Source of the DNA: a virus
Strand: one strand, 5' to 3'
IMG/VR virus record: IMGVR_UViG_3300005613_000030
Coordinates: 22,608 to 86,607 of that record
DNA length: 64,000 bases
Shown here: one piece after another, positions 1 to 64,000 of the stretch
How the letters are laid out: each line of letters begins with the position of its first letter
Numbering within the stretch: position 1 is the first letter of the stretch
The notes under the pieces: model-generated
What the model was told of the DNA's origin: nothing
Seen by the model: the letters and a program-made list of their open reading frames with translations, nothing else
Databases searched by the model: none
Made by a program: the position numbers and the translations under genes

Positions 1-147
1 AAATTACAGAATAAATATTGGTTAGCATTTCAATCTGGTATGTATCAGGCATTAGCTGATGAAGGTATTTATAATACAGAAGTCACTTTTACTTTAAACG
101 TAGCCGATACTCTAGAAACTAAAATCGATTTCAACTTCTCATTCTAA
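1..147 (+). CDS. C-terminal end of an unidentified protein (partial)
   Basis: Frame 1 is open from the first base of the window and stops with TAA at 145-147, giving the last 48 residues of a protein whose start lies outside. The tail is mixed polar and hydrophobic and ends in alternating Phe/Asn/Ser, as in a beta-rich or virion-like domain. No family is recognised. It is separated by about 80 bases from the polymerase gene, with a promoter-like site between, so it probably ends the preceding transcription unit. Confidence 0.6.
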   Translation, partial: KLQNKYWLAFQSGMYQALADEGIYNTEVTFTLNVADTLETKIDFNFSF

Positions 148-183
148 TTACACCTTATTATTCTTAGAAAATTCCCCTTATTG

Positions 184-189
184 TATAAT
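184..189 (+). promoter_or_regulatory. -10 box upstream of the DNA polymerase gene
   Basis: TATAAT lies 36 bases before the polymerase ATG, in the only sizeable gap at this end. An AAGGA ribosome-binding site follows at about 213-217. No convincing -35 hexamer is visible, as at most promoters here. Confidence 0.5.
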
Positions 190-225
190 ATAAAAAAGAT
201 GTTATTACACAGATAAGGATATATT

Positions 226-3200
226 ATGAATCTCTGCTGGATTGACTTAGAAACAACTGGACTCGATGAAAGAAAACACGATGTTATTCAGTTAGCTTGT
301 ATTCCGGTTATTAATGGTGTTCGTCAAAAAGCATTTAATGAATTTTGTCAACCATCTAATTGGGACACAATTGAACAAGAAGCATTAAATGTCCATGGGA
401 TTTCAAGGGAACAGTTAGCGACATTTCAATCGCAAGAGCAAATGCTAAATAATTTCATAGCTTATGTTAGTTCTTTTAATACTCGTTTTGGTATTGCTGG
501 ACATAATGTTGCTTTCTTTGACAAAAGATTTTTATCAACCTTGTTTAAAAATTATAATAAAAATAATGCGTTTTTTGCATTATTTAATTTAACTGTGCAT
601 GATACATTAGTACGAGCTAGATCATTAAAGGGTGTCTTAAAGACTGAAAATAATAAATTAGAGACATTAGCTAATCATTTTAATATTGAAATTCAAGCGC
701 ACGATGCATTATCTGATATATCTGCAAATATTGATGTTGACCGTGAATTAGCGAAAATATTACAAGAAAGCACTGAATTATATAAACCATCTATCGATAA
801 AAATAATATAGAAATCAATGAGAAGTTACCAGAACCAATGCAATTACACTTGCACTCTCAATATTCAATGGCAGGTGCAATTCCTACACCTGAAGATTGG
901 GCTAAATGGTGCGAAGAAAATGATGTTCCTGGTTTTTCTGTTGTTGATCATGGTTATGCTATATCTTTATTTCAAGTGGCTAATAATAAATCTAAAGTAG
1001 TCAGTATTCCAGGTGCTTGTTTAAATTTTAAATTTAATTTAGAAGATGAGGATTTTTATCACTTAAATATTTGGGGAGTTAATACAGCTGGATATTTTAA
1101 TGTAATGAAGTTAACATCATTGGGATGGGATAGTTTCATTACTCATGATAAAAAAGATATACCAATTATTACATTTCAGCAGATATTAGATCACAGAGAG
1201 GGATTGAAATTTGGAACAGCTGATATAGAAGGATATGTAGGTAAAGCAATTATTGAGGGAAAAGCTGAGATTGCGGAATTGAGATATAAGCAATTAATTC
1301 AAAGCTTTGGAAACGATCTATATATTGAATTTAATCCAATTGACATCACGCATTACTATGATAAAAAGATAGGATTTAAACCTGTAAGTAGCAATGCTAT
1401 AATTACAGACAATAATTCACAGAAAGCATATAATAACTTTTTATTTAGCATGCTACAATATGGAGGTAAACCAATTCCTGTATCAGGTGCTTGTTTTATT
1501 GATCATGATGATAAAATTCTGCAAGATTGCATATGTAAAAACAATAATAAAGATGGTAAATTCTTCCAAGAATCATATCACGCTAAAACTGCTAATACAT
1601 TATATAAAGAATTAAAAGTCCACTTACATGATAAAGACTTCGATATCTGTGTGTTTAAAGAGTGGATACAGAATACCATGGAATTTCATAAATCTGCAAC
1701 TGATATATCTGTGTCGTTTAAGTATCATTTAGCAGAGATAGAAATACCAGAGCATATAAAAACACAAACTTCTAGTTACGATGAGCAATTATATTTGTAT
1801 ACATTAGAACGTATTAAAAAACATGGACGATGGAATAATAGCGATAAATACCGTGAACGATTCTTAAAAGAATTAGATGTTATTGCTAAAAATAAAGCCA
1901 TGAATTTCTTACCTTACTTTTTAATGTATGATGATTTCGGTGAATTTGCAAGAAATCAAGGCTTTTTACAAAATATAGCACGTGGTTCTGCTGGTGGTTC
2001 ATTGCTATCGTATTACCTCAAGATTATCCACGTTGATCCTGTTGATAAGGATATCCCATTTGAACGTTTTTTATCTCATGCACGTATTAATGCTGGTTCA
2101 TGGCCAGACATTGATATGGATATATCTAAGTCCGCTAGACCACATTTAATGAGGTATATGAAACAAAAATATGGATCAGGTTTTGCACAAGTGGCTACAT
2201 TTTCTACTATGAAAACTAAAAATGCAATAAAAGACACAATGAAAGCTCTTTATGGACGAAATAGAAAAGATTTTGAAGTAGAAGCTGTATGCAAATCAAT
2301 CCCAGATTCTCCACAAGGTGTATCTGAAGCTAATTTCTTGTATGGGTATGAAGATAAAGAAGGGCATTATCATGAAGGTCAACTAGATACCAATCAACAT
2401 TTACAGACATTTTTTGAGCTGTATCCCGATGTAGCGAGTGTAGTTAAGCGCTTAATCGGTGTGGTTAGAGGGCTTTCTCGGCACGCTTCAGCATTTGTTG
2501 TATCAACACTGGATCTTCCAGCAGAAAGAGTTCCTACATTAACTATGTATGATAAAGGTATGGGAGAGAATATCCATGTAACTCAATATGATGCATCTAT
2601 GTGTGAAAAATCTGAGTTAGTAAAGGCTGACGTCCTTGGATTAAAGACATTATCAGTTGTAACTGATGCCCTTAAATTAATCGAAGATGTCGATTATAGA
2701 GAGCCTGATGAAAATGGTATGAATTTAATATATCGTTTACCTGAGGATGAACAAGTATATGCGAATTTTTACAATAAAAAGACTGATTCATCATTCCAAT
2801 TTAATACACCTGTTGTAAAAGCATCAATACAGAATTTTATTCCAACTGAAAGAAAGCACTTATCTGCATTAACAGCACTGTTGCGACCTGGAGCTATGGA
2901 TGCTAAAATGACTAGTATTGACGGTTGCGATAATATGTCAGCTACTGAATACTACATGCAAGTTAGAAGTGGAACACGCCAAGTTGAATATATTCATCCA
3001 GATCTTGAATATATTTTAAAAGACTCCAACGGCGTGTTTTGCTTTCAAGAGGAAATTATGCAATTTTTGGTTGAAATAGTTGGTTATACTTTAGAAGAAT
3101 CTGACCAAATTAGAGCAGCAATTGCAAAAAAGAAACATGATGTGATGATGGCAGCATTTGATCGTATTAGGGCTGCAACAGCAGCACGAGGCTGGAGTAA

Positions 3201-4206
3201 TGAACAACAAGAGGCAATATGTAATGTTATTATGGCATTTTCACGTTATTCTTTCAATAAAAGCCATTCTCACGCATATGCAGAACTTGGATATATCACA
3301 ATGTATTTAAAGCATTATCATAAATTAGAATGGTGGGCAGCTGTTTTAAATAATGAAGATAATGAGGATAAATTGCGACATTATATTTCTATTTTAGGTG
3401 ATTTAATTAAGCCGCCTTCAATGAAAAGCCCTATGGAAAGATTCACTATTAATGGCGAATATATAGTTGCACCAATATCAGTGATAAAAGGCGTTGGCCC
3501 TAAGACATATAATGAATTAACTGAAAAAGGGCCATTTACTGATATTCAAGATTATTGTAATAGAGTTGATCATCGTAAAGCAGATATCGGTGCAGTAAGC
3601 ATGCTGATTATGGCTCGTGCTGCAGATGATTTTATGGATAAAACTCTTGATTATGTAAGTGCTCGTTTTAAATTTATGGATGATTATAAAAAAGCTCGTG
3701 GGAATATTAAAACAAATTTTAAACCAGAATTAATAGCAAAAGATCCCTTAGATATATTGCTATTAGAGAAAAAAGCAAATACAGCTTTCAATAAAAGTGT
3801 TTTATCAGAGCCTGATTTAATGAATTTGATCCTATCAAAATGGAAGGGATTACAGCAAACAGGTAGAAAAGGCATACCATTGATGTTAAACGGTATACCA
3901 ATTTTAACTAATGTTAATGTTGCAGTTGGACTATTAGAAAAGAATTATGAAAAAGATATAGGTATGATTCTATTATGTGAAAAATCAGCTGTCCGTAAAG
4001 GGATATCTAAACGTACAGGGAAACCATATTGTTTTGTTAGTACTACATTAAATGACGGCTTTATGGACGTTGAGGCAACTGACTGGAATGCTAAAATTGC
4101 CTATAAATTCCCTAAAAATAGCTTAGTATATGTGCGTGGTGAGATAAAACAAGGTTGGAAGGCACCGATTTGTATAAATATAAAAGAAATTGAATTAATT
4201 GAATAA
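226..4206 (+). CDS. DNA polymerase III alpha-type replicative polymerase with N-terminal proofreading exonuclease
   Basis: A 1326-residue family C replicative polymerase, probably the phage replicase. Residues 1-180 form a DnaQ-like DEDD exonuclease: D7-E9 (ExoI), HN-x4-FDKRF near 93-102 (ExoII) and HDALSD near 159-164 (ExoIII). A PHP domain starts with HLHSQYS at 208-214 and VDHG. The catalytic module has RGSAGGS near 586, the Asp set of PDIDMD (D628, D630, D632) and D802 in DVLGLKTL. A helix-hairpin-helix (GVGPKTYNEL) lies near 1088 and an OB-fold-like tail from about 1235. Exonuclease and polymerase in one chain resembles PolC in principle, but the domain order (exonuclease first, then PHP) is like DnaE with DnaQ fused in front. 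ATG 226 has an AAGGA site. No clamp or clamp-loader gene is visible in the window. Confidence 0.95.
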   Translation: MNLCWIDLETTGLDERKHDVIQLACIPVINGVRQKAFNEFCQPSNWDTIEQEALNVHGISREQLATFQSQEQMLNNFIAYVSSFNTRFGIAGHNVAFFDKRFLSTLFKNYNKNNAFFALFNLTVHDTLVRARSLKGVLKTENNKLETLANHFNIEIQAHDALSDISANIDVDRELAKILQESTELYKPSIDKNNIEINEKLPEPMQLHLHSQYSMAGAIPTPEDWAKWCEENDVPGFSVVDHGYAISLFQVANNKSKVVSIPGACLNFKFNLEDEDFYHLNIWGVNTAGYFNVMKLTSLGWDSFITHDKKDIPIITFQQILDHREGLKFGTADIEGYVGKAIIEGKAEIAELRYKQLIQSFGNDLYIEFNPIDITHYYDKKIGFKPVSSNAIITDNNSQKAYNNFLFSMLQYGGKPIPVSGACFIDHDDKILQDCICKNNNKDGKFFQESYHAKTANTLYKELKVHLHDKDFDICVFKEWIQNTMEFHKSATDISVSFKYHLAEIEIPEHIKTQTSSYDEQLYLYTLERIKKHGRWNNSDKYRERFLKELDVIAKNKAMNFLPYFLMYDDFGEFARNQGFLQNIARGSAGGSLLSYYLKIIHVDPVDKDIPFERFLSHARINAGSWPDIDMDISKSARPHLMRYMKQKYGSGFAQVATFSTMKTKNAIKDTMKALYGRNRKDFEVEAVCKSIPDSPQGVSEANFLYGYEDKEGHYHEGQLDTNQHLQTFFELYPDVASVVKRLIGVVRGLSRHASAFVVSTLDLPAERVPTLTMYDKGMGENIHVTQYDASMCEKSELVKADVLGLKTLSVVTDALKLIEDVDYREPDENGMNLIYRLPEDEQVYANFYNKKTDSSFQFNTPVVKASIQNFIPTERKHLSALTALLRPGAMDAKMTSIDGCDNMSATEYYMQVRSGTRQVEYIHPDLEYILKDSNGVFCFQEEIMQFLVEIVGYTLEESDQIRAAIAKKKHDVMMAAFDRIRAATAARGWSNEQQEAICNVIMAFSRYSFNKSHSHAYAELGYITMYLKHYHKLEWWAAVLNNEDNEDKLRHYISILGDLIKPPSMKSPMERFTINGEYIVAPISVIKGVGPKTYNELTEKGPFTDIQDYCNRVDHRKADIGAVSMLIMARAADDFMDKTLDYVSARFKFMDDYKKARGNIKTNFKPELIAKDPLDILLLEKKANTAFNKSVLSEPDLMNLILSKWKGLQQTGRKGIPLMLNGIPILTNVNVAVGLLEKNYEKDIGMILLCEKSAVRKGISKRTGKPYCFVSTTLNDGFMDVEATDWNAKIAYKFPKNSLVYVRGEIKQGWKAPICINIKEIELIE

Positions 4207-4215
4207 GGAGGATTT

Positions 4216-4476
4216 ATGCCATATATTACAATTAAAAATAGAAAGCAATTCGATAAAATTCTAGATGAGGTAAAGAGTGCCTATCCTACTAATGCTGGAG
4301 AATTAAATTACTTAATCACATCAATATGTAAGATTTGCTTAGATAATAGTAGAAGAAAATATCAAAACTACAATGATGTTCTAGGGGCATTAGAGGGTGT
4401 TAAATTAGAGCTTTATAGACGATATATCGCAGAATACGAAGACGAAAAAATCAAAGAAAATGGAGATGTACAATGA
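4216..4476 (+). CDS. Small conserved phage/bacterial protein, DUF6899-like
   Basis: An 86-residue acidic protein starting after a strong AAGGAGG site. The pattern MPYI near the start, AGELNYLIT in the middle, LGALEGVKLELYRR and an ending around KIKENGDV match a small family of unknown function that I recall as DUF6899, widespread in phages and bacteria. The function is unknown. It lies between the polymerase and the SSB gene and its stop overlaps the next ATG (ATGA), so it belongs to the replication operon. The family name is from memory. Confidence 0.7.
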   Translation: MPYITIKNRKQFDKILDEVKSAYPTNAGELNYLITSICKICLDNSRRKYQNYNDVLGALEGVKLELYRRYIAEYEDEKIKENGDVQ

Positions 4477-4799
4477 GTCGAGAATTTGGAGATGATTGTG
4501 GTAGCTTTTTTCATGAAAAGATACGTAATGCGGTTAATAACTGCAAATATGAGGGTAACTATGAATTAACAAAAAAATGGGGTGAATTTTTACAAGAGTT
4601 TTATAACATTGCATATTCTATATCCTCCTGTGAAGCTAGTGATACTTGTGAGAGTGATCTTATCATGGATACTATTTACAGACTACCACTGTTGCAGGGA
4701 AAACTCGATGAAATACAACAATACGTACAATTACATAAAACAATAGCAAATCACGCTGTACGAGATTATATTAACAAGGAGAAAAAAGATGGCTGTTAA
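4473..4799 (+). CDS. Hypothetical 108-residue protein in replication operon
   Basis: Begins at the ATGA overlap with the preceding gene, with GGAG just upstream. It is mostly helical by composition and has several Cys residues (C9, C24, C53, C59) without a clear zinc-binding spacing. No family is recognised. It overlaps the next gene by 11 bases, so translation is probably coupled. Confidence 0.7.
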   Translation: MSREFGDDCGSFFHEKIRNAVNNCKYEGNYELTKKWGEFLQEFYNIAYSISSCEASDTCESDLIMDTIYRLPLLQGKLDEIQQYVQLHKTIANHAVRDYINKEKKDGC

Positions 4800-5274
4800 A
4801 TACTGTCGAGTAAATGAAGCGCCTAGTGATATTACGTCAGAAGAATATATTATCACTATGCCGAAGTTTTTTGAAGAGATTAAAAAAGCTAGTCGTTTTC
4901 GGGGACAACAGAGTGTAATTACTACAAACTATTTAAGAGCTATTTTTGTAGAGATAGTATCAAAATACGATATTGATGTCAATCCATATACTGACATGCA
5001 TTTAGCTCGTTATAACGGACGACCGTCAACAACTGATGACAGCACATCGGCAATTATAAATGAAATAATTCAAAAAGAAAAACCCGATATAATTGGTAAA
5101 GCCCTTGATTTTGCTATTCGTAATCGCCCTAAAAAAACTAAAATTATTTATTTTGTTGCGCCAGATTTTACTCATACTGGGGCTTTTATTACTAATGGAA
5201 TGGACAGTATCCAACTAAAAGAGATTGATACATTATTAAATAAGAAAAAGAAAAAGTCAGCTAAGAAAGAATAA
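4789..5274 (+). CDS. Hypothetical 161-residue protein in replication operon
   Basis: Starts inside the end of the preceding gene, with AAGGAG eight bases before the ATG. It looks like a mixed alpha/beta globular protein with a beta segment KIIYFVAPDF near 118-127 and a lysine-rich tail (KKKKKSAKK). No family is recognised. A promoter-like site immediately after its stop suggests it ends this operon segment. Confidence 0.7.
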   Translation: MAVKYCRVNEAPSDITSEEYIITMPKFFEEIKKASRFRGQQSVITTNYLRAIFVEIVSKYDIDVNPYTDMHLARYNGRPSTTDDSTSAIINEIIQKEKPDIIGKALDFAIRNRPKKTKIIYFVAPDFTHTGAFITNGMDSIQLKEIDTLLNKKKKKSAKKE

Positions 5275-5279
5275 TATTA

Positions 5280-5288
5280 TGGTATAAT
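5280..5288 (+). promoter_or_regulatory. Extended -10 promoter before the SSB gene
   Basis: TGGTATAAT sits just downstream of the preceding stop. An ATG at 5295 lies exactly six bases after the hexamer and would be at the predicted transcription start, in frame with the SSB gene. The ATG at 5355 has a Shine-Dalgarno-like AAAGGA upstream. Confidence 0.65.
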
Positions 5289-5354
5289 ATAATTATGCCG
5301 AAAGGTAGAAATAATAACAATGCCACTTTAGGTAGCAATAAAAAAGGATTAAGC

Positions 5355-6425
5355 ATGGCAAAGATTTCCCTGAATATGGATTCCCTAAAACCTAAGAAAG
5401 AATGGAAACGTCACAAAGTTCAAGACGGTTCTAATACCTTTCGTTTTCTTCCACCTTTTGGACCTGAATCAAACGGTTACCATTATCGTAAATGGGGTGT
5501 AATTTGGGGTCTTGTTGATCCTGTTTCTGGTAGAAAGCGACCTTTTGCATCTACATCTACTTTTGAAGGTAAATGTCCAGTTTACGAGTATTTAGATGTC
5601 CTTAAAGTTCAGATTAAAACACTTGAAGCTCAATTGATTCAATCTGGTATGTCGGAAGCTGATATTAAAGCTCGTTTAAAAGATACTAATACCTTTATCG
5701 GTAACCTTCGTCCTAAAACTGTATTTGCTTACAATGCATGTGATAAATCTGGTACAGTCGGTATCTTAGAATTAAAGAAAACGGCACATGATGAGTTATG
5801 TAAATTGATTAATCAATATATTAGGGATTATAATCAAGATCCGACATCGTTAAATAGTGCTATGGATGATTCAGGTGTATGGTTTAATATTACGCGTGAA
5901 GGAACTATGTTTGAAACTAAATACGGTGTTGTTAAGAATCAAACTCGTGTAAAAGATCCCAATACTGGTGCATTATCGTATCAAGATGATAGAACTGCAT
6001 TACCGGAGCATGTAGTTACTGATTACGAGAATTTAGCATATGATTTAAATTCAGTTTATCAAAAGAAAACTTACGATGAATTAAAAGAGATCTTAATTGC
6101 TAATTTATCGTATCTAGTCGAAGACAATCCAGATTTAAAAGTTGAAGGGTTTTACGTTGATACTTCAACAATTCAGCAGCCAGCAGTACAACCAGTAAAT
6201 GCCCCCGTTACACCACAGGCTACATCAAAACAAGGTGCGGGTAAGATTAACATAAACATGGGTGCTTTAAAGACTGAAGATGATACTACAATTGCTGCGC
6301 CTGCGGCACCACAACAACCGACAGCAACGCAATCAGTCACTATGACCACCCAAGCGACACAACCAACTAGCACTGAAGATACAGATGACCTTCTTAAAAT
6401 GGCTGATGATATCTTCAATCAATAA
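5355..6425 (+). CDS. Single-stranded DNA-binding protein, T4 gp32-like
   Basis: A 356-residue protein that would coat ssDNA during replication and recombination. The N-terminal region reads KKEWKRHKVQDGSNTFRFLPPFG and onward, the signature of phage gp32-type SSBs (basic stretch, then R-x-L/F-P-P). Only part of the Cys/His zinc pattern is obvious (C in EGKCPVYEYL). The last 90 residues are Pro/Ala/Gln/Thr-rich and end in an acidic tail (TEDTDDLLKMADD), as expected for the partner-binding tail of SSBs. I chose ATG 5355 because it has a ribosome-binding site and gives the family-like start. An in-frame ATG at 5295 would add 20 residues if a leaderless transcript is used. It sits next to UvsY-like and RecA-like genes. 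Confidence 0.85.
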   Translation: MAKISLNMDSLKPKKEWKRHKVQDGSNTFRFLPPFGPESNGYHYRKWGVIWGLVDPVSGRKRPFASTSTFEGKCPVYEYLDVLKVQIKTLEAQLIQSGMSEADIKARLKDTNTFIGNLRPKTVFAYNACDKSGTVGILELKKTAHDELCKLINQYIRDYNQDPTSLNSAMDDSGVWFNITREGTMFETKYGVVKNQTRVKDPNTGALSYQDDRTALPEHVVTDYENLAYDLNSVYQKKTYDELKEILIANLSYLVEDNPDLKVEGFYVDTSTIQQPAVQPVNAPVTPQATSKQGAGKININMGALKTEDDTTIAAPAAPQQPTATQSVTMTTQATQPTSTEDTDDLLKMADDIFNQ

Positions 6426-6435
6426 GGGATAAATA

Positions 6436-6903
6436 ATGGCAGATCAAAAAAGTGCCATTGATAAAATCCATAAAGCTGTTGATGTGACTAAGCTCGTAAA
6501 GTACACTAACAAAATTAAAGATATAGGGAGTCTTCAGAAAATGATGGCTCCCTTATATTTAAGGGATTTTATTGAGGCAATCGATGTTTCTTCGACTATG
6601 CTATCTATGGCAATTCATGCTGATCATAAAGCTGATGCTTTAGTTAAAAATGCAGAAGCTATTGCGTTTTTAGATAAAGCAGGGGATTATCTTAAAGCTA
6701 AGGGAATTAAAGATTCAGCAGAAGCACGTAAACGATATATAGATATTGACAGCGATGTGGTAGCAGCTAAAGATGAAAAAGCTAGAACTACTGCACTGGT
6801 TAGTTTCCTTAAAAATAAGGTGCGTGTTTTTCAAGATGCGCACAATGCTATTAAGAAAATAGCATATGGTGATCAAAATATGACTGATTGGGAGGGCATG
6901 TAA
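6436..6903 (+). CDS. Helical protein, candidate UvsY-like recombination mediator
   Basis: A 155-residue, almost entirely helical, highly charged protein directly downstream of the gp32-like SSB and upstream of the RecA/UvsX gene. Its C-terminal third (acidic and basic heptads with SDVVAAKDEKARTTALVSFL and AHNAIKKI) resembles in pattern the end of T4 UvsY, which loads UvsX onto gp32-coated ssDNA. The resemblance is weak and rests partly on gene position, so the assignment is an inference. Its TAA overlaps the next ATG (TAATG). Confidence 0.4.
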   Translation: MADQKSAIDKIHKAVDVTKLVKYTNKIKDIGSLQKMMAPLYLRDFIEAIDVSSTMLSMAIHADHKADALVKNAEAIAFLDKAGDYLKAKGIKDSAEARKRYIDIDSDVVAAKDEKARTTALVSFLKNKVRVFQDAHNAIKKIAYGDQNMTDWEGM

Positions 6904-7274
6904 TGAAATATTTAATTGTATTGTTGCTGTTAATTGGATGTACTGATAATGAAACTGTAATGAATAAATTTGGGACTCTTAAAGAAGAATGTCAACAACT
7001 AGCTAAAAAATTAAATACAGAATATGATATTCATGGAAATTTAGAGCAGTCTAAATGTTGGATAGTTGATACACGAGTGGACTATAGGTATTCTATTGGC
7101 AATATAGATGCTACAATTGGTGCTAGTCGTGCCCTAGAAATACAAGAAAAATTAAAAACCAATATTGAATTTCATAACTGTGTTGAGATAAAATGCGCAA
7201 AGACATGTGATTCTGAATACACAACACATAAAACATATTCTGAGTGTGCAAAGCAGTTTAATAGGGAGTATTGA
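6903..7274 (+). CDS. Small predicted lipoprotein
   Basis: A 123-residue protein with a short basic N-terminus, a hydrophobic core of Leu/Ile/Val and a lipobox LIGC ending at about residue 15, so it is probably exported and lipid-anchored. The mature part has about seven Cys residues, suggesting disulphides outside the cytoplasm. I chose ATG 6903 rather than an upstream in-frame codon at 6888 because it gives a clean signal peptide and a GGGAGGG site. The function is unknown; phage lipoproteins are often involved in superinfection exclusion, but nothing here proves that. Confidence 0.6.
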   Translation: MKYLIVLLLLIGCTDNETVMNKFGTLKEECQQLAKKLNTEYDIHGNLEQSKCWIVDTRVDYRYSIGNIDATIGASRALEIQEKLKTNIEFHNCVEIKCAKTCDSEYTTHKTYSECAKQFNREY

Positions 7275-7276
7275 TA

Positions 7277-7606
7277 ATGGATAAGCAATTAATACAAGAT
7301 GTTGTTAATACAATATCACCAGAGTTAACATGGTTATTTATTCAAGGCTTTATGGCATTGTTTATCTTCTCTTTTATGAGAAACCTTTCTACAGCAGTTG
7401 CGAACTATCTTAAACTTCGTTTCTCATTATGGGGTTTGAACACAAAATTAAATATCGAAGGTAAAATCGGATATATACGGGATATTACATTTAAAGAGGT
7501 AATTATCCATGTAAGCAATAAAGAAACTATGTATATACCGATTGATCGTTTTTTGATATTAACTAAGACAGTGTATCATAACGGCTATACAGGAGAAGAT
7601 AAATGA
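7277..7606 (+). CDS. Membrane-anchored hypothetical protein
   Basis: A 109-residue protein with one hydrophobic segment (FIQGFMALFIFSFM, about residues 20-35) and a beta-rich soluble tail (KIGYIRDITFKEVIIHV). The tail resembles the small beta-domain seen in MscS-like membrane proteins, but this is only a pattern impression. ATG 7277 has GGGAG eight bases upstream; the in-frame TTG at 7271 is too close to that site. It overlaps the next gene by ATGA. Confidence 0.6.
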   Translation: MDKQLIQDVVNTISPELTWLFIQGFMALFIFSFMRNLSTAVANYLKLRFSLWGLNTKLNIEGKIGYIRDITFKEVIIHVSNKETMYIPIDRFLILTKTVYHNGYTGEDK

Positions 7607-7923
7607 TATGCAATAGAATCTGTGGAATATTATGTATACTACTAGTGATAGCTGCTTGCACATATGTGTTTATTAAAGGGCCTTCTATATATGATAAAGA
7701 AACTGTATTCTCTTATGGTCAGAAAGTTAAAGTGATAAAAGGATTTTATAAAGGTTATAACTGTTTCACTGTTCAGCATCAATACACTGATATACGCATA
7801 TTTACTACTGATAGATATTATTATGCCCTATCAAGCAAAGATAAGAATCTCAATATGATAATGGTATATGGCGATGAATTAGAATTAGAGGTTGATGGAG
7901 AACAATGTGATGCAATACAATAA
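7603..7923 (+). CDS. Membrane-anchored hypothetical protein
   Basis: A 106-residue protein with an N-terminal hydrophobic segment (residues 7-25, ending AACTYVFI). A lipoprotein reading (AAC) is possible but less clean than in the gene two upstream. The rest appears to be a small beta domain (SYGQKVKVIKGFYKGY, SH3-like). It may act with the two preceding membrane proteins because all three overlap. Function unknown. Confidence 0.6.
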   Translation: MICNRICGILCILLVIAACTYVFIKGPSIYDKETVFSYGQKVKVIKGFYKGYNCFTVQHQYTDIRIFTTDRYYYALSSKDKNLNMIMVYGDELELEVDGEQCDAIQ

Positions 7924-9049
7924 GCAATGCATTATTTGTAATAAAGATTTTGTATCGATGAGACGACATGCAAAAACATGCTCAAATATGTGTCGCAGTA
8001 GAGTTCATTCGAAGAAACATCGTAATAAGGTTATCATTAAATTGTGTGGTTATTGTAAAATAGAATTTTCATGCGGTGGACAGACACATGCTAAAAAATA
8101 CTGTTCTAAGAAGTGTAGAGATTCTAATAGATATATAGTCGATAAAAATAATCTTCATGAGCAGTTAAAGAAAACAATTAGATGTCGAGTAAATGACGCA
8201 TTAACTGATCGAGCAACTAGTTACTCTGTGGTTAAAAATCTAGGTTGCTCTATTAAGGAATTAAGGACGTATTTAGAATCTAAATTTACAGAAGGTATGA
8301 CTTGGGATAATCGGGGATATTACGGCTGGCATATAGATCACATTAAGCCACTAAGTAGTTTTGATTTAACTAACCCTGAAGAGCTTAAGAAAGCATGCCA
8401 TTATACCAACTTACAACCATTATGGGCAGAAGATAATTTAAAGAAAGGAAGTCAATGTGAAAGGCAATGCACCAATTGTAAGCAATCTTTTTATAGTAAG
8501 CAATATAATAAAAAATTTTGTTCTACAGAATGTCAAAAACGCCATTGGAATCTTAACAACAAAGAGCACAAATTAACTCTACAAAGAGAGTGGAGAAGAA
8601 ACAACCCAGATAAGGTGTTAAAAGATAGTCAAAGTTTAGGGCACAGTAAAGCAGTTAATAAATGGAAAAATAAAAACATAGAAAAGGTAAGACATTATAA
8701 TAATGAGTTTCATAAACGGCATCGACAAGAATCACCACAATATCGTATAGCTTGTAATATTAGGAGTCGTGTATCTAAGGTGCTACAAAAGAATATAAAA
8801 ACAGGCTCAGCGATAAGAGATTTAGGCTGCTCTATCTCAGACTTAAAGAAGCATCTAGAATCTCAGTTTACAGAAGGTATGTCCTGGGATAACTACGGCT
8901 CACATGGTTGGCATATAGATCATGTCAAACCGTTAAGCAGATTCAATTTAAATAATAAAGAACAATTTAAAGAAGCTTGTCATTATAGTAACTTACAACC
9001 ATTATGGGCAGAAGATAATTTAAGTAAAGGGGCAAAATATGACGAATAA
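7910..9049 (+). CDS. Double HNH homing-type endonuclease
   Basis: A 379-residue protein made of two complete copies of the local HNH nuclease. Each half has N-terminal Cys pairs (CxxC-type fingers), a basic linker, a block LGCSI-x-(E/D)L-(K/R)-x-(H/Y)LES, MTWDN or MSWDN, the catalytic WHIDHIKPLS or WHIDHVKPLS, and the ending NLQPLWAEDNL. The first catalytic block is near residue 142, the second near 338. These enzymes cut DNA site-specifically and spread their own gene. I chose ATG 7910 for its GGAGA site; ATG 7895 is an alternative. The gene overlaps the recombinase start by 11 bases and its GGGG-containing tail codons form that gene's ribosome-binding site. Confidence 0.85.
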   Translation: MQYNKQCIICNKDFVSMRRHAKTCSNMCRSRVHSKKHRNKVIIKLCGYCKIEFSCGGQTHAKKYCSKKCRDSNRYIVDKNNLHEQLKKTIRCRVNDALTDRATSYSVVKNLGCSIKELRTYLESKFTEGMTWDNRGYYGWHIDHIKPLSSFDLTNPEELKKACHYTNLQPLWAEDNLKKGSQCERQCTNCKQSFYSKQYNKKFCSTECQKRHWNLNNKEHKLTLQREWRRNNPDKVLKDSQSLGHSKAVNKWKNKNIEKVRHYNNEFHKRHRQESPQYRIACNIRSRVSKVLQKNIKTGSAIRDLGCSISDLKKHLESQFTEGMSWDNYGSHGWHIDHVKPLSRFNLNNKEQFKEACHYSNLQPLWAEDNLSKGAKYDE

Positions 9050-10154
9050 ATGGATGTCAAAATTGACAAAAGATTTTGGTACGCTGGCTAGTGATTTACA
9101 TGAGCAACAAAATAAGGACATGGATCCTATTACATTAGATAGTCCATCGTTAAATTGGGCTGTTGGAAATGGTGGTTTTCTACCCGGTAAAGCAGTAATC
9201 TTATATGGTGCTGAAAGTGGTGGTAAGTCGCTTATTGCAATACTTACAATTATTGCTCATCAGAAAGCTAATCCAGATAGTATTCAAATAGTATTTGATG
9301 CAGAATATAGTTTTTCAACATCATGGTTTAAGAAGTTAGGTGGTAATTTGGATCAGTTGATTGTTAAGCAAACTAATGACCCTGTTAAGATATTTGACTT
9401 TATGTTTGAAGGCGGAGAATTACATGAGATGCTTCAAGATGGTTGTCCAGTTAACTGCGTAATGATAGATTCAATTAAATCAATTGTATGGCCGACTGAT
9501 ATAAAAAGTAAATCAACTAATATAACTATGGGTGGATCTGGATCTAAGTTTTTAGGATCAACACTTAAACGAATTCTTCCGGTAATCCGTGAATTTAATA
9601 TTTCTACACTCTTAGTGCAGCAAGTATACGAGGAGCTAGACCAATATAAAGCAATGAATAATCCTTATAAGATTCCCGATGGTCGGAATTTAAAGCATTT
9701 CGCTGACTACATGCTAGAAGTATCTAAGTTAGAAACTAAAGCCGGAAGAATAGAGGTAGGTAAAACTATGACTGGTTCAGCACAGCAAGTTGGTCATAAA
9801 GTTAGAGTGAAAATTAAGAAGAATCGCTGTGGTGCACCATATCGTGTAGCTGAATTTACATTGGATTATACGCAAGGCATTGCAAATACGGGTGAAGAGT
9901 TATTTGAATTAGCAAAATCTTTAGGTGTTATTTATCATCCAATTAATGAAGCAACTGGTAAATCCAATGTTCAAATGTGGCAATTTAGTAATTATGATGC
10001 TATTCGTGGAGAAGCGAATATAAAGAAATGGGTTGTTGAGCACCCTGAATATCATGCAGAAATAATAACTGCTTGTAACAGTGTCGGAGAAGAGATTGTA
10101 AATGCTAGAAATGAAAACATGGGGATAAATGACGATAAAATCGATCTTGGATAA
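9039..10154 (+). CDS. RecA/UvsX-family recombinase
   Basis: A 371-residue strand-exchange ATPase that would polymerise on ssDNA for recombination-dependent replication and repair. Walker A is GAESGGKS at residues 57-64, Walker B is VMIDSI near 146-151, and a conserved Gln-containing segment (LLVQQVYEEL) lies near 190. The length and the GGFLPGKAVILYG lead-in fit phage UvsX/RecA proteins. It lies with SSB and mediator candidates upstream and an Mre11-like nuclease downstream, giving a compact recombination module. The start is inside the tail of the HNH gene. Confidence 0.9.
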   Translation: MTNKWMSKLTKDFGTLASDLHEQQNKDMDPITLDSPSLNWAVGNGGFLPGKAVILYGAESGGKSLIAILTIIAHQKANPDSIQIVFDAEYSFSTSWFKKLGGNLDQLIVKQTNDPVKIFDFMFEGGELHEMLQDGCPVNCVMIDSIKSIVWPTDIKSKSTNITMGGSGSKFLGSTLKRILPVIREFNISTLLVQQVYEELDQYKAMNNPYKIPDGRNLKHFADYMLEVSKLETKAGRIEVGKTMTGSAQQVGHKVRVKIKKNRCGAPYRVAEFTLDYTQGIANTGEELFELAKSLGVIYHPINEATGKSNVQMWQFSNYDAIRGEANIKKWVVEHPEYHAEIITACNSVGEEIVNARNENMGINDDKIDLG

Positions 10155-10470
10155 TATTATTGATCAAGCCCTTGATGCATATGAAGAAGGCTTTATTGCT
10201 AAGTGTATTTTGATACATCCAGTGCGATATCGCGAGTTATCACATGAATTACAGAAACGTAGTACGCGTAATAGTGTGCAGCATTGTGCGCCACAATATC
10301 AAGTTGTCTCACTTACACTACCGATGGGGCAAGTTGAATTAAAACTTGATAAAACAATCCCGCGTGATGGAGATGGTTTTTATATTGAGGGGCATAAAAA
10401 ACACATACTACATAAGATGCATCAGCAGGCTAATAAAATCTTATTAGGAGATATTGAAGATGAGCTTTAA
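10129..10470 (+). CDS. Hypothetical 113-residue protein
   Basis: Starts 26 bases before the end of the recombinase gene after GGGGAT. A helical N-terminus (DNIIDQALDAYEEGF) is followed by a beta-rich middle (QYQVVSLTLPMGQVELKL). No family is recognised. Both overlaps suggest translational coupling between recombinase and deaminase genes. Confidence 0.65.
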   Translation: MTIKSILDNIIDQALDAYEEGFIAKCILIHPVRYRELSHELQKRSTRNSVQHCAPQYQVVSLTLPMGQVELKLDKTIPRDGDGFYIEGHKKHILHKMHQQANKILLGDIEDEL

Positions 10471-10918
10471 ATACCATAAAATAAAGAATTTCTTATCAAT
10501 CGCAAAAGCAGTCGCAGAACAATCTCCTGATGCTGAAACTAAAGTTGGAGCAATATTAGTAAAAAATACTACTAATGCAGTTATAGCAACTGGGTTTAAC
10601 GGTTTTGTTCGTAAGGCACCGGATAAAAAGCTACCAAAAACTCGTCCTGATAAATATGAATATATGATTCATGCAGAAGTAAATCTAATTTTTAATTGTG
10701 CAAAAGAAGGCATTTCTACGGAAGATACCACTCTAATATGCACTATGAGTCCTTGTGAAAACTGTATGCGCGCATTATGGCAATGCGGTGTAACAAGAGT
10801 GGTCTGTGATAAACTATACACTGACCATGAAGATAATAAAGGTCTAAAAGATTTAGGATTAAAAGTACATAAACACGATTCATATTATATATTAGATTTT
10901 ATTGCTAAGGAGAAATAG
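10460..10918 (+). CDS. Deoxycytidylate (dCMP) deaminase
   Basis: A 152-residue cytidine/deoxycytidylate deaminase family protein, converting dCMP to dUMP for thymidylate synthesis. The zinc site is H71-A-E73 and PCENC (C99, C102), and E73 is the proton shuttle. KVGAILV and the NGF segment before the zinc site are typical of the dCMP group. I chose ATG 10460 because AGGAG lies nine bases upstream. In this genome it may balance dCMP use with the thymidylate-synthase-like enzyme at 54147-54887. Confidence 0.9.
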   Translation: MSFKYHKIKNFLSIAKAVAEQSPDAETKVGAILVKNTTNAVIATGFNGFVRKAPDKKLPKTRPDKYEYMIHAEVNLIFNCAKEGISTEDTTLICTMSPCENCMRALWQCGVTRVVCDKLYTDHEDNKGLKDLGLKVHKHDSYYILDFIAKEK

Positions 10919-10920
10919 TT

Positions 10921-11910
10921 ATTAAAATATTATTTATAGGTGATCTACATTTAAAGATGAATAGATTTGATCTATCAGTTAATTGCCTCAAATGGATAGA
11001 AGACATCATTGATCTTCATAATCCTGATATTGTTGTCAATTTAGGTGATACATTTGACGGCCACAGTGTACTTAGATCTGAATTATTATGTGAATTTAGA
11101 AACCATATACAACGCATAAATAAACCACATTATTATATTCTAGGTAATCATGATTTTTTTAGACCAAAAGACAGTAAGTATCACGCTTTACAAGTGTTTA
11201 AAGATTATCCAGAATTTTATGTTATTGATGAACGTTGTGATATAGATAACATGACAATGGTTCCGTATATCGCAGATCTTAATAATTTTCCCTTAGACAC
11301 CAAAGAGATATGTATAGCTCATCAGACTTTTATTGGTGCAGATTATGGATATCATCGTCCAGATGCTGGAGTAAATGCGGATAATGTGTCAGCTGACATA
11401 ATCATTAGTGGACACGTGCATAAAAAGCAAGAGTTTGGAAAAGTTATTTACCCAGGTACACCATATGCGTGCGGTGCAAATGATTTAGATATGACTAAAG
11501 GGTTATTAATATTCGACACTAAGAGTTATGAACAGACTTTCATAGAATCTCCTTTTCCGAAATGGAAATCAATTGAATTCATTATTAGTAATGAACAAAC
11601 AATGAGTGACTTACACAGTATATTAAAAGAGACTATAAATGAACAAGATCATTGGATAATAAAAGTTGCTGGCCCTAAAGTTGAAATGTCAGCTTACTTT
11701 AAAAGTGCTCAATATAAGAAAATATCTAAAGGTAAGCATATTACTCTTAAATTAACAGCAACTGATAAAGAGAAAAAACAAGTAAGAATTAAAGCAGTTT
11801 CTACTCCAGATATAATTAAAGAGTACATTGATAAAGTATATAAAGGTACAATTGATAAAAAACAATTAGAATCTAAGGCCTTAGAGATCATTACAGGTCA
11901 AAACAAGTAA
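10921..11910 (+). CDS. SbcD/Mre11-type DNA nuclease (metallophosphoesterase) with apparent ATT start
   Basis: A calcineurin-like phosphoesterase of the SbcD/Mre11/T4 gp47 type, which processes DNA ends with an SbcC partner. Motifs, counted from codon 10921, are GDLH (7-10), LGD (41-43), GNHD (75-78) and GHVH (164-167). The first in-frame ATG (10957) would cut off the metal-binding GDLH, and an in-frame stop at 10906 leaves no ATG, GTG or TTG upstream. AAGGAG at 10907-10912 points to ATT 10921, giving (I/M)KILFIGDLH, the usual family beginning. The gene follows the deaminase stop by two bases. No SbcC/gp46 gene is visible in the window. Confidence 0.8.
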   Translation: MKILFIGDLHLKMNRFDLSVNCLKWIEDIIDLHNPDIVVNLGDTFDGHSVLRSELLCEFRNHIQRINKPHYYILGNHDFFRPKDSKYHALQVFKDYPEFYVIDERCDIDNMTMVPYIADLNNFPLDTKEICIAHQTFIGADYGYHRPDAGVNADNVSADIIISGHVHKKQEFGKVIYPGTPYACGANDLDMTKGLLIFDTKSYEQTFIESPFPKWKSIEFIISNEQTMSDLHSILKETINEQDHWIIKVAGPKVEMSAYFKSAQYKKISKGKHITLKLTATDKEKKQVRIKAVSTPDIIKEYIDKVYKGTIDKKQLESKALEIITGQNK

Positions 11911-11925
11911 AATTAGCAATGATTA

Positions 11926-11934
11926 TGGTATAAT
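11926..11934 (+). promoter_or_regulatory. Extended -10 promoter for the packaging operon
   Basis: TGGTATAAT lies between the nuclease gene and 11954, followed by an AAGGAG site for the next ATG. The same extended -10 string recurs at 5280, 27731, 30207 and 33092. Confidence 0.65.
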
Positions 11935-11953
11935 AGCTATAAGGAGTTCAGCA

Positions 11954-12412
11954 ATGAATGAGTTAGATAGTAAAACACAACAATCAGTTGATCATTGTAG
12001 ATGGCTAATGAATAGCGGTCTTGCAAATGACACTATTAAAAATCAATTGATTACTTATGGTGCAATTACTCATCCTGATATACAAGCGGTTGAATTAACA
12101 GTGGATTTTGAAAATAAAACAGTATTTTACAGATTGTATATAGATTCTAAACTTCTCAATAAGGTTGATAAATTCAAAGAGTTATCTAAAGCTACAAAAT
12201 TTTGGGGCTTATATAAATTTAAGAGATTACTTAAAAAGGAAGGCAATTTGAATTTTAATAGTATTTTAGATAAATTTATTAAAGACTATTGTGGATTACA
12301 ATGGAAAGCTGAGGTTGATATTTTGAATCTTAGTGAATATGATGACAAAGGATACGAGGATAGTAATGAGAGCGTTAACTTCAGTGACGAAAAAGATAAA
12401 CCTGTTAACTAA
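11954..12412 (+). CDS. Hypothetical 152-residue protein
   Basis: First gene after the promoter. A mixed protein with a beta segment (ENKTVFYRLYIDS) and a basic helical region (KFWGLYKFKRLLKK), ending in an acidic tail. No family is recognised. It overlaps the sigma-like gene by 47 bases, and that gene has its own GAGG site inside this one. Confidence 0.65.
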   Translation: MNELDSKTQQSVDHCRWLMNSGLANDTIKNQLITYGAITHPDIQAVELTVDFENKTVFYRLYIDSKLLNKVDKFKELSKATKFWGLYKFKRLLKKEGNLNFNSILDKFIKDYCGLQWKAEVDILNLSEYDDKGYEDSNESVNFSDEKDKPVN

Positions 12413-12743
12413 TGATGAAGATCTAAGACAGGAACTGTGGCTGTATTATTTAGAGGGAAATCCTTTTGATACACTCTCAGAGCATTTCAATGTACTAAAA
12501 CGACGCATCCCAGAACAGAAATCAATTGATCGAATAGCATATGATCTAATAAAATCCCCTCTTTCAGATAATACAGCTAAAACTCTTCAGTACCTTACAG
12601 AATTAGAAAAGTCCATAATATTAATGTTATTATTAGATAGAGATCTTAGTGATATCTCAAAAGAAAAAAATATCAGTGAAATAAAAGTACAACAAATGGT
12701 TAATAATATAAAAAGAAATTCTAACTGGAATAGGATAGAATAA
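12366..12743 (+). CDS. Small sigma-factor-like helix-turn-helix protein
   Basis: A 125-residue protein. The N-terminal part has DLRQELWLYYLEGNP, a helix pattern like sigma region 2 or its phage relatives. The C-terminal part (LTELEKSIILMLLLDRDLSDI, then ISEIKVQQMVNNI) matches the layout of a sigma region 4 helix-turn-helix. I chose ATG 12366 (GAGGAT upstream), not the in-frame ATG 12333. It sits immediately before the packaging genes, so it could direct late transcription or be part of a split sigma factor. It could instead be a small DNA-binding terminase partner. Confidence 0.45.
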   Translation: MRALTSVTKKINLLTNDEDLRQELWLYYLEGNPFDTLSEHFNVLKRRIPEQKSIDRIAYDLIKSPLSDNTAKTLQYLTELEKSIILMLLLDRDLSDISKEKNISEIKVQQMVNNIKRNSNWNRIE

Positions 12744-13354
12744 TGGCACTAAAGAAAAAATTCACAGATGAGGAAATAGTTGGATTGACTCAAGAAGAAA
12801 TTAAATTAGGGTTAAAGTACTTGAGAAAACATAAAACAGCAGGTGCGGTTCCTGATGTAGAAGCGCTTAAACTATACGAAATGTATCTTATCGGCTGTAC
12901 ATTTACCGAGATTAGTAAGCAATACCCACAATATGAGTTAGGACAGATTATATTAACTGCTGCAATTCGAAAATGGGGTATGGATCGTGATCGTATGCAA
13001 TGTACTTTAAAAGATAGGGTACAGGCTAAAGTTGTTAAATCCGTAATTGAGCAAGTAGACTTTTTAACATCTATGTTAAGTGTCAGCTCTGCTGAACATA
13101 TTGAAGCAATGCGAAATTACATAATCAACCCGGATAAGTATCCTAAACCTGATATGAGAATAGCATCAATTAAAGAGTACAAAGATGTAACTGAAACTTT
13201 ATATAAAATTGTGTCAGGAGCAACTAGTAATTCTAAGTCTTCACCCATGTTTGGTGCATTAGGTTCAAAGCAACCACAACAAAAAAAGATAGAAGAAAAG
13301 AAAAAAGACTATGATATAGATTTAGATGATATAGAGATCGACAGTGATAAATAA
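12743..13354 (+). CDS. Putative terminase small subunit
   Basis: A 203-residue protein just upstream of the large terminase (apart from one inserted HNH gene). A helix-turn-helix-like segment (MYLIGCTFTEISKQYPQY) occupies about residues 48-66, followed by long helices and an acidic, low-complexity tail (DIDLDDIEIDSD). DNA recognition by an N-terminal HTH, oligomerisation helices and position fit TerS, which selects phage DNA for packaging, but there is no diagnostic motif. The start overlaps the previous stop (TAATG). Confidence 0.5.
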   Translation: MALKKKFTDEEIVGLTQEEIKLGLKYLRKHKTAGAVPDVEALKLYEMYLIGCTFTEISKQYPQYELGQIILTAAIRKWGMDRDRMQCTLKDRVQAKVVKSVIEQVDFLTSMLSVSSAEHIEAMRNYIINPDKYPKPDMRIASIKEYKDVTETLYKIVSGATSNSKSSPMFGALGSKQPQQKKIEEKKKDYDIDLDDIEIDSDK

Positions 13355-14039
13355 GAAGTTATGTAGTAAGTGTGATAAATTAAAGCAGCTTTGTGAATTT
13401 ACAGCTCGTAAAGATGCTAAAGACGGATTACGTGCAGATTGTAAGGTGTGCCGTAATCAACATAACTTAGAATATTATTATAGTGAAAAATCTAATAGGC
13501 ATAATTGTTGTAAATGCAATACTGATCTTAATCTAGATACACAGCGCGTGCATAAAACATTGTGTCAGTCATGTTATAGAAAACAAGAAAGAGCTATAGT
13601 GAGTCAAAGAAGAGACAAAACTTGTATAGACTGCAAGTCGAGTTCATCTACTAAGTGGTATAATGGACCAACTTGTAGAAAATGCTATCGTGCATCTAAT
13701 TATGCTAAGCACCGTGAAAAAACAAGTGAAGTATATAGGAACAAACGAATTAAAAATAATTTACGGACAAGATTAAATATGGCAATTAAGAATAATCAAA
13801 AAGTAGGCTCAGCAGTTAAAGATTTAGGTTGTTCAGTTGAAGAATTAAAGGCTTATTTAGAATCTAAATTTACAAAAGATATGACTTGGGATGACTATGG
13901 TAAATGGCATATAGACCACATTAAACCGCTAAGTAGTTTTGATTTAAGTAATCCTGAAGAACTAAAGAAAGCATGTCATTATAGTAACTTACAACCACTA
14001 TGGGCTAAAGATAACTTAAAGAAAAGTAATAAATATTGA
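13344..14039 (+). CDS. HNH homing-type endonuclease between terminase genes
   Basis: A 231-residue member of the local HNH family. Four Cys-pair clusters occupy the N-terminal half (CSKC, CKVC, CCKC, CQSC, CIDC, CRKC), followed by GSAVKDLGCSVEELKAYLES, MTWDDYG, the catalytic WHIDHIKPLS near residue 189 and NLQPLWAKDNLKKSNKY. GTG 13344 overlaps the TerS candidate by 11 bases. The last 130 bases are almost identical to those of the HNH gene at 15997-16518, so one is a recent copy or was converted by the other. Confidence 0.85.
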   Translation: MINKKLCSKCDKLKQLCEFTARKDAKDGLRADCKVCRNQHNLEYYYSEKSNRHNCCKCNTDLNLDTQRVHKTLCQSCYRKQERAIVSQRRDKTCIDCKSSSSTKWYNGPTCRKCYRASNYAKHREKTSEVYRNKRIKNNLRTRLNMAIKNNQKVGSAVKDLGCSVEELKAYLESKFTKDMTWDDYGKWHIDHIKPLSSFDLSNPEELKKACHYSNLQPLWAKDNLKKSNKY

Positions 14040-14046
14040 GACCAAT

Positions 14047-15996
14047 ATGCAAAAAAAAGTAACAAAATCTACTAAAAAGAAGAAAAAGACCTTAAAGGAT
14101 CTATCGATTGCACAGCGTGAAAAGCTTTTTTTTAAGAAATGTAAAACTAAACAGGAATTAAGTCGATGGATTAAGACTTTTCTCGGTTTATATATGCCAG
14201 ATGAAGTAGTATCTAGGTTTGCTGATTGTTCTCCATTAGATATGATATGGGAATTGTATGATATATGTGTCAATTGTAGTAATCCAGACAATATCATGGA
14301 AATATTGTTTGTTGCTGGTAGAGGATCAGGTAAAACATTAGGGTGCGCAATAGCAGAATTTATGATATTAATGCATGACCGCAGAGATGCAGTACACGTT
14401 GGAGCAGTTATGGCACAGGCTAAGCGTTGCTATGATTATCAGGTCAAATTCATGTTAAACGCAAATGTTAAATCGATAATAGATAATAGAGATAAACACG
14501 AAAGCGATAGAATAATACAAAAAATGAATATGGAGAAATCTATATTTAATTTTGATGGAGAGCAAGTTTCGCTAGAAATTTTACCATGTACATTAAAGGC
14601 ATTAAATGGTCCGCACGTACCATTAGTAACTATTGACGAAATTGACACTGTTTCAGGTGAAGGACTAAAAGCTTTTCGTGAAATTTCTGGTATGCTAGAT
14701 TCTAAAGGTGGAAAAAGAGCACTTAGAGTTGGTATTTCTACGAGAAAATCTAGATATGGATTAATGAATAAACAGATTGAAAACGCAGAAGAAGAGGGAA
14801 GAACTGTTCGCCGATGGACTGCATTAGAGTTCTCACAAAGATGTCCAGATTCTAGATCGGGAACAACACCCACAGTTGCATATACTATGTTAGAAGATAT
14901 GGAAATGATATCAGCTGAAGAATATAAGCGTAAAAATGCAAAGAAAAAACGAGAATATACGCAGGTAACTTTACCTGGAGAGAATTGTCTTACTTGTCCA
15001 GCTGCAGCTATATGTTTAGGTGATGCAAAAAAGCAGAAATCAAAATCGTGGATGCTTAAACCAATTGATGAGTATATACAGAAAGTTCGCTCAGAAGGTG
15101 CAGATTGGGCATTATCTCAATTAATGAACTTAAAGCCGTCATTAGAGGGCGTTATCTATAAAGAATTCGATCCTAGAATTCACGTTAAAACTTGGAACGA
15201 GATGTGGCTTCGTTTAGTAGGTAAAGAGTTTCCAGGTGAATGTACTCATGATATCTTTGTTAAGAAATGCCATCAATTAAAAATACCTTGTTACGGTGGA
15301 ATTGACTGGGGATGGAGTAAACCATCTACTATTACTTACGCTTTTATTGATAAACGAGATAATGTTTATGTTGTTAAAACAGATGGTATGACTTTTGTTT
15401 CAGATCCAGAATGGATCCATTATATAAAGCATAAATATCATAATATATATCGTCCACAACTATACTTCCCTGATCAAGCTAGTCAAGGATCTGTTATTGA
15501 GATGAGAAAAGCTGGTCTACTGTCACACTGTGATCCACATAAACCAGATGTAAATCCTGGGATACAAGTTATAAAGAAGTTGCTCCGTGTTCCTGGTTCA
15601 GCTGATACAAAGATTGTCTTAGCGAAAGAAACATGTCAATCATTAATTAACGAATTTGGCTTATATCACTTTAAGACATCAGCTGATGGAACTATATCTA
15701 ACATGATTGATACAGAGAATGATCACTGGCTCGATGGATTACGCTATATACTACATGAATTATTAGGTAAAGCACAGTTTTTATATACTGGTGAAGCATA
15801 TTCAGGCGATAATAAAGTAACAGATCAAGATGGTAATTTTTATCATGCACCAAATGCCGAAGAATATGCAAAAGTGATGGGTATTCAAGTAAACATTAAT
15901 GAAGAGGATATATCTAAATTAGGTAAAATTGGTACCTTAAACGACTTAGATGATGATGACGATGACGATGGTAGTGGTATGTTATGGAATTTTTAA
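14047..15996 (+). CDS. terL: Terminase large subunit
   Basis: A 649-residue packaging motor and headful or site-specific nuclease. Walker A is AGRGSGKT at 90-97 and Walker B with the catalytic Glu is TIDEID near 195-200. The RNase H-like nuclease has GIDWGW (D420), FPDQAS (D476) and HWLDGLRY (D563). An inserted Cys cluster (CLTCPAAAIC, about residues 316-325) may bind a metal. The C-terminus ends in a run of Asp residues, then GSGMLWNF. The upstream ribosome-binding site is weak because an HNH gene ends only seven bases before the ATG. An HNH gene follows immediately after the stop. Confidence 0.95.
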   Translation: MQKKVTKSTKKKKKTLKDLSIAQREKLFFKKCKTKQELSRWIKTFLGLYMPDEVVSRFADCSPLDMIWELYDICVNCSNPDNIMEILFVAGRGSGKTLGCAIAEFMILMHDRRDAVHVGAVMAQAKRCYDYQVKFMLNANVKSIIDNRDKHESDRIIQKMNMEKSIFNFDGEQVSLEILPCTLKALNGPHVPLVTIDEIDTVSGEGLKAFREISGMLDSKGGKRALRVGISTRKSRYGLMNKQIENAEEEGRTVRRWTALEFSQRCPDSRSGTTPTVAYTMLEDMEMISAEEYKRKNAKKKREYTQVTLPGENCLTCPAAAICLGDAKKQKSKSWMLKPIDEYIQKVRSEGADWALSQLMNLKPSLEGVIYKEFDPRIHVKTWNEMWLRLVGKEFPGECTHDIFVKKCHQLKIPCYGGIDWGWSKPSTITYAFIDKRDNVYVVKTDGMTFVSDPEWIHYIKHKYHNIYRPQLYFPDQASQGSVIEMRKAGLLSHCDPHKPDVNPGIQVIKKLLRVPGSADTKIVLAKETCQSLINEFGLYHFKTSADGTISNMIDTENDHWLDGLRYILHELLGKAQFLYTGEAYSGDNKVTDQDGNFYHAPNAEEYAKVMGIQVNINEEDISKLGKIGTLNDLDDDDDDDGSGMLWNF

Positions 15997-16518
15997 ATGC
16001 TTAATAAAGTATGTATAATGTGTGGTAATTTATTTAATGGATATGGTAGCAGTAATACTTGTTCATTGACCTGTAAAGACACACGTAGAAAACATAAACG
16101 ATTGCTAGCACAGCGTGCATGGAGAAAAGCTAATCGCGATAGAGATCGCAATAATTACAGGATATGGGAGCGTAAACAGTTAATCAACAACATACAGTAT
16201 AAAATAATCAGTAGATTACGGATTAGATTATGTAAGGCTATAGAGATACATCAAAAAGGCGGTTCAGCAGTTAAAGATTTAGGTTGTTCAGTTAATAAAT
16301 TAAAAATCCATTTACAACTTAAGTTTTATAGACGACATAAGAATGGTGAAATCATGTCTTGGGATAACTATGGCTTACACGGCTGGCATATAGACCACAT
16401 TAAACCGCTAAGTAGTTTTGATTTAAGTAATCCTGAAGAACTGAAGAAAGCTTGTCATTATAGTAACTTACAACCACTATGGGCAGAAGATAATTTAAAG
16501 AAAAGTAATAAAGTATAA
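15997..16518 (+). CDS. HNH homing-type endonuclease between TerL and portal
   Basis: A 173-residue local-family HNH enzyme whose ATG directly follows the TerL stop codon. The N-terminal Cys pairs are CIMCG and C-x3-C. The core is GSAVKDLGCSVNKLKIHL, an insertion RRHKNGEI before MSWDNYG, then WHIDHIKPLSSFDL and NLQPLWAEDNLKKSNK. The last part of the gene matches 13905-14036 at nearly every base. Insertion here leaves both packaging genes intact. Confidence 0.85.
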   Translation: MLNKVCIMCGNLFNGYGSSNTCSLTCKDTRRKHKRLLAQRAWRKANRDRDRNNYRIWERKQLINNIQYKIISRLRIRLCKAIEIHQKGGSAVKDLGCSVNKLKIHLQLKFYRRHKNGEIMSWDNYGLHGWHIDHIKPLSSFDLSNPEELKKACHYSNLQPLWAEDNLKKSNKV

Positions 16519-16552
16519 TAAATAAAGAAAATATATATAAGAGGGAGTACTT

Positions 16553-18454
16553 ATGGGAATTTTCGGTAAATTTGGTGAATATTTAGCAAAGAGTCAGAAA
16601 GATCAAATAGATGAATTAATGAAAGCCGATGGTGATGATTTAGTTGAAACACCAATGACATTAGAAGATGAAGAAAATAAGATTGGTAGAAAAGCTATCA
16701 TTGATGATCCGTATTTTGATCATCAACAAACGTCAACTATTTATAGATCTAAGCAATCGCGTTTAACTAATAAGACGTTAAAAGATGTTTCTTTAAGAGA
16801 TTGGTTAGTAAGTGCTATTATTCAAGTACGTGTTGATACATTGATGCGCTTTAGTAGAAAACAGTATAAGAAATTTGATATGGGATATCGAATTATAAAG
16901 CTCGATCAATCACATGAATATACTAATGAAGATAGAGAAGAAATTGCTAATTTAGAAAACTTCATATACAATTGTGGTAGAACTGAAGGAACTCCTCCAG
17001 ATGATAAGTTGTTATTTGGTGATTGCTTAAAGAAGATAGTTAGAGATGCATTAACTTTTGGATACATTGCTGTTGAGAAAGTATCCACTAGAAGAGGTGC
17101 ACTACATCGTTTTAGACCATTACCAGCAGAGCAAATTTATCATATTAATAAAGAAACTGCTAAAAAACAAATAATTCAAGAAGCTGCAGCTGCTAGAAAA
17201 ATGTATAAACCAACATCAGATAATGACCCAAGAATGGATCATGAAATCAATGAAGTAACAATTGATAAATATAAATATTGTCAAGTGTCATTTGATAATC
17301 GCACGTTAGCAGTATTTGGTGATGAAGATATGGCATTTAAGTTATTTAATCCTCAGAATTTTGCCGATTCAATGGGGTATTGTTATAGTCCAGTAGAATT
17401 ATCAATATTAAACATATCAAACCATTTAAATTCTGAAAATTATAATGCTAATTTTTTCACACACGGTTATGCAGCTAGAGGATTACTACATCTTAAGGGC
17501 ACTGTAACTCAATCACAATTAATCGCCTTTAGAAGGCAATTCTACAATACTATCTCTGGCACACAGAACGCATGGAGAACACCGATTGTTGCTGGATTAG
17601 ATGATGTTCAATGGTTACCAATGAGTGGTAACGCACGTGATATGGAGTATATGAACTACAATATGCATTTAATGCGAGCCATATGCACTCAATTTCAAAT
17701 TGACCCTATTGAATTAGGTATGGATTTTCTTACCTCTGGTACAGGCAGAGCATCTGGAGCTGGTCAACAAGGGAATCAGCAAAAAATTGAATACTCAAGG
17801 GAAAGAGGTTTATATCCAATTTTAATGTTTATTGAAGATTTTATTAATTGCGATATCATACCTGCCATTGATCCTAAATTAGCAAAAAAATATTGCTTTA
17901 GATTTGAAGGATATACTGATGAGACACCACAAACTGAAGTAGCTTTATTGCAAGCTGAAATGACTGTTCATAAAAGTATGAATGATCTTCTTGATTTAGC
18001 TAGAAAAGACCGTATGAAGCATCCAATTGCTGATTTACCGATGAATGCAGCTTTTTGGGCTAATGTTGAAAAGCATATGACAAAAGGTGAAATACGAGAA
18101 TTCTTCTTCAATGATAAAGGCGCAGCAGAAAGAAAAGAACTCCAATATTTTCCAGCTGATCCAGCATTCTTAAATTGGCAGCAAATGTTAATGGCTATGG
18201 ATGCTCAAAAGAAACAAGAAGAAATGCAGAAAGAGCAAATGCAAATGCAAGCTCAACAAGCTAGTCATGCAGAAGAAGAGCAGAGACGAGCTGCAGAAGA
18301 GCATGAGGCTAATATGAGCGATAGATCAGCTCAACAAGCACATGCAGCTGTTTCTGCAGGGCGTGAAAATTTACGAGAAGAATCTTCAAAATTTGGCAAA
18401 AATGCAGCAACTAATATTAATGGAAAAGTGGTTAAAAATCCTTTAAATGAGTAA
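16553..18454 (+). CDS. Portal protein
   Basis: A 633-residue protein that would form the dodecameric DNA-entry vertex. It sits directly after TerL (HNH gene excepted) and before the protease/capsid genes, with a strong GAGGGAG site. The body (RDWLVSAIIQVRVDTL, FGYIAVEKV, FRPLPAEQIYHI, LGMDFLTSGTG) shows the pattern of HK97/SPP1-type phage portals: wing, stem and crown segments. The last 100 residues are a Gln/Glu/Ala-rich coiled coil, as in many portals. A strong terminator follows the stop. Confidence 0.85.
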   Translation: MGIFGKFGEYLAKSQKDQIDELMKADGDDLVETPMTLEDEENKIGRKAIIDDPYFDHQQTSTIYRSKQSRLTNKTLKDVSLRDWLVSAIIQVRVDTLMRFSRKQYKKFDMGYRIIKLDQSHEYTNEDREEIANLENFIYNCGRTEGTPPDDKLLFGDCLKKIVRDALTFGYIAVEKVSTRRGALHRFRPLPAEQIYHINKETAKKQIIQEAAAARKMYKPTSDNDPRMDHEINEVTIDKYKYCQVSFDNRTLAVFGDEDMAFKLFNPQNFADSMGYCYSPVELSILNISNHLNSENYNANFFTHGYAARGLLHLKGTVTQSQLIAFRRQFYNTISGTQNAWRTPIVAGLDDVQWLPMSGNARDMEYMNYNMHLMRAICTQFQIDPIELGMDFLTSGTGRASGAGQQGNQQKIEYSRERGLYPILMFIEDFINCDIIPAIDPKLAKKYCFRFEGYTDETPQTEVALLQAEMTVHKSMNDLLDLARKDRMKHPIADLPMNAAFWANVEKHMTKGEIREFFFNDKGAAERKELQYFPADPAFLNWQQMLMAMDAQKKQEEMQKEQMQMQAQQASHAEEEQRRAAEEHEANMSDRSAQQAHAAVSAGRENLREESSKFGKNAATNINGKVVKNPLNE

Positions 18455-18484
18455 ATAAAATACTCCCACTTATTTGCTCTATTT

Positions 18485-18512
18485 AAAAGGGTCACTTCGG
18501 TGACCCTTTTTT
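18485..18512 (+). terminator. Intrinsic terminator after the portal gene
   Basis: An 11-bp stem with core GGGTCAC-TTCG-GTGACCC, flanked by A and T runs (18485-18510) and followed by more T. It ends the 11954-18454 packaging operon. The GGGTCAC core recurs in terminators at 26828 and 49349. Confidence 0.9.
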
Positions 18513-18524
18513 ATTTCACAATAG

Positions 18525-18530
18525 TATAAT
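18525..18530 (+). promoter_or_regulatory. -10 box restarting transcription after the portal terminator
   Basis: TATAAT lies 15 bases after the terminator. An ATG begins exactly six bases after the hexamer (18537), at the expected transcription start. Confidence 0.6.
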
Positions 18531-18536
18531 GTTTCC

Positions 18537-18563
18537 ATGTATAAAAACACTAGGAGATTATGA
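18537..18563 (+). CDS. Possible leaderless 8-residue leader peptide
   Basis: ATG 18537 is exactly where transcription from the TATAAT at 18525 should start. The reading frame encodes MYKNTRRL and stops at 18561-18563, overlapping the next gene's ATG (ATGA). Its AGG-AGA (Arg-Arg) codons are also the Shine-Dalgarno sequence of the next gene. It could couple translation or act as a sensor. The peptide is inferred from layout only. Confidence 0.35.
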   Translation: MYKNTRRL

Positions 18564-18757
18564 TACCGCAGACACATACGAGTATAACGATTTGTAGCTT
18601 ACCATTATTATTTACTATATTTTTTATTCTATTGAAATTTACTAACTACATATTGTGGCCATGGTTTTGGATATTATCACCAATGTGGATGTCCTTTATA
18701 TTGATCGTATTACTTATATTGATTCATTTAAGTATTTTTATATATAAAAGCGTATAA
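18560..18757 (+). CDS. Small two-helix membrane protein
   Basis: A 65-residue protein with two hydrophobic segments (about 10-30 and 38-60) separated by NYILWPWFWILSPMW. The Trp-rich W-x-W-x2-SP-x-W turn resembles small phage/bacterial proteins that databases label transmembrane Fragile-X-F; function unknown. Its ribosome-binding site AGGAG lies within the upstream 8-codon frame. A holin role cannot be excluded, but there is no lysis gene next to it. Confidence 0.65.
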   Translation: MIPQTHTSITICSLPLLFTIFFILLKFTNYILWPWFWILSPMWMSFILIVLLILIHLSIFIYKSV

Positions 18758-18767
18758 GAGATGCAGC

Positions 18768-19508
18768 ATGTTTGACGAATCAGATTACATTAAGAAGGGA
18801 AATCATAAATATTTTAAAGCTGTTTGCAATACTTGTGGTAAAGACAGAGGATATCAGCGATTATCTAGTGTAATTCGAAACTGTTTATCATGTGCTACAA
18901 AGAAGAGATTATCTGATCCTAAAAATAACCCTATGTATGGTAAAAAACATAAAAATACAGCGCAGTTCCGCAAAGATACATATAGCAATGTTGATTATAG
19001 TGATACTAAAATACGTTACAGTAAAAATGGTAATAAGTGTATTACCTATAAACAAAGATGTCCAATATGCAATAAAAGCGTTGGATATAGGCGTCATATT
19101 GATGCTAAACGCACATGTCGAGCATGTCAAAGCGATAAGTTACGTAAATACTCTAAAGAACATAAACGAATACGTTACTCAATGAAAGCTAATTTACACT
19201 CTAGGCTGAAGCAGCATTTAATTAATAAGAATAAGAAATCTACGTTCGATATATTAGGGTATACTGTAAATGACTTAAAAATACACTTAGAATCACTATG
19301 GGAACCGTGGATGTCTTGGGATAATTATGGCGCTTATTGTTCATATAAAAGAACATGGCAAATTGATCATATTAAACCAGATAGTTTATTTAATTATGAA
19401 TCGATAACAGATCCGGAATTTAAAGAGTGCTGGAGTTTAAGTAATTTACAACCCTTAGATAGCTTTAAGAACTTAAAAAAAGGCAACAAATATAATAAAT
19501 CAGTATAA
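18768..19508 (+). CDS. HNH homing-type endonuclease, divergent member
   Basis: A 246-residue enzyme. Residues 17-45 and 95-125 hold Cys-pair fingers (CNTCG, CLSC; CPICN, CRAC). Between them is NNPMYGKKH, the NUMOD3 DNA-binding motif. The catalytic block is more diverged than in its relatives: TWQIDHIKPDSLFNY replaces WHIDHIKPLSSFDL, so the first His is Gln but the second is kept. The end LSNLQPLDSFKNLKKGNKY is typical. It also carries a promoter-like site at its 3' end. Activity is likely but less certain. Confidence 0.8.
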   Translation: MFDESDYIKKGNHKYFKAVCNTCGKDRGYQRLSSVIRNCLSCATKKRLSDPKNNPMYGKKHKNTAQFRKDTYSNVDYSDTKIRYSKNGNKCITYKQRCPICNKSVGYRRHIDAKRTCRACQSDKLRKYSKEHKRIRYSMKANLHSRLKQHLINKNKKSTFDILGYTVNDLKIHLESLWEPWMSWDNYGAYCSYKRTWQIDHIKPDSLFNYESITDPEFKECWSLSNLQPLDSFKNLKKGNKYNKSV

Positions 19509-19509
19509 T
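19504..19509 (+). promoter_or_regulatory. -10 box upstream of the dNMP kinase gene
   Basis: TATAAT overlaps the HNH stop codon, 38 bases before the kinase ATG, which has an AAGGAAG site. The transcribed leader would be about 30 bases. Confidence 0.45.
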
Positions 19510-19546
19510 TATATTGTAAAGATAATAATCACAATAAGGAAGATAT

Positions 19547-20380
19547 ATGACTTGGATTTGTTTAGAGGGCGTCGATCGTACGGGTAAAAGCTCTGTTGCT
19601 GAATATTACAAAACTCAAGGATACGAAGTTGTACATATGAATGCGCCAGATAAAAAGTATTCAGAACCAGGATATACTGGTCCTGGTTATGTCGATGAAT
19701 TATTAGAGACATATATGCAATATGATGGTAAAAAAGTAATTTTTGACCGTACTATCTATGGTGAAAAAGTATGGCCTACAGTTTTTGGTCGTAAATCAAA
19801 ATTATCTGATGAAGATTTTGATGCACTAAAGGACTTTGAAGATCAAAATGATACACAGTACATTTTAATGCATGATCCAAATTTTGAAGCTCATTGGCAA
19901 CGATGTGTAGACTGTAATGAACCATTAACTCGTTCACAATTTAATACAGCAATTGCTATGTATGAAAGGTTAATTAATGACGGCTTCGAAAAAAGAACTC
20001 TCCCCGACTTCAACACAGAAATATCAAGCTTATCAACAGAGAGAGTCGTGGAGGAATCTGATGTATCTGCTGTACAAACTGGAGATAATACAAAACCTAC
20101 TACAGACGTTTATAAACAATCCTCAGCAGTGGAAAAATCCACCCCAGTAGAAAAACGATTACAAAAAGCTAACGCTATTAATACAATATTAAGTAGTAGA
20201 ATTGTTAAACGAAAAGGTGATATATTTGATGACCTTGAAAAAGATATTCGTAATTTTTTAAACAGCAAATTAGATAGTATATTTGGCAATGAACAAAATA
20301 AAACGTTTACAGACGAGCAAGTGTTGATTCTAAAATCAATGGCGGATCGCATTGTAGAGAAACAAAAGGGGCAAAAATGA
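19547..20380 (+). CDS. dNMP kinase (thymidylate kinase-like) fused to a helical C-terminal domain
   Basis: A 277-residue protein. The N-terminal part is a P-loop nucleoside monophosphate kinase: GVDRTGKSS at 8-16, then VIFDRTIYGEK (the DR motif of thymidylate/deoxynucleotide kinases) near 64-74, about 155 residues in all and short for Tmk. A low-complexity linker leads to a C-terminal helical domain (RIVKRKGDIFDDLEKDIRNF near 221-240) whose pattern I associate with separate phage proteins of unknown function. It would raise dTMP, or a modified dNMP, to the diphosphate. The next gene overlaps by ATGA. Confidence 0.75.
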   Translation: MTWICLEGVDRTGKSSVAEYYKTQGYEVVHMNAPDKKYSEPGYTGPGYVDELLETYMQYDGKKVIFDRTIYGEKVWPTVFGRKSKLSDEDFDALKDFEDQNDTQYILMHDPNFEAHWQRCVDCNEPLTRSQFNTAIAMYERLINDGFEKRTLPDFNTEISSLSTERVVEESDVSAVQTGDNTKPTTDVYKQSSAVEKSTPVEKRLQKANAINTILSSRIVKRKGDIFDDLEKDIRNFLNSKLDSIFGNEQNKTFTDEQVLILKSMADRIVEKQKGQK

Positions 20381-20598
20381 TTTTTATTCATAGAAAAAAT
20401 GGTAGTATTGTGATTGCTGAACGAGATGGTATATCCTTAGATGATCAGCATGGTAGTTATGAGCACGTTGGTGGCTTCATAATGTATAACAAGTATCCAC
20501 GAACTGTGCACTTACATATAGAAGATATAAAAGGTGATATAAACTTTTACTCATTAGAAGAGTTATTAGACAAATATGACTTTATTGGATGTTTATAA
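20377..20598 (+). CDS. Hypothetical 73-residue protein
   Basis: Begins at the ATGA overlap with the kinase gene, with AAAAGGGG upstream. It appears to be a small beta-rich protein (GSIVIAERDGISL, TVHLHIEDIKG) with a helical end. No family is recognised. Confidence 0.6.
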   Translation: MIFIHRKNGSIVIAERDGISLDDQHGSYEHVGGFIMYNKYPRTVHLHIEDIKGDINFYSLEELLDKYDFIGCL

Positions 20599-20610
20599 TA
20601 GGGAGACATT

Positions 20611-21255
20611 ATGAAAGGTTTTAAACAGCAAAGTAGTCCATCGACTAAAAGTAAAATGCACGACTTAGAAAAGAATTTACAAAATGCTCAAATGGCTGTA
20701 AATGTTACTCAACAAATGACTAAACAATTAATGAACAGTGTAACTATGTTGAGTAAAGATTCTAATAATATTTTGAATTTAGCTAATGATTTACAATACA
20801 GAACTCTTGCGATGATTCAATTGTTAAAAGTTGATGTAGATGAATTAGATAAGCTAGCCGATGCAATTAAATTAGAAGAATACAATAAGTTATCTGATGA
20901 AGAAGATGCAAGAATGAATTATTCAATCGGTGATATCGTTAAAGAAGAAAGTATCATTATTATAACATCGACTACTGATACTGAGCAAGACCACGGTATC
21001 TTTAGATCAAAGATTGGTGTGTCTCAAATTCCTTATCCAGAAATGAAAAAAGATATAATTGGTAAAAAAGCTGGTGATAAATTTGATGCAGATATTCAAG
21101 GAGTGCTTCATCATATCGAATTGCTAGGTATTCGCGAACTACCTAAAAAATTAGAAATAGTCGAAGAAGAAACAACACCTAAAAAATGGGCTCATAAAGA
21201 TTGCGAGTGTGATAATAAAGATTGTGGGGATAATTGCGCCTGTGAAAAAAAATAA
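20611..21255 (+). CDS. Coiled-coil protein with GreA-like C-terminal pattern and Cys-rich tail
   Basis: A 214-residue protein. Residues 10-100 are helical with heptads. Residues 105-175 (IVKEESIIIITSTTD, then KKDIIGKKAGDKFDA and a short beta end) follow the layout of the GreA/FKBP-like domain that binds RNA polymerase. The last 20 residues pack six Cys with acidic residues (DCECDNKDCGDNCACEKK), metallothionein-like and probably metal-binding. A role at RNA polymerase is an inference; there is no diagnostic catalytic residue. Confidence 0.5.
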   Translation: MKGFKQQSSPSTKSKMHDLEKNLQNAQMAVNVTQQMTKQLMNSVTMLSKDSNNILNLANDLQYRTLAMIQLLKVDVDELDKLADAIKLEEYNKLSDEEDARMNYSIGDIVKEESIIIITSTTDTEQDHGIFRSKIGVSQIPYPEMKKDIIGKKAGDKFDADIQGVLHHIELLGIRELPKKLEIVEEETTPKKWAHKDCECDNKDCGDNCACEKK

Positions 21256-21685
21256 CGACGAATCACAAATTGTCAAAGCTAAAATGGACAAAAGATGCCC
21301 AAGGAAATTAGAACATCATCCTTGCTCCTTTTGTCCATTAGCTGTTTTACGTCTTAAACAGCTAAGAAACGCTGGGCATGAATTAACTGAAGAAGAAGAA
21401 AGCAACCTTCCAGGGTGTCCTTGGGCTATCAATCATCAAATGTCAGATTATTGTTTTTTCAAGTTTGCAGCAGAGTATCTTGATTCAGGAAACCCACCAA
21501 CTGATATTGAGATTGCTCATATGAATTCAGTATCAACTGACACAATTAAGAAAAGTTTTAAATTAGGTCTTGAAAAGATAAAACAATCAGATATGATGCA
21601 GGAAATTAATGAATCATACAATGGAGATGGTGTTCTTGATTCTACTCAGGAAAGTGATCCCGAGTATGAAATAAAGTATCGTTAG
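21242..21685 (+). CDS. Cys-containing helix-turn-helix protein, sigma-region-4-like
   Basis: A 147-residue protein from GTG 21242 (GGGGA upstream; ATG 21284 is an alternative). The N-terminal half has a Cys/His set (CPRKLEHHPCSFCP, then CPWAINH and YCFF) that could bind a metal. The C-terminal half (TDIEIAHMNSVSTDTIKKSF followed by a basic helix) is a good match to a helix-turn-helix of the sigma region 4/LuxR type. It probably binds DNA or RNA polymerase. It lies with a GreA-like gene just before the capsid block, suggesting late-gene control. Confidence 0.5.
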   Translation: MKKNNDESQIVKAKMDKRCPRKLEHHPCSFCPLAVLRLKQLRNAGHELTEEEESNLPGCPWAINHQMSDYCFFKFAAEYLDSGNPPTDIEIAHMNSVSTDTIKKSFKLGLEKIKQSDMMQEINESYNGDGVLDSTQESDPEYEIKYR

Positions 21686-21697
21686 GGGTAATAAACA

Positions 21698-21966
21698 ATG
21701 GAGCCAGTGTAACTTTTTGGTCAATAATTGGATGGATAGCTGCTTTAGCTGGCTTATTTTATCCACTTCCACAAGTAAAAAAATGTATTAAATATCGTAG
21801 TGCTTTAGGTATTAGTCGATATTTTTTATTTTTGTGGTTAATAGACAAAGCATTAACATTAGCATTAATGATCCATATGGATAATACAGCAATGATAGTT
21901 AAATATGGATGCGGATTGGTGTGCGTGTTGATAATCATATACTTTAAGTTTTTTGGAAATAAGTAA
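21698..21966 (+). pseudogene. PQ-loop (SemiSWEET-like) membrane protein, frameshifted near its start
   Basis: ATG 21698, with GGGG nine bases upstream, reads only MEPV before a stop at 21710. One extra C in the GAGCCA just after the ATG would give MEPSVTFWSIIGW and continue without interruption to TAA 21966, an 89-residue protein. It has three hydrophobic segments and a PLPQV PQ-loop motif at about 23-27 (YPLPQVKKC), followed by ALGIS-x-YF, as in bacterial SemiSWEET sugar transporters. No other start codon exists in the open frame after the stop at 21667. It is either a true frameshift, a slippage product or a sequence error. Confidence 0.6.
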
Positions 21967-22002
21967 CTTATATTACTACTTATAATTTATAGGTTGTATC
22001 TC

Positions 22003-22011
22003 TGATATAAT
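22003..22011 (+). promoter_or_regulatory. Extended -10 promoter before the HNH/protease unit
   Basis: TGATATAAT precedes the HNH gene at 22034, whose start has a TAGGAGTG site. It would drive the nuclease and the protease gene that it overlaps. Confidence 0.5.
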
Positions 22012-22033
22012 ATTTTATGGATAGGAGTGTTAT

Positions 22034-22576
22034 ATGGCTAAAACTTGTGAAATTTGTTCAAGAGTCATATGTGAATTATCAAAACAAAAAAAGTATTGCT
22101 CTAAGCAATGCCGTGCTGTAAAAAAAATAATTACAGCTAAACAATGGAATTTACAGAATAGTGTAAAACATGCAGCACATCAGGAAAAATGGCGTAAGAA
22201 TAATAGAGAATTAGATCGCATTAGATCTTTAGAAAGTAAAAAACGAGCTACAGTTAAGCAGAAATTAAAAACAAGAATAGCAACTAACCTGCGCAGTCGT
22301 ATTCGTAAGGCTCTTCAAAAAGAGCAAAAAACAGGTTCAGCAGTGAGAGATTTAGGCTGTTCTATTGTGGATTTTAAGCAGCACTTAGAATCTAAATTTA
22401 CAGAAGGTATGACATGGGATAACTACGGTAGAAATGGCTGGCACATAGATCACATCAAGCCATTAGCTAGTTTCGATCTTGAAGATCTTGAAAAGTTTAA
22501 GAAAGCTTGTCATTATAGTAACTTACAACCCCTTTGGGCTAAAGATAACTTAAAAAAGAGTGATAAATATGAGTAA
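22034..22576 (+). CDS. HNH homing-type endonuclease upstream of the prohead protease
   Basis: A 180-residue local-family HNH enzyme: CEIC and CSKQC finger at 5-26, basic helical linker, GSAVRDLGCSIVDFKQHLES, MTWDNYG, WHIDHIKPLASFDL (catalytic) and NLQPLWAKDNLKKSDKYE. Its last codons (AAA TAT GAG TAA) contain the ATG of the protease gene, so insertion preserved translation of that gene. Confidence 0.85.
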   Translation: MAKTCEICSRVICELSKQKKYCSKQCRAVKKIITAKQWNLQNSVKHAAHQEKWRKNNRELDRIRSLESKKRATVKQKLKTRIATNLRSRIRKALQKEQKTGSAVRDLGCSIVDFKQHLESKFTEGMTWDNYGRNGWHIDHIKPLASFDLEDLEKFKKACHYSNLQPLWAKDNLKKSDKYE

Positions 22577-23996
22577 AAATAAATCATTAGAAGTCGATAT
22601 GTGTGCTGGATCTGAGTTATGCGACTCGCAAGGTGAAACACTTTCAATTGAGGGTGCCGACATTAGTGAGTTAGAAGCTGGACGTGGAAGATTAAATGAT
22701 AATCACGGGAAATCATATATGTCTAGCATTGGCCGCGTAACTGGTGCTAAAAAAATATTTAAAGCTGAAGACTGCGAAGATGAACGTCAACTGTATTATT
22801 GGGATAAAATAAAAGCTCCATATTTATATGTTAAAGGTGTTTTATATAACGATGAAGATCACTCTAATGCAAAAGCGGCTGCAGCAATTTTAAGAAATAT
22901 CCATAAATCTGATTGTCCATTAAGGATTAAAGCCTCGGTAGAAGGTGGCGTAATAAGTCGTGGTGTTAAAGATCCCAACAGATTAGAAAGAACTAAAGTT
23001 CACTCTATAGCGCTGACGTTCACGCCTGCGAATCAAGCCACGTTAGTAGAACCACTTAACTTATCAAAATCATTAGATCCTAATCAGAATAAAATAGATG
23101 AAAATCTAATTAAATCAGTTATACATTTAGCTAAAAAAGACGAAGAAATACCATCTTTTAGACATGTACAACGAAATGCTCAAGCAGAAAAAATAGTAGC
23201 TAATATAGATAAAATACAAAAATTAGCAAAAGCAACAGGTATTGAAGTACAATTTAAAACAACAGATCCAGGGTTATTAATAAAAAAAGCGATTGAATCT
23301 AAGGTATTAAGTAATGTACAAAAAATTAATGCCTTAATGAAAGCAATACGGACTAAAAACAATACAGCATATGGAATACGTCAACCTAGTGCTGCTTCTA
23401 AAACACCTGTAACCCCACAAGCTGGGAAGACATATAATGCTGATAGAACATCTAAAGTAGTTAAGCCTGCTCAACCAGCTATAGCTAAAGATACTTTTCA
23501 TAATGACAAATCTAGTGGCCCACTAACCGAAAATACTCCTGCAGGTGGAACTGAAACTTCTATCCCGTTAAAGACTGGAAAACAGTTTGTACAGAGACAG
23601 CTGATACATAGTATTGCAAAAGGTATCCATGAAGGTACACATAATATTAATGACATACAAAAGCAATTAAATGATAAAGGAATTCATCCAGATCGAGTTA
23701 GCAAAATAATAGCACATTTACATGATTATTCATCTAAGTTTCATAAATCAATAGACGAGATTGATGATCTAGATAAAGCACTAATGGCTGGCACTGGTGG
23801 AGCTGGAGCTCCAACTGATTTAACGGGTGGTGGTGTTTTTCAATCTGAATCATTAGAGGGTGATGGACGTTTTAAATACATTACTTGTGATAACTGCGGT
23901 AAAGAACAGATACATAGTAAACATCAAGTGAAATGCCGTGATTGTGGTAAAAATTTCAGTCTAAATAAGTTATTCAACACTATGGTACAAAAATAA
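22569..23996 (+). CDS. Prohead maturation protease with capsid-like motif and zinc ribbon at the C-terminus
   Basis: A 475-residue protein. The N-terminal 160 residues carry the herpes/HK97-type prohead protease pattern: LNDNHGKSYMSSIGRV (catalytic His candidate in DNHG), then IKASVEGGVISRG (catalytic Ser candidate) and VHSIALTFTPAN. A long polar linker follows. Residues 401-430 (LDKALMAGTGGAGAPTDLTG and on through GGVFQSESLE) closely match residues 26-55 of the major capsid protein. A zinc ribbon (CDNCG and CRDCG) ends the chain. It would cleave scaffold and capsid during head maturation. ATG 22569 lies inside the HNH tail; GTG 22560 is a weaker alternative. Confidence 0.75.
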   Translation: MSKNKSLEVDMCAGSELCDSQGETLSIEGADISELEAGRGRLNDNHGKSYMSSIGRVTGAKKIFKAEDCEDERQLYYWDKIKAPYLYVKGVLYNDEDHSNAKAAAAILRNIHKSDCPLRIKASVEGGVISRGVKDPNRLERTKVHSIALTFTPANQATLVEPLNLSKSLDPNQNKIDENLIKSVIHLAKKDEEIPSFRHVQRNAQAEKIVANIDKIQKLAKATGIEVQFKTTDPGLLIKKAIESKVLSNVQKINALMKAIRTKNNTAYGIRQPSAASKTPVTPQAGKTYNADRTSKVVKPAQPAIAKDTFHNDKSSGPLTENTPAGGTETSIPLKTGKQFVQRQLIHSIAKGIHEGTHNINDIQKQLNDKGIHPDRVSKIIAHLHDYSSKFHKSIDEIDDLDKALMAGTGGAGAPTDLTGGGVFQSESLEGDGRFKYITCDNCGKEQIHSKHQVKCRDCGKNFSLNKLFNTMVQK

Positions 23997-24072
23997 AATC
24001 AATTATTTCATATATTTATAATCTATATAAATAAAAAAAAATCACATTAATTTTAACTAATCTTTAAGTCAA

Positions 24073-24130
24073 CTTAAGGTTGGGTATAAGTATGCTTAAG
24101 CAGCCACTTATGGTATTATGAAATCTTAAG
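24073..24130. repeat. Three CTTAAG palindromes around the capsid-operon promoter
   Basis: CTTAAG occurs at 24073-24078, 24095-24100 and 24125-24130, the first followed by GTTG. The block brackets a TGGTATTAT promoter-like site. TTAAGGTTG recurs upstream of the virion gene at 39821. These may be binding sites for a phage regulator of late genes. The 207-base gap 23997-24203 otherwise holds no gene I can see. Confidence 0.4.
24111..24119 (+). promoter_or_regulatory. Extended -10 promoter for capsid genes
   Basis: TGGTATTAT lies 85 bases upstream of the 24204 ATG. The long leader, strong AAAGGAGAT site and position suggest the main promoter of the scaffold/capsid genes. Confidence 0.5.
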
Positions 24131-24203
24131 TTAAACTGTAAGGTATTAATATTAACAATGTTCTGTTTATTTCAAGGGTAACAGAACGATAAAGGAGATT
24201 AAA

Positions 24204-24578
24204 ATGGGTAACAAAGTAGCAATCCTAGACAAACTCAAAAGAAACCTTGACATGAGATCTATTTCTTATGTTGACAGTGGTTCTTTTATTGTTGTTGATA
24301 CAGATTGGACTATCTCTTATGAAGACGCTAGCATTCAAAAGCCTATGGGTGGAATAGATGATAGTTCTTCTCCATTTCTAGGGATTGGCATTGGTAATCC
24401 TGGAAAGATTAAGATAGTTGATTCAGCTAATTTACTAAATGTTATGATAGATAGTGAAGTAAAGCAAATTGTATTTGCTTTTGTTTGTAGTTTCGCTAAT
24501 GATAAACTGTTAGTTGATAGTGGCGCCAATGAACGTGTTGTTCCTGGACATTCAGATTTTAATGGTTTAGGACAATAA
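24204..24578 (+). CDS. Probable head-associated 124-residue protein
   Basis: Starts after a strong AAAGGAG site between protease and scaffold. Largely beta by composition (SFIVVDTDWTISYED), with a Gly/Pro-rich middle (FLGIGIGNPGKIKIVD). No family is recognised. Given the site and strong translation signal it could be a minor head or decoration protein. Confidence 0.6.
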   Translation: MGNKVAILDKLKRNLDMRSISYVDSGSFIVVDTDWTISYEDASIQKPMGGIDDSSSPFLGIGIGNPGKIKIVDSANLLNVMIDSEVKQIVFAFVCSFANDKLLVDSGANERVVPGHSDFNGLGQ

Positions 24579-24602
24579 TTTACTCTATCTAAGGAGACTG
24601 AG

Positions 24603-25322
24603 ATGAAAAACGAAGAATTAACGAAATCTCTTGTTAGTCTCATCGATGAAACTCTAGAGGAACTAGAGGAACTGAAGAAGTCAAAATTTACTGCTGCAGA
24701 AATCAAAATTGAAGGACCAGGAGATAAAGATGTTGCTGGCAAACCTACCAATGGCGAATTAGATGCTAAAAAAGCAGAAGATGAAGATGAAGAAGACGAT
24801 GAGAAAAAAGTAGAAAAAGGCGTTTTAGACGAAGCTGAAAAGTCTGAAAAAGACGAAAAAGACGAAGAAGACGAAGATAAGAAAAAAGATAAGAAAATTG
24901 CTCAAAAAGAAATTGATAAGCATAATGAAAAAAAGCATGGCGAAAAAGAAGATGAAGATTCTGCTTATAAGTCAATGCCAGAAGAAGATAGCTTAAAGAA
25001 ATCTCTAGAAGAACAAGAAGAACTTATTAAATCTTATGTTGATTCTAAATTTGCTTCTTTTGAAGAAAAAATTGCGGGCTTGATTAAAAAGATCGATGAG
25101 ATCGGTGATGCTCCTGTTGAAAGAAAAGGCGTTTCTGCTGAAAACTTTAGTGCTCTTAAGAAATCTGAAGAAGAAGTAGCACCTCTTTCTAAGGCGCAAG
25201 TAGCTGATAAGCTTTTTGAACTTAAAAAATCAGGAAATATTGTAGACACAGAAGATATTATCAGGGTTGAAACTGGCTCAAATGCAGACTTGATGTCAAT
25301 CGCTGAAAAATATAAATTATAG
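24603..25322 (+). CDS. Scaffold-like protein
   Basis: A 239-residue, extremely charged protein immediately before the capsid gene, where tailed phages keep the scaffold. It has an acidic/lysine low-complexity region (repeats of DEDEEDDEKK type, about residues 55-125), a coiled coil (LEEQEELIKSYVDSKF near 146-161, then FEEKIAGLIKKIDEIG) and a short structured end. The sequence is too biased for family assignment; the role is inferred from position and composition. The protease probably removes it during maturation. Confidence 0.7.
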   Translation: MKNEELTKSLVSLIDETLEELEELKKSKFTAAEIKIEGPGDKDVAGKPTNGELDAKKAEDEDEEDDEKKVEKGVLDEAEKSEKDEKDEEDEDKKKDKKIAQKEIDKHNEKKHGEKEDEDSAYKSMPEEDSLKKSLEEQEELIKSYVDSKFASFEEKIAGLIKKIDEIGDAPVERKGVSAENFSALKKSEEEVAPLSKAQVADKLFELKKSGNIVDTEDIIRVETGSNADLMSIAEKYKL

Positions 25323-25345
25323 TAAACTCTTAAGGAGAGAATAAG

Positions 25346-26800
25346 ATGAACAACGACATGGTTAATCAAATTTCAAATGGATTGAGTCAGGGTCTAGTGT
25401 CTCCAGAGGACGTTGAACGACTTAATAAGGCGATCACAGCAGGTTACGGCGGAGCCGGAAAACCTACGGATCTTACTTACGGCGGCGTACTTCAGGCAGA
25501 ATCACTTGAATCAACTCTAAAATCAATTACTTTCGACATGAAAAATCTTAAGTTTTGGCCTGCTGTTGCAGTAGACAAAGCTTATAACTTGTTCGAGCAG
25601 TACAACAGACTAGTTGGATACGGATCCGATTCTAGTCCTTACATGGGCGAAGGCGGAGCTCCTCAAGAAGAGGATTCTACTTACATTCGTGATGGACAGA
25701 GAATTGTATTCTTTGGAACACGAAGAAAAGTATCCCATCAAATGACTTTAGTTAGAACTACAGTAGGTGATGTTGTAGCTCAACAAGCTAAAGAAGGAAC
25801 AATGCATCTCCTAAAGAACATCGAAAGAGAACTTTATTGGGGACATGCTCATTTCGCTAATGTTGCTACTGGTGCTCAGAATGGATCAGTTTCCGATCTT
25901 CCTGCTAATTCAATTGCTATGAATGGTCTTCTTCAACAACTGTTGAAAGGCGACGATGATGAGCAACATAAATCAGGTGATTTCGCTGGTTTCGGAGATT
26001 TCCGATCAATAGCTCAAGATCTAGGCGGAAACGTTATGGCTCAAGATGATATTGAAGATCTATCAGTTATTGCTTTGGAAAACTTTGGTAATCCAAATGA
26101 ATTACATGCTGAACCTCTAGCTATATCTGCTTTTATTAAGCAATTTTATCCACAATTCAGAAGCGCTCCAGGAATGTCAGCGCAGACAGTTGGATATGAT
26201 GTGAATAAAATGACCACATCAGCTGGTACTGTAGATTTTAAACCAAATCTATTTTTACGTCCACGTTATCAAGCTCGATCAAGAGCCGTCAATGCTAATG
26301 CTCCTGTATTAGGTGCTGCTTCTTTCACAGCTGCTGCTGCTGGAACTGGTGGAAATATTCCTGCTGGAGATTATCAATATAAAATGACTTTTGTAAATGA
26401 CTTTGGTGAGTCAGCTCCTATTCAGTTATCTGGTGGAGCAGTTACAGTTGCAGCTGGTGAAGTTGTTTCTTTAACTTTAGCAAATGTTCCTTCAAATGTT
26501 AAATCTATAAAAGTTTATAGAAGTAATGCTGGTGGAGCAGTTGGTGCAGAGTATTTTATTGCTAACTATAAATTAGCTGGTAGTGTTTATGTAGATTCTG
26601 GAGCTAAAGAGCCAGGACTAGGTGAAGCTTTCTTACTAGATATGAGTGCTGAATGTTTACGCTTTAAGCAACTTTCCCCACTTAGTAAGATAAATTTCGC
26701 GATAGTATCTACTGCACTTGAGTTTGGTATTGTACTATACGGAGCTCTATTTGTTTATGCGCCGAGATTTAATTGCGTATTTAAGAATGTCGGTCGTTAA
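25346..26800 (+). CDS. Major capsid protein
   Basis: A 484-residue HK97-fold-type shell protein with its own AAGGAGAGA site. The N-terminal arm contains LNKAITAGYGGAGKPTDLTY, then GGVLQAESLE (26-55). The body (VFFGTRRKVSHQM, LERELYWGHA-like NIERELYWGHAHF) and ending (INFAIVSTALEFGIVLYGALF) resemble SPO1/Twort-group capsid proteins. Like them it has an Ig-like insert (about residues 325-435, GDYQYKMTFVNDFGESAP and YRSNAGG). A shift toward more C-ending and G/C-rich codons at the 5' end suggests high expression. A strong terminator follows. Confidence 0.9.
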   Translation: MNNDMVNQISNGLSQGLVSPEDVERLNKAITAGYGGAGKPTDLTYGGVLQAESLESTLKSITFDMKNLKFWPAVAVDKAYNLFEQYNRLVGYGSDSSPYMGEGGAPQEEDSTYIRDGQRIVFFGTRRKVSHQMTLVRTTVGDVVAQQAKEGTMHLLKNIERELYWGHAHFANVATGAQNGSVSDLPANSIAMNGLLQQLLKGDDDEQHKSGDFAGFGDFRSIAQDLGGNVMAQDDIEDLSVIALENFGNPNELHAEPLAISAFIKQFYPQFRSAPGMSAQTVGYDVNKMTTSAGTVDFKPNLFLRPRYQARSRAVNANAPVLGAASFTAAAAGTGGNIPAGDYQYKMTFVNDFGESAPIQLSGGAVTVAAGEVVSLTLANVPSNVKSIKVYRSNAGGAVGAEYFIANYKLAGSVYVDSGAKEPGLGEAFLLDMSAECLRFKQLSPLSKINFAIVSTALEFGIVLYGALFVYAPRFNCVFKNVGR

Positions 26801-26827
26801 TAACTAGTTGAAATTATTACGCAAAAT

Positions 26828-26853
26828 AGGGGTCACGTAAGTGACCCCTTTTT
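26828..26853 (+). terminator. Intrinsic terminator after the major capsid gene
   Basis: Stem GGGGTCAC / GTGACCCC (26829-26836 and 26841-26848) with loop GTAA, followed by TTTTT. It closes the capsid operon. Confidence 0.9.
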
Positions 26854-26925
26854 ATTTCCCTATATCAACATAGTTATATATCGTTATAGTACAACATAAT
26901 AAATATCAACCATTATGGAGTTATT

Positions 26926-27684
26926 ATGTTTAATCGTGAACGAACTAAAGAGCTTTTTGGATATGATTTAGATCTTTCAGTTACACGCCGTACTAAAAAA
27001 GAAATTGAGCAATCAAATGGTGTTGTTAGAAAGCATCTAAAAGTTGTAGATAATTGTCCTATATGCAATATTGAAAGAATTATATTACTTCGGCAATCAA
27101 GAAAAAATAAACCATGTAGTAAATGTTTCCATAATCTACCAACGACAATAGCGGCAAAAAGAAATCAAACTAAATTTGTATCTGAAGAGACTAAGCAAAA
27201 AATGAGAGATAATCATTGGTCTAAAAATGGTGGAGTATCTGCATTTAAAGGTAAAAAACATACAGAAGACACTAAAAATAAATTGCGATTACATAGACAG
27301 CGACAATGTTTAAATTACACAGACGAACAGTTAAAACAGTTTCATATTAAGGCATCTTGTACTGTTCGTAATATTTCAATAGAGGATTTTGATGGCTTCT
27401 CTTCTCCTAAAAACACATTAATTAGACAATCAGCAGAAGGTAAGCAATGGCGAATAGATGTCATGGCTAAAGCAAATTTTACTTGCGATAACTGTAATGT
27501 ACGCGGAAAGAGTTTAGTAGCTCACCATCTTGAGGCATTTCATTGTAATCCGGAATTACGTTTTGATATCAATAATGGTGTCTGCTTGTGTCGAGATTGT
27601 CATGCTGAATTTCATACACAATACGGAAAGCGAAATAATACTAAAATACAATATGAAGAGTTTCATTGTAAAAATAAAAGTTAA
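26926..27684 (+). CDS. Classical HNH endonuclease with NUMOD3 region
   Basis: A 252-residue HNH homing endonuclease of a different subfamily from the others here. Residues 45-65 hold CPIC and CSKC. The middle (SEETKQKMRDNHW, FKGKKHTEDTKNKLR) has NUMOD3-like motifs. The C-terminal nuclease is FTCDNCNVRGKSLVAHHLEA (180-199) with GVCLCRDCHAEFH (217-229), the standard HNH with two zinc knuckles. It sits alone after the capsid terminator, so it is a free-standing mobile nuclease. Confidence 0.9.
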   Translation: MFNRERTKELFGYDLDLSVTRRTKKEIEQSNGVVRKHLKVVDNCPICNIERIILLRQSRKNKPCSKCFHNLPTTIAAKRNQTKFVSEETKQKMRDNHWSKNGGVSAFKGKKHTEDTKNKLRLHRQRQCLNYTDEQLKQFHIKASCTVRNISIEDFDGFSSPKNTLIRQSAEGKQWRIDVMAKANFTCDNCNVRGKSLVAHHLEAFHCNPELRFDINNGVCLCRDCHAEFHTQYGKRNNTKIQYEEFHCKNKS

Positions 27685-27730
27685 TTCACTATAATCCTAT
27701 CTATTTTCATCAGTGGTGTTAATTGCTATT

Positions 27731-27739
27731 TGGTATAAT
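27731..27739 (+). promoter_or_regulatory. Extended -10 promoter before the GIY-YIG/kinase gene
   Basis: TGGTATAAT lies 17 bases before GTG 27757, which has a perfect AAGGAG site. Confidence 0.65.
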
Positions 27740-27756
27740 ATCATGAAGGAGATAAC

Positions 27757-28968
27757 GTGATTATATATAAAATAACTAATCTAATTAATAACAAAATATA
27801 TATAGGTCAAACAACACAGCCATTAAATTGTCGATGGAATGATCACTGTCATTCAAAAAGAAAAAATAACGCTATTACAAATGCTATTCGTAAATATGGT
27901 AAAGATAATTTCTCAATAGAGGTGTTAGCAACAGTGTACAAAACTGACGATTTAAATAGATTAGAGAAATTTTATATAGAAGAGTTTAACTCTTTGGCAC
28001 CTAAAGGTTACAATCTTAAAACTGGTGGTCAAGATCACAATCGATACACAGATGAAAGTAAAAAGAAAATGAGCAGTGCTAGAATTGGTACTACTATGCC
28101 AATTGATGTACGTAAAAAAATAAGTAAAACACACAAACAAAGATTTAAAGATAATCCGTTATTATCACAGCAGAGAAGTGAAATGGTAAAAAAAGCATGG
28201 ACAGATCCACAATACCGAATAAATAAGAGTATTAAGCAAAAAGAATATTGGTCTGATGACATTAATCGTAAACGGCATAGTGCAATAGGGAAACAACTTG
28301 TTTCTGATCCTGAATACTTAAAAAAAGTTAGCAATGGTGTTAAGAAGGCACAACAACGCCCAGAGGTAAAACAACGCATGGAACAATTTTATAAAACTAA
28401 ATGTAAAAAAGTTATCAATGATTTACAAGAAATATTTGATTCAATTAAGGATGCTGCAGAGGCATATGGTATTCAATCATCTTCAATCACAAAACAAATT
28501 CAAGGTGAATACAAAACAGCTGGTAAAAGAACTTGGAAATACTTAGATGACCGTCAAACAGTGTACATGTTAATTGGAGCTCCAGCATCAGGTAAGTCAT
28601 GGGTAGCAAATCAATTATTAGATCAATACGATTACGTATCGTATGATAAAAATCGTAAAAAAGACCATTTACAATTATTAGCTAATCCTTCTGATAAAGA
28701 TAAGTTATACGATCCGACATTTAAAATTAGTACAATGATCAGACGACATTCAGATGAATTTAATTTTATTATAGTATGTATTCACGAATCGGAAGATGTA
28801 TTACGAGATCGTATAGCAAGTCGAAATGGTCAATGGACCGACACAATATTAAAGCGAAATGAGCAAGTTCGTAAACGATATGAGAAATATGGAAATGGTG
28901 GGATTATTGGCACGTCTAATGAAGTATTAGAATATTTAAAATCGTTAAATAGAGTAAAAGATGAATAA
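27757..28968 (+). CDS. GIY-YIG endonuclease fused to a P-loop kinase domain
   Basis: A 403-residue fusion. Residues 1-95 are a GIY-YIG nuclease (IYKI, KIYIGQT, a conserved Arg in CRWNDH, and GYNLKTGG). Residues 100-225 are basic with NUMOD3-like helices (YTDESKKKMSSARIG). Residues 228-266 are NUMOD1-like (FDSIKDAAEAYGIQSSSITK). From 269 a P-loop domain begins: VYMLIGAPASGKSW (Walker A 274-281), then DRIASRNGQW, a kinase lid-like segment, as in polynucleotide or small nucleotide kinases. M271 could be the start of an ancestral stand-alone kinase. GTG start with AAGGAG. The next gene overlaps by eight bases. Confidence 0.8.
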   Translation: MIIYKITNLINNKIYIGQTTQPLNCRWNDHCHSKRKNNAITNAIRKYGKDNFSIEVLATVYKTDDLNRLEKFYIEEFNSLAPKGYNLKTGGQDHNRYTDESKKKMSSARIGTTMPIDVRKKISKTHKQRFKDNPLLSQQRSEMVKKAWTDPQYRINKSIKQKEYWSDDINRKRHSAIGKQLVSDPEYLKKVSNGVKKAQQRPEVKQRMEQFYKTKCKKVINDLQEIFDSIKDAAEAYGIQSSSITKQIQGEYKTAGKRTWKYLDDRQTVYMLIGAPASGKSWVANQLLDQYDYVSYDKNRKKDHLQLLANPSDKDKLYDPTFKISTMIRRHSDEFNFIIVCIHESEDVLRDRIASRNGQWTDTILKRNEQVRKRYEKYGNGGIIGTSNEVLEYLKSLNRVKDE

Positions 28969-29617
28969 ATCAGAACACATAATTAAACGTTATGAAAATG
29001 GACTAGTTCAATATGAACAGTGGCTAGTTAATGATCAGTTTCATAGAGTTGATGGCCCAGCTTATATTAGTTACCATAAAAATGGGCAAGTTAAATGTGA
29101 ACAGTGGCATGTTAACAGCCAGTTACATAGAGTTGATGGCCCAGCTTATATTAATTACTACGAAAATGGACAAGTTAGTTGTGAACAGTGGCGTGTTAAC
29201 GACCAGTTGCATCGAGTTGATGGCCCAGCTTATATTAGTTACTACAGTGATGGTGAGGTTGAATATAAACAGTGGTATGTTAACGACAAGCGGCATAGAG
29301 TTGATGGTCCAGCTTATATTAGTTACTATGAAAATGGACTAGTTGGATGTGAGCAGTGGCGTGTTAACGACCAGTTTCATCGAGTTGATGGCCCAGCTTG
29401 TATTAGTTACTATGAAAATGGACTAGTTAGATGTGAGCAGTGGCGTGTTAACGACCAGTTGCATCGAGTTGATGGCCCAGCTTATATTGGTTACTACAAA
29501 AATGGGCAAGTTAAATGTGAAGAGTGGAGAGTTAACGGTAAGCAATTAACTAACGAACAAATAGAAGAAATCAAATGGAGTTTACAATTTAACAAAGACT
29601 TAGAAGAGATACTGTAG
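28961..29617 (+). CDS. MORN-like tandem-repeat protein
   Basis: A 218-residue protein built of about seven 28-residue repeats of the form (E/K)NGxVxxEQWxVNxxxHRVDGPAYISY. The G-x-V-x2-E-x-W and HR-x-DGPA spacing resembles MORN/YwqK-type repeats found in bacterial and large-virus proteins, which form elongated beta solenoids. A short helical tail (NEQIEEIKWSL) caps it. The function is unknown. It overlaps the GIY-YIG/kinase gene and may have been acquired with it. Confidence 0.75.
   Translation: MNKSEHIIKRYENGLVQYEQWLVNDQFHRVDGPAYISYHKNGQVKCEQWHVNSQLHRVDGPAYINYYENGQVSCEQWRVNDQLHRVDGPAYISYYSDGEVEYKQWYVNDKRHRVDGPAYISYYENGLVGCEQWRVNDQFHRVDGPACISYYENGLVRCEQWRVNDQLHRVDGPAYIGYYKNGQVKCEEWRVNGKQLTNEQIEEIKWSLQFNKDLEEIL
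28997..29540 (+). repeat. 84-bp tandem repeat encoding the MORN-like units
   Basis: About six and a half in-frame copies of an 84-base unit with long stretches unchanged between neighbours (for example CGAGTTGATGGCCCAGCTTA). The high base identity indicates recent unit duplication or ongoing conversion, so copy number may vary between isolates. Confidence 0.85.
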
Positions 29618-29642
29618 AAACTGAAATTTATTTTTAAAATAG

Positions 29643-29648
29643 TATAAT
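29643..29648 (+). promoter_or_regulatory. -10 box before the 29679 gene
   Basis: TATAAT lies in the gap after the repeat protein, with AAAGGAG before ATG 29679. Confidence 0.45.
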
Positions 29649-29678
29649 CATATTAAATATTAACATCAAAGGAGTTTT

Positions 29679-29918
29679 ATGCAGGCAGCAAATAAAGAAG
29701 CAATATTAAAGTATTTACAAGATTTAACTGAAGTAGCACTTAAACATGGTATTATAATGGGGCAAGATTTAGCAACCATAAGTCAAACCCCTGATATGGG
29801 TTTACAAATTGGATGGGATGTAACAACACAAGAATATGTTGCAGTAGATAGCACTGGAGAATATAGAAATTCTACTTCTATTAATGTATCAGACGATACA
29901 GATACTGAAACACCATAA
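29679..29918 (+). CDS. Hypothetical 79-residue protein
   Basis: Own promoter and AAAGGAG site. A helical first half and an acidic Thr-rich tail (NVSDDTDTETP). No family is recognised. The 95 bases after it hold nothing identifiable. Confidence 0.55.
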   Translation: MQAANKEAILKYLQDLTEVALKHGIIMGQDLATISQTPDMGLQIGWDVTTQEYVAVDSTGEYRNSTSINVSDDTDTETP

Positions 29919-30013
29919 ATTGTATTGTGGTAAGTGATAACTTAATTTATTTAGATATTAAAGATATTTTTAATCTAATAGTAATAAAATTAAAATCTTA
30001 AAGGTTATTGCTG

Positions 30014-30190
30014 ATGAAAAATGACAATAATAAAAATCAATGTGAACAATGTAAAAAGAAATCGTCAGAATTATATGCAACAAATGCACATACACCATAT
30101 TGTGTTTTTTTATGTAGAAAATGTTATATAAAGAAACATGGTCAAGATGACTTCAATGAGTTTAATAAGTATGACACACACGATGATTAG
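30014..30190 (+). CDS. Small zinc-ribbon-like protein
   Basis: A 58-residue protein with CEQC at 10-13 and CRKC at 35-38, the spacing of a small zinc ribbon, and a charged tail. ATG 30014 has AAGG ten bases upstream; TTG 30008 is the alternative. It may bind nucleic acid or protein. Function unknown. Confidence 0.5.
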   Translation: MKNDNNKNQCEQCKKKSSELYATNAHTPYCVFLCRKCYIKKHGQDDFNEFNKYDTHDD

Positions 30191-30206
30191 TTTACACCAT
30201 AAATAA

Positions 30207-30215
30207 TGGTATAAT
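30207..30215 (+). promoter_or_regulatory. Extended -10 promoter before the 30232 operon
   Basis: TGGTATAAT lies 17 bases before ATG 30232, with an AAGGAAA site between. It probably drives the genes 30232-33060. Confidence 0.65.
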
Positions 30216-30231
30216 ATTTTAAGGAAACTTT

Positions 30232-30615
30232 ATGTCAAATGATCTAAAAGCAATTGCTCAACTTATTTGTAATCGACATGGGTATGAGATACAACATGAA
30301 ACAGAAAAGTCGATCTGTTTATCTCTTAAAGATAAAATTGCACGTATTGTAATAGTAGACAAAGATAATAATGCAAATGAATTAGATGTGACTTTTAGTT
30401 TAATAGTTCCACCATCTGAATCAGCTACTTTAATGCAGACATTAAATAAAATGTTATATGTTATAAATGTTAATCAAGATTTTTACTGTGCTCAAAATAA
30501 AAAAATATATCAAGGTGAAGACGCCATAACACAATATCAAGATGATATATATGCAGAGATAGAAGTAACGAAATATAAAAGCAGTTTTGATGATGGAAAA
30601 TATACTATTCAATAA
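30232..30615 (+). CDS. Hypothetical 127-residue protein
   Basis: A mixed alpha/beta protein with strong beta segments (KIARIVIVDKD, ELDVTFSLIVPP). No family is recognised. First gene of an operon with a nucleotide pyrophosphohydrolase-type gene. Confidence 0.65.
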   Translation: MSNDLKAIAQLICNRHGYEIQHETEKSICLSLKDKIARIVIVDKDNNANELDVTFSLIVPPSESATLMQTLNKMLYVINVNQDFYCAQNKKIYQGEDAITQYQDDIYAEIEVTKYKSSFDDGKYTIQ

Positions 30616-30626
30616 AAAGGGATACT

Positions 30627-31109
30627 ATGGAAGAGATTGTTATAAATTGTAAATGCTTAGATTGCGGTTTGCAATATATGAGTAAAGATATAGAATCTAC
30701 CTGTGTATGCGGTAGTACAAATCATGAAGTAATTAATGATTTTGGAAAAGTTAAAAAAAATTCTAATGAAATAGATGGTAATGCTCAAAGATTTAATGAT
30801 AATAAACTAATGATGAATCTTGTTCCTGTATCAGCTGTTAATTCACTAGCACGGGTATTAACGTATGGTGCTAAAAAATATGATGCTGATAACTGGAGAA
30901 GAGGTTTTAATTATAGTGTTCCATATGCATGCTTAATGCGCCATATGATGGCATTTTGGGATGGTGAAGATATAGATCCAGAATCAGGGCTATCTCACCT
31001 AGATCATGCTATAGCTAATTTAGCAATGCTAATTGAATTTGAACGTGAATGTCCACATCTAGATGATCGTTGGACGACACGCGTAAAACAGAATAAGGCA
31101 GAGAAATGA
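30627..31109 (+). CDS. dATP/dGTP diphosphohydrolase N-terminal-type (MazG-like) protein with zinc ribbon
   Basis: A 160-residue protein. An N-terminal CLDC / CVCG pair (11-14 and 27-30) may bind zinc. From residue 52 it follows the phage family described as dATP/dGTP diphosphohydrolase N-terminal domain: RFNDNKLMMNLVPVSA, YGAKKYDADNWRRG, LMRHMMAFWDGEDIDPESG and HLDHAIANLAML. Conserved E/D/H residues fit an all-alpha metal-dependent NTP pyrophosphohydrolase. It could trim the dATP or dGTP pool. Activity is inferred from family. Confidence 0.75.
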   Translation: MEEIVINCKCLDCGLQYMSKDIESTCVCGSTNHEVINDFGKVKKNSNEIDGNAQRFNDNKLMMNLVPVSAVNSLARVLTYGAKKYDADNWRRGFNYSVPYACLMRHMMAFWDGEDIDPESGLSHLDHAIANLAMLIEFERECPHLDDRWTTRVKQNKAEK

Positions 31110-32785
31110 AAAAAATAGCAAAAAAATCTAAGAAGACCGTAGTTAAAATTGCTTCAAAAGCAGAAGCAAAAAAGATAATTAAGAAAAAAGCTTCTGAAAA
31201 AAAGAAAGCAATTCGTCGAGATTACGCTAAACTACGTAAAAAGATGAAATCTGATCTTAGCATGGAAGACTTTACATTGAACACACAGTATACAATTGAT
31301 ATGTTAAAGTATCACTGGGGGTCATTAGCTGCATTAGATAAGGCAGCACGAATAAAATACCCTAATATGTTTTCAGATGTTAGAATTGAAAATATAATAT
31401 CTCCCAAGAAACGAAAAGCTCTTAGATCTACTATTGCTAAAAATCAACGATTTTTTATTACTACTGCTGTAACTAGTTGTGATTTAGATGTTACTGCTTA
31501 TAAAACAGCTAAATACTACTGTAAAAAAAATAACGCAAAAATGTTGATACTTGTGTCGTCTGATCCTGCTCATAACTTAGATAAAGACTCATTAGGTCGA
31601 ATTGATAAGCGATTAACAGAAGAATATATTGTTGTAGAAGATTCCACATTAAATTCAAATTTATTCTTATCTACTATTAAGTTATCTGCAAAACAAATTG
31701 ATCCAATAACTGGATTGAGTCGAATTGGTCAACGCGATGGTTCTTTTATTTTTGCATCACCGAAACAACGATTAAAAGGTACAGCAGTATCAAATCAAAA
31801 AATGCCACATTTTTTAATGACCACTGGTGCAATTACATTACCAGATTACTCCTCTACTAATTATATGTCTAATCGTACGGCTGTTATTGCAGATAGTGAC
31901 CATGTGATGGGTGGAGTAATTGTTGAAGTTGTTGATGATACTTATTTTCATTTTAGGCAAGTTCAGTTTGATAGTAAAGGTAAATTTATTGATTTAGGTA
32001 TTGAATATTCTAGTAGAGGTACTAAAAAAGTAGCACCAGAAGCTTTTGTATTAGGTGATTGGCATGCAGGTGATACATCACCAATTGCTAAACGGTGTTG
32101 GCAAGAAGTATGTGAACAGCTTAAGCCTAAAAGTATTATATTGCATGATTTATTCAATGGAATGTCAATAAATCATCATATTGATAACAATATTGTAACA
32201 CGTGCACAAATCGCTAAACAAGGATTATTAGATCTAGGCATGGAATTACAGCATGTACGAGATGATTTAAATGAATTATCTACGTGGGTAAATAAATTAG
32301 TTATCGTTAAATCTAATCACGATGAATTTTTATCTAGATACTTAGAAGAAGCTAGATATGCAAAAGATCCGCATAATCATGCAGTTAGTCTTAAGTTAGC
32401 TGATGCTATGGTTAATGACGGTAAGGATCCTTTAAAATTTGCGATTGTTGAGCTTTATGGTTTAAAGCGGTCTAATAAAATTAAATGGTTAGAGCGTGAT
32501 GAAGACTATAAAGTAGCTAGAATACAATGCGGTAATCATGGAGATAAGGGTGCTAATGGTGCTAGAGGATCAATCAAGAGCATGGAAGATGCATATGGCG
32601 ATTCGGTATCTGGGCACTCTCATAGTCCAGAGATATTAAGAGGTGCATGGAAAACTGGTACTTCGACTCATTTAAAATTATTATATAATAAAGGACCAAG
32701 CTCATGGATGCAAACATCATGTCTAATATATCCAAACGGCTCGAGACAATTGATCAGTGTGATCAACGGTTATTGGAAACTTTAG
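31106..32785 (+). CDS. T5 A1-like metallophosphoesterase (putative host-DNA degradation protein)
   Basis: A 559-residue protein with a Lys-rich start (1-50) and a central domain of unknown fold. The calcineurin-type C-terminal half holds GDWHAGD (about 317-323), HDLFNG, SNHDEF (about 403-408), GNHGDKGANG and SGHSHS (about 500-505). The combination and size resemble the A1 protein of T5-like phages, needed for early host DNA breakdown. The match is by motif order and length from memory. The start overlaps the preceding stop by ATGA. Alternatively it is a DNA end-processing nuclease. Confidence 0.65.
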   Translation: MKKIAKKSKKTVVKIASKAEAKKIIKKKASEKKKAIRRDYAKLRKKMKSDLSMEDFTLNTQYTIDMLKYHWGSLAALDKAARIKYPNMFSDVRIENIISPKKRKALRSTIAKNQRFFITTAVTSCDLDVTAYKTAKYYCKKNNAKMLILVSSDPAHNLDKDSLGRIDKRLTEEYIVVEDSTLNSNLFLSTIKLSAKQIDPITGLSRIGQRDGSFIFASPKQRLKGTAVSNQKMPHFLMTTGAITLPDYSSTNYMSNRTAVIADSDHVMGGVIVEVVDDTYFHFRQVQFDSKGKFIDLGIEYSSRGTKKVAPEAFVLGDWHAGDTSPIAKRCWQEVCEQLKPKSIILHDLFNGMSINHHIDNNIVTRAQIAKQGLLDLGMELQHVRDDLNELSTWVNKLVIVKSNHDEFLSRYLEEARYAKDPHNHAVSLKLADAMVNDGKDPLKFAIVELYGLKRSNKIKWLERDEDYKVARIQCGNHGDKGANGARGSIKSMEDAYGDSVSGHSHSPEILRGAWKTGTSTHLKLLYNKGPSSWMQTSCLIYPNGSRQLISVINGYWKL

Positions 32786-33060
32786 TGAGTAATTTGGAGT
32801 ATATGAATGCTCCTAATATTGGTAAATTTAAAGGGTATAATGTGCGATATAAGCTGTTAAAGATATTTAAAACTTTAGGCTTATCGGTACCAATTGAACA
32901 ATCATTTTCAGCTGGCACACCTGTATACATAGATGATAATGGCAATTTATCTGCAACTCCAGCTATAAAAGCTAATAATATAGTTATTCAAGTTGGTATA
33001 GCTTCTGGCTGTGAAGATCAAATTATTATTCAACCTCAAATAATATCTTTTAATTATTAA
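32785..33060 (+). CDS. Hypothetical protein after the A1-like gene
   Basis: From GTG 32785 (TAGTG overlap with the preceding stop, GGAAA upstream) it encodes 91 residues. The frame is open to ATG 32704, which would give 118 residues but overlap the preceding gene by 82 bases. It contains GTPVYIDDNGNLSATPAI, a Gly/Asp turn pattern typical of virion beta domains. No family is recognised. Confidence 0.55.
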   Translation: MSNLEYMNAPNIGKFKGYNVRYKLLKIFKTLGLSVPIEQSFSAGTPVYIDDNGNLSATPAIKANNIVIQVGIASGCEDQIIIQPQIISFNY

Positions 33061-33091
33061 CAGATATTTCTAGTCTGTTAACACTCAGATA

Positions 33092-33100
33092 TGGTATAAT
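33092..33100 (+). promoter_or_regulatory. Extended -10 promoter for the head-completion/virion operon
   Basis: TGGTATAAT lies 34 bases before ATG 33135, which has TAGGAG. It probably starts the unit 33135-38073. Confidence 0.65.
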
Positions 33101-33134
33101 AATTCTTATAGTTTTAGTAATTATAGGAGTTATT

Positions 33135-33467
33135 ATGTCTGTCCCCAAATCATCAATAAGAAAAGTTTACTCTAACAATGTCAATGATATAGCACAAGGT
33201 CTTAACGGAATTGTATTTCCGGGAGATGTTATTACTGATGATATTAGTGCTGCAGGTGTTAGTGTTGGTAAAGGTAATATCTGTCGAATAGAAGTCGGTG
33301 GTGCTGATATTTATGTCGCTTTTGGTGATAAAGATATAGCTGCTGTAGATGTTAATACTAGTCCGGCATTAAAATTAAAAGCTAATACTATATATCATGT
33401 GTTATCTTCTGATTTATATATACGCGCAAGTGTTAATCCGATTAGAGTAGAAGTTATTTATACTTAA
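33135..33467 (+). CDS. Small beta-rich virion-like protein
   Basis: A 110-residue protein, nearly all beta (VGKGNICRIEVGGADIYVAF, then LYIRASVNPIRVEVIY), similar in texture to small phage head or tail decoration proteins. No specific family is recognised. First gene of a virion operon. Confidence 0.6.
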   Translation: MSVPKSSIRKVYSNNVNDIAQGLNGIVFPGDVITDDISAAGVSVGKGNICRIEVGGADIYVAFGDKDIAAVDVNTSPALKLKANTIYHVLSSDLYIRASVNPIRVEVIYT

Positions 33468-33482
33468 TATATGGAGTAATTA

Positions 33483-34538
33483 ATGAAGATTGATAGCTTT
33501 AGAGAATTATTAATTAAAAAAGCACATGATAAAAATCTTCAAACTCTTATTAAGCATGCTAAAGATGATTTCTTAGTAATGAGTTTGTTAGAATCGTTAG
33601 AAAAGATGGCTCGCTGGTCGACTCATAGAAATGCTAATTCTGCAGTCCAGCACTTTGGTGCTGAAGTAGATCCCGAATTACACCCTAAGATGATCCATGA
33701 TGCTGTTAGTCATCATGCATCACAATATAAAGCAGCATTGAACGCGAAAAATGACGCAGTTGCTAATAAGCATGCACGTCAGCTTTTTAAGTATATGCAT
33801 TTTTTACATAAATTAACTGATGATGGTGGGGTTAATCATACCGATGGCGCGTTAAAAGTAGAAGCCGTTGATCCTAAGCCATGGGAAAGAAGTAAATACA
33901 GCACTGTAAATGATAAAACAGGTAAATTTAAAACAGACACTAAAGGATGGAGTAGAGACTCTACAGATTACTCTTTTCTAAAAGGTGCACCACACGAAGC
34001 TTACAAAACTGAAGTAAGTCGTCATGGCCATAATGAGGCATATCCATTAGAGCAGATCAAAGTTAACGGTAAACATCTTCATATTGAGGATCCACAAGAG
34101 TTTAGTGGACAATATGAATCACATCCATTTGACAATCATCCTATTTTACAAAAACCAGCTGGCTCAAGAACTAGTCATTATGCAATGCCATCTCGTGCTC
34201 ATACTGAAGATCATCATCACGCATACTTAGAAGGCGTTGATGAGTTTCATAATAGTCCACATATGGATACTTTTTTTGATAAACATGAGAAATTAGAATC
34301 AGAAAATCCAGAAGCATATGCAGCAAGAGGTTCAAAACCTAGTGATAAAGTGCATGCACCTATAGATAATCCATTAGATTTTTCTTCTAAACCTAAAGAT
34401 ATCGCCCCAGCTAAATCTCCAGTTACTGAGCAAAAAGCTGCTGCTCCAGCGCAGAAACCTACAAAAGCAGCTGCTGTAGATATAGAGAGTTTACCACCAG
34501 ATATTGCTAAAATGCTGAAAGATAGAGGGCTTATATAA
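33483..34538 (+). CDS. His-rich hypothetical virion-associated protein
   Basis: A 351-residue hydrophilic protein, unusually rich in His (for example HTEDHHHAYLEG near 239-250), with a Pro/Ala/Lys linker at 300-335 and a short helical end. The N-terminal helices (RELLIKKAHDKNLQTLIKHA) precede a long region with little predicted order. No family is recognised. Its position before the adaptor gene and its ATG overlap with the next gene suggest a structural or injected protein. Confidence 0.6.
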   Translation: MKIDSFRELLIKKAHDKNLQTLIKHAKDDFLVMSLLESLEKMARWSTHRNANSAVQHFGAEVDPELHPKMIHDAVSHHASQYKAALNAKNDAVANKHARQLFKYMHFLHKLTDDGGVNHTDGALKVEAVDPKPWERSKYSTVNDKTGKFKTDTKGWSRDSTDYSFLKGAPHEAYKTEVSRHGHNEAYPLEQIKVNGKHLHIEDPQEFSGQYESHPFDNHPILQKPAGSRTSHYAMPSRAHTEDHHHAYLEGVDEFHNSPHMDTFFDKHEKLESENPEAYAARGSKPSDKVHAPIDNPLDFSSKPKDIAPAKSPVTEQKAAAPAQKPTKAAAVDIESLPPDIAKMLKDRGLI

Positions 34539-35821
34539 TGAAAAAAATCATAAAAACATTAAGTGATATAAGAGATATCATTGTTAAAAACAATGACTTT
34601 TTACAAGAAAACCCTGAAATTACAGCTGGCATTTTAAGTCAATTACAAAAAGCAATTGATGACGATGCAGATAGTTGGCTTAAAGAAAATGATCCATCAT
34701 ATTCGGAAGACCAATATGACGATGACGATGACGATGAGTATGCTATTCCTGTAGATGAAGAAGGATCAGAAATGTTTGATACTGATATAGATGATGAAGA
34801 TATTGATGCAGACGATGAAGATGCTGAATATATTAGTCAAGCGCCAAAGCAGTATCAGGACATTGAATCTGAAGAGCCAACTGCTGAAGTTAACGAACCT
34901 GTAACAGTGTCGGATAAGCCACAAGAAGAAGCGTCAGTTGATTTGCAAACGACACCTAAAAAGAAAACATCTTCTGGATACAGAGATTGGGAACCTCAAA
35001 AACAGTATTCTGCAGAACATCAAGCGAGTATAGATGAGCACATGAAAAATGGATATTCGCACCGCGAAGCTGAAAGATTAGCCGGTGCATATCAAGGACC
35101 ACATAACATTAAAGATGCCCTTAGCCATCAAGTAAAACCATCAGATATGTCTCCTAAAATGTTAGCGGAATTAAAAGAGTTAACTGGAGAATGGTTGGGG
35201 AATGCAAGACGCGTTTCATATGATAAAGCGTCTGCTGAAAAAAATCCTATTAAATATGCAAAAGGTAAAACTTTAAAAGCGCATGAAGAAGCTATGGGTG
35301 ATTATAAAACTGCATTAAAAGAATATCAAAATTCCGATGAACTGAAAAGTATGAAGATGAGAGATAGACATAAAGCAATTCAAAATTGGAAGAAAGAATA
35401 CAAAGAACAAAACCCTGACTTTCATGGTAAGGCAGCAAGTGTTGCAACTGCTCATAGCACATCTAGTAATGAAGCTAGTCAAGCTAGAAAGCAACTATTA
35501 GATGATCGATTGCATAGTATTGCAACTGCTGGGTTAAGTGATGGTGATAATCAAATGAATTTTCAAGAAGCTGCTCAACATGTGGGCGGTGGTAAAGCGG
35601 ATGAGGGCTATATAGCATCGTCAATTAAAGACCCTGCTGCATCATTTGCACAAGCTAATCCTGATTATATGCAGAGTAAACAATTTAGAGATCGATTAAA
35701 AGGCGCATTACCGGAGGATGCTTTAAATAGATTGAAACATGTAGATAATGCTGCAAAGCACCAAGGTATTGAAAGACAACCAAAAATAAAGAAACCTGGA
35801 GACGATAATGGCGAGAAGTAA
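34538..35821 (+). CDS. Acidic hypothetical virion-associated protein
   Basis: A 427-residue protein. A helical N-terminus is followed by a very acidic stretch (55-100, runs of Asp), a Lys/Thr linker, then a helical, basic C-terminal half (SHREAERLAGAYQ; MRDRHKAIQNWKKEYKEQ). No family is recognised. Overlaps at both ends (34538 and 35808) put it in the same unit as the adaptor gene. It may be an internal head or neck component. Confidence 0.6.
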   Translation: MKKIIKTLSDIRDIIVKNNDFLQENPEITAGILSQLQKAIDDDADSWLKENDPSYSEDQYDDDDDDEYAIPVDEEGSEMFDTDIDDEDIDADDEDAEYISQAPKQYQDIESEEPTAEVNEPVTVSDKPQEEASVDLQTTPKKKTSSGYRDWEPQKQYSAEHQASIDEHMKNGYSHREAERLAGAYQGPHNIKDALSHQVKPSDMSPKMLAELKELTGEWLGNARRVSYDKASAEKNPIKYAKGKTLKAHEEAMGDYKTALKEYQNSDELKSMKMRDRHKAIQNWKKEYKEQNPDFHGKAASVATAHSTSSNEASQARKQLLDDRLHSIATAGLSDGDNQMNFQEAAQHVGGGKADEGYIASSIKDPAASFAQANPDYMQSKQFRDRLKGALPEDALNRLKHVDNAAKHQGIERQPKIKKPGDDNGEK

Positions 35822-36638
35822 AACACCAGAGCAAAGTCCTTGGCCTGCTAGATACACTAACCAAGAAGGTGATGTTAATAGATATACATCACTTCCGACT
35901 CCAACTGTGCTTAAAACTACAGCTTTATTTGGAATTCCATTGCGTAGTGCATTAACAGGTGAAGAAGTTACAGATGATGCACTACAACATTATATTAATG
36001 TCGCTATAGGTGAAATTGAAAGTGAATTTGATTTGTACATAAACCCCGTAGAATTCTATGATAGGTACGACTATGACGCAGAAATGTTTAGACATTCATT
36101 TGCCTTTCTTCAATTAAAGCATCCTAATGTGTTAGATGTTGATCAAGTTGATTTAAGTTTTAGTAATGAGCCTGATACTGAAATAGTAGAATTTCCGATG
36201 GAGTTTGTATATGTTAATCATCAAGAGGGTAATCTTCAACTCGTACCTGCATACGGTACTAGTTTTAGTGGGTTTTTATTATCTGCATTTTCTGGCGCTC
36301 AATATCATGCATTGAAAGCTACACTTCAAAACGGTGGAAAGTTCCCTGGCGGTATCTGGGTAAAATATAGATGTGGATTTAAAGAAGACGAAGTTCCAGC
36401 TGCAGTAGCAGGATTAATTGAGAGCTTGGCTGCATATAAATTACTTAGCATGTTAGGCCCAGTATTATTTCCTTTAAATTCTGTCGGTATTTCCATCGAC
36501 GGAGTTAGTCAAAGTACCGGATCAATGGGACCACAATTCTTAGCAACAAGAATGGGTGATTTAGAGAAAATAATTGAAGCACAAAAGAATGCAGTTAGAG
36601 CAGCATTCCAAAGAGGCATTTTAGTGGATTTTATATAG
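35808..36638 (+). CDS. Head-tail adaptor/connector protein
   Basis: A 276-residue protein. TGEEVTDDALQHYINVAIGE (48-67) is the helix pair typical of phage head-tail connector proteins of the HK97 gp6/SPP1 gp15 type. GGIWVKYRCGFKEDEVPAAV (183-202) and the following helices (LIESLAAYKLLSMLGP) match adaptor proteins of contractile-tailed phages in pattern. It would extend the portal channel at the neck. Assigned by sequence pattern and position after capsid genes. Confidence 0.65.
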   Translation: MARSKTPEQSPWPARYTNQEGDVNRYTSLPTPTVLKTTALFGIPLRSALTGEEVTDDALQHYINVAIGEIESEFDLYINPVEFYDRYDYDAEMFRHSFAFLQLKHPNVLDVDQVDLSFSNEPDTEIVEFPMEFVYVNHQEGNLQLVPAYGTSFSGFLLSAFSGAQYHALKATLQNGGKFPGGIWVKYRCGFKEDEVPAAVAGLIESLAAYKLLSMLGPVLFPLNSVGISIDGVSQSTGSMGPQFLATRMGDLEKIIEAQKNAVRAAFQRGILVDFI

Positions 36639-36647
36639 GGTACAGAT

Positions 36648-37631
36648 ATGAAAAAGAAATTTATAGAAATAGCACCAGATGGCAAACGATCTATTGAACC
36701 AGGTAATGAGCCATTAGATAAGCAACCTATAGAAGAGCAACAAGCTCAATCTGCATATTATAATGCTGAACAAGCTCGCGACGAAGAAAAACGAGCCGAT
36801 AAGAAAAAGAAAAAAAAGCTAAACAATATTAAGAAATCAATTCTAGAAGAATGGAAATTATTGAAAGCTAAATTAAATCACGAAAAGGCAATTATGTCTA
36901 TAGGGGATGATGAAGATGAGCAAGATCAACTCGAAGGTCAACCACAAGAGGACGAGAGTGGCACAGAAAATATAGATCCACAAGCTGAAGAAGAAGCAGC
37001 AATGCAAGCTGAAGAAGAAGCAGCAATGCAAGGTGAAGAAGAAGCAGCAATGCAAGGTGAAGCAATGCAGGGTGAAGAAGAAGCAGCAATGCAGGGTGAA
37101 GAAGAAGTTCCTGATGATGTTGCTCAAGAAGCTGAAGCAGAAGGTAAAGATCCTGAGCAGTTATCTGAAGAAGATATTGAAGAAATTATGGAGCAATTAG
37201 GTTATTCTCCAGCAGAGATAGCACATGTTATACATGGACACGCTGCACCACAAGTTGACCCTAAACAGCAGCATGAATTAGCAAGCTTACAACAAAAGAG
37301 TGACCATGCACAAGCTCAGCATGAACATGACTTAGAAGCTAAAAAACAACAAGTTGTAGCTAAGCAGCAAGAACAAGAATTTAAACTTAAAAATGCTAAT
37401 GAGATAAATGAATTAACAGTAGAGCATGAGCGACGAATGAGAGACATGGAATACGCTATGGCACGTCGTGAAAAAGAATTAGAATTAAAATACAAAGAAT
37501 TAGCGTTAAAGCAGAAATTAAATCATACAAAATCAGAATCAGATATTAAATTAAAGCATAAGCATGAAGCACACAAAGCGAAATCAGCACAAAACGCAAA
37601 AAAGGAAGATAAAGATGTCGAAAACAAATAA
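36648..37631 (+). CDS. Coiled-coil protein with EEEAAMQ repeats
   Basis: A 327-residue protein. A basic stretch (KKKKKK near 52-57) is followed by an acidic region with five tandem EEEAAMQ(A/G) units (about 114-150), a helical segment (LSEEDIEEIMEQLGYSPAEI) and a long Gln/Glu/Lys coiled coil to the end (EKELELKYKELALKQKL). No family is recognised. It may be a tail or head accessory chaperone or scaffold. The next ATG is inside its last codons. Confidence 0.6.
   Translation: MKKKFIEIAPDGKRSIEPGNEPLDKQPIEEQQAQSAYYNAEQARDEEKRADKKKKKKLNNIKKSILEEWKLLKAKLNHEKAIMSIGDDEDEQDQLEGQPQEDESGTENIDPQAEEEAAMQAEEEAAMQGEEEAAMQGEAMQGEEEAAMQGEEEVPDDVAQEAEAEGKDPEQLSEEDIEEIMEQLGYSPAEIAHVIHGHAAPQVDPKQQHELASLQQKSDHAQAQHEHDLEAKKQQVVAKQQEQEFKLKNANEINELTVEHERRMRDMEYAMARREKELELKYKELALKQKLNHTKSESDIKLKHKHEAHKAKSAQNAKKEDKDVENK
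36987..37107 (+). repeat. 24-bp tandem repeat coding EEEAAMQG
   Basis: Five full or partial in-frame copies of a 24-base unit (GAAGAAGAAGCAGCAATGCA plus four bases), one of them shortened to 12 bases. Slippage-prone, so copy number may vary. Confidence 0.85.
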
Positions 37632-38073
37632 AAACGGCCCAGGATCTTTAGATTGGTCAGATTTGTACGCTGGTAAAGTTGGTGAGCCAGAAGATCCACG
37701 TTCTAAACCAGTGGAGAAAGATTGTCATAAAGGTGGAGAAAAAATCACAAAAGACGATCTAAAGAAAGATGCTCAACGAATTCTTGATGGTTTTAATGTG
37801 CCAGGTAAAAAGCAACCCAATAAAGCAGAATTTGAAGCAGCTCTTAAATTAATGTACCCAGAATTAAATAAAACAGATGAAGAATGGGATCAAGTTGAGA
37901 AAAGATGGAACAACATGTTTCAGGATTGGATGAATACAGCTGCAAATGTATCAATTGATAATAAATCTGTTGAATGGGGTAATGGTAAATCATTTAAAGA
38001 AATGCTTTCTGAAGAAGATTTAGAAAAATATCAAGAAGAAGAAAAACAATTGAATAAAAAGATTACGGAGTAG
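37615..38073 (+). CDS. Hypothetical 152-residue virion-operon protein
   Basis: ATG 37615 has GGAAG eight bases upstream; an in-frame ATG at 37564 lies deep in the preceding gene and lacks a site. A hydrophilic helical protein (KKDAQRILDGFNVPGKK; DEEWDQVEKRWNNMFQDWM) with an acidic end. No family is recognised. It converges with a small minus-strand gene, overlapping it by 11 bases. Confidence 0.6.
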   Translation: MSKTNKNGPGSLDWSDLYAGKVGEPEDPRSKPVEKDCHKGGEKITKDDLKKDAQRILDGFNVPGKKQPNKAEFEAALKLMYPELNKTDEEWDQVEKRWNNMFQDWMNTAANVSIDNKSVEWGNGKSFKEMLSEEDLEKYQEEEKQLNKKITE

Positions 38074-38251
38074 AAGAGTCAGATGATTGCTCATTTTGAA
38101 GTATTTCATCTAATGCATTTATAGCACCTACAATTTGAGCTAATCGGGTCTCAATATCAGATAACTGTTGTTTGATACCTTTTCCAACTCTAGTTAAGGT
38201 TTCTGCTTCTTTTTGTAATTCTAATATCTTATTTTGTATTTGTGTTTTCAT
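38063..38251 (-). CDS. Small coiled-coil protein on the opposite strand, probably leaderless
   Basis: A 62-residue protein, one long amphipathic helix (LQKEAETLTRVGKGIKQQLS; RLAQIVGAINALDEIL). It is the only minus-strand gene in the + virion region. Its ATG lies six bases after a TATAAT box and has no ribosome-binding site, so its mRNA would begin at the ATG. Reading toward the 3' end of 37615-38073, it could also make antisense RNA to that gene. Function unknown. Confidence 0.55.
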   Translation of the reverse strand: MKTQIQNKILELQKEAETLTRVGKGIKQQLSDIETRLAQIVGAINALDEILQNEQSSDSSTP

Positions 38252-38257
38252 ATAATG

Positions 38258-38263
38258 ATTATA
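38258..38263 (-). promoter_or_regulatory. -10 box for the minus-strand 38251 gene
   Basis: TATAAT on the minus strand, exactly six bases before the ATG at 38251. It is back-to-back with a plus-strand promoter at 38274-38282. Confidence 0.55.
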
Positions 38264-38273
38264 CTTAAAAATA

Positions 38274-38282
38274 TGATATTAT
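38274..38282 (+). promoter_or_regulatory. Extended -10 promoter for the 38336 gene
   Basis: TGATATTAT lies 53 bases before ATG 38336 and diverges from the minus-strand promoter 11 bases away. Confidence 0.5.
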
Positions 38283-38298
38283 AGTAGTTAAAGATATA

Positions 38299-38317
38299 TT
38301 TACACAACGGGTGTAAA
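38299..38317. promoter_or_regulatory. Perfect inverted repeat in the leader (possible operator)
   Basis: TTTACAC-AACGG-GTGTAAA: seven-base arms around a five-base spacer, 16 bases downstream of the plus promoter. It could bind a repressor dimer or fold as an mRNA hairpin. It is not a terminator, since no T-run follows. Confidence 0.45.
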
Positions 38318-38335
38318 CTTAGGTTTGGGAAATTT

Positions 38336-39322
38336 ATGGCTACAAGGCAACTAATAGTAGAGAAGCGCATTCTCGCGATCCCTGCTGTACCATTGACATT
38401 AGACGGAGATACACAATATATAGGACGCATTGACGTTGAAAAACGTTGTGAATTCCGTGTTGGCCAGATGGTTATCCTAAAATCTAGCACTCAACCCTCA
38501 ATAACACTTCAAATCAAGCGAATAATTAATCAAGATCATGTCTCTCCCTATGATCCAGTAGGTATTTACCTTGGTCCAGCAGATAAACATATTAGAGAAA
38601 GAACAGATGTATCTGCATACAGAATAGCTGATGGTGCTACATTAGAAGCAAATGAGCAAATGAGGCCAAAAGTACCTGAACAAGAAATTGAGCGGGCTAC
38701 ATACGAAGAAGAACCAGTAGTTGCTAGAAGATCTATATTAGTTGATAAGTGTGGTAAGCATTACACAGTCGATAATCCAGTGCCTGTTCAATTATCAGAT
38801 GGTACAATCAATATTGGGAGTGTAAATGCTGAATTAGAAGTGCAGTTATCTCACTTAGATAACTTTCCAGATGTTGGAGATATACATGATTCTGTGCGAA
38901 TTGGTGATGGGGAAGATTTATTAGAGATTAACCCTGATGGCAGTATTAATGTTGTAATACAGTCATCAGCTGATATTCCAGTAATTCATAAAGAACCTAA
39001 TACTTATATAGGTGGTGCTGAACAAACTGTTGCTACTTTTACTACAACTGACGACAATACTAATGTTATTAAGATCTTTGGTGAAGCTCAAACTACGGGG
39101 ACCTGGAAAATATATGCTGACACTGTTACAGCAGCGAACTTATTTGGTGTAACTAGGACATCAGCTATGCATAGAAATGCAGAAATTCACTTTGTTCAAC
39201 CTGAAAGCATTCCTACTGCAGGTACAAAAGTATTAGTAACTTTTACGCCGGATTCCTATCGTGTGTGTAGAATGGGTGGATTAGCTCACTCTACTTTTAC
39301 TCGAATTGAAATGGCTAAATAG
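38336..39322 (+). CDS. Virion structural protein (beta-rich)
   Basis: A 328-residue protein. The first 90 residues form a beta domain (RVGQMVILKSSTQPSITLQI). The middle has HDSVRIGDGEDLLEINPDGS (about 182-201), a pattern common in neck, tail and fibre proteins of large phages. The C-terminal 100 residues are a second beta domain (TVATFTTTDDNTNVIKIFG). No enzyme motifs are seen. A structural role is inferred. Confidence 0.65.
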   Translation: MATRQLIVEKRILAIPAVPLTLDGDTQYIGRIDVEKRCEFRVGQMVILKSSTQPSITLQIKRIINQDHVSPYDPVGIYLGPADKHIRERTDVSAYRIADGATLEANEQMRPKVPEQEIERATYEEEPVVARRSILVDKCGKHYTVDNPVPVQLSDGTINIGSVNAELEVQLSHLDNFPDVGDIHDSVRIGDGEDLLEINPDGSINVVIQSSADIPVIHKEPNTYIGGAEQTVATFTTTDDNTNVIKIFGEAQTTGTWKIYADTVTAANLFGVTRTSAMHRNAEIHFVQPESIPTAGTKVLVTFTPDSYRVCRMGGLAHSTFTRIEMAK

Positions 39323-39330
39323 GAGATTAT

Positions 39331-39684
39331 ATGTTAGTTAAATATGTTAAGAGTGCTTTAAATGCGCATTTAGAATGTGGATTATTGGAAGATATTAACT
39401 TAACAGACGAGCAAAAAGATGAATTAGCTTTGATTAGTGATTTAGTTGAAGGCATTAAAAAAGAATATTTAATATTTTTACGTAAATATAAGGTTGAAAA
39501 TATTAAAGATCTCTTAGAAAAGGCTAAAACTGATAAGAAATTAGAAGATAGTATTAAAAAATGGATGGATGGAATTTATTCGCGTAAAAATAAAACTATA
39601 CAGAAAGCCGTTGATAACTTCAATATCAAACACAATGAATCATACGCCAAATATATGAAATCGCTATCTAATGAAAAGAAATAA
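39331..39684 (+). CDS. Hypothetical helical protein
   Basis: A 117-residue, all-helical, Lys/Glu-rich protein just after a virion gene (AGGAG site). No family is recognised. The 136 bases after it carry only the promoter of the next unit. Confidence 0.6.
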   Translation: MLVKYVKSALNAHLECGLLEDINLTDEQKDELALISDLVEGIKKEYLIFLRKYKVENIKDLLEKAKTDKKLEDSIKKWMDGIYSRKNKTIQKAVDNFNIKHNESYAKYMKSLSNEKK

Positions 39685-39763
39685 GTTAACTATCAAGTAT
39701 TATTTACATCTACATTTATATATAAAAACAATTAAGGTTGCATGTGAGTTAAGGTTAAGTTAA

Positions 39764-39772
39764 TGCTATAAT
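39764..39772 (+). promoter_or_regulatory. Extended -10 promoter with TTAAGGTT repeats for the 39821 gene
   Basis: TGCTATAAT lies 49 bases before ATG 39821. Just upstream, TTAAGGTT occurs twice (39732 and 39749), shared with the capsid-operon promoter region at 24074, so both may respond to the same phage regulator. Confidence 0.5.
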
Positions 39773-39820
39773 TAATTTGATACGTATATCATATATAGTA
39801 AAACATTTTTGGAGGAAACT

Positions 39821-41161
39821 ATGAATGACTTCGGGTTGCTAATTGCTTATTATAACTCAACTTTGCCAGATCTAACACTCTGCGACAACTCACCTCATGA
39901 ATTACAGGTTGATTCAAGTGGTAGACTAATTATATCTGGTAGATATTTTGAAGATTCTCAACACGTTAGTGGTGATGCTGGCTTGTTCATCATGGGTGTT
40001 CGTGACGATGGCGTAGCATCGTCAGTAGTTTACGATACAGTTACTTTTACAGCAGTTACACCTGGTGCTGATAGTAATGCTATCGATCTAGTTTTCAATG
40101 GTAGTGATGATATTGATACCGTTGTTAATGCTTGGAACGCAGCTAATCCTAATAATCAAGTTTCTTTTTCTGGCCAAGCTGGTACTTATATACCTACAAG
40201 TGGTACTGCAGATTTAGATGGTGGCGCAGATGATACTATTTTTACTGATGCCAACTATGACTACACCCCTTTTGCAACAGATAAATACGGTCGTTTAAAA
40301 GTTGTTGCTGATTTAGATGTAGATTTTGACTTTATATATGCTGAAGATTCTGTACATAATTCAGGTGATCTTGGCTCTTTTCAATTATCAATTAGATTAG
40401 ACGATCTAACTGCTGATAATAGTGCACAACTTGCTGGAACAAATGGAGACTATCAAGGCTTTTTCACTAATGATAAAGGCGAGCTCTATGTAAAAGATTC
40501 TGATGTATTGGCTCAATTAGTAACAATAGATAGTGTATTAGATGCTATTAAAGTTGATACTGGTAATATCGATGTTAATATTGGTGATATCGAAACTTTA
40601 ATTAGTGCCTTAAGTCACAGTGAAGATGATACTCACGTTAGTGGCGATAATGGAATCATGGGGTTAGCGGTTCGTAATGACGCTGATACCAGTTTAGTTG
40701 ATGCTGATGGTGATTACTCTCCACTTCAGGTTAATAATGTTGGTCGTTTAAAAGTTACAGCAGTTATAGAGCCAAACGGTACTGAAGATTATGTAGTCAC
40801 TGATGCACTAGCTGATGGTGGTGATGGTCTTGAAACTATTACAGCTGCTGGGACTCCTTGGGTAACAGTTGCAAGTTACGCTAATGTAGCCGGACAATCC
40901 GCTGAAATTTATGGTTGGCAATGGGCTGCAGATGCTAATGCTGTCGCTAGATTAATTACAGACACTGATGGAACTATTAACGTATATAAAATTGATCTAA
41001 ATAGCTCTGCTCAACCTGGAAAAAGTGAACATTTCGCAGATGGTGGTAACATTGAAATAGTTGGAGCCACAAACCAGATAGTTAAGTTACAAATTAGAAA
41101 AAGAAATGCTGGTTGCGGTGATGCACAAGGTAGTGGTTCTGTCCATATAAGAAAAATGTAA
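39821..41161 (+). CDS. Repeat-containing virion protein (probably abundant)
   Basis: A 446-residue protein with its own promoter, GGAGGAA site and terminator, suggesting high-level expression. It contains three copies of a beta unit of the form EDSxHxSGDxGxFxxxxRxDDxxS followed by DYxPxxxNxxGRLKV (about residues 30-160, 175-230 and 265-325). This repeat is common in tail-tube-associated, decoration or fibre proteins of large phages. The C-terminal domain is a separate beta fold ending in RKRNAGCGDAQGSGSVHIR. ATG 39821 is preferred to the in-frame TTG 39809. Confidence 0.7.
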   Translation: MNDFGLLIAYYNSTLPDLTLCDNSPHELQVDSSGRLIISGRYFEDSQHVSGDAGLFIMGVRDDGVASSVVYDTVTFTAVTPGADSNAIDLVFNGSDDIDTVVNAWNAANPNNQVSFSGQAGTYIPTSGTADLDGGADDTIFTDANYDYTPFATDKYGRLKVVADLDVDFDFIYAEDSVHNSGDLGSFQLSIRLDDLTADNSAQLAGTNGDYQGFFTNDKGELYVKDSDVLAQLVTIDSVLDAIKVDTGNIDVNIGDIETLISALSHSEDDTHVSGDNGIMGLAVRNDADTSLVDADGDYSPLQVNNVGRLKVTAVIEPNGTEDYVVTDALADGGDGLETITAAGTPWVTVASYANVAGQSAEIYGWQWAADANAVARLITDTDGTINVYKIDLNSSAQPGKSEHFADGGNIEIVGATNQIVKLQIRKRNAGCGDAQGSGSVHIRKM

Positions 41162-41196
41162 TTAAGATTTTTCATATCATTTCAATAATTTAGTTT

Positions 41197-41229
41197 AAAG
41201 CCCATTCTTAGGAGTGGGCTTTTATTTTT
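41197..41229 (+). terminator. Intrinsic terminator after the 39821 gene
   Basis: Stem AAAGCCCA / TGGGCTTT (41197-41204 with 41215-41222), loop TTCTTAGGAG, then a T-rich tail. Its 3' half is duplicated at 42047-42064 on the far side of the GIY-YIG gene. Confidence 0.8.
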
Positions 41230-41237
41230 AGGTTAAG

Positions 41238-41243
41238 TATAAT
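41238..41243 (+). promoter_or_regulatory. -10 box for the GIY-YIG gene (leaderless layout)
   Basis: TATAAT ends six bases before ATG 41250; no ribosome-binding site fits between. Confidence 0.55.
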
Positions 41244-41249
41244 TAAAAC

Positions 41250-42029
41250 ATGAATAACTATGTTATATATAGGATTTGCTTTCCAAATGGTAAATATTAT
41301 ATTGGTCTCACTAAAGACTTCAAACGACGTAAAAAAGATCACTTAGCGAATCGCTTACATAAAAAGTGTGTAATTGAGCACGCATTAAGTAAATATAAAA
41401 ACGAACTACAATGGGAAATACTACATAAAGATTTATCATTAGAAAGAGCTAAAACACTTGAACAATTAGAAATCAATCAACATAACTCCTATATAAAAAA
41501 TAAAAATTCAAATGGATATAATTGTACACTAGGCGGTGAAGGCACAATTGGATATAATTTATCATATGAAACTAAAGTAAAGCTCTCTAATAATAAGTTA
41601 TTTTATGTCTTTAATATGGTCAATGGTGATAAAATCGGAGAATGGATATTACGAAGTAAATGTGCAGAGGATTTAAACCTATCTAGCTCAGGAGTAATTG
41701 GATCTTGCTTACGCGGTACAAAACCGCAATATAAGGGGTATACCTTTGTATATGCTGAAGAATATATTGGCCAATGCATGAAGTATATTAAACCGAATAC
41801 TTGGAACAAAGGGATTAAAGCCAACAACGAATTGAGAAAGAAGCTATCCTTAGCACAGGGTGGTAAAAAATTTGCTGCTTATGACAAAAATACTAATAAA
41901 AAAGTAGGTGAATGGATAAATCAAAGAGATTGCGCAGAAGATTTAAATATCAACCGTAAGAGCATAACTAAGGCCTTAAAGGGTTATTTAAAGTCTACCC
42001 ATGGTTATGTATTTAAATACATAGATTGA
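41250..42029 (+). CDS. GIY-YIG homing endonuclease with two NUMOD1-type repeats
   Basis: A 259-residue enzyme. Residues 1-95 are the GIY-YIG nuclease: YVIYRI, KYYIGLT, catalytic Arg in KRRKKDH and GYNCTLGGEG. Two related DNA-binding units follow, each with GEW and a CAEDLN helix (WILRSKCAEDLNLSSSGVIG near 130-149; WINQRDCAEDLNINRKSITK near 218-237), as in NUMOD1/IENR1 repeats. It lies between a terminator and the 42092 promoter, so it interrupts no gene. Confidence 0.85.
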   Translation: MNNYVIYRICFPNGKYYIGLTKDFKRRKKDHLANRLHKKCVIEHALSKYKNELQWEILHKDLSLERAKTLEQLEINQHNSYIKNKNSNGYNCTLGGEGTIGYNLSYETKVKLSNNKLFYVFNMVNGDKIGEWILRSKCAEDLNLSSSGVIGSCLRGTKPQYKGYTFVYAEEYIGQCMKYIKPNTWNKGIKANNELRKKLSLAQGGKKFAAYDKNTNKKVGEWINQRDCAEDLNINRKSITKALKGYLKSTHGYVFKYID

Positions 42030-42079
42030 TATCGCCTAATTATTCAGAGTGGGCTTTTATTTTTTACATAGTTATAAGG

Positions 42080-42085
42080 TATAAT
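42080..42085 (+). promoter_or_regulatory. -10 box for the 42092 gene (leaderless layout)
   Basis: GGTATAAT with the hexamer ending six bases before ATG 42092. There is no Shine-Dalgarno sequence. Confidence 0.55.
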
Positions 42086-42091
42086 GGTTTA

Positions 42092-42478
42092 ATGAGCAAA
42101 CTAAACTTTAAACTAATCAAAGACAACGAGTTACTTAAAGAGCCTTTTAAAGCTTTTCTTCCGAAATTAAAATGGCAGAAAAAAATCCGTAAGTTAGGTA
42201 CTTTAGAAGAAGTGTTTTATATTGGTAAATATGATGGCACTAATAAAGAAGTAACTGTAAAAATACGACCATCTTTAGAGATGGTAGTTTATGAAACATA
42301 TAAATATGTTAATAAAGATACAGCCGAACAATGTGATCCTAAGAAGACACCAGCAAAAAATATAGTCAGCCATAGTGCATCGGCAGAAGTTAAAATATCG
42401 CAAGATTTTTTAGATAAGATGCTAGAAGGGATTGAAATAAATTCTCTTAACGAGAAAAAACAATGTTTGGAGTGGTAA
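42092..42478 (+). CDS. Hypothetical 128-residue protein, probably leaderless
   Basis: I start it at ATG 42092, at the predicted transcription start. The frame is open to 42026, but that part runs through the promoter and repeat. An alpha/beta protein (EVFYIGKYDGTNKEVTVKIR) with a helical end. No family is recognised. First gene of the tail-spike operon, with the stop directly before the next ATG. Confidence 0.6.
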   Translation: MSKLNFKLIKDNELLKEPFKAFLPKLKWQKKIRKLGTLEEVFYIGKYDGTNKEVTVKIRPSLEMVVYETYKYVNKDTAEQCDPKKTPAKNIVSHSASAEVKISQDFLDKMLEGIEINSLNEKKQCLEW

Positions 42479-42832
42479 ATGGCTAATTTTAGTGATTTTG
42501 ATATCGAAATTCAGGACGAAAAAGATGCTAAAGTAGAGCAAATTAATGGTTCTGTAACGACAGCTGGCAGTGCTGTAACAGTTGCTCCTTCAAGTGGATT
42601 ATTATTTAATCAAGCGCTCATAGTTAATCAACCTATTGGACCTAATGCTAATGCTTATGGAACTTATTTAACTATAACAGTAGATGATAATACAGATATA
42701 ATTACTATTAAGCGCGGTGGTCATGTTAGAATTGATGGTCGTGGTAATAATATTAAAATTGATTCCAATGTGAGTGGAGCTAAATTTGAAGTAATTTTCA
42801 CTGTTGAAGGATGTGTAGAAGATGAGCCTTAA
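42479..42832 (+). CDS. Beta-rich virion-like protein
   Basis: A 117-residue beta protein (YLTITVDDNTDIITIKRGGH, then VRIDGRGNNIKI). It starts right after the preceding stop with TTTGGAG. Small beta-sandwich texture is typical of baseplate or fibre accessory proteins; no family is recognised. The next gene overlaps by 11 bases. Confidence 0.6.
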   Translation: MANFSDFDIEIQDEKDAKVEQINGSVTTAGSAVTVAPSSGLLFNQALIVNQPIGPNANAYGTYLTITVDDNTDIITIKRGGHVRIDGRGNNIKIDSNVSGAKFEVIFTVEGCVEDEP

Positions 42833-43358
42833 TCGTAAACATGATATTCATATTCCACCAGATGCCAAAGATGTTGAAGTAGACAATTCGGATATACCAT
42901 GCTTATCAGAAGACGCAGTTAATGTCTATGAAGCAATTAAAGAGTTATGCCAAATACAAGCACTATCTAATAGTCCTGGAATTGCTTTTGGTAGAGATGG
43001 AAATACTAGTGGTAGTACTATCAATCCTGGTTTCTTATTGAATAATCAAGTTTTTTCAAACAAGACTGGTGTACCATTTGGTTTAAATGATGGGGCATTA
43101 AAAGAAATTTGGATTGGCGTTCAAGATCCAACTGATGTAACGATTCGTTTTTATTATCATGACGGTAATGAGATTAATTTAACATCTTTAGCTACAGTGA
43201 ATTTAGTAGTTGCAGATGGTAGAAATAAAACATTTGATGTTGGTGATTTAGGGGTTATTAATATACCTAAAGATAAGCAATTAGCAGCAGCAGTAATAGG
43301 TGGCAATGGTAAAAATATAAAAGCTTTTGTTATTGTATCTGGGATTAGAGGTACTTAA
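42822..43358 (+). CDS. Virion structural protein
   Basis: A 178-residue beta protein with a short N-terminal helix (EDAVNVYEAIKELCQI) and a C-terminal beta domain (ATVNLVVADGRNKTFDVGDL). The helix motif followed by a sandwich occurs in tail-fibre-adjacent proteins. Its stop overlaps the next ATG (TTAATG). No family is recognised. Confidence 0.6.
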   Translation: MSLNRKHDIHIPPDAKDVEVDNSDIPCLSEDAVNVYEAIKELCQIQALSNSPGIAFGRDGNTSGSTINPGFLLNNQVFSNKTGVPFGLNDGALKEIWIGVQDPTDVTIRFYYHDGNEINLTSLATVNLVVADGRNKTFDVGDLGVINIPKDKQLAAAVIGGNGKNIKAFVIVSGIRGT

Positions 43359-45661
43359 TGTCAAAAAAAATTATTCTTAAGAACACTACTGTATCAGAAA
43401 TTGGTTTCAAAGAGTATTCTTTGTTTATTCCGGCTAATGGACAAATAGAAATAACTATTTCAGAATACTTAAATTTAGCTAATATAGAATCTATTAATGA
43501 AATAGCGCCATATATTGCTAATGGTACTATTGTTGTAAATAATGGCTACATTGATTTAACTAAAGAAGCTGGTCTTAATCATATTAAGGCTACATATAAA
43601 ACATCATTAGAAAGAAATTTTTATGTTAGTAGTAATGGAGATGATACATTAGCTGATGGTAGTTTATCTAATCCATTTGCTACAATTAATGCATGTATAA
43701 CTTACATTAATGCAAATTATACTTTATCTGCTTCTAATAACGCAGTTATTAGAGTTGCTGCTGGAGAATATATTTCGGATACAATAGTGCTCCCAGCCTT
43801 TTGCTCAATATGGGGGCATCATTATAGAACAAGGATATCCGCATCTAGTGGAGATATTGACTTAATTCAGTCTGCTGGTTCTCATACTATAAAAGGACTC
43901 TTATTAACAGGTGTTACTGATCCAGATAATTACCTCATTCGTATTAGTACTACCTCTGCAAAACGTGTGACTCTTCAAGATTTATCATTATCGACTTATG
44001 AAGCAAGTGGATTTGTATCCAATGGTATTTACATAACGTCTACGGTCGCTACAACAACCGTTAGAGTCAAACAATTAGATTTTAATGATATCACAGGGAA
44101 TATTATTTATTTAGATCAAAACGTTAAAGTAGCTGTTCGAGGTGCTCAAATATTCGAATGTCCTACAGCTACTTTTTTAAACGCTAATAATAATTCTGCA
44201 TATTCAGTATTTAATGTTGATATAGATAACGTAGCTATTGGTGTTATTCACAATAATACAGAACCATCAGAATCAAATAATGTTAATTTAATAGGTGCAA
44301 CTATTCCATTAAGGAAGTTAAATAACTATCCTTTAGTAGCACAAAGTAATACCATTAGTTCAACAACAGCCCAAATATCAACACTCGAAGGGGTTGTTGG
44401 ATATTGGAATGATATCGTTGAAGGGGATACATCTTTTAGAGTGGCTAACGAATTAGCAGTTGGTACTTCAAATGAAGGTAAAGAATCAGTTTTTGGTGAA
44501 GGTGATAGTTACACTATAGGTATGAATGTATATACTAGTGATGGTACAGATACACTTACAACAGAAGGAACTCTTACAGATGTCACTGTAAAAGCGTCTT
44601 CTAAAGATACAGATTACTTTGGATTTCAGAGTAATACTGCAAATCATTGCATATACGTATGTTCAGATGTACAAAATGCAGCATTTGGTTTAGTAGATTT
44701 TGCTAGAATTATGGGATTAAAAATAGACCAAATCACAGCTTGTGTTGAATCTATAGAAAAATCTATAGTTATAGAATCTTGGAATGGAAGTTCTTGGGTA
44801 GAAGGTAGTACATTTGCAAATCAGGCTTCAAGATTTTATAGATATGGAAATGATTTATTTATAAGAGCTAATAATTCAGAGCATATTAGATTTGGGTTAT
44901 CATTAATTAGAGACAATAATGTAAAAAAGACTATTATTGGTAAAGAACGATATTGGATTCGTTTGAGGATTAAAAATAATTTAACTATTGCTCCAACATT
45001 TAACAAATTTAAAATATCAAATAATCGTACTGAAATTAATGCTGATGGTACTATAACTATGCATGGATTAGCAAGGTATACAGTAGCAGTTAATTTTCAA
45101 TCTAATACATTTGGGGAAACCGGTGGAGTAACAAACTCTAATATCCCAATAGGGACTGGATCTGATTGGCCACATGATCATTGGATTCACAGTATGAAGA
45201 GTAATCAATTAAATGGACAAAATGATGCTATTTATGCAAATACAATTATACCTGAAGGTTGTTGTACAGCCTGTCCTTTTAACTTAAAAGTAAAATATAT
45301 AGTACTCAATGAAGGCGCTTCAACTAATGGAGAGATTAAAGTGTCTGCGTTTCCTGCACAGGGTTTAGGTATACCGATAGCTAATAGAAATGGAGCAATT
45401 GAACCGATAAATAGAACTGATGCTTTAACAGCATCATTAACTACAGGAGTTGCCCAAGTTAATACAATCCCTATTAATTTACAGATAACTAATAAAGTTG
45501 AGACAGCAGATACTGCTACATTTGATGTTTCTAATTATTATGAAGGGGATTTAATCTTTATACGTATTGGATTAAATGATAATGGAAGTGGTAATAAGAA
45601 AATATCTATTGTTGGTGTTGATGTAGAATATGTAAAATGGACATTAGGTATAAGGATATAA
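43358..45661 (+). CDS. Tail spike/fibre with pectate-lyase-like beta-helix
   Basis: A 767-residue protein. Residues 1-85 form an N-terminal attachment domain. FYVSSNGDDTLADGSLSNPF (88-107) followed by ATINACITYIN is the classic entry to a right-handed parallel beta-helix, and the coils continue to about residue 330 with short repeating hydrophobic turns. The C-terminal 430 residues are beta-rich domains with possible trimerisation or carbohydrate-binding roles. It would bind or degrade a surface polysaccharide; no catalytic residues can be assigned by eye. Confidence 0.75.
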   Translation: MSKKIILKNTTVSEIGFKEYSLFIPANGQIEITISEYLNLANIESINEIAPYIANGTIVVNNGYIDLTKEAGLNHIKATYKTSLERNFYVSSNGDDTLADGSLSNPFATINACITYINANYTLSASNNAVIRVAAGEYISDTIVLPAFCSIWGHHYRTRISASSGDIDLIQSAGSHTIKGLLLTGVTDPDNYLIRISTTSAKRVTLQDLSLSTYEASGFVSNGIYITSTVATTTVRVKQLDFNDITGNIIYLDQNVKVAVRGAQIFECPTATFLNANNNSAYSVFNVDIDNVAIGVIHNNTEPSESNNVNLIGATIPLRKLNNYPLVAQSNTISSTTAQISTLEGVVGYWNDIVEGDTSFRVANELAVGTSNEGKESVFGEGDSYTIGMNVYTSDGTDTLTTEGTLTDVTVKASSKDTDYFGFQSNTANHCIYVCSDVQNAAFGLVDFARIMGLKIDQITACVESIEKSIVIESWNGSSWVEGSTFANQASRFYRYGNDLFIRANNSEHIRFGLSLIRDNNVKKTIIGKERYWIRLRIKNNLTIAPTFNKFKISNNRTEINADGTITMHGLARYTVAVNFQSNTFGETGGVTNSNIPIGTGSDWPHDHWIHSMKSNQLNGQNDAIYANTIIPEGCCTACPFNLKVKYIVLNEGASTNGEIKVSAFPAQGLGIPIANRNGAIEPINRTDALTASLTTGVAQVNTIPINLQITNKVETADTATFDVSNYYEGDLIFIRIGLNDNGSGNKKISIVGVDVEYVKWTLGIRI

Positions 45662-45662
45662 A

Positions 45663-46316
45663 ATGGCACGATTTGATTTATTATATGAGCAAGAGTTTAG
45701 TAATACCGATGAAATAGTAGTAACACACAATTTAACTCGATATGTTTTTAATGTCAGATTGATCATCTCAGGTGATCCTAGGTTATCTCAAAGGCAGTTA
45801 GTTCAAGATATTAGATTAGATGATACTACGCCACTTGATAAATGTATTGTTGAATTAACAGGTGTTTACACAGGTACAGTTCAAATAATAGCGGAAGACA
45901 CTATTCAATCACCATATTATACAGTGTATGAAAAGCTTTTATCTCAAAATCAAACACCTTTAGCAGGTACTGCACCTATTAAATTTGAATATGGCGGTAA
46001 AGCAAATACTGGTAGAGTATTAGAATATATTAGAAGTGATGATTCCATAGATGTAAGCTTTGTTATTATATCTGATGGGTTTTTAAAAGGGGTAACTTTT
46101 AATTCATTTGCAATTGGTACAGGGTCTATTGGAATTTATGCAAAAAGAGGCGTAGGTGCTGACGTCTTACTTCATACTGTTTCTTTTACTAATTCTAAAA
46201 AGGAAATAAATAAACCATTAAATGTATCTCTTTTAGAGAATGATGAGATTTATATAAAAATGGATAGTGGATCAGTTAATAAGCCGACTATTGTTATTTA
46301 CGTACAGACTATATAG
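45663..46316 (+). CDS. Tail-associated structural protein
   Basis: A 217-residue beta protein. It starts with DEIVVTHNLTRYVFNVRLII, resembling the short domain at the ends of many phage fibre proteins. The C-terminal half (GSIGIYAKRGVGADVLLHTV) is a beta sandwich similar in style to the end of the next protein. Probably a fibre or spike accessory. No family is recognised. Confidence 0.6.
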   Translation: MARFDLLYEQEFSNTDEIVVTHNLTRYVFNVRLIISGDPRLSQRQLVQDIRLDDTTPLDKCIVELTGVYTGTVQIIAEDTIQSPYYTVYEKLLSQNQTPLAGTAPIKFEYGGKANTGRVLEYIRSDDSIDVSFVIISDGFLKGVTFNSFAIGTGSIGIYAKRGVGADVLLHTVSFTNSKKEINKPLNVSLLENDEIYIKMDSGSVNKPTIVIYVQTI

Positions 46317-46323
46317 GATTTTT

Positions 46324-46995
46324 ATGATAGTTAAAGCAAAGAATTTAGATGTCGTCAATCAAAGTTATCCTGGTTGGGTTTTATTACCAGGGCAAGAAAT
46401 TGAATTAACTAATGCAGATATAACTAACTGGAAAGCAGCTAACAAAGTTATAGATGATATATCAAATAATATATTGCAAATAGGTGATGATACACAATAC
46501 TTTTCAACACATGCTGAGCAAATATCTCACTTGTTTCATTTAGATACTTCAGAAGTAGACGCCCATATTTTCCCATTTACTGAGAAAAAAACCAAAGAAG
46601 GAAAAAAGATATACAGAAGAAAATATGGTTTCTCAATAAGCGTTAATGCGAATACGTATTTTGAAAAGGTATTAACTGTACCATATGCAAATGTCAAAAT
46701 AAATGAATTAGAGCTATGTAATTGCTCTATTGGTGATTCTGTAGATTTATCAGTGTATGATACAATTGATGGCTTATATCAACAGTCCCTTGGTGTACCA
46801 GCCGAAAGTGTTGATACAGACTTAATGTTAAATCAATTTGGTTTTGGTGTGAGACTTCCAGAAGGTTTCTATAAAGATGTTTCTTCGTATGATGCCGATT
46901 TAATTTACGGAATGAGAATAAAACTTAATTATGTTAACAATACAAATAATAATGTAATTATATATGGTAACATTATATATCATGAGGTAAAATAA
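46324..46995 (+). CDS. Tail-associated structural protein
   Basis: A 223-residue protein from ATG 46324 (AGGA upstream). An open frame back to 46267 overlaps the preceding gene and is not used. A beta domain (GWVLLPGQEIELTNADITNW) is followed by a sandwich (KVLTVPYANVKINELELC; VNNTNNNVIIYGNIIYHEV). It continues the fibre operon. The next ATG overlaps its stop (TAATG). No family is recognised. Confidence 0.6.
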   Translation: MIVKAKNLDVVNQSYPGWVLLPGQEIELTNADITNWKAANKVIDDISNNILQIGDDTQYFSTHAEQISHLFHLDTSEVDAHIFPFTEKKTKEGKKIYRRKYGFSISVNANTYFEKVLTVPYANVKINELELCNCSIGDSVDLSVYDTIDGLYQQSLGVPAESVDTDLMLNQFGFGVRLPEGFYKDVSSYDADLIYGMRIKLNYVNNTNNNVIIYGNIIYHEVK

Positions 46996-47582
46996 TGAAA
47001 TTTCTATGGTTTGAGTTTTTAAGAAAACTCACAACAATTATAGCAAAAATAATTACACCTATACATTCTCCATATAGTCATAAATATATAAAATATGACC
47101 ATGTTATGCGGGCAATGACTTATCTAAAATCTGGTGATATTATTTTAACTAGAACGCATGGTGATCTTTCGACAGTTGTAATACCTGGTTTTTGGAAACA
47201 CGCTGCAATATACGCAGGTGATGGTAAAATCATTGATGCTACGAGCGTTGGTGTAACAGAGCGACACTTAGCAGATTTAATGATGACAACTGATAATGTT
47301 GCAGTTTTGCGAGTTGCTAATGTCGTAGAAGATTTAAGCAAGGGCCAATTAATGGTAGATTATGCTAGATTACAGATTGGTAAAAAATATGACTTAGAAA
47401 TGCGCGTTAATCGAACTGATGCTATGTTTTGTAGCGAATTAGTATATCATGCGATTTGTCATGTATTTGGTAAAGATTACATTGAATTACGTGAAAGAAT
47501 GGGGATTAAGACTTTAACCCCCGATGATTGCTATAAAGCTCATGGTAAGTTTACTGTTTTTTTGAAGATAATTAAAGATTAA
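46995..47582 (+). CDS. YiiX-type permuted papain-fold hydrolase (NlpC/P60 superfamily)
   Basis: A 195-residue protein. The circularly permuted catalytic order is visible: SGDIILTRTHGDLS (46-59), then His69 in FWKHAAIY, a loop IIDATSVGV, and Cys146 in MFCSELVYHAI. This is the YiiX/NlpC-P60 superfamily layout of amidases or peptidases acting on peptidoglycan or lipids. A basic amphipathic N-terminus (about 1-28) may contact membrane. At the end of the tail operon it could help cell-wall entry or lysis. Its stop shares TTAA with the convergent gene. Confidence 0.75.
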   Translation: MKFLWFEFLRKLTTIIAKIITPIHSPYSHKYIKYDHVMRAMTYLKSGDIILTRTHGDLSTVVIPGFWKHAAIYAGDGKIIDATSVGVTERHLADLMMTTDNVAVLRVANVVEDLSKGQLMVDYARLQIGKKYDLEMRVNRTDAMFCSELVYHAICHVFGKDYIELRERMGIKTLTPDDCYKAHGKFTVFLKIIKD

Positions 47583-48043
47583 GAATCAGATAAAATAGGC
47601 TCAATACCCATTAATAAATTAGCATCAAAATCACTTGGACAATCGTCTAATTTAATCTTATAAAATTTAATTTTAACTTCTTCCATTGATATTTTTCTTA
47701 ATTTTTCTTCTCGCTTTATTTGATTGTCTAGTGTTTCTTTATACTTAAGCCTTAATGCTGATATTTCTTTCATAAAGGATTCTTGGTCTGCTATTGAGAA
47801 TCTACCGTTATCCTGTATAGGTTTGCCATTTTCATCTAATTCAGCATGTTTATGACAAATAATAATTCGCTCGTCATTAAAAGCTTTAATTTCAGGTAAC
47901 GGATTCTTTAATTCTAATATCTTATTAAGTTCAACATCTACTTTTTTCATGTTCTTAGCAATTGCATAAGCAAACTTGGTATTCTTGATATTGGATATTT
48001 TCTTCATATTGACTTTTAATTCAGCTAATTCAATTCTTTTCAT
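47579..48043 (-). CDS. Hypothetical protein, DUF1617-like in pattern
   Basis: A 154-residue helical protein from ATG 48043 (GAGGG five bases upstream; GTG/ATG alternatives to 48055). The order is an N-terminal basic helix, LNKILELKNP, HAELDENGKPI and IADQESFMKEISALR. That layout resembles the phage DUF1617 family, whose role is unknown; the match is weak. It converges with the hydrolase gene and shares a four-base TTAA with both stops. Confidence 0.45.
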   Translation of the reverse strand: MKRIELAELKVNMKKISNIKNTKFAYAIAKNMKKVDVELNKILELKNPLPEIKAFNDERIIICHKHAELDENGKPIQDNGRFSIADQESFMKEISALRLKYKETLDNQIKREEKLRKISMEEVKIKFYKIKLDDCPSDFDANLLMGIEPILSDS

Positions 48044-48076
48044 GTATACCCTCATTTTTGTTAATATATTATATTT

Positions 48077-48082
48077 ATTATA
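48077..48082 (-). promoter_or_regulatory. -10 box for the minus-strand 48043 gene
   Basis: GGTATAAT on the minus strand 34 bases before the ATG. Confidence 0.45.
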
Positions 48083-48208
48083 CCTATATATATATAGTTT
48101 AACTATATAATCTGATAATATTAAGGTATCTGTATTGATATTAGACCACGCAACAGAATGACACTGTTTTGCTTACTATGATAGGAGAGTATCGTGGAGG
48201 AATACAAA

Positions 48209-48514
48209 ATGATTATTGAAGGATTACGCAATTTAGATCGTAAAATAGATAAAGTGCAAGATGATATAACACAGCTTAAAGTTGAAAATGCTAAACAAAC
48301 TGCATGCATTAAGCAAAATACAATTGATTTAACAGAACATAAAGAGGGTGTAATCCAAAATCGTGGACGTATTCGACAGTGTGAAAAATGTATTTCTGTT
48401 ATTAATCAGCCAATTTCGGCTAAAAAACTATTTATTAGAGTCGTTGCTGTGTTTAGTGGTATCAACGTAATGCTTGGAGCATCATACACAGTAATTAAAT
48501 ATTTTTTATTATAA
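48209..48514 (+). CDS. Coiled-coil protein with C-terminal membrane helix
   Basis: A 101-residue protein from ATG 48209 (GGAGG eight bases upstream; GTG 48194 also has a site and would add five residues). A helical heptad region (IEGLRNLDRKIDKVQDDITQ), then a hydrophobic segment near 78-99 (LFIRVVAVFSGINVMLG). A coiled coil plus C-terminal transmembrane segment occurs in small phage lysis-associated or tail-anchoring proteins, and the neighbour of a papain-like hydrolase makes lysis possible. Unproven. Confidence 0.55.
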   Translation: MIIEGLRNLDRKIDKVQDDITQLKVENAKQTACIKQNTIDLTEHKEGVIQNRGRIRQCEKCISVINQPISAKKLFIRVVAVFSGINVMLGASYTVIKYFLL

Positions 48515-48563
48515 TAATTTGATGTGCCACGGTGTATCCGTGTCTTAACTATTGGAGAATGTT

Positions 48564-49172
48564 ATGCAACACAAATCAACTTTAAAGAAATCATTAAGAT
48601 CAGCTTTACGTCATAAGCAATTAGCTGATAAATTATTAGATAACATTGTTGAAATTCAAAGTAATCACAATGTTATTATGAATAAGTTAGATGCAGATAC
48701 TGGCGCTGCTTTAGATACAGACTATGCAGTTGATTTCGTATCAGAGTATGACTATGATCAATTAGGCAGTGCTCAACATAAAGCAAATCTTAGAAAATCA
48801 TTAATTAATGCTTTATCTCATAAGCGATTAGCTAATGAAATTATTGATAGTATTGAAGAATTAAGATATATTTATGAGCAATTAGTTGCAAAATTAAATG
48901 CAGAAGCTGGTACTCTAAATGATACTGACTACGCAGATACATTTGCAACTATTGCTATTGATGCAGATGTTAAAGGTCATGATGCTCAGCATAAATCATC
49001 ATTCAGAAAGTCCTTAAGATCCGCTTTAAGTCATAAAAGGCTTGCTGATGAAATAATTGATTCAATTGCTGGATTACAGGGAAATTTAAATGATGCACTT
49101 GCAGTATTAGATACTGGAACAATTAACGGTTTAATGGCTGCTTTTGTAGTTTCACCTATTAACCCAGAATAA
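48564..49172 (+). CDS. Virion-type protein with three internal repeats
   Basis: A 202-residue protein containing three copies of a unit of about 65-70 residues: AQHKSxxRKSLRSALSHKRL, then ADEIIDSIxxLQ and a Leu-Asp-x-Asp-x-Gly/LDTDYAxxF segment (about 1-65, 70-145 and 146-202). The repeats are similar enough to be recent duplications. This helical repeat is seen in phage structural proteins. ATG 48564 has TGGAGA; the leader before it contains a small CACGG/CCGTG hairpin. Function unknown. Confidence 0.65.
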   Translation: MQHKSTLKKSLRSALRHKQLADKLLDNIVEIQSNHNVIMNKLDADTGAALDTDYAVDFVSEYDYDQLGSAQHKANLRKSLINALSHKRLANEIIDSIEELRYIYEQLVAKLNAEAGTLNDTDYADTFATIAIDADVKGHDAQHKSSFRKSLRSALSHKRLADEIIDSIAGLQGNLNDALAVLDTGTINGLMAAFVVSPINPE

Positions 49173-49188
49173 TACCAAGGAGTAAGAA

Positions 49189-49344
49189 ATGAAACGACGA
49201 GATAATATAAAAAGATTAAAAGAACTTAAATTTGAAGTTAAAAAAGTAAAAAAAATAGAAAAGAAATCAGAATTCAAGAAAAAGAAAGAAAAGAAAATAA
49301 TTAAAGAAGAAGAAGAAGAAGTTCAAGAAGAAGTTAAAGAATAA
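49189..49344 (+). CDS. Small Lys/Glu-rich protein
   Basis: A 51-residue protein with a clear AAGGAG site, between the triplicated gene and a terminator. Nearly every residue is charged: a basic N-terminal two-thirds and an acidic tail (EEEEEVQEEVKE). It could bind DNA or bridge charged partners. No family can be assigned. Confidence 0.6.
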   Translation: MKRRDNIKRLKELKFEVKKVKKIEKKSEFKKKKEKKIIKEEEEEVQEEVKE

Positions 49345-49348
49345 AATC

Positions 49349-49370
49349 AAGGGTCACGTAAGTGGCCCTT
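49349..49370. terminator. Bidirectional terminator between convergent units
   Basis: Stem AAGGGTCAC / GTGGCCCTT with loop GTAA (one G-U pair on the + strand) and a T-rich end. It separates the + unit ending at 49344 from the - unit that ends at 49369 inside the stem. Confidence 0.8.
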
Positions 49371-49740
49371 ATTTATTCAACTCTACATACGGTTCATACT
49401 TACCTTCCCCTATTAATAACCAATCAGCGTAATCAGGATCTAATTCGTATTTAGTATATCGTAAGTCGCCATTCATTAACGGTATTTCTTTTTTTGATAA
49501 GCTACCATCTTTTCTAACACGCTTTACAAAGTGTATGCCAAACTCATCTTTATATGTTACGACATATTTCCGCGGTGTTTTAGTTTTGCCAAAAGATTCT
49601 ATCGCTCTGTGATAACTATTTGAGTTAAGCACTTTTATGAGATAATCACCTACATTAAAACTATTATCACACACATATTGTAAATATGCATAGATTATTT
49701 CACCTTCGTGAGATAGTAATGTCTCTCTTTCTGCATCCAT
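49369..49740 (-). CDS. Hypothetical 123-residue protein, last gene of the minus operon
   Basis: Start ATG 49740 has GGAGG seven bases upstream; an in-frame start at 49788 lies in the preceding gene. An alpha/beta protein (KYVVTYKDEFGIHFVKRVRK; LDPDYADWLLIGEGKYEPY). No family is recognised. Confidence 0.6.
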   Translation of the reverse strand: MDAERETLLSHEGEIIYAYLQYVCDNSFNVGDYLIKVLNSNSYHRAIESFGKTKTPRKYVVTYKDEFGIHFVKRVRKDGSLSKKEIPLMNGDLRYTKYELDPDYADWLLIGEGKYEPYVELNK

Positions 49741-49741
49741 G

Positions 49742-49906
49742 TTATTCCTCCTTTTTAGCTTGATACGCGTTTGATCCTGCAACTGCAAGTACTATTCCAG
49801 AGATAGCCATAGAAACATCAAGACCTTTTGTGTAACCTAAAAAAGTAAGAACAGATATACCAATTAATGCAATACTGCTTCGTCTACATCTTAAAATATT
49901 ATACAC
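49742..49906 (-). CDS. Small two-helix membrane protein
   Basis: A 54-residue protein from GTG 49906, overlapping the upstream stop (TAGTG) with GGAGG in front. Two hydrophobic segments (SSIALIGISVLTFLGY; VSMAISGIVLAVAGSNAYQ) with KGLD between, a pattern common in very small phage membrane proteins. It may be holin-like, but nothing proves lysis. Confidence 0.6.
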   Translation of the reverse strand: MYNILRCRRSSIALIGISVLTFLGYTKGLDVSMAISGIVLAVAGSNAYQAKKEE

Positions 49907-50157
49907 TATTCCTCCGAATCAATTAAGTCATTAATATTTTGTTTATTTATAGATGATTTTTCGATTCGGTCAATAATATTATTGCCAATTATGTGGTTAT
50001 TTATTGGCTGTTTAGTTGTACGATACTTTGTTATTTTAACACGTTGCTTAATTGTTTTACCGGTTTTAGGGCATATATATTCTACGTCTTCCCAGTATTC
50101 TTTTTCAACTTCTGCTTCTATTGTGTATGATTTTGATTTTTTCTTAGGTCTTGACAT
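49906..50157 (-). CDS. Basic hypothetical protein
   Basis: An 83-residue basic protein. It begins PKKKSKS and contains YWEDVEYICPKTGKTIKQRV, a single Cys-containing beta turn. No family is recognised. TAGTG overlap with the following membrane gene. Confidence 0.55.
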   Translation of the reverse strand: MSRPKKKSKSYTIEAEVEKEYWEDVEYICPKTGKTIKQRVKITKYRTTKQPINNHIIGNNIIDRIEKSSINKQNINDLIDSEE

Positions 50158-50170
50158 TAACTGCTCCCAT

Positions 50171-50779
50171 TTATATAGTGATTATCTTCTTCAATGAATT
50201 AATCGTTTTCCAATCTGCCTTTAATAATTGTTCAATAGCAAATCTATATGCTTCTACGGGTTTAGGTAGGTCTTTTTGTTTGATATATAGTAACCAATTA
50301 TGCAAAGATCCATGAACAAGTGCAGTTGTGTACATACTAACTGGCATTTGAGTTTGTGATATAGCTTTATTACAACCATCCATTGTCATTCCTTTACTAT
50401 TTAAAATTAATGCTTCGGTAGTGGTGGCCATGTATTCACTTATTTCTCTTGCTTTATCTAAATCATCACATTCAATCTCTGATATATTTGGTAAATATGC
50501 ATCTTGATTAGCGTCTGTGATTGGAATGATCTCTAAATTGAATCTAGATATATTTAAATGTACAAAAATTGGCATCTTTACAATAAATGTGGCATTAGCT
50601 ATACGTAATAATTGAATTTTAAAATCAGTGCCAAAATAAGTAGACTGTATACGCTCTAGCTCTTTACCGGTATTAGTTGATGAAATACAACTAACATGAC
50701 CTTTATCGAGTACTGGTTGTAAATTAGTTAATATATCTGATTCTTTTTTCTCTGAAAGCTTAACATTTTTTTTAGTCAT
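50171..50779 (-). CDS. ThyX-like protein lacking the RHR motif
   Basis: A 202-residue protein whose layout follows flavin-dependent thymidylate synthase (ThyX). ATFIVKMPIFVHLNISRF (63-80) corresponds to the ThyX segment ending ...APIFVARQWFRHR. The C-terminal MPVSMYTTALVHGSLHNWLL (145-164) with YRFAIEQLL corresponds to LP-x3-YT-x3-W-x2-N and the AQ-x-E-x2 helix. The signature RHRxxSxNExSxR is missing, replaced by ISRFNLEI. It is therefore either a catalytically dead relative or a re-purposed enzyme. The homology is by pattern; a profile search would decide. Confidence 0.5.
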   Translation of the reverse strand: MTKKNVKLSEKKESDILTNLQPVLDKGHVSCISSTNTGKELERIQSTYFGTDFKIQLLRIANATFIVKMPIFVHLNISRFNLEIIPITDANQDAYLPNISEIECDDLDKAREISEYMATTTEALILNSKGMTMDGCNKAISQTQMPVSMYTTALVHGSLHNWLLYIKQKDLPKPVEAYRFAIEQLLKADWKTINSLKKIITI

Positions 50780-50780
50780 A

Positions 50781-51113
50781 TCAATCCTTATAGCATTTAA
50801 CTATACTATAGTTACTCTCTAACGTTTGACGTTCTTGATCATAGTAACCTGACATATGTGTAATTGTGTTATCGTGCTGCGTTGATAATATTGTAATATA
50901 GCGCTTTTCTTCATTGTCGATACCTGCTATAAAAAGCTGCCATTGTGATTTAGTGTTATGATGCTGAATACAATCGCCTACACTAAAAATTGGTTGAGGA
51001 TTTAACGAGTAATATATTTTTTTATTTATTGGCGTCCAAAACATAATTAAAGCTATATTCACAATTATGAAGCTCCAAGATTTCCAACCTAATGTATTAT
51101 GTTTATTGCTCAT
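50781..51113 (-). CDS. Membrane-anchored hypothetical protein
   Basis: A 110-residue protein with one hydrophobic segment (SFIIVNIALIMFWTPI, about 14-29) and a small beta domain (FSVGDCIQHHNTKSQWQLFI). No family is recognised. Two bases separate it from the ThyX-like gene. Confidence 0.55.
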   Translation of the reverse strand: MSNKHNTLGWKSWSFIIVNIALIMFWTPINKKIYYSLNPQPIFSVGDCIQHHNTKSQWQLFIAGIDNEEKRYITILSTQHDNTITHMSGYYDQERQTLESNYSIVKCYKD

Positions 51114-51115
51114 AT

Positions 51116-51595
51116 TTAATCTCCAGAGTTATCTTGTAATTGCCATTTGTTTTGTATATAAGTGGTGTATTTTTGATATATATTATCATTATCATTAATG
51201 TTCATAGTGTAATCTTTATGCCCTACAAATAAGAAATCAGCTGTTGCATTTAATTGTTGAATATTTAATCCAGCTTTTAATAAACCTATTTTACATGCAT
51301 GATCTTTATTTTGTAATGAAGAAAATACGTCACATAAATGTAACACATAAGATAAGTGGTTTTCAAAGTTATCTAAATTACTATATGTCCATTTTGTAGA
51401 AGGATGATTGATGTGACGCGTCGCTTTATATGGCGTACCAGTTTTAGTAAAAGGCTTTTGAAAACCAAATTTATCACAAGCTACAGCGATCATTTCTGTA
51501 CTTTCTAATATTTGCTTATTAGCTCGTTTAAAGTCATTATTAAAAAACCATTTAGCAGACTCATGAAAATTATTATCAAATATAAAGATATTCAT
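51116..51595 (-). CDS. Conserved phage protein of unknown function
   Basis: A 159-residue protein. MNIFIFDNNFHESAKWFFNN at the start, then ILESTEMIAVACD, YKATRHINHPSTKW (56-69) and a long helix match the pattern of a family I recall from many phages (start MxIFxLDxDPxxAA, then THxNHPxxxW). Its function is not known to me. Most members are small single-domain proteins. The conserved His/Trp suggest a metal or nucleotide site, but this is speculation. Confidence 0.55.
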   Translation of the reverse strand: MNIFIFDNNFHESAKWFFNNDFKRANKQILESTEMIAVACDKFGFQKPFTKTGTPYKATRHINHPSTKWTYSNLDNFENHLSYVLHLCDVFSSLQNKDHACKIGLLKAGLNIQQLNATADFLFVGHKDYTMNINDNDNIYQKYTTYIQNKWQLQDNSGD

Positions 51596-51831
51596 TGCTC
51601 GTTGTCCTTAAAAGGTCTATTTTGACGCTCAGAGAAATCAACCTCTTGCATCCATCTGATTTTCTCGATATCTTGTCTCATGCGTCTTTGACTATCTGAT
51701 TCTAAATTTTTATTACAATCATTATACATGCAGCGTGCCGATTCACTGTTCTTTTTAATGTCTGGTAAACAGATTAAAATTGTCAATAATGCGATTGCAA
51801 CACCTATACTAATAACAATAAATAGTTCCAT
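51592..51831 (-). CDS. Small membrane-anchored protein
   Basis: A 79-residue protein with an N-terminal transmembrane helix (FIVISIGVAIALLTILIC) and a charged tail with two Cys. It overlaps the next gene by ATGA. No family is recognised. Confidence 0.5.
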   Translation of the reverse strand: MELFIVISIGVAIALLTILICLPDIKKNSESARCMYNDCNKNLESDSQRRMRQDIEKIRWMQEVDFSERQNRPFKDNEQ

Positions 51832-51834
51832 ATT

Positions 51835-52059
51835 TTATTTCTCCAATAATATTCTATCCACTTCTTCACTAGTTTCTTGACCATCAGTAATGTTATTAAT
51901 CAAATTCCATATAATATTCTGTAATACTCTTTTTAGTTCCATATTAACATGCTCTGCATGATTAAAAGCTGTTTGATGTTCATCGCACGCCCGTATATTT
52001 AAATCATTAATTGTACATATAAGATCATTATATAATTGCTCTCTATCTTTCTTCAGCAT
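51835..52059 (-). CDS. Hypothetical 74-residue helical protein
   Basis: All-helical, charged. It starts inside the end of the upstream gene (17-base overlap). No family is recognised. Confidence 0.5.
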   Translation of the reverse strand: MLKKDREQLYNDLICTINDLNIRACDEHQTAFNHAEHVNMELKRVLQNIIWNLINNITDGQETSEEVDRILLEK

Positions 52060-52432
52060 CTTCGTCGCTCCCTGTTAATATTTTTGCTTTCATAGTTTTA
52101 TTATTAGTTAACTGTGATTCAAACGTGGCTTCAAAAACAATATTTTCCCAATGAGCTTCTAAATAATCTGTAGTATCTTCATCTAAAAATTGATTTAACT
52201 CATTCTCATTAGTTGTTAAAATAATAACTTTAGCATGATGTTGATGTTCAGTATACATTTTTCCAACGCGCTCTACCATATTGGAGAAATCGTATGGACC
52301 TTTAATAGTACTACATAGCATTTTACATTTATCTCTTTCACCTGTATTTACACCAACAATAAAAGACTTATCATATAACTCTGACAAATCCATTTCACCT
52401 TCATGTAGTTCTGCAATAAAATCTTTACTCAT
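52043..52432 (-). CDS. Hypothetical 129-residue protein
   Basis: An acidic alpha/beta protein with a beta strand HAKVIILTTNENEL near 66-79. It has a strong GGGAGGAG site. An AACCGATTCGA promoter motif lies 29 bases upstream of the ATG, so it starts a transcription unit. No family is recognised. Confidence 0.6.
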   Translation of the reverse strand: MSKDFIAELHEGEMDLSELYDKSFIVGVNTGERDKCKMLCSTIKGPYDFSNMVERVGKMYTEHQHHAKVIILTTNENELNQFLDEDTTDYLEAHWENIVFEATFESQLTNNKTMKAKILTGSDEDAEER

Positions 52433-52460
52433 ATCTCCTCCCTATATAATTATACAATTA

Positions 52461-52473
52461 TATCGAATCGGTT
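52461..52473 (-). promoter_or_regulatory. Conserved AACCGATTCGATA element upstream of 52432 gene
   Basis: On the minus strand AACCGATTCGATA runs into TATAAT (the two overlap), 29 bases before the gene start. Identical 11-base cores occur at 56764-56776 and 59797-59807, each shortly upstream of a minus-strand gene. Probably a phage early or middle promoter or operator. Confidence 0.5.
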
Positions 52474-52508
52474 GTAGTGAAACATAAGATTATTAAAAGT
52501 ATGAAATA

Positions 52509-53150
52509 TTAATTATCGAACCAGAAAACTAAGCGAACTTCTGGCACTATATCAAATAGACCATTTGGGCAATAATGAGTATTATCGTGTATATATTTAT
52601 CTAAATATACTGCAATATCCCTATAATCAGGTAACTCATAAAATTCATATACTGCTTTACCAGGGGGTATAGTTTTATAAAGCTCTGCATAGTTGTAAAA
52701 AATATCTTCAATTTTAGTTTTACTGTTAACTAATTTATTATTGAATTTTTCATCATACTCTTCTTGAGTTATCTCACCTTCACGCAATGCATCGTTCCAA
52801 TCTTCTTTAAGCTCTATATCTTCTTGTTTATAGCATTGTTCTAACTGATCCACTGCGTTTTTAAAGGATGCTAGAGATATATGATTTGGTGAGTGTGCAT
52901 CAATGCCCCAACTACAATATTCTTTGTCAATCAATTCACATGCATCGTCAGGGAAACCATTGTCATTGCAAAGCGCTTTACCACCTCGCACTCCATTCAA
53001 TAATCCAAACATAGTATAGTTGCGGTTAGCTGCTTGTATTTCATACGCATAATATTGATCATCCTCTTTGTTAAGCGTATGTTTTGGATGAGCCATCCAT
53101 GGTCCATTACCATAACGAATCTCACAAAACATATGAACATCACATCCCAT
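52509..53150 (-). CDS. Conserved phage protein, MGCDxH family
   Basis: A 213-residue protein. It begins MGCDVHMFCEIR and contains ANRNYTMFGLLNGVRGG (about 41-57), FPDDAC and W-x-DAHSPNHISLASF (about 81-97). This order is shared by a family found in many phages and bacteria whose function is unknown. The early Cys/Asp/His suggest a metal site. No enzyme role can be assigned. Confidence 0.65.
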   Translation of the reverse strand: MGCDVHMFCEIRYGNGPWMAHPKHTLNKEDDQYYAYEIQAANRNYTMFGLLNGVRGGKALCNDNGFPDDACELIDKEYCSWGIDAHSPNHISLASFKNAVDQLEQCYKQEDIELKEDWNDALREGEITQEEYDEKFNNKLVNSKTKIEDIFYNYAELYKTIPPGKAVYEFYELPDYRDIAVYLDKYIHDNTHYCPNGLFDIVPEVRLVFWFDN

Positions 53151-53161
53151 AATAACTCCAT

Positions 53162-53353
53162 TTAATCTTCAGTATTTAGCAAACTTGCATCTATAAGTAT
53201 ATCGATATCTACAGGTATATCGCCTTCTGTTTTATATTCGCTCCATGGTAACTCTGAGATAACATCACGTAAAAACGCTTTCATTGTACATTTACTATAA
53301 CACCGCGCATAATAAATATGCTTATATAGTTTTGGCGTTTCTTTAATTTCCAT
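53162..53353 (-). CDS. Hypothetical 63-residue protein
   Basis: Small protein with acidic C-terminus (DIPVDIDILIDASLLNTED) and two Cys. It has an AGGAG site after the HNH stop. No family is recognised. Confidence 0.5.
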   Translation of the reverse strand: MEIKETPKLYKHIYYARCYSKCTMKAFLRDVISELPWSEYKTEGDIPVDIDILIDASLLNTED

Positions 53354-53361
53354 TAATTCTC

Positions 53362-54147
53362 CTAATATTTGTTACTTTTCTTTAAATTATCTTTAGCCCA
53401 TAGTGGTTGTAAGTTGCTTAATGCATTTACTTTTTCTATATCAAAGCATTTATTCTTAATGAACCAATCAATTGGTTTGATATGGTCTATATGCCATTTG
53501 CCATAGTTATCCCAAGTCATACCTGTAGTAAATTTAGACTCAAAGTGCATTTTAAATTCTTGCCAAGTATAGCCTAATATATCTTTTGTCTTTCGATTAG
53601 CCTTAACAAATCCACCTTTCTTGCATACATTAGTCATATTACTGCTAAATATTTTTCTAATTTTTTGGCATTCAAGATAATATGCTCTATTATCTTTAAC
53701 GTATCTACCATTGTTAATACCAGATCGTTTATTATTTTTAAACGAGCATTTTCTACATTGTGCAGCTGTAGTTGTCTTTTTATTACCACATTGAGGGCAC
53801 ACACTATTACCCGTCCAAGCAGGGTTTTTATTACCCATTTTGTTATTAGATCTTACTATTTTTAAGCATATACCACAATATTTACGCTTACTAGGAATAG
53901 TAATACTACATATATTACATTTACCCTGCATAACCTGCGCTTTCCCATATTTCTCACTAATTATATATCCTTGCTTTATAGAAAAACACTTTCGACACAA
54001 ACCAGATCCATTAATACAATCTCGATATTGCTTTAAATGCTCTCTTTTGCAATTATCGCATTGAAACCATACTTTCTTGCCACTACCATTAGATAGTGTT
54101 TTAATATCAATTTTTAGATCTTTAAGAGTTTTATCAATATTAATCAC
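53362..54147 (-). CDS. HNH homing-type endonuclease next to the thymidylate-synthase-like gene
   Basis: A 261-residue local-family HNH enzyme. At least four Cys-pair fingers (CDNC, CRKC, CNIC, CGIC, CPQC, CRKC) cover residues 30-135, with NNKMGNKNPAWTGN between. The core is diverged: MTWDNYG, WHIDHIKPIDWF near 220-231 and ALSNLQPLWAKDNLKKSNKY. GTG 54147 overlaps the upstream stop (TAGTG), so the element sits exactly behind the thymidylate-synthase-like gene, a common homing target class. Confidence 0.85.
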   Translation of the reverse strand: MINIDKTLKDLKIDIKTLSNGSGKKVWFQCDNCKREHLKQYRDCINGSGLCRKCFSIKQGYIISEKYGKAQVMQGKCNICSITIPSKRKYCGICLKIVRSNNKMGNKNPAWTGNSVCPQCGNKKTTTAAQCRKCSFKNNKRSGINNGRYVKDNRAYYLECQKIRKIFSSNMTNVCKKGGFVKANRKTKDILGYTWQEFKMHFESKFTTGMTWDNYGKWHIDHIKPIDWFIKNKCFDIEKVNALSNLQPLWAKDNLKKSNKY

Positions 54148-54887
54148 TACTTACCCATCATTTTCTCAACAATTTTGAAACTTCTTTCATAAATATGCAA
54201 TGAATCAGAGCTAAAAGTGAAAGTACCAATAGATAGATCTTCATAACTATCTTTTAATTCATTCAACATCGTTTCTTGTAATCGAATAAAGAACGGCCAA
54301 TCGTAAACCACTCCAAAGTGTAAATCTGAACTACGCATGCGAACTGTAAAATTTAACTTATTATCTCTAATATGAAAATTAGAATACATAGTACATACAA
54401 AATCTTTATTACCAACATAACAATGCTTTGGCTTATTAAAACGCATAATAGCTTGACGTGTGTCTTTATCTCTTAATAATGATATTTTTGCCCATTCAAA
54501 AGGAGTACGTAAGCAATCTGGATTAGGTTCCATTACTGGCCAACCTTCAGATTCATCCTGTAACACTAAGTGCCCATAGTTAGAATTAATAGTTCCATCA
54601 GGGTTAGCGAGTTGTCCCCAAAACTTAGATATTTTAACGGCATCTTCTACATCTCTAGATCCACTTAAATACCATTTCATTTCATTTTTAGTGTAACGAT
54701 CGATGACACTGTTTCGTTCAGTATCTTTAGTTATGATTGACTCAGACTTAGGATTTAAGATCATAACTTGATAATTCATCTTTTCTCTAATTGCCATCCC
54801 ACGCGGTGAGCACATAAATTCTGGATTATTATATACATCTGCCAAAGTTCCTAAATATGCCTCATGTATATTGTTATATCTCTTCAC
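54147..54887 (-). CDS. Thymidylate synthase-fold enzyme with dCMP-type active site (candidate dCMP hydroxymethylase)
   Basis: A 246-residue ThyA-family protein. FVCTMY supplies the catalytic Cys165 (E. coli Cys146). RMRSSD gives R185, S186 and D188 (R166, S167, D169), G192 matches G173, and HIY (231-233) matches H207-x-Y209. These align ungapped from Cys to residue 196. There, Asp196 replaces E. coli Asn177, the residue that selects dUMP; Asp at this place is the hallmark of dCMP hydroxymethylases and of engineered dCMP methylases. FWGQLANPDGTINSNYG is also typical of the family. So it probably acts on dCMP rather than dUMP, making a modified cytosine nucleotide. Family membership is firm; the substrate is inferred. 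Confidence 0.8.
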   Translation of the reverse strand: MKRYNNIHEAYLGTLADVYNNPEFMCSPRGMAIREKMNYQVMILNPKSESIITKDTERNSVIDRYTKNEMKWYLSGSRDVEDAVKISKFWGQLANPDGTINSNYGHLVLQDESEGWPVMEPNPDCLRTPFEWAKISLLRDKDTRQAIMRFNKPKHCYVGNKDFVCTMYSNFHIRDNKLNFTVRMRSSDLHFGVVYDWPFFIRLQETMLNELKDSYEDLSIGTFTFSSDSLHIYERSFKIVEKMMGK

Positions 54888-54898
54888 GATTGCTCCTA

Positions 54899-55090
54899 TT
54901 ATTTATTGGTAATTCTAGCTAAAACTTCACCAGGTTCATCACTGTACGAATCATTATCCATAGTGATAATACCTAAATTATATAGTGCTTGATTAAAGCG
55001 CATATCTGGATTTTCACGTAAATACGATTCAAGTATTTGCATAATCAATATGTTGTCCATTTGCCTAATCATTCTTAATTTTAGATCCAT
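54899..55090 (-). CDS. Small conserved protein, DUF1040-like
   Basis: A 63-residue protein: RQMDNILIMQILESYLRENP, then DMRFNQALYNLGI and an acidic tail. The pattern (helix, NPDxRxxQxLxNLG) resembles the small DUF1040 family, function unknown. It follows a GGTGG site. Confidence 0.5.
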   Translation of the reverse strand: MDLKLRMIRQMDNILIMQILESYLRENPDMRFNQALYNLGIITMDNDSYSDEPGEVLARITNK

Positions 55091-55116
55091 GTGACCACCT
55101 TATGGTATGATATGCC

Positions 55117-55497
55117 TTATTCATCATTATTATACTCACGTAATACCTCTTCCAAGTTATTAACCCAACATCCGTAACCCATTGATTTTTTAGTTAATTT
55201 CTTCATTAATTGACCAATTCTATTAAAAAGATGACCATATACAAAAGTACTTTCTTTAGCTTTTCTTGTGCTATCATAATTTTTTAATGCAATCACTACT
55301 TCACATCTAAGGTGCTGACGAATATCATTCATAGTGTAGCCAGAATTACCTAATGCTGTATCACCATCATATTTTTTAATACTTGCTTCATTCCAATTCT
55401 TGATAACGCTTTTTCTTAACCACGATTCAATCATGGGGTCATATTTTTTAATATCTTCATTAGTTACAACTCTATTGGTTCTAGTTTTAGTAGCCAT
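55117..55497 (-). CDS. Sigma-region-2-like protein
   Basis: A 126-residue protein. Residues 62-105 (DIRQHLRCEVVIALKNYDST, then STFVYGHLFNRIGQLMKK) match the helix pattern of sigma-70 region 2, which binds core RNA polymerase and the -10 element, as in small phage sigma factors. No region 4 is present in the same chain; two separate region-4-like proteins are encoded at 12366 and 21242. The start is ATG 55497 after AAGGAAG. Confidence 0.5.
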   Translation of the reverse strand: MATKTRTNRVVTNEDIKKYDPMIESWLRKSVIKNWNEASIKKYDGDTALGNSGYTMNDIRQHLRCEVVIALKNYDSTRKAKESTFVYGHLFNRIGQLMKKLTKKSMGYGCWVNNLEEVLREYNNDE

Positions 55498-55507
55498 ACT
55501 TACTTCC

Positions 55508-56002
55508 TTATTTTAAATATTTCTTAATTAATTGTGTTAATAACATTAACATGATTGCGTTATATTTTTTCGTCTCGGTTGCATCACGCTTATTATATCT
55601 AGTATTCATCCAATAACTATATATTGACAATACAGAGTTATTAAGCTCTATACAGTCATTGCAATTACGGCGTATAAGATCATAAAGTTGGTTATAAAGT
55701 TTTGTTTGTCTAACCCGTTTTACAGATGATACATTTCTTAATATACATAATAGCTCACTATTCACATTACTCATTAATTGATCGTATGTTCTTTTTGTAT
55801 CAATAGTGTACTTCATTGTAGATTTATCTAATCGTTGCTGCACATTGTTAATAATAAGTTGTGAAAATGCGTTTTCACCGTGATACTCTACAGCATCATT
55901 GCAACTAAAAAATAAATTACCATATGAATCAGTTAAATTAAATTTAGATGCACTTGGTTTGATTGATTCTATTTCTTTTTTAATGAACTCAACATTTTTC
56001 AT
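55508..56002 (-). CDS. Hypothetical 164-residue helical protein
   Basis: All-helical with two Cys near the centre (RRNCNDCIELNN). It overlaps its upstream neighbour by ATGA. No family is recognised. Confidence 0.55.
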   Translation of the reverse strand: MKNVEFIKKEIESIKPSASKFNLTDSYGNLFFSCNDAVEYHGENAFSQLIINNVQQRLDKSTMKYTIDTKRTYDQLMSNVNSELLCILRNVSSVKRVRQTKLYNQLYDLIRRNCNDCIELNNSVLSIYSYWMNTRYNKRDATETKKYNAIMLMLLTQLIKKYLK

Positions 56003-56724
56003 AACTCCTCCTCATTATCTAAGCTATAAATTGGTGCTCCATTTAACATTAAGATCTTAAACATGCAGAGATTCTTAACTGCAGCCATGTTATTATGACG
56101 AATATAACTCACTAACCAATCAGTGAATTTAATGCCTAAATTGTAATTACGTATATTAATTCTTTGCTCTTTAAACTGGGTTAATAACCCGTCAATAAGT
56201 AAAGTTCGTTTATTTCGCATTGAACGCATTCTGTTCATGCCTGTAATATCGAATATCTCAGCAATCTCATTAATGTTAGCTTTATGACACTCACTAGCTC
56301 GATATGTTGCATTGCGTAATTTTCTTTTTAAATTGTGTATAATTTTCTCTAATAGTTCTTTGTCAGACATGCCATCACGGCATTTCTTTAAAGTTACTTG
56401 CCCAACTAAAACACCTTCATCAAAATCGATATAACATTCATCAGCGAAATTAGGAGTAACTTGGATTTTAAAGAAATCGCATAAATTAAAAGTATCGAAT
56501 TTACTGCAATCGATCTCTAATTGATTAGCTAGTTTTCTGATTATGGATTGAGGCCTAATTGAATCAATATTCCAATATCCAGCAGCACTTAATGATTTAA
56601 TCATTTCATAGTCTAAGTTGATTTCTTCTGGTACTTTTCTTAACTCATCATTGAAATCGCACTGAAAAGGCTCAATCATCTTAGATATATCATCTAAATT
56701 TTCAAAAACACTATCAGTAAACAT
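55999..56724 (-). CDS. Hypothetical 241-residue protein
   Basis: ATG 56724 has a strong TTTGGAGG site. An open frame to 56853 runs through the promoter motif and is not used. A mostly helical protein with a Cys at 22 and a basic C-terminal half (MRSMRNKRTLLIDGLLTQFK). No family is recognised. It begins the unit 56724-49369 behind a conserved promoter motif. Confidence 0.6.
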   Translation of the reverse strand: MFTDSVFENLDDISKMIEPFQCDFNDELRKVPEEINLDYEMIKSLSAAGYWNIDSIRPQSIIRKLANQLEIDCSKFDTFNLCDFFKIQVTPNFADECYIDFDEGVLVGQVTLKKCRDGMSDKELLEKIIHNLKRKLRNATYRASECHKANINEIAEIFDITGMNRMRSMRNKRTLLIDGLLTQFKEQRINIRNYNLGIKFTDWLVSYIRHNNMAAVKNLCMFKILMLNGAPIYSLDNEEEL

Positions 56725-56763
56725 ATAACCTCCAAAAAAACACATATTATTGGTATGGTAATA

Positions 56764-56776
56764 TATCGAATCGGTT
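56764..56776 (-). promoter_or_regulatory. Second copy of the AACCGATTCGATA element
   Basis: Identical over 13 bases to 52461-52473, 40 bases upstream of the 56724 start. TATATT follows where TATAAT stands in the first copy. Confidence 0.5.
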
Positions 56777-56965
56777 TTATTTTTTAGGTCCGTAATAGAA
56801 TTCTGGTGAGGTATCGTCGTTATATTGCTCTTGAGCTTGTGGGTGATGAACACGTAGATAATTATGAATTAAACTTAGGATATCACCCCATTGCATATCA
56901 TGCTCAATACACATTTCTTCGGTGATTTCTTCAATATCAGAAATTATATCGCCTAACGGTCGCAC
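56777..56965 (-). CDS. Small conserved phage protein
   Basis: A 62-residue protein: MRPLGDIISDIEEITEEMC, then HDMQWGDILSLIHNYLRVH and an ending SPEFYYGPKK. I recall the same pattern from small proteins of several large phages; function unknown. Its start overlaps the stop of the upstream gene. Confidence 0.6.
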   Translation of the reverse strand: MRPLGDIISDIEEITEEMCIEHDMQWGDILSLIHNYLRVHHPQAQEQYNDDTSPEFYYGPKK

Positions 56966-57213
56966 TATTCCCCCTTATATTGATTTAAAAAATATTCTTT
57001 TGGTATCTCCGAATACGGCATTTTACACGATGTATCACGGTGCACCTTCATAGTGTCTCCTTGAATCTCATAATGCCAAGCTACACGGACCATGCCATGA
57101 TATAAAAACACGGGGTAAAACTTATCTTGATGCTCATAAACACAGATTGTATCGACATCGTCTAAATTATAAACTTGACATACATCTCCGTTATTAATTG
57201 TTGTAAAATACAT
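56965..57213 (-). CDS. Hypothetical 82-residue protein
   Basis: A small beta-rich protein (VYNLDDVDTICVYEHQDKFY) with a YPVFLYHG segment. No family is recognised. It is followed closely by the 56965 gene. Confidence 0.5.
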   Translation of the reverse strand: MYFTTINNGDVCQVYNLDDVDTICVYEHQDKFYPVFLYHGMVRVAWHYEIQGDTMKVHRDTSCKMPYSEIPKEYFLNQYKGE

Positions 57214-57219
57214 ATTTAC

Positions 57220-57918
57220 CTACTTTGGGTTAACATCGGGTAATTCCCGTAATATTTCATAAATATCTCTAATTCTTTTAATATCACCATCTTCTACTTC
57301 TATATTCATTTCAGTTGCTATTTCATCTAAATTACGATTATGAGCTGCATCTACTAAAAATACGTTTTTCACTTTACTTTTATCCATAACCTTTAATACT
57401 GTTTGAGCACGATCGTCAGCAAAAGCTCGAATATTGTATCGTTTACTTAATTCTTTAAGAATTTTAACTTTGTCACTAGAAAAATGTAATTCATCATATA
57501 CGACTTTTTGATGCATGGCATTAATTTCAGTTTGTTCTTTATATTTCTCATCTCTAGCTGTTAGTATTATGACTTTATAACCCAACGTTCTCATATCGTA
57601 TATTGCTTTTCTAGCCTCTCTAATAACTGGTAATGAAGCATAAATTCCATGCTTTTCATATGTCTTAAAGGTGTTCATTAATTCTTCACCAGTGACAGTA
57701 TTACCTCTTGCATCTGTTAATGATACTCCTTTAAAACCCCAACCTTTGACGTCGTTTTTAGTCATGCATGTTCCATTATAGAGATTATGAACTGAACATA
57801 AGAAGCCCATGAAATCGACGACTGTGTCGTCGTAATCTAAGACAACCGCATGAGGTTTACGTTTACGTTTTGGCTTATCATTCTTCATTTCTGATGCCTT
57901 TGGTTGAGTTTCTATCAT
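57220..57918 (-). CDS. HAD-superfamily phosphatase
   Basis: A 232-residue protein. After a basic N-terminus, VVLDYDDTVVDF gives the catalytic D28 and D30 (DxDxT/V type), KVIILTAR (about 112-119) supplies motif II and IRAFADDR (about 161-168) motif IV. Such phage HAD enzymes are 5'-nucleotidases or polynucleotide 3'-phosphatases. The substrate cannot be told from sequence. It could work with the nucleotide genes of this phage or with the P-loop kinase at 27757. Confidence 0.8.
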   Translation of the reverse strand: MIETQPKASEMKNDKPKRKRKPHAVVLDYDDTVVDFMGFLCSVHNLYNGTCMTKNDVKGWGFKGVSLTDARGNTVTGEELMNTFKTYEKHGIYASLPVIREARKAIYDMRTLGYKVIILTARDEKYKEQTEINAMHQKVVYDELHFSSDKVKILKELSKRYNIRAFADDRAQTVLKVMDKSKVKNVFLVDAAHNRNLDEIATEMNIEVEDGDIKRIRDIYEILRELPDVNPK

Positions 57919-57968
57919 ATCAATCCCGCTTTATTTATAATCAGATATTAGAAGCTTTATACTGTCAG

Positions 57969-58247
57969 TTATTTCTTTATAGTATATCCGAGTTCTTCAG
58001 CCCGCTTTACTGATAATTCTCCACGCTTTTCATCAGCTTTTTTAGTACGTATATATTTTAAACGGTCAAAGTTTACAAATTTACCAGTTTGCTCTTCTAT
58101 TAAGAACACTTGACCTTCATCAGATTGAAAATGCGTACCAACCCCTAATGTCTCAATGGCTTCTTTTAGATCTTCATAATACTTTTTAATTTCTGCTTTT
58201 TGCTCATCTAACTCTAATAATCTTTTAATTGCTTCTTCTTTAGTCAT
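57969..58247 (-). CDS. Hypothetical 92-residue protein
   Basis: ATG 58247 has TGGAGA; an in-frame start at 58268 overlaps the upstream gene. A helical N-terminus (EEAIKRLLELDEQKAEIKKY) and a beta/helical end (VFLIEEQTGKFVNFDRLKYI). No family is recognised. Confidence 0.55.
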   Translation of the reverse strand: MTKEEAIKRLLELDEQKAEIKKYYEDLKEAIETLGVGTHFQSDEGQVFLIEEQTGKFVNFDRLKYIRTKKADEKRGELSVKRAEELGYTIKK

Positions 58248-58605
58248 TATATTCTCCATATAGTTCATTGATTTTATTAGCTATTTCAAGTAGTTTTCTC
58301 TTAGGGATTTCTTGACAACCAACTTGTGCCCCTGTTAATGAAAAATATATATCATAACTTTCGCTTAACTGCATTTTTCGCGTACCAAATATAAATTCTA
58401 ATAACATTGTTTCAGGTTTAACTACGTTTATCTCATGTAGGCATACCATGCATTCCCATCCATCAAACCATTGTATACGATAACGATATGAATAATCGCT
58501 TTGCTTTTCTATATCACTAATTACTCCATAAACACCTTTTACTGAATCATAGTGTGATCGATTAGTGGAAACTACAAAATCTCCAATTTTTAATTTACGG
58601 TTCAT
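58240..58605 (-). CDS. Hypothetical protein with SH3-like N-terminus
   Basis: A 121-residue protein. LKIGDFVVSTNRSHYDSVKG and the following beta strands (GVISDIEKQSDYSYRYRIQW) fit a small SH3-like barrel; the rest is helical. No family is recognised. It overlaps neighbours at both ends. Confidence 0.55.
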   Translation of the reverse strand: MNRKLKIGDFVVSTNRSHYDSVKGVYGVISDIEKQSDYSYRYRIQWFDGWECMVCLHEINVVKPETMLLEFIFGTRKMQLSESYDIYFSLTGAQVGCQEIPKRKLLEIANKINELYGEYND

Positions 58606-59225
58606 ATCTCCTCCCTTAATTCTTCAAGTGTCATTTTGTTCCAATATCGTCTATGTTTAACTCTAATTAAATCTTTTAATTCAGTCATACCATTAGCTTT
58701 AGCGAGCTTAACAATAAATGAGATATTTTTTTGATAATACTCTATTTCATCAAGTATTAAAGCTCTACGCAATTCATCGGCGGTTCTAAATTTACGTAAC
58801 CATTCTTCTGTACTTAACATGGCATTATCAACTAATTCTTTTTTAGTCATAGTAGACGCCATATATTTACATTGATCAAGAGGAAAGCCTTCAAATACGT
58901 ACTCGTTTCGTTCAATTCTTTGTCGAGTGATTTTAGCTAATAATAATTTTTCTTGATCTTCTGTTATCTTAGATGTTCCCACTATTTCCCCTATTACCTT
59001 TGCTGATACATATTTAGTAAATTGTTTTTCTGATACTTTTAATTTGCCATAATATGCTTTAGCTTCTTCTCTTAGTTTAAATTCAAGTTGCTCTGATATG
59101 GGTAATATGATTGAAATTGTTCCATCTTTATTTAATGTATGTAATTCATCGCATCCACAATAAGAGCATACTTTTAATTTCATATTTTTATACGTTCGTG
59201 AACAATTAATGCAATATTTTTTCAT
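58602..59225 (-). CDS. Hypothetical protein with N-terminal zinc ribbon
   Basis: A 207-residue protein from ATG 59225 (TTGGAG upstream). CINC at 5-8 and CSYCGC near 21-26 form a zinc ribbon. The remaining helical domain includes a basic end (KHRRYWNKMTLEELREEI). No family is recognised; a nucleic-acid-binding role is possible. Confidence 0.55.
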   Translation of the reverse strand: MKKYCINCSRTYKNMKLKVCSYCGCDELHTLNKDGTISIILPISEQLEFKLREEAKAYYGKLKVSEKQFTKYVSAKVIGEIVGTSKITEDQEKLLLAKITRQRIERNEYVFEGFPLDQCKYMASTMTKKELVDNAMLSTEEWLRKFRTADELRRALILDEIEYYQKNISFIVKLAKANGMTELKDLIRVKHRRYWNKMTLEELREEI

Positions 59226-59772
59226 CTCTATTCTCCAATTCATCGTTGTCTTCTACTAAATATAAATGCGACTTCTTTGATGGTTTAACATCATTAGATA
59301 CTGATGCACTGTGTACATCTTTTAATTGATCTAATACATCTTTTAATGAGCGTGTTTTAGTTGTGCCATCTTCTAATAGAATCTGTACCTCTGGATTATG
59401 GCCGCTATCTAATATCTCTTTAATGATTTTTTGTCGTTTTAAATCTAATTCTCTCATCTGCCTAACAATATCATTCTTATATTTAGAGTGAGCAGCATTT
59501 TTACTAGGCTGATTGCATGCTGCTTGTAATTGTAGCATTTGTTCAGATATTTCTCTTACTTTTTGAAACTTAATCTTTGTGTTGATTGTCGATAAAGCTT
59601 CGTCTTCACTTTTATTGTTAGTTTTATTATCAGTTTTAAATTTATCTAATAATTTTGTTAATTGTTGTCGTTGCCTACGAATAGATATGGTAGCATAAAA
59701 ATACATTGCAAATAATGTAGCTATTGAGCTAACAATAGCTGTAATCACCAATAATAAGATATTCATTTCCAT
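59206..59772 (-). CDS. Membrane-anchored coiled-coil protein
   Basis: A 188-residue protein with an N-terminal transmembrane helix (LLLVITAIVSSIATLFAMYF, about 5-24) and a long charged coiled coil. ATG 59772 has AAGGAG five bases upstream; ATG 59766 is an alternative. An AACCGATTCGA motif lies 25 bases upstream. No family is recognised. The layout resembles small phage i-spanin or tail-anchored proteins but without a lysis neighbour. Confidence 0.5.
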   Translation of the reverse strand: MEMNILLLVITAIVSSIATLFAMYFYATISIRRQRQQLTKLLDKFKTDNKTNNKSEDEALSTINTKIKFQKVREISEQMLQLQAACNQPSKNAAHSKYKNDIVRQMRELDLKRQKIIKEILDSGHNPEVQILLEDGTTKTRSLKDVLDQLKDVHSASVSNDVKPSKKSHLYLVEDNDELENRDEKILH

Positions 59773-60008
59773 TTCTTCTCCTTTTTTATATAAAAATCGA
59801 ATCGGTTATGATTAAATATGTCACGTTTAAGAAAATATGCTTGTCGAGTGTCAGGTATGACACCTAATTTAAGAAACAAATCAACAAACACACATACAGT
59901 GTAATAAGGATTATTTTCTTGCTCTTTCCCGGCAAAAAATCGCTTCAATTTCGCCAATATGAACTGGACGAAGCCACGCATCATACCCCACATGGATACT
60001 CCTGCCAT
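59763..60008 (-). CDS. Doubtful hypothetical protein overlapping the phosphoesterase gene
   Basis: The frame is open for 81 residues. The first third overlaps the 3' end of the phosphoesterase gene in another frame, so the true start is probably downstream of 59911 or is non-ATG; no convincing ribosome-binding site is seen. The last 45 residues (YFLKRDIFNHNRFDFYIKKE) look protein-like, but they also contain the AACCGATTCGA motif. Confidence 0.3.
   Translation of the reverse strand: MAGVSMWGMMRGFVQFILAKLKRFFAGKEQENNPYYTVCVFVDLFLKLGVIPDTRQAYFLKRDIFNHNRFDFYIKKEKKWK
59797..59807 (-). promoter_or_regulatory. Third copy of the AACCGATTCGA element
   Basis: AACCGATTCGA on the minus strand, 25 bases before ATG 59772. 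TTTTTATATA follows. It matches the cores at 52461 and 56764. Confidence 0.45.
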
Positions 60009-60500
60009 TTAATCTCTCCTTTGAATGTGTATGCCCATGAATTAGCCAACCACCTTTATCTACTGGGCAAGCGTCTCTAAGTCTATACCATTTCTTATGT
60101 TTAATTCGATATTTTAAATTTCCCCACCAACTTATTCTATAAGGATAGTGACATATTTTGACTCTTTCACCAGCAATATCCATTTCTAACGAATCACAAG
60201 AGAATGAAAAACCCTGTGACATAGCTTGAAAATGCGATGATTTATCATGGTTTCCTCTTATTCTGATTTTACTACCATTAATTCGTGATAAAATTAGTTT
60301 AGTTTGCTGAGTACCACAGAAAAATACATCTCCAACGATAACTAATGTATCATTGGGCCAACAACTTTATTAATACGTTTAATTATTTCTTCGTCATGAT
60401 CTTCAACATCTAATCCGGGTCTATCAGGGCAAAATAGCTTAATATTTTTATGGCAAAAGTGTAAATCACTAATAAACCACACGTGATGACTTCGTTTCAT
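59911..60500 (-). pseudogene. Calcineurin-like metallophosphoesterase with a one-base frameshift
   Basis: From ATG 60500 (GGGAG upstream) the first part encodes HHVWFISDLHFCHKNIKLF, with the first metal motif DLH, and runs to VVGPMIH-stop near 60352. The next frame continues NDTLVIVGDVFFCGTQQ (motif GD), RIRGNHDKSSH (GNHD) and LIHGHTHSKE (GHTH) to 59911. Adding one C to the CCC at 60355-60357 (coding strand) restores one protein of about 195 residues with all catalytic motifs. So it is a recently broken gene, a programmed slip or a sequence error. Confidence 0.75.
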
Positions 60501-60672
60501 AATTCTCCCTTAAACTTAATAGTGAGGGCTTTCCACCCTCTCGCTGGGTTTGGTACACATGAGTCAGTCACCTACTCTTTTACACTGATTACAGTAACCT
60601 TGCGGGATTTGTTTCCACCAGACTATTGAGATGCTGTCTTGACCATAAAGGAATATAGGCAACATCTCTCAT
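60501..60672 (-). ncRNA. GC-richer leader region: candidate structured RNA or tiny ORFs
   Basis: About 170 bases between a promoter and the phosphoesterase gene are clearly less AT-rich than the surroundings. On the minus strand an ATG six bases after TATAAT opens a 27-codon frame (60589-60672, starting MRDVAYIPLW) and other short frames overlap. Complementary segments GAGGG/CCCTC can fold as a hairpin near the downstream end. I recognise no known riboswitch, ribozyme or tRNA. Confidence 0.3.
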
Positions 60673-60678
60673 AATAAT

Positions 60679-60684
60679 ATTATA
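60679..60684 (-). promoter_or_regulatory. -10 box reading into the GC-richer leader
   Basis: TATAAT on the minus strand, ending six bases before an ATG at 60672. Confidence 0.5.
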
Positions 60685-60690
60685 CTGATT

Positions 60691-61155
60691 TTATTTCCAA
60701 ATAGGGCGTAAGTTAGTGTAATGACATATTTTATTGAATTGTTCTTGTGTGGTTAATTCTAGATTAGATAAAGAAATGCAATAATCTATATACCATTGAC
60801 CGTGATTACTCCAAGTCATTGGTTCATGTGTTGTCGGATGGGGAAAAAATTGATCTGATAACGAACTCTTAAGTTGAATTATATCATAATCAAGGTTTTT
60901 TAATAAAACTTTAAGTTTATTATCATTATTAATGGATTTGTTGAGTTGACTTCTAAAGCGTTTAATTTGCTTGATATGAGCATCAGCCTGTCTATGTTGC
61001 CAATGTACCTTGTTGCGGTCACGTGTACTCTCTAAGTTGCCAAATCGCTTTAAAGAGGCGCATGATCGACATAGCCCATCTATATTGGCTTTAGTTTTAT
61101 GTCCACGGCAATCACCGCAATTAGAACAGAATGCTTTATATTTTTTCGTTGTCAT
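60691..61155 (-). CDS. Degenerate HNH-family protein, probably inactive
   Basis: A 154-residue relative of the local HNH enzymes. CSNCG and CRSC fingers are kept (10-32) and the core MTWSNHGQW is recognisable. However, the catalytic WHIDHIKPLSS is replaced by WYIDYCISLSN (both His lost), and the chain stops at NLRPIWK without the usual DNLKK tail. This looks like a decaying homing endonuclease or a DNA-binding remnant. The start is inside the upstream gene. Confidence 0.7.
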   Translation of the reverse strand: MTTKKYKAFCSNCGDCRGHKTKANIDGLCRSCASLKRFGNLESTRDRNKVHWQHRQADAHIKQIKRFRSQLNKSINNDNKLKVLLKNLDYDIIQLKSSLSDQFFPHPTTHEPMTWSNHGQWYIDYCISLSNLELTTQEQFNKICHYTNLRPIWK

Positions 61156-62053
61156 TAATCAATTCTACTAATTGATTATCTGTTAAGGTTTCTAAGGTCT
61201 TAGCTAATTCAGGATTAGAATCATATGCGTGACTTCGAAGCAGTGTCAAAAAGTCGCCTAATTCTAGGCCAGACTTTTGAACTACTTCTTTTAATTGCTT
61301 GATATATTGATTCATTGCTTTAGCATTTTTAAATTCTTTAGTTACCATTTCACCAGTCTCTGGGTGTTTATGGGTATATTTAACTGGATTAGCTGCAGAT
61401 TTTCTTTTCATGTTGTTAGCTTCTTTTTGTGCAGCGCTTGGACCAGAACCGCCATATTTCTTAGTACGATTCATTGATTGAATTCCAGTGTTTTTATCAG
61501 TAATTATATTCTTGGCTTTTCTTTTGACATTATCTGCTGTTGTATAGCCTTTATAATTAGATTTTTCTATATCATCTGATTTCTTCATTTTTTTACGCTT
61601 ATTCCAATCTGCTAGCTTTTTACTATCTACAGTATGACGTCCACGATTTAATTTCTCTGGCACTGCTCTTGTATTAGACGCTGCATATCCTTTATTATTA
61701 TCTTTACGATCAGGGGATAACTTTTCGCCTGTTTTTTTCTCAGCAGATTGTATTTGCTTAACTATAGATTTTCTAGTTCCACGCCCAGATGACTTATGCG
61801 ACGACGTAGGTGTATCACCATTTTGGCGACGCAGTGCATCGTCGGCCTTTGTCTGAGCTCGCTGCCAATGACCTGGAGTTTTTTTAGCTGTCTTTAATTT
61901 CTTCAAACAGGCTGAACATCGACCAGATGGATTACTAGAATTAGCGCTTGACTTACCACACCTAGGACATGCTTTTTCTAGAGGCTCAATAGCCTTAACA
62001 TCTTCAAGTAATTCTTCTAATATTTCTAGAGATTTATTAAGATCATTTTTCAT
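61136..62053 (-). CDS. Basic hypothetical protein with N-terminal zinc ribbon
   Basis: A 305-residue, strongly basic protein. CPRCGKSS and CSAC (29-49) form a zinc ribbon. A middle motif LSPDRKDNNKGYAASNTRAV (111-130) with PEKLNRGRH resembles the conserved core around an HNH-type N-x8-N, but no catalytic His pair is evident. The C-terminal region is helical (MNQYIKQLKEVVQKSGLELG). It may bind DNA. The ATG lies in the tail of the upstream HNH gene with AAAGG in front. Confidence 0.5.
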   Translation of the reverse strand: MKNDLNKSLEILEELLEDVKAIEPLEKACPRCGKSSANSSNPSGRCSACLKKLKTAKKTPGHWQRAQTKADDALRRQNGDTPTSSHKSSGRGTRKSIVKQIQSAEKKTGEKLSPDRKDNNKGYAASNTRAVPEKLNRGRHTVDSKKLADWNKRKKMKKSDDIEKSNYKGYTTADNVKRKAKNIITDKNTGIQSMNRTKKYGGSGPSAAQKEANNMKRKSAANPVKYTHKHPETGEMVTKEFKNAKAMNQYIKQLKEVVQKSGLELGDFLTLLRSHAYDSNPELAKTLETLTDNQLVELINDNEKI

Positions 62054-62687
62054 ATTTATTGCCTTTCTTTAAATTATCTTTTGCCCATAGTGGCTGTAAG
62101 TTACTATAATGACATGCTTTTTCTAATTCTTTAGGTTTTAATAAATCAAAACTAGCTAATGGCTTGATATGATCAATATGCCATTTGCCATAATTGTCCC
62201 AAGACATGCCTTTTGTAAACTTAGATTCTAGATGTGACATTAACTCTTTAAAAGAACAACCTGTTAATGTCTGTGTATTTTTATGTTTAATTCTACCCTT
62301 AAGAAAATCATACAACCTTGATCTTAAATTATGAGCAATTTTATATAATGGATCTTTGCGTTTTTTAGCATAATACTGATTTTCATAATCTCGATTTTTA
62401 TGTCGCCATTCTTGAACTTGTTTCTTTATTTGCTTTTTATGGGCACTATAGTATTCGCGTCGGTATTGCTTTTGATCCCAATTAGTCGTTCTTTCCCATC
62501 GCTCTCTATAGCAAGTAGAGCATAAACCGCTCTTATTAACTCTACCTGATAAGGTTACGCTGCATTCCTGACATTCATTTACAATTTCAATAGGCTCTTT
62601 ATGACCACCTTCTACTACATGGCGATAATGAGTTCGACACCATCCTCTTGCATATATTTTTTTATTACAGTTATTAACACTGCACAT
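62043..62687 (-). CDS. HNH homing-type endonuclease
   Basis: A 214-residue local-family HNH enzyme from ATG 62687 (TGGGA upstream). An MCSVNNCNKKIYARGWCRTH finger at the start and CQEC and CSTC (about 39-58) are followed by a long basic linker. The core is LTGCSFKELMSHLES, MSWDNYG, WHIDHIKPLASFDL and NLQPLWAKDNLKKGNKYEK. Its final codons contain the next gene's ATG (AAATATGA). Confidence 0.85.
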   Translation of the reverse strand: MCSVNNCNKKIYARGWCRTHYRHVVEGGHKEPIEIVNECQECSVTLSGRVNKSGLCSTCYRERWERTTNWDQKQYRREYYSAHKKQIKKQVQEWRHKNRDYENQYYAKKRKDPLYKIAHNLRSRLYDFLKGRIKHKNTQTLTGCSFKELMSHLESKFTKGMSWDNYGKWHIDHIKPLASFDLLKPKELEKACHYSNLQPLWAKDNLKKGNKYEK

Positions 62688-62689
62688 AT

Positions 62690-62851
62690 TTATTCCCACG
62701 ATGCAAAGCTTGTAAGCCATATATTAAACCAATCTACAGCCGCGAACTGTTCATAAAACACTTTAAAACTAGTTACTTGAGTTCCATTTTTATGAAATAT
62801 AGCCCAACGACATGTACCAACTTTCTTCAACTTAAACGGATGTTTATTCAT
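62690..62851 (-). CDS. Small hypothetical protein (53 residues)
   Basis: ATG 62851 has AAGGT five bases upstream and the frame ends two bases before the HNH ATG. The product begins MNKHPFKLKKVGTCRWAIF and is rich in aromatic residues (WFNIWLTSFASW). It looks like a genuine small early protein. No family is recognised. Confidence 0.55.
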   Translation of the reverse strand: MNKHPFKLKKVGTCRWAIFHKNGTQVTSFKVFYEQFAAVDWFNIWLTSFASWE

Positions 62852-62898
62852 ATGTTACCTTAGTTTTTAACTGATTAAGCAGCTAAGTAATTATTATA

Positions 62899-63096
62899 TC
62901 AGGTTTTCTGCTTATTTTTCTTATCTAACGTAAGATCTAATAAGTGTTTATAAACATTACGATCCACTATGGCTTCGTGTGGTGTGCCAAAGGTAGCAGT
63001 AGTATAACGCAATGCGTCTAAGATATGATTATCATTATCGTTTTCAACTATTCTTAATTTTCGTAATATTTTCCAGAACATGTATTTTGTACGCAT
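62899..63096 (-). CDS. Small hypothetical protein
   Basis: A 65-residue protein with a GAGGT site. NDNHILDALRYTTATFGTPH (20-39) recalls the terminase nuclease motif HWLDALRY, though the protein is far too short to be a terminase. It may be a coincidence or a relic. No family is recognised. Confidence 0.5.
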   Translation of the reverse strand: MRTKYMFWKILRKLRIVENDNDNHILDALRYTTATFGTPHEAIVDRNVYKHLLDLTLDKKNKQKT

Positions 63097-63103
63097 ATCA
63101 CCT

Positions 63104-63412
63104 CTATTGCAGTAACGAACCCATTAATATGGTCAAAGTATTCCACAGCACGATACCAGTAAATACTACACATATAAATTGCCACAATATTCGTGAGCTA
63201 TATAAAGATATTATAAATACCCATTTAACTAGCATTAATGATATTAAGGTTTTAAAGCAAAAGAAAATATTAAAACCAAAAATAGTTATTATTTCTCTCA
63301 TAAGAGGATTAACTTCAAATGCCCCAAAATACTTAATAGCAATTACTGTCAATAATGCATCTAACACATTCAATACAGCAAATAAATATATTAATCTGAT
63401 ATTCTGCTCCAT
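63104..63412 (-). CDS. Membrane protein, DUF5658-like
   Basis: A 102-residue protein from ATG 63412 (AAGGG eight bases upstream). Three hydrophobic segments. VLNVLDALLTVIAIKYFGAF with EVNPLMREI (about 13-40) matches the pattern of small DUF5658-type membrane proteins (N-x-x-D-x2-x-T ... E-x-NP). Function unknown. Confidence 0.6.
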   Translation of the reverse strand: MEQNIRLIYLFAVLNVLDALLTVIAIKYFGAFEVNPLMREIITIFGFNIFFCFKTLISLMLVKWVFIISLYSSRILWQFICVVFTGIVLWNTLTILMGSLLQ

Positions 63413-63414
63413 AT

Positions 63415-63618
63415 TCATGTCCCTTGACACTGCTTCAGAGTATCAATTAGTGATTGATTCTCTCTTTTAAGCCTATCTGTTTCTCTTTTTAATAATAGAT
63501 ACAACTTGTCTTGCTTATCTAGTTGCTCGTATAATTTCTTAATTGTTTTATTCCGCTCTTTAAGAGCGTTCTCTAATAAAATGATTTTAGTTTTCTCATC
63601 TTCTGAAAAATTACTCAT
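63415..63618 (-). CDS. Small coiled-coil protein
   Basis: A 67-residue protein from ATG 63618 (CGGAG upstream). Heptads over most of its length (LENALKERNKTIKKLYEQLD; LLKRETDRLKRENQSLIDTL). It resembles small phage coiled-coil regulators. Function unknown. Confidence 0.55.
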   Translation of the reverse strand: MSNFSEDEKTKIILLENALKERNKTIKKLYEQLDKQDKLYLLLKRETDRLKRENQSLIDTLKQCQGT

Positions 63619-63679
63619 TCTTATTCTCCGCTTCACTAATGTGCCCTAACAATATGAGGTCTTCAAGTGCTTCTATTCT

Positions 63680-63789
63680 TTAAAACAAGCGTTCAATGAC
63701 TGTGTTTAAATCATCTCCTTTATATCGTCTTGCAAAGCCATTTTTCATATCTACGTACTGCACTTTAATTGGTCGTTTTATTGGCTCAT
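63680..63789 (-). pseudogene. Small gene one base short (frameshift near its start)
   Basis: ATG 63789 after CGGAG reads ATG AGC CAA TAA and stops. Adding one C to the GAGCCA gives MSPIKRPIKVQYVDMKNGFA and a 36-residue protein ending VIERLF at 63680, with an open and protein-like frame. The same GAGCCA-to-GAGCCCA repair applies to the PQ-loop gene at 21698. The 60 bases beyond hold a further open stretch without a clear start. Confidence 0.45.
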
Positions 63790-63809
63790 TATTATAATAA
63801 TCTCCGTAA

Positions 63810-63983
63810 TTATTTTATTACTTTATATTGAGCTATACATTCATAGCTAAACGTGAAGCAAAAAGGACTTTGTTCTCTATCAATATCTTTTACTGTGTAA
63901 CCAAAAGTATCTAAGCTAATTATTTCATACTTACTGAAATTATCAGTAAAGATTGTTCCAATGCTCATTTCATTTCGTTTCAT
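63810..63983 (-). CDS. Small hypothetical protein at the window edge
   Basis: A 57-residue protein from ATG 63983 with an AGGTAA site. It begins MKRNEMSIGTIFTD and has a beta-like middle (YEIISLDTFGYTVKDI). No family is recognised. The last 17 bases of the window hold only its ribosome-binding site. Confidence 0.55.
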   Translation of the reverse strand: MKRNEMSIGTIFTDNFSKYEIISLDTFGYTVKDIDREQSPFCFTFSYECIAQYKVIK

Positions 63984-64000
63984 ATTTACCTCGATATTAC

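Follow-up and report, generated by a model that had tools for sequence, protein, structure and literature searches.

The head maturation (prohead) protease of this phage, and of nearly all SPO1-type relatives that we examined, carries a short copy of the N-terminal arm of the major capsid protein (MCP), and the two copies have changed together over long evolution. This suggests that the copy is a built-in tether, which would place the protease on the shell and be cut when its job is done. The docking and the cut in the protease are inferred.

A shared segment in the protease and the major capsid protein

We first examined the head module of the phage within the window, a 64,000-nucleotide stretch corresponding to bases 22608-86607 of an 86.6 kb IMG/VR virus record (IMGVR_UViG_3300005613_000030). 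The module runs from portal (16553-18454) through several small genes and homing-endonuclease-like genes to the protease (22569-23996), a 124-aa gene, the scaffold (24603-25322), and the MCP (25346-26800), with the protease, scaffold, and MCP genes and the features within them on the plus strand. The protease has its ATG at 22569 and comprises 475 aa, whereas the MCP has its ATG at 25346 and comprises 484 aa. Protease residues K403-E430, KALMAGTGGAGAPTDLTGGGVFQSESLE (23775-23858), align without gaps to MCP residues K28-E55, KAITAGYGGAGKPTDLTYGGVLQAESLE (25427-25510), with 21 of 28 positions identical. The best local alignment spans protease residues 394-441 and MCP residues 19-64 and scores 119, against a mean of 34 and a maximum of 53 in 200 shuffles. 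In a search of the whole record with the MCP, the protease copy was the only second match (59% over 44 aa, E 2.8e-9). The similarity is therefore real and far from chance. The observation made in a first-pass annotation, which had placed the shared motif at protease residues 401-430 and MCP residues 26-55, was confirmed, with coordinates right to within two residues. Its remark that SPO1-type capsid proteins have a related arm at the same place was also right, though understated, as the SPO1 protease gp3.2 itself carries the copy.

We then assigned the two proteins and their parts. The protease matched PHROG 1028 head maturation protease (E 8e-12) and was 40% identical to the Mx1 putative prohead protease. 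SPO1 and 812 homologues pass the Pfam Peptidase_S78 cut-off, though the protease of the window phage does not. Foldseek placed an AF2 model of the protease with herpesvirus proteases, which were the top hits (best E 4.9e-4). The catalytic domain, modeled as folded, covers about residues 1-165 (22569-23063), with likely catalytic residues His46 (22704-22706) and Ser123 (22935-22937). Both are invariant in 37 relatives and in nine diverse seeds including SPO1, 812, and LP65, and their catalytic role is inferred from this conservation. A helical, partly disordered linker follows (23064-23774), modeled with helices at 171-266 and 335-406 and disorder at 267-339. In the same model, the arm (401-432) is disordered, with pLDDT below 50, although it holds seven residues (K403, A407, G408, G411, P415, G421, and Q425) that are invariant in 37 proteases. 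After the arm, which lies near the C-terminus, comes a zinc-ribbon-like tail (23886-23945) with C440, C443, C456, and C459, which was modeled as folded (pLDDT about 74-90), has four Cys invariant in 37 relatives, and gave sub-threshold Pfam zinc-ribbon matches.

The MCP matched PHROG 752 major head protein (E 4e-60) and SPO1 gp6.1 (PDB 9vel, E 4e-64). Its N-arm (25427-25510) contains K28, G33, P40, E52, and L54, which are invariant in 32 aligned MCPs including those of Herelleviridae. Residues 1-28 (25346-25429) form a predicted propeptide. An AF2 model of the MCP was poor (mean pLDDT 59.6) and gave no view of the arm site. The scaffold protein (24603-25322) is similar to the SPO1 gp3.3 scaffold (E 1e-5) and has K-S-hydrophobic sites, but no match to the arm.

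Distribution and co-variation of the two copies

Next, we wanted to determine how widespread the shared arm is. Two scans of IMG/VR with the window proteins gave about 100 loci, while a mixed MCP alignment was too diverse to use as a scan query. In the window lineage, all 88 loci where a protease and an MCP were both found carry the arm in both, and the only other ORF with it is a partial ORF in one locus (L063). Absence of the motif from the proteases of all relatives had been named beforehand as grounds for refutation, and this condition was not fulfilled. The arm copy was also found in every Herelleviridae phage tested (SPO1, 812, Twort-like, Listeria, Enterococcus, Bacillus, Lactobacillus, Brochothrix, and Aerococcus), as well as in Myxococcus Mx1 and Morganella Mecenats66. 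With Herelleviridae and relatives added, 151 of 156 loci scored above all shuffles. Of the five exceptions, LP65 reflected a mislocated query and is positive. Loci L161 and L164 have a shortened arm that shares a lineage-specific PQS-x-EG with their MCP but is not above shuffles, and Bacteroides DAC16 and Chryseobacterium MA9V-3 show no match. Loci L131 and L132, a distant group, also lack the arm, and MT835500 shows none by eye. Lb338, AVP, ADU4, and Mecenats66 were positive, narrowly for AVP and Mecenats66 (scores of 58 and 54 against shuffle maxima of 48 and 50) and overwhelmingly for ADU4 (136 against 53). An independent library showed the same thing, as the MCP family PHROG 752 matches the tails of the SPO1, 812, Listeria, Brochothrix, and other proteases at its N-terminal end (E 1e-7 to 4e-5). 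The arm is not a general property of all protease and MCP pairs, since the HK97 and T4 pairs were negative. We also looked for the arm in further head proteins. Among flanking ORFs of 78 loci, the best other ORF scored a median of 30, against 93 for the protease, and one outlier at 45 (locus L072) looks like a spurious frame.

To examine whether the copies change together, we compared 78 phages with MCP cores below 90% identity over 28 columns. Own-pair identity averaged 0.65, against 0.46 for mismatched pairs, and none of 10,000 permutations reached it. As phages are not independent, lineages are the fairer unit. By lineage, own-pair identity is 0.54-0.68, while MCP arms of different lineages share 0.26-0.56 and protease arms 0.29-0.48. 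Within a lineage the own-pair excess is small (window lineage 0.653 against 0.645, p 0.02; SPO1 type 0.677 against 0.635, p 0.003). In a tree of 156 arms, the arms cluster by phage lineage rather than by gene. Window-lineage MCP and protease arms form one clade, as do the Bastille/Twort/Brock/Listeria set and the Mx1 set. Spacing between the conserved Gly and Pro differs among lineages and agrees between the two copies in 74 of 78. Brochothrix ADU4 (KSMTTGYNHGGTDQFNGQALRRQSL in MCP, KSMTTGYEHGGTDQTDGSALRRQSL in protease) and Morganella Mecenats66 (LTAGYETNVQGMQGGSALRIQSL and LVAGYGSDSADLSGGDALRKQSL) lost the usual Pro and replaced the usual Glu by Gln in both copies, and LP65 has GAANR in both. 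Independent drift after one ancient duplication would not do this, and we rejected that reading because own-lineage pairs are closer than between-lineage orthologues.

We then asked whether DNA copying could maintain the match, as the two genes are neighbors and the segment is short. At positions where the two copies have the same residue, codons agree at 562 of 1,369, against 580 expected from codon usage (0.411 against 0.424). The likeness is thus kept by selection on protein rather than by gene conversion. A sequence accident, whether an old duplication or repeated gene conversion with no function in the protease, is contradicted by these data and is very unlikely, as presence in essentially all relatives and co-variation across lineages are not expected without selection.

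The cleavage point and the layout of the two proteins

The deposited mature MCP chain of homologue 812 (9row, 439 aa) begins with the residue after Lys24 of the precursor, which is exactly the start of the motif. The equivalent position in the window phage is K28|A29, where removal of the propeptide is inferred. HK97 is cut at K103|S104, also at the start of its N-arm (PMC10275583). The Lys at the start of the protease copy is invariant in the proteases of 37 relatives and present in 76 of 78 dereplicated ones, and K403|A404 is the predicted self-cleavage site. The protease therefore has the same layout as the MCP, with the catalytic domain in place of the propeptide: propeptide or protease, then K| and the arm, then shell domain or tail.

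The first-pass annotation had offered docking to the shell, a shared cleavage site, or action of the protease on itself. This interpretation was partly supported, with the evidence favoring docking together with a shared cut at the first residue of the motif. A cleavage site alone is unlikely to explain about 27 conserved residues downstream, as scaffold proteins are rich in the same K-S/A sites and carry no arm. That the scaffolds are cut at these sites is likewise inferred.

The same evidence bears on an exosite or self-substrate model, in which the protease recognizes the MCP arm through an extended exosite downstream of the K|S cut, and its own copy makes it an equally good substrate, for timed self-cleavage, or an autoinhibitory pseudo-substrate. 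The arm would then co-vary with the protease domain, not with the shell. The arm starts exactly at the cleavage point, the Lys is kept in both proteins, and the protease copy lies in the same chain as the active site, all consistent with this model. However, the scaffold sites indicate that the arm is probably not needed for cutting. In addition, the residues before the arm range from 215 to 883 in the window lineage, and some relatives insert repeat domains while Lys, arm, and zinc ribbon stay, which would be odd for a precise intramolecular fit. We consider this model unlikely, though it is not excluded.

Possible roles of the protease arm

With moderate confidence, we favor a model in which the C-terminal tail of the protease is a molecular mimic of the MCP N-arm. 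During procapsid assembly, it would dock into the shell site that receives MCP N-arms, recruiting a limited number of protease molecules to the inner surface, with the protease domain sitting where an MCP would carry its propeptide. When maturation starts, the protease would cut K|A or K|S at the start of the arm in MCP and, by the same rule, in itself. This would free the protease domain and leave the arm with its short C-terminal tail, here a zinc ribbon, on the shell. Our analysis establishes the shared arm, its near-universality in this phage clade, its lineage-by-lineage co-variation, its conservation at the protein rather than the DNA level, the conserved Lys at its start, and its disorder in the isolated model, and the start of the mature MCP at that point comes from the work of others on a homologue. 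The docking site and binding to it, recruitment, cleavage of MCP and scaffold by the protease in this phage, self-cleavage, and retention of the tail fragment are all inferences, made without binding, structure, or mutant data. In HK97, the N-arm is disordered while scaffold is present and takes the scaffold's place after cleavage (PMC10275583), so such a site exists in a related shell. Co-variation with a protease exosite or with scaffold would look similar, and the arm is not indispensable in every relative, as DAC16 and MT835500 have neither arm nor scaffold fusion.

Protease fusions provide some further context. In L161 the protease is fused to scaffold (PHROG 15087) and the arm is truncated, L164 likewise combines a scaffold fusion with a shortened arm, and the MA9V-3 protease has no arm but a long acidic, KS-rich extension that looks, by eye, like scaffold. 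This fits a recruitment role, although DAC16 and MT835500 show that the rule is not complete. It would also be expected if MCP N-arms bind the scaffold in the procapsid and the protease copy recruits protease to the scaffold core rather than to the shell, with fusion making scaffold binding redundant. This scaffold-binding alternative is not excluded but appears improbable, as the arm remains in the mature MCP after scaffold is gone, meaning that a mature-shell contact must also constrain it, and the behavior of the HK97 N-arm and the lack of both arm and fusion in DAC16 and MT835500 also speak against it.

A further possibility, compatible with docking but doubtful as the main purpose, is that the arm keeps the C-terminal fragment in the mature head as a minor shell component or ejected cargo, with the zinc ribbon or longer extensions as payload. 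Protease was detected in purified virions of three Herelleviridae, CKA15 (4 peptides, 29.5% coverage, PMC12282133), fRuSau02 (PMC5618024), and JS1 (PMC12977511), as expected if the arm-tail fragment stays, though without peptide positions these detections do not distinguish which fragment is present. In fRuSau02, the protein encoded between protease and MCP, presumably scaffold, was also detected, so residual assembly proteins may explain the result. CxxC..CxxC follows the arm in 43/43 window-lineage phages, and 514 and 970 further residues follow the arm in locus L027 and Mx1, respectively, whereas in the SPO1 type only about 55 residues follow it.

We also compared the arrangement with related systems. 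The Peptidase S78/U35 head maturation proteases of Herelleviridae (SPO1 gp3.2, 812 gp94, and the Listeria P100/A511 group; PHROG 1028) share the enzyme family, the gene order of protease, scaffold, and MCP, and the arm copy in the tail, while the window lineage adds a long linker and the C-terminal zinc ribbon. In the herpesvirus protease-scaffold system (UL26/UL26.5) and phage protease-scaffold fusions, a protease of related fold is brought to the shell by a C-terminal segment shared with another assembly protein. There the shared segment is scaffold, whereas here it is a copy of the capsid protein's own N-arm, and scaffold is a separate gene. HK97 has a separate protease, gp4, carried inside the procapsid, and a K|S cut at the start of the N-arm of its MCP, gp5 (PMC10275583, PMC12749128), but there is no arm copy in gp4 and the HK97 MCP carries its own scaffold domain. 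In encapsulins, a short disordered peptide at a cargo's C-terminus docks it inside an HK97-fold shell. Such cargo peptides are not known to copy a segment of the shell protein, whereas the segment here is a co-varying copy with its own predicted release site. Recruitment of a head protease through a shared C-terminal segment is thus known in principle, but we found no description of a co-varying copy of the capsid protein's own arm in the open-access literature searched, which leaves out subscription papers.

How tailed phages get a limited number of protease molecules inside the shell, and get rid of them again, is only partly understood. If the arm copy is the answer for SPO1, 812/K, and A511-type phages, the question becomes testable in laboratory strains with one deletion, lineage-specific arm pairs would let swaps test the binding site, and the arm would give a short, natural loading tag for large capsids. 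More tentatively, and rather less likely than not, a whole clade of large phages may recruit its head protease by capsid-arm mimicry, with the protease built into the shell as a false capsid subunit that frees itself at maturation and leaves an arm-anchored C-terminal peptide or cargo on the inner shell. The arm would then be a general tag for loading proteins into these heads. Some 600 deposited phage genomes hold a homologous protease.

Genes in and around the head module

Probable homing endonucleases crowd the head module, at window positions 18768-19508, 22034-22576, 26926-27684, and 27757-28968. The gene at 26926 matches NUMOD3, above its cut-off, and HNH_2 weakly, and that at 27757 is GIY-YIG fused to a P-loop kinase-like C-terminus; the other two look HNH-like by eye only. 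Window 28961-29617 encodes a 218-aa protein made of MORN_2-like repeats of about 22 residues (RVDGPAYISYYENGQV), just below the Pfam cut-off. Between protease and scaffold, a 124-aa protein (24204-24578) had no Pfam or PHROG match and is possibly a head decoration protein; Mx1 has a similarly placed small gene.

Contigs carrying close MCP relatives

Close MCP relatives (loci L180, L181, and L182) sit in MAG contigs labelled Saprospiraceae, Cytophagales, and Flavobacteriaceae. As phage contigs are often mis-binned, this is only a weak hint at Bacteroidota hosts.

Variation around the protease arm

Some relatives (protease ORFs of loci L047, L051, and L100) insert several hundred residues of short repeats, of the HFGPQHMDKALND-x-VRxAA type, near the protease arm, while arm and zinc ribbon are kept. 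In Mx1 (locus L001, 5003-8722) and locus L027 (2882-5476), 970 and 514 further residues, respectively, follow the arm. L027 contains DUF6321, above cut-off, and an HELGH motif. If the inferred self-cleavage occurs, these would be separate proteins left in the head. Finally, in loci L161 and L164, the protease, at about 4258-5931, is fused to scaffold (PHROG 15087, E 1.3e-12) and has a shortened arm, providing a natural test case for what the arm does.
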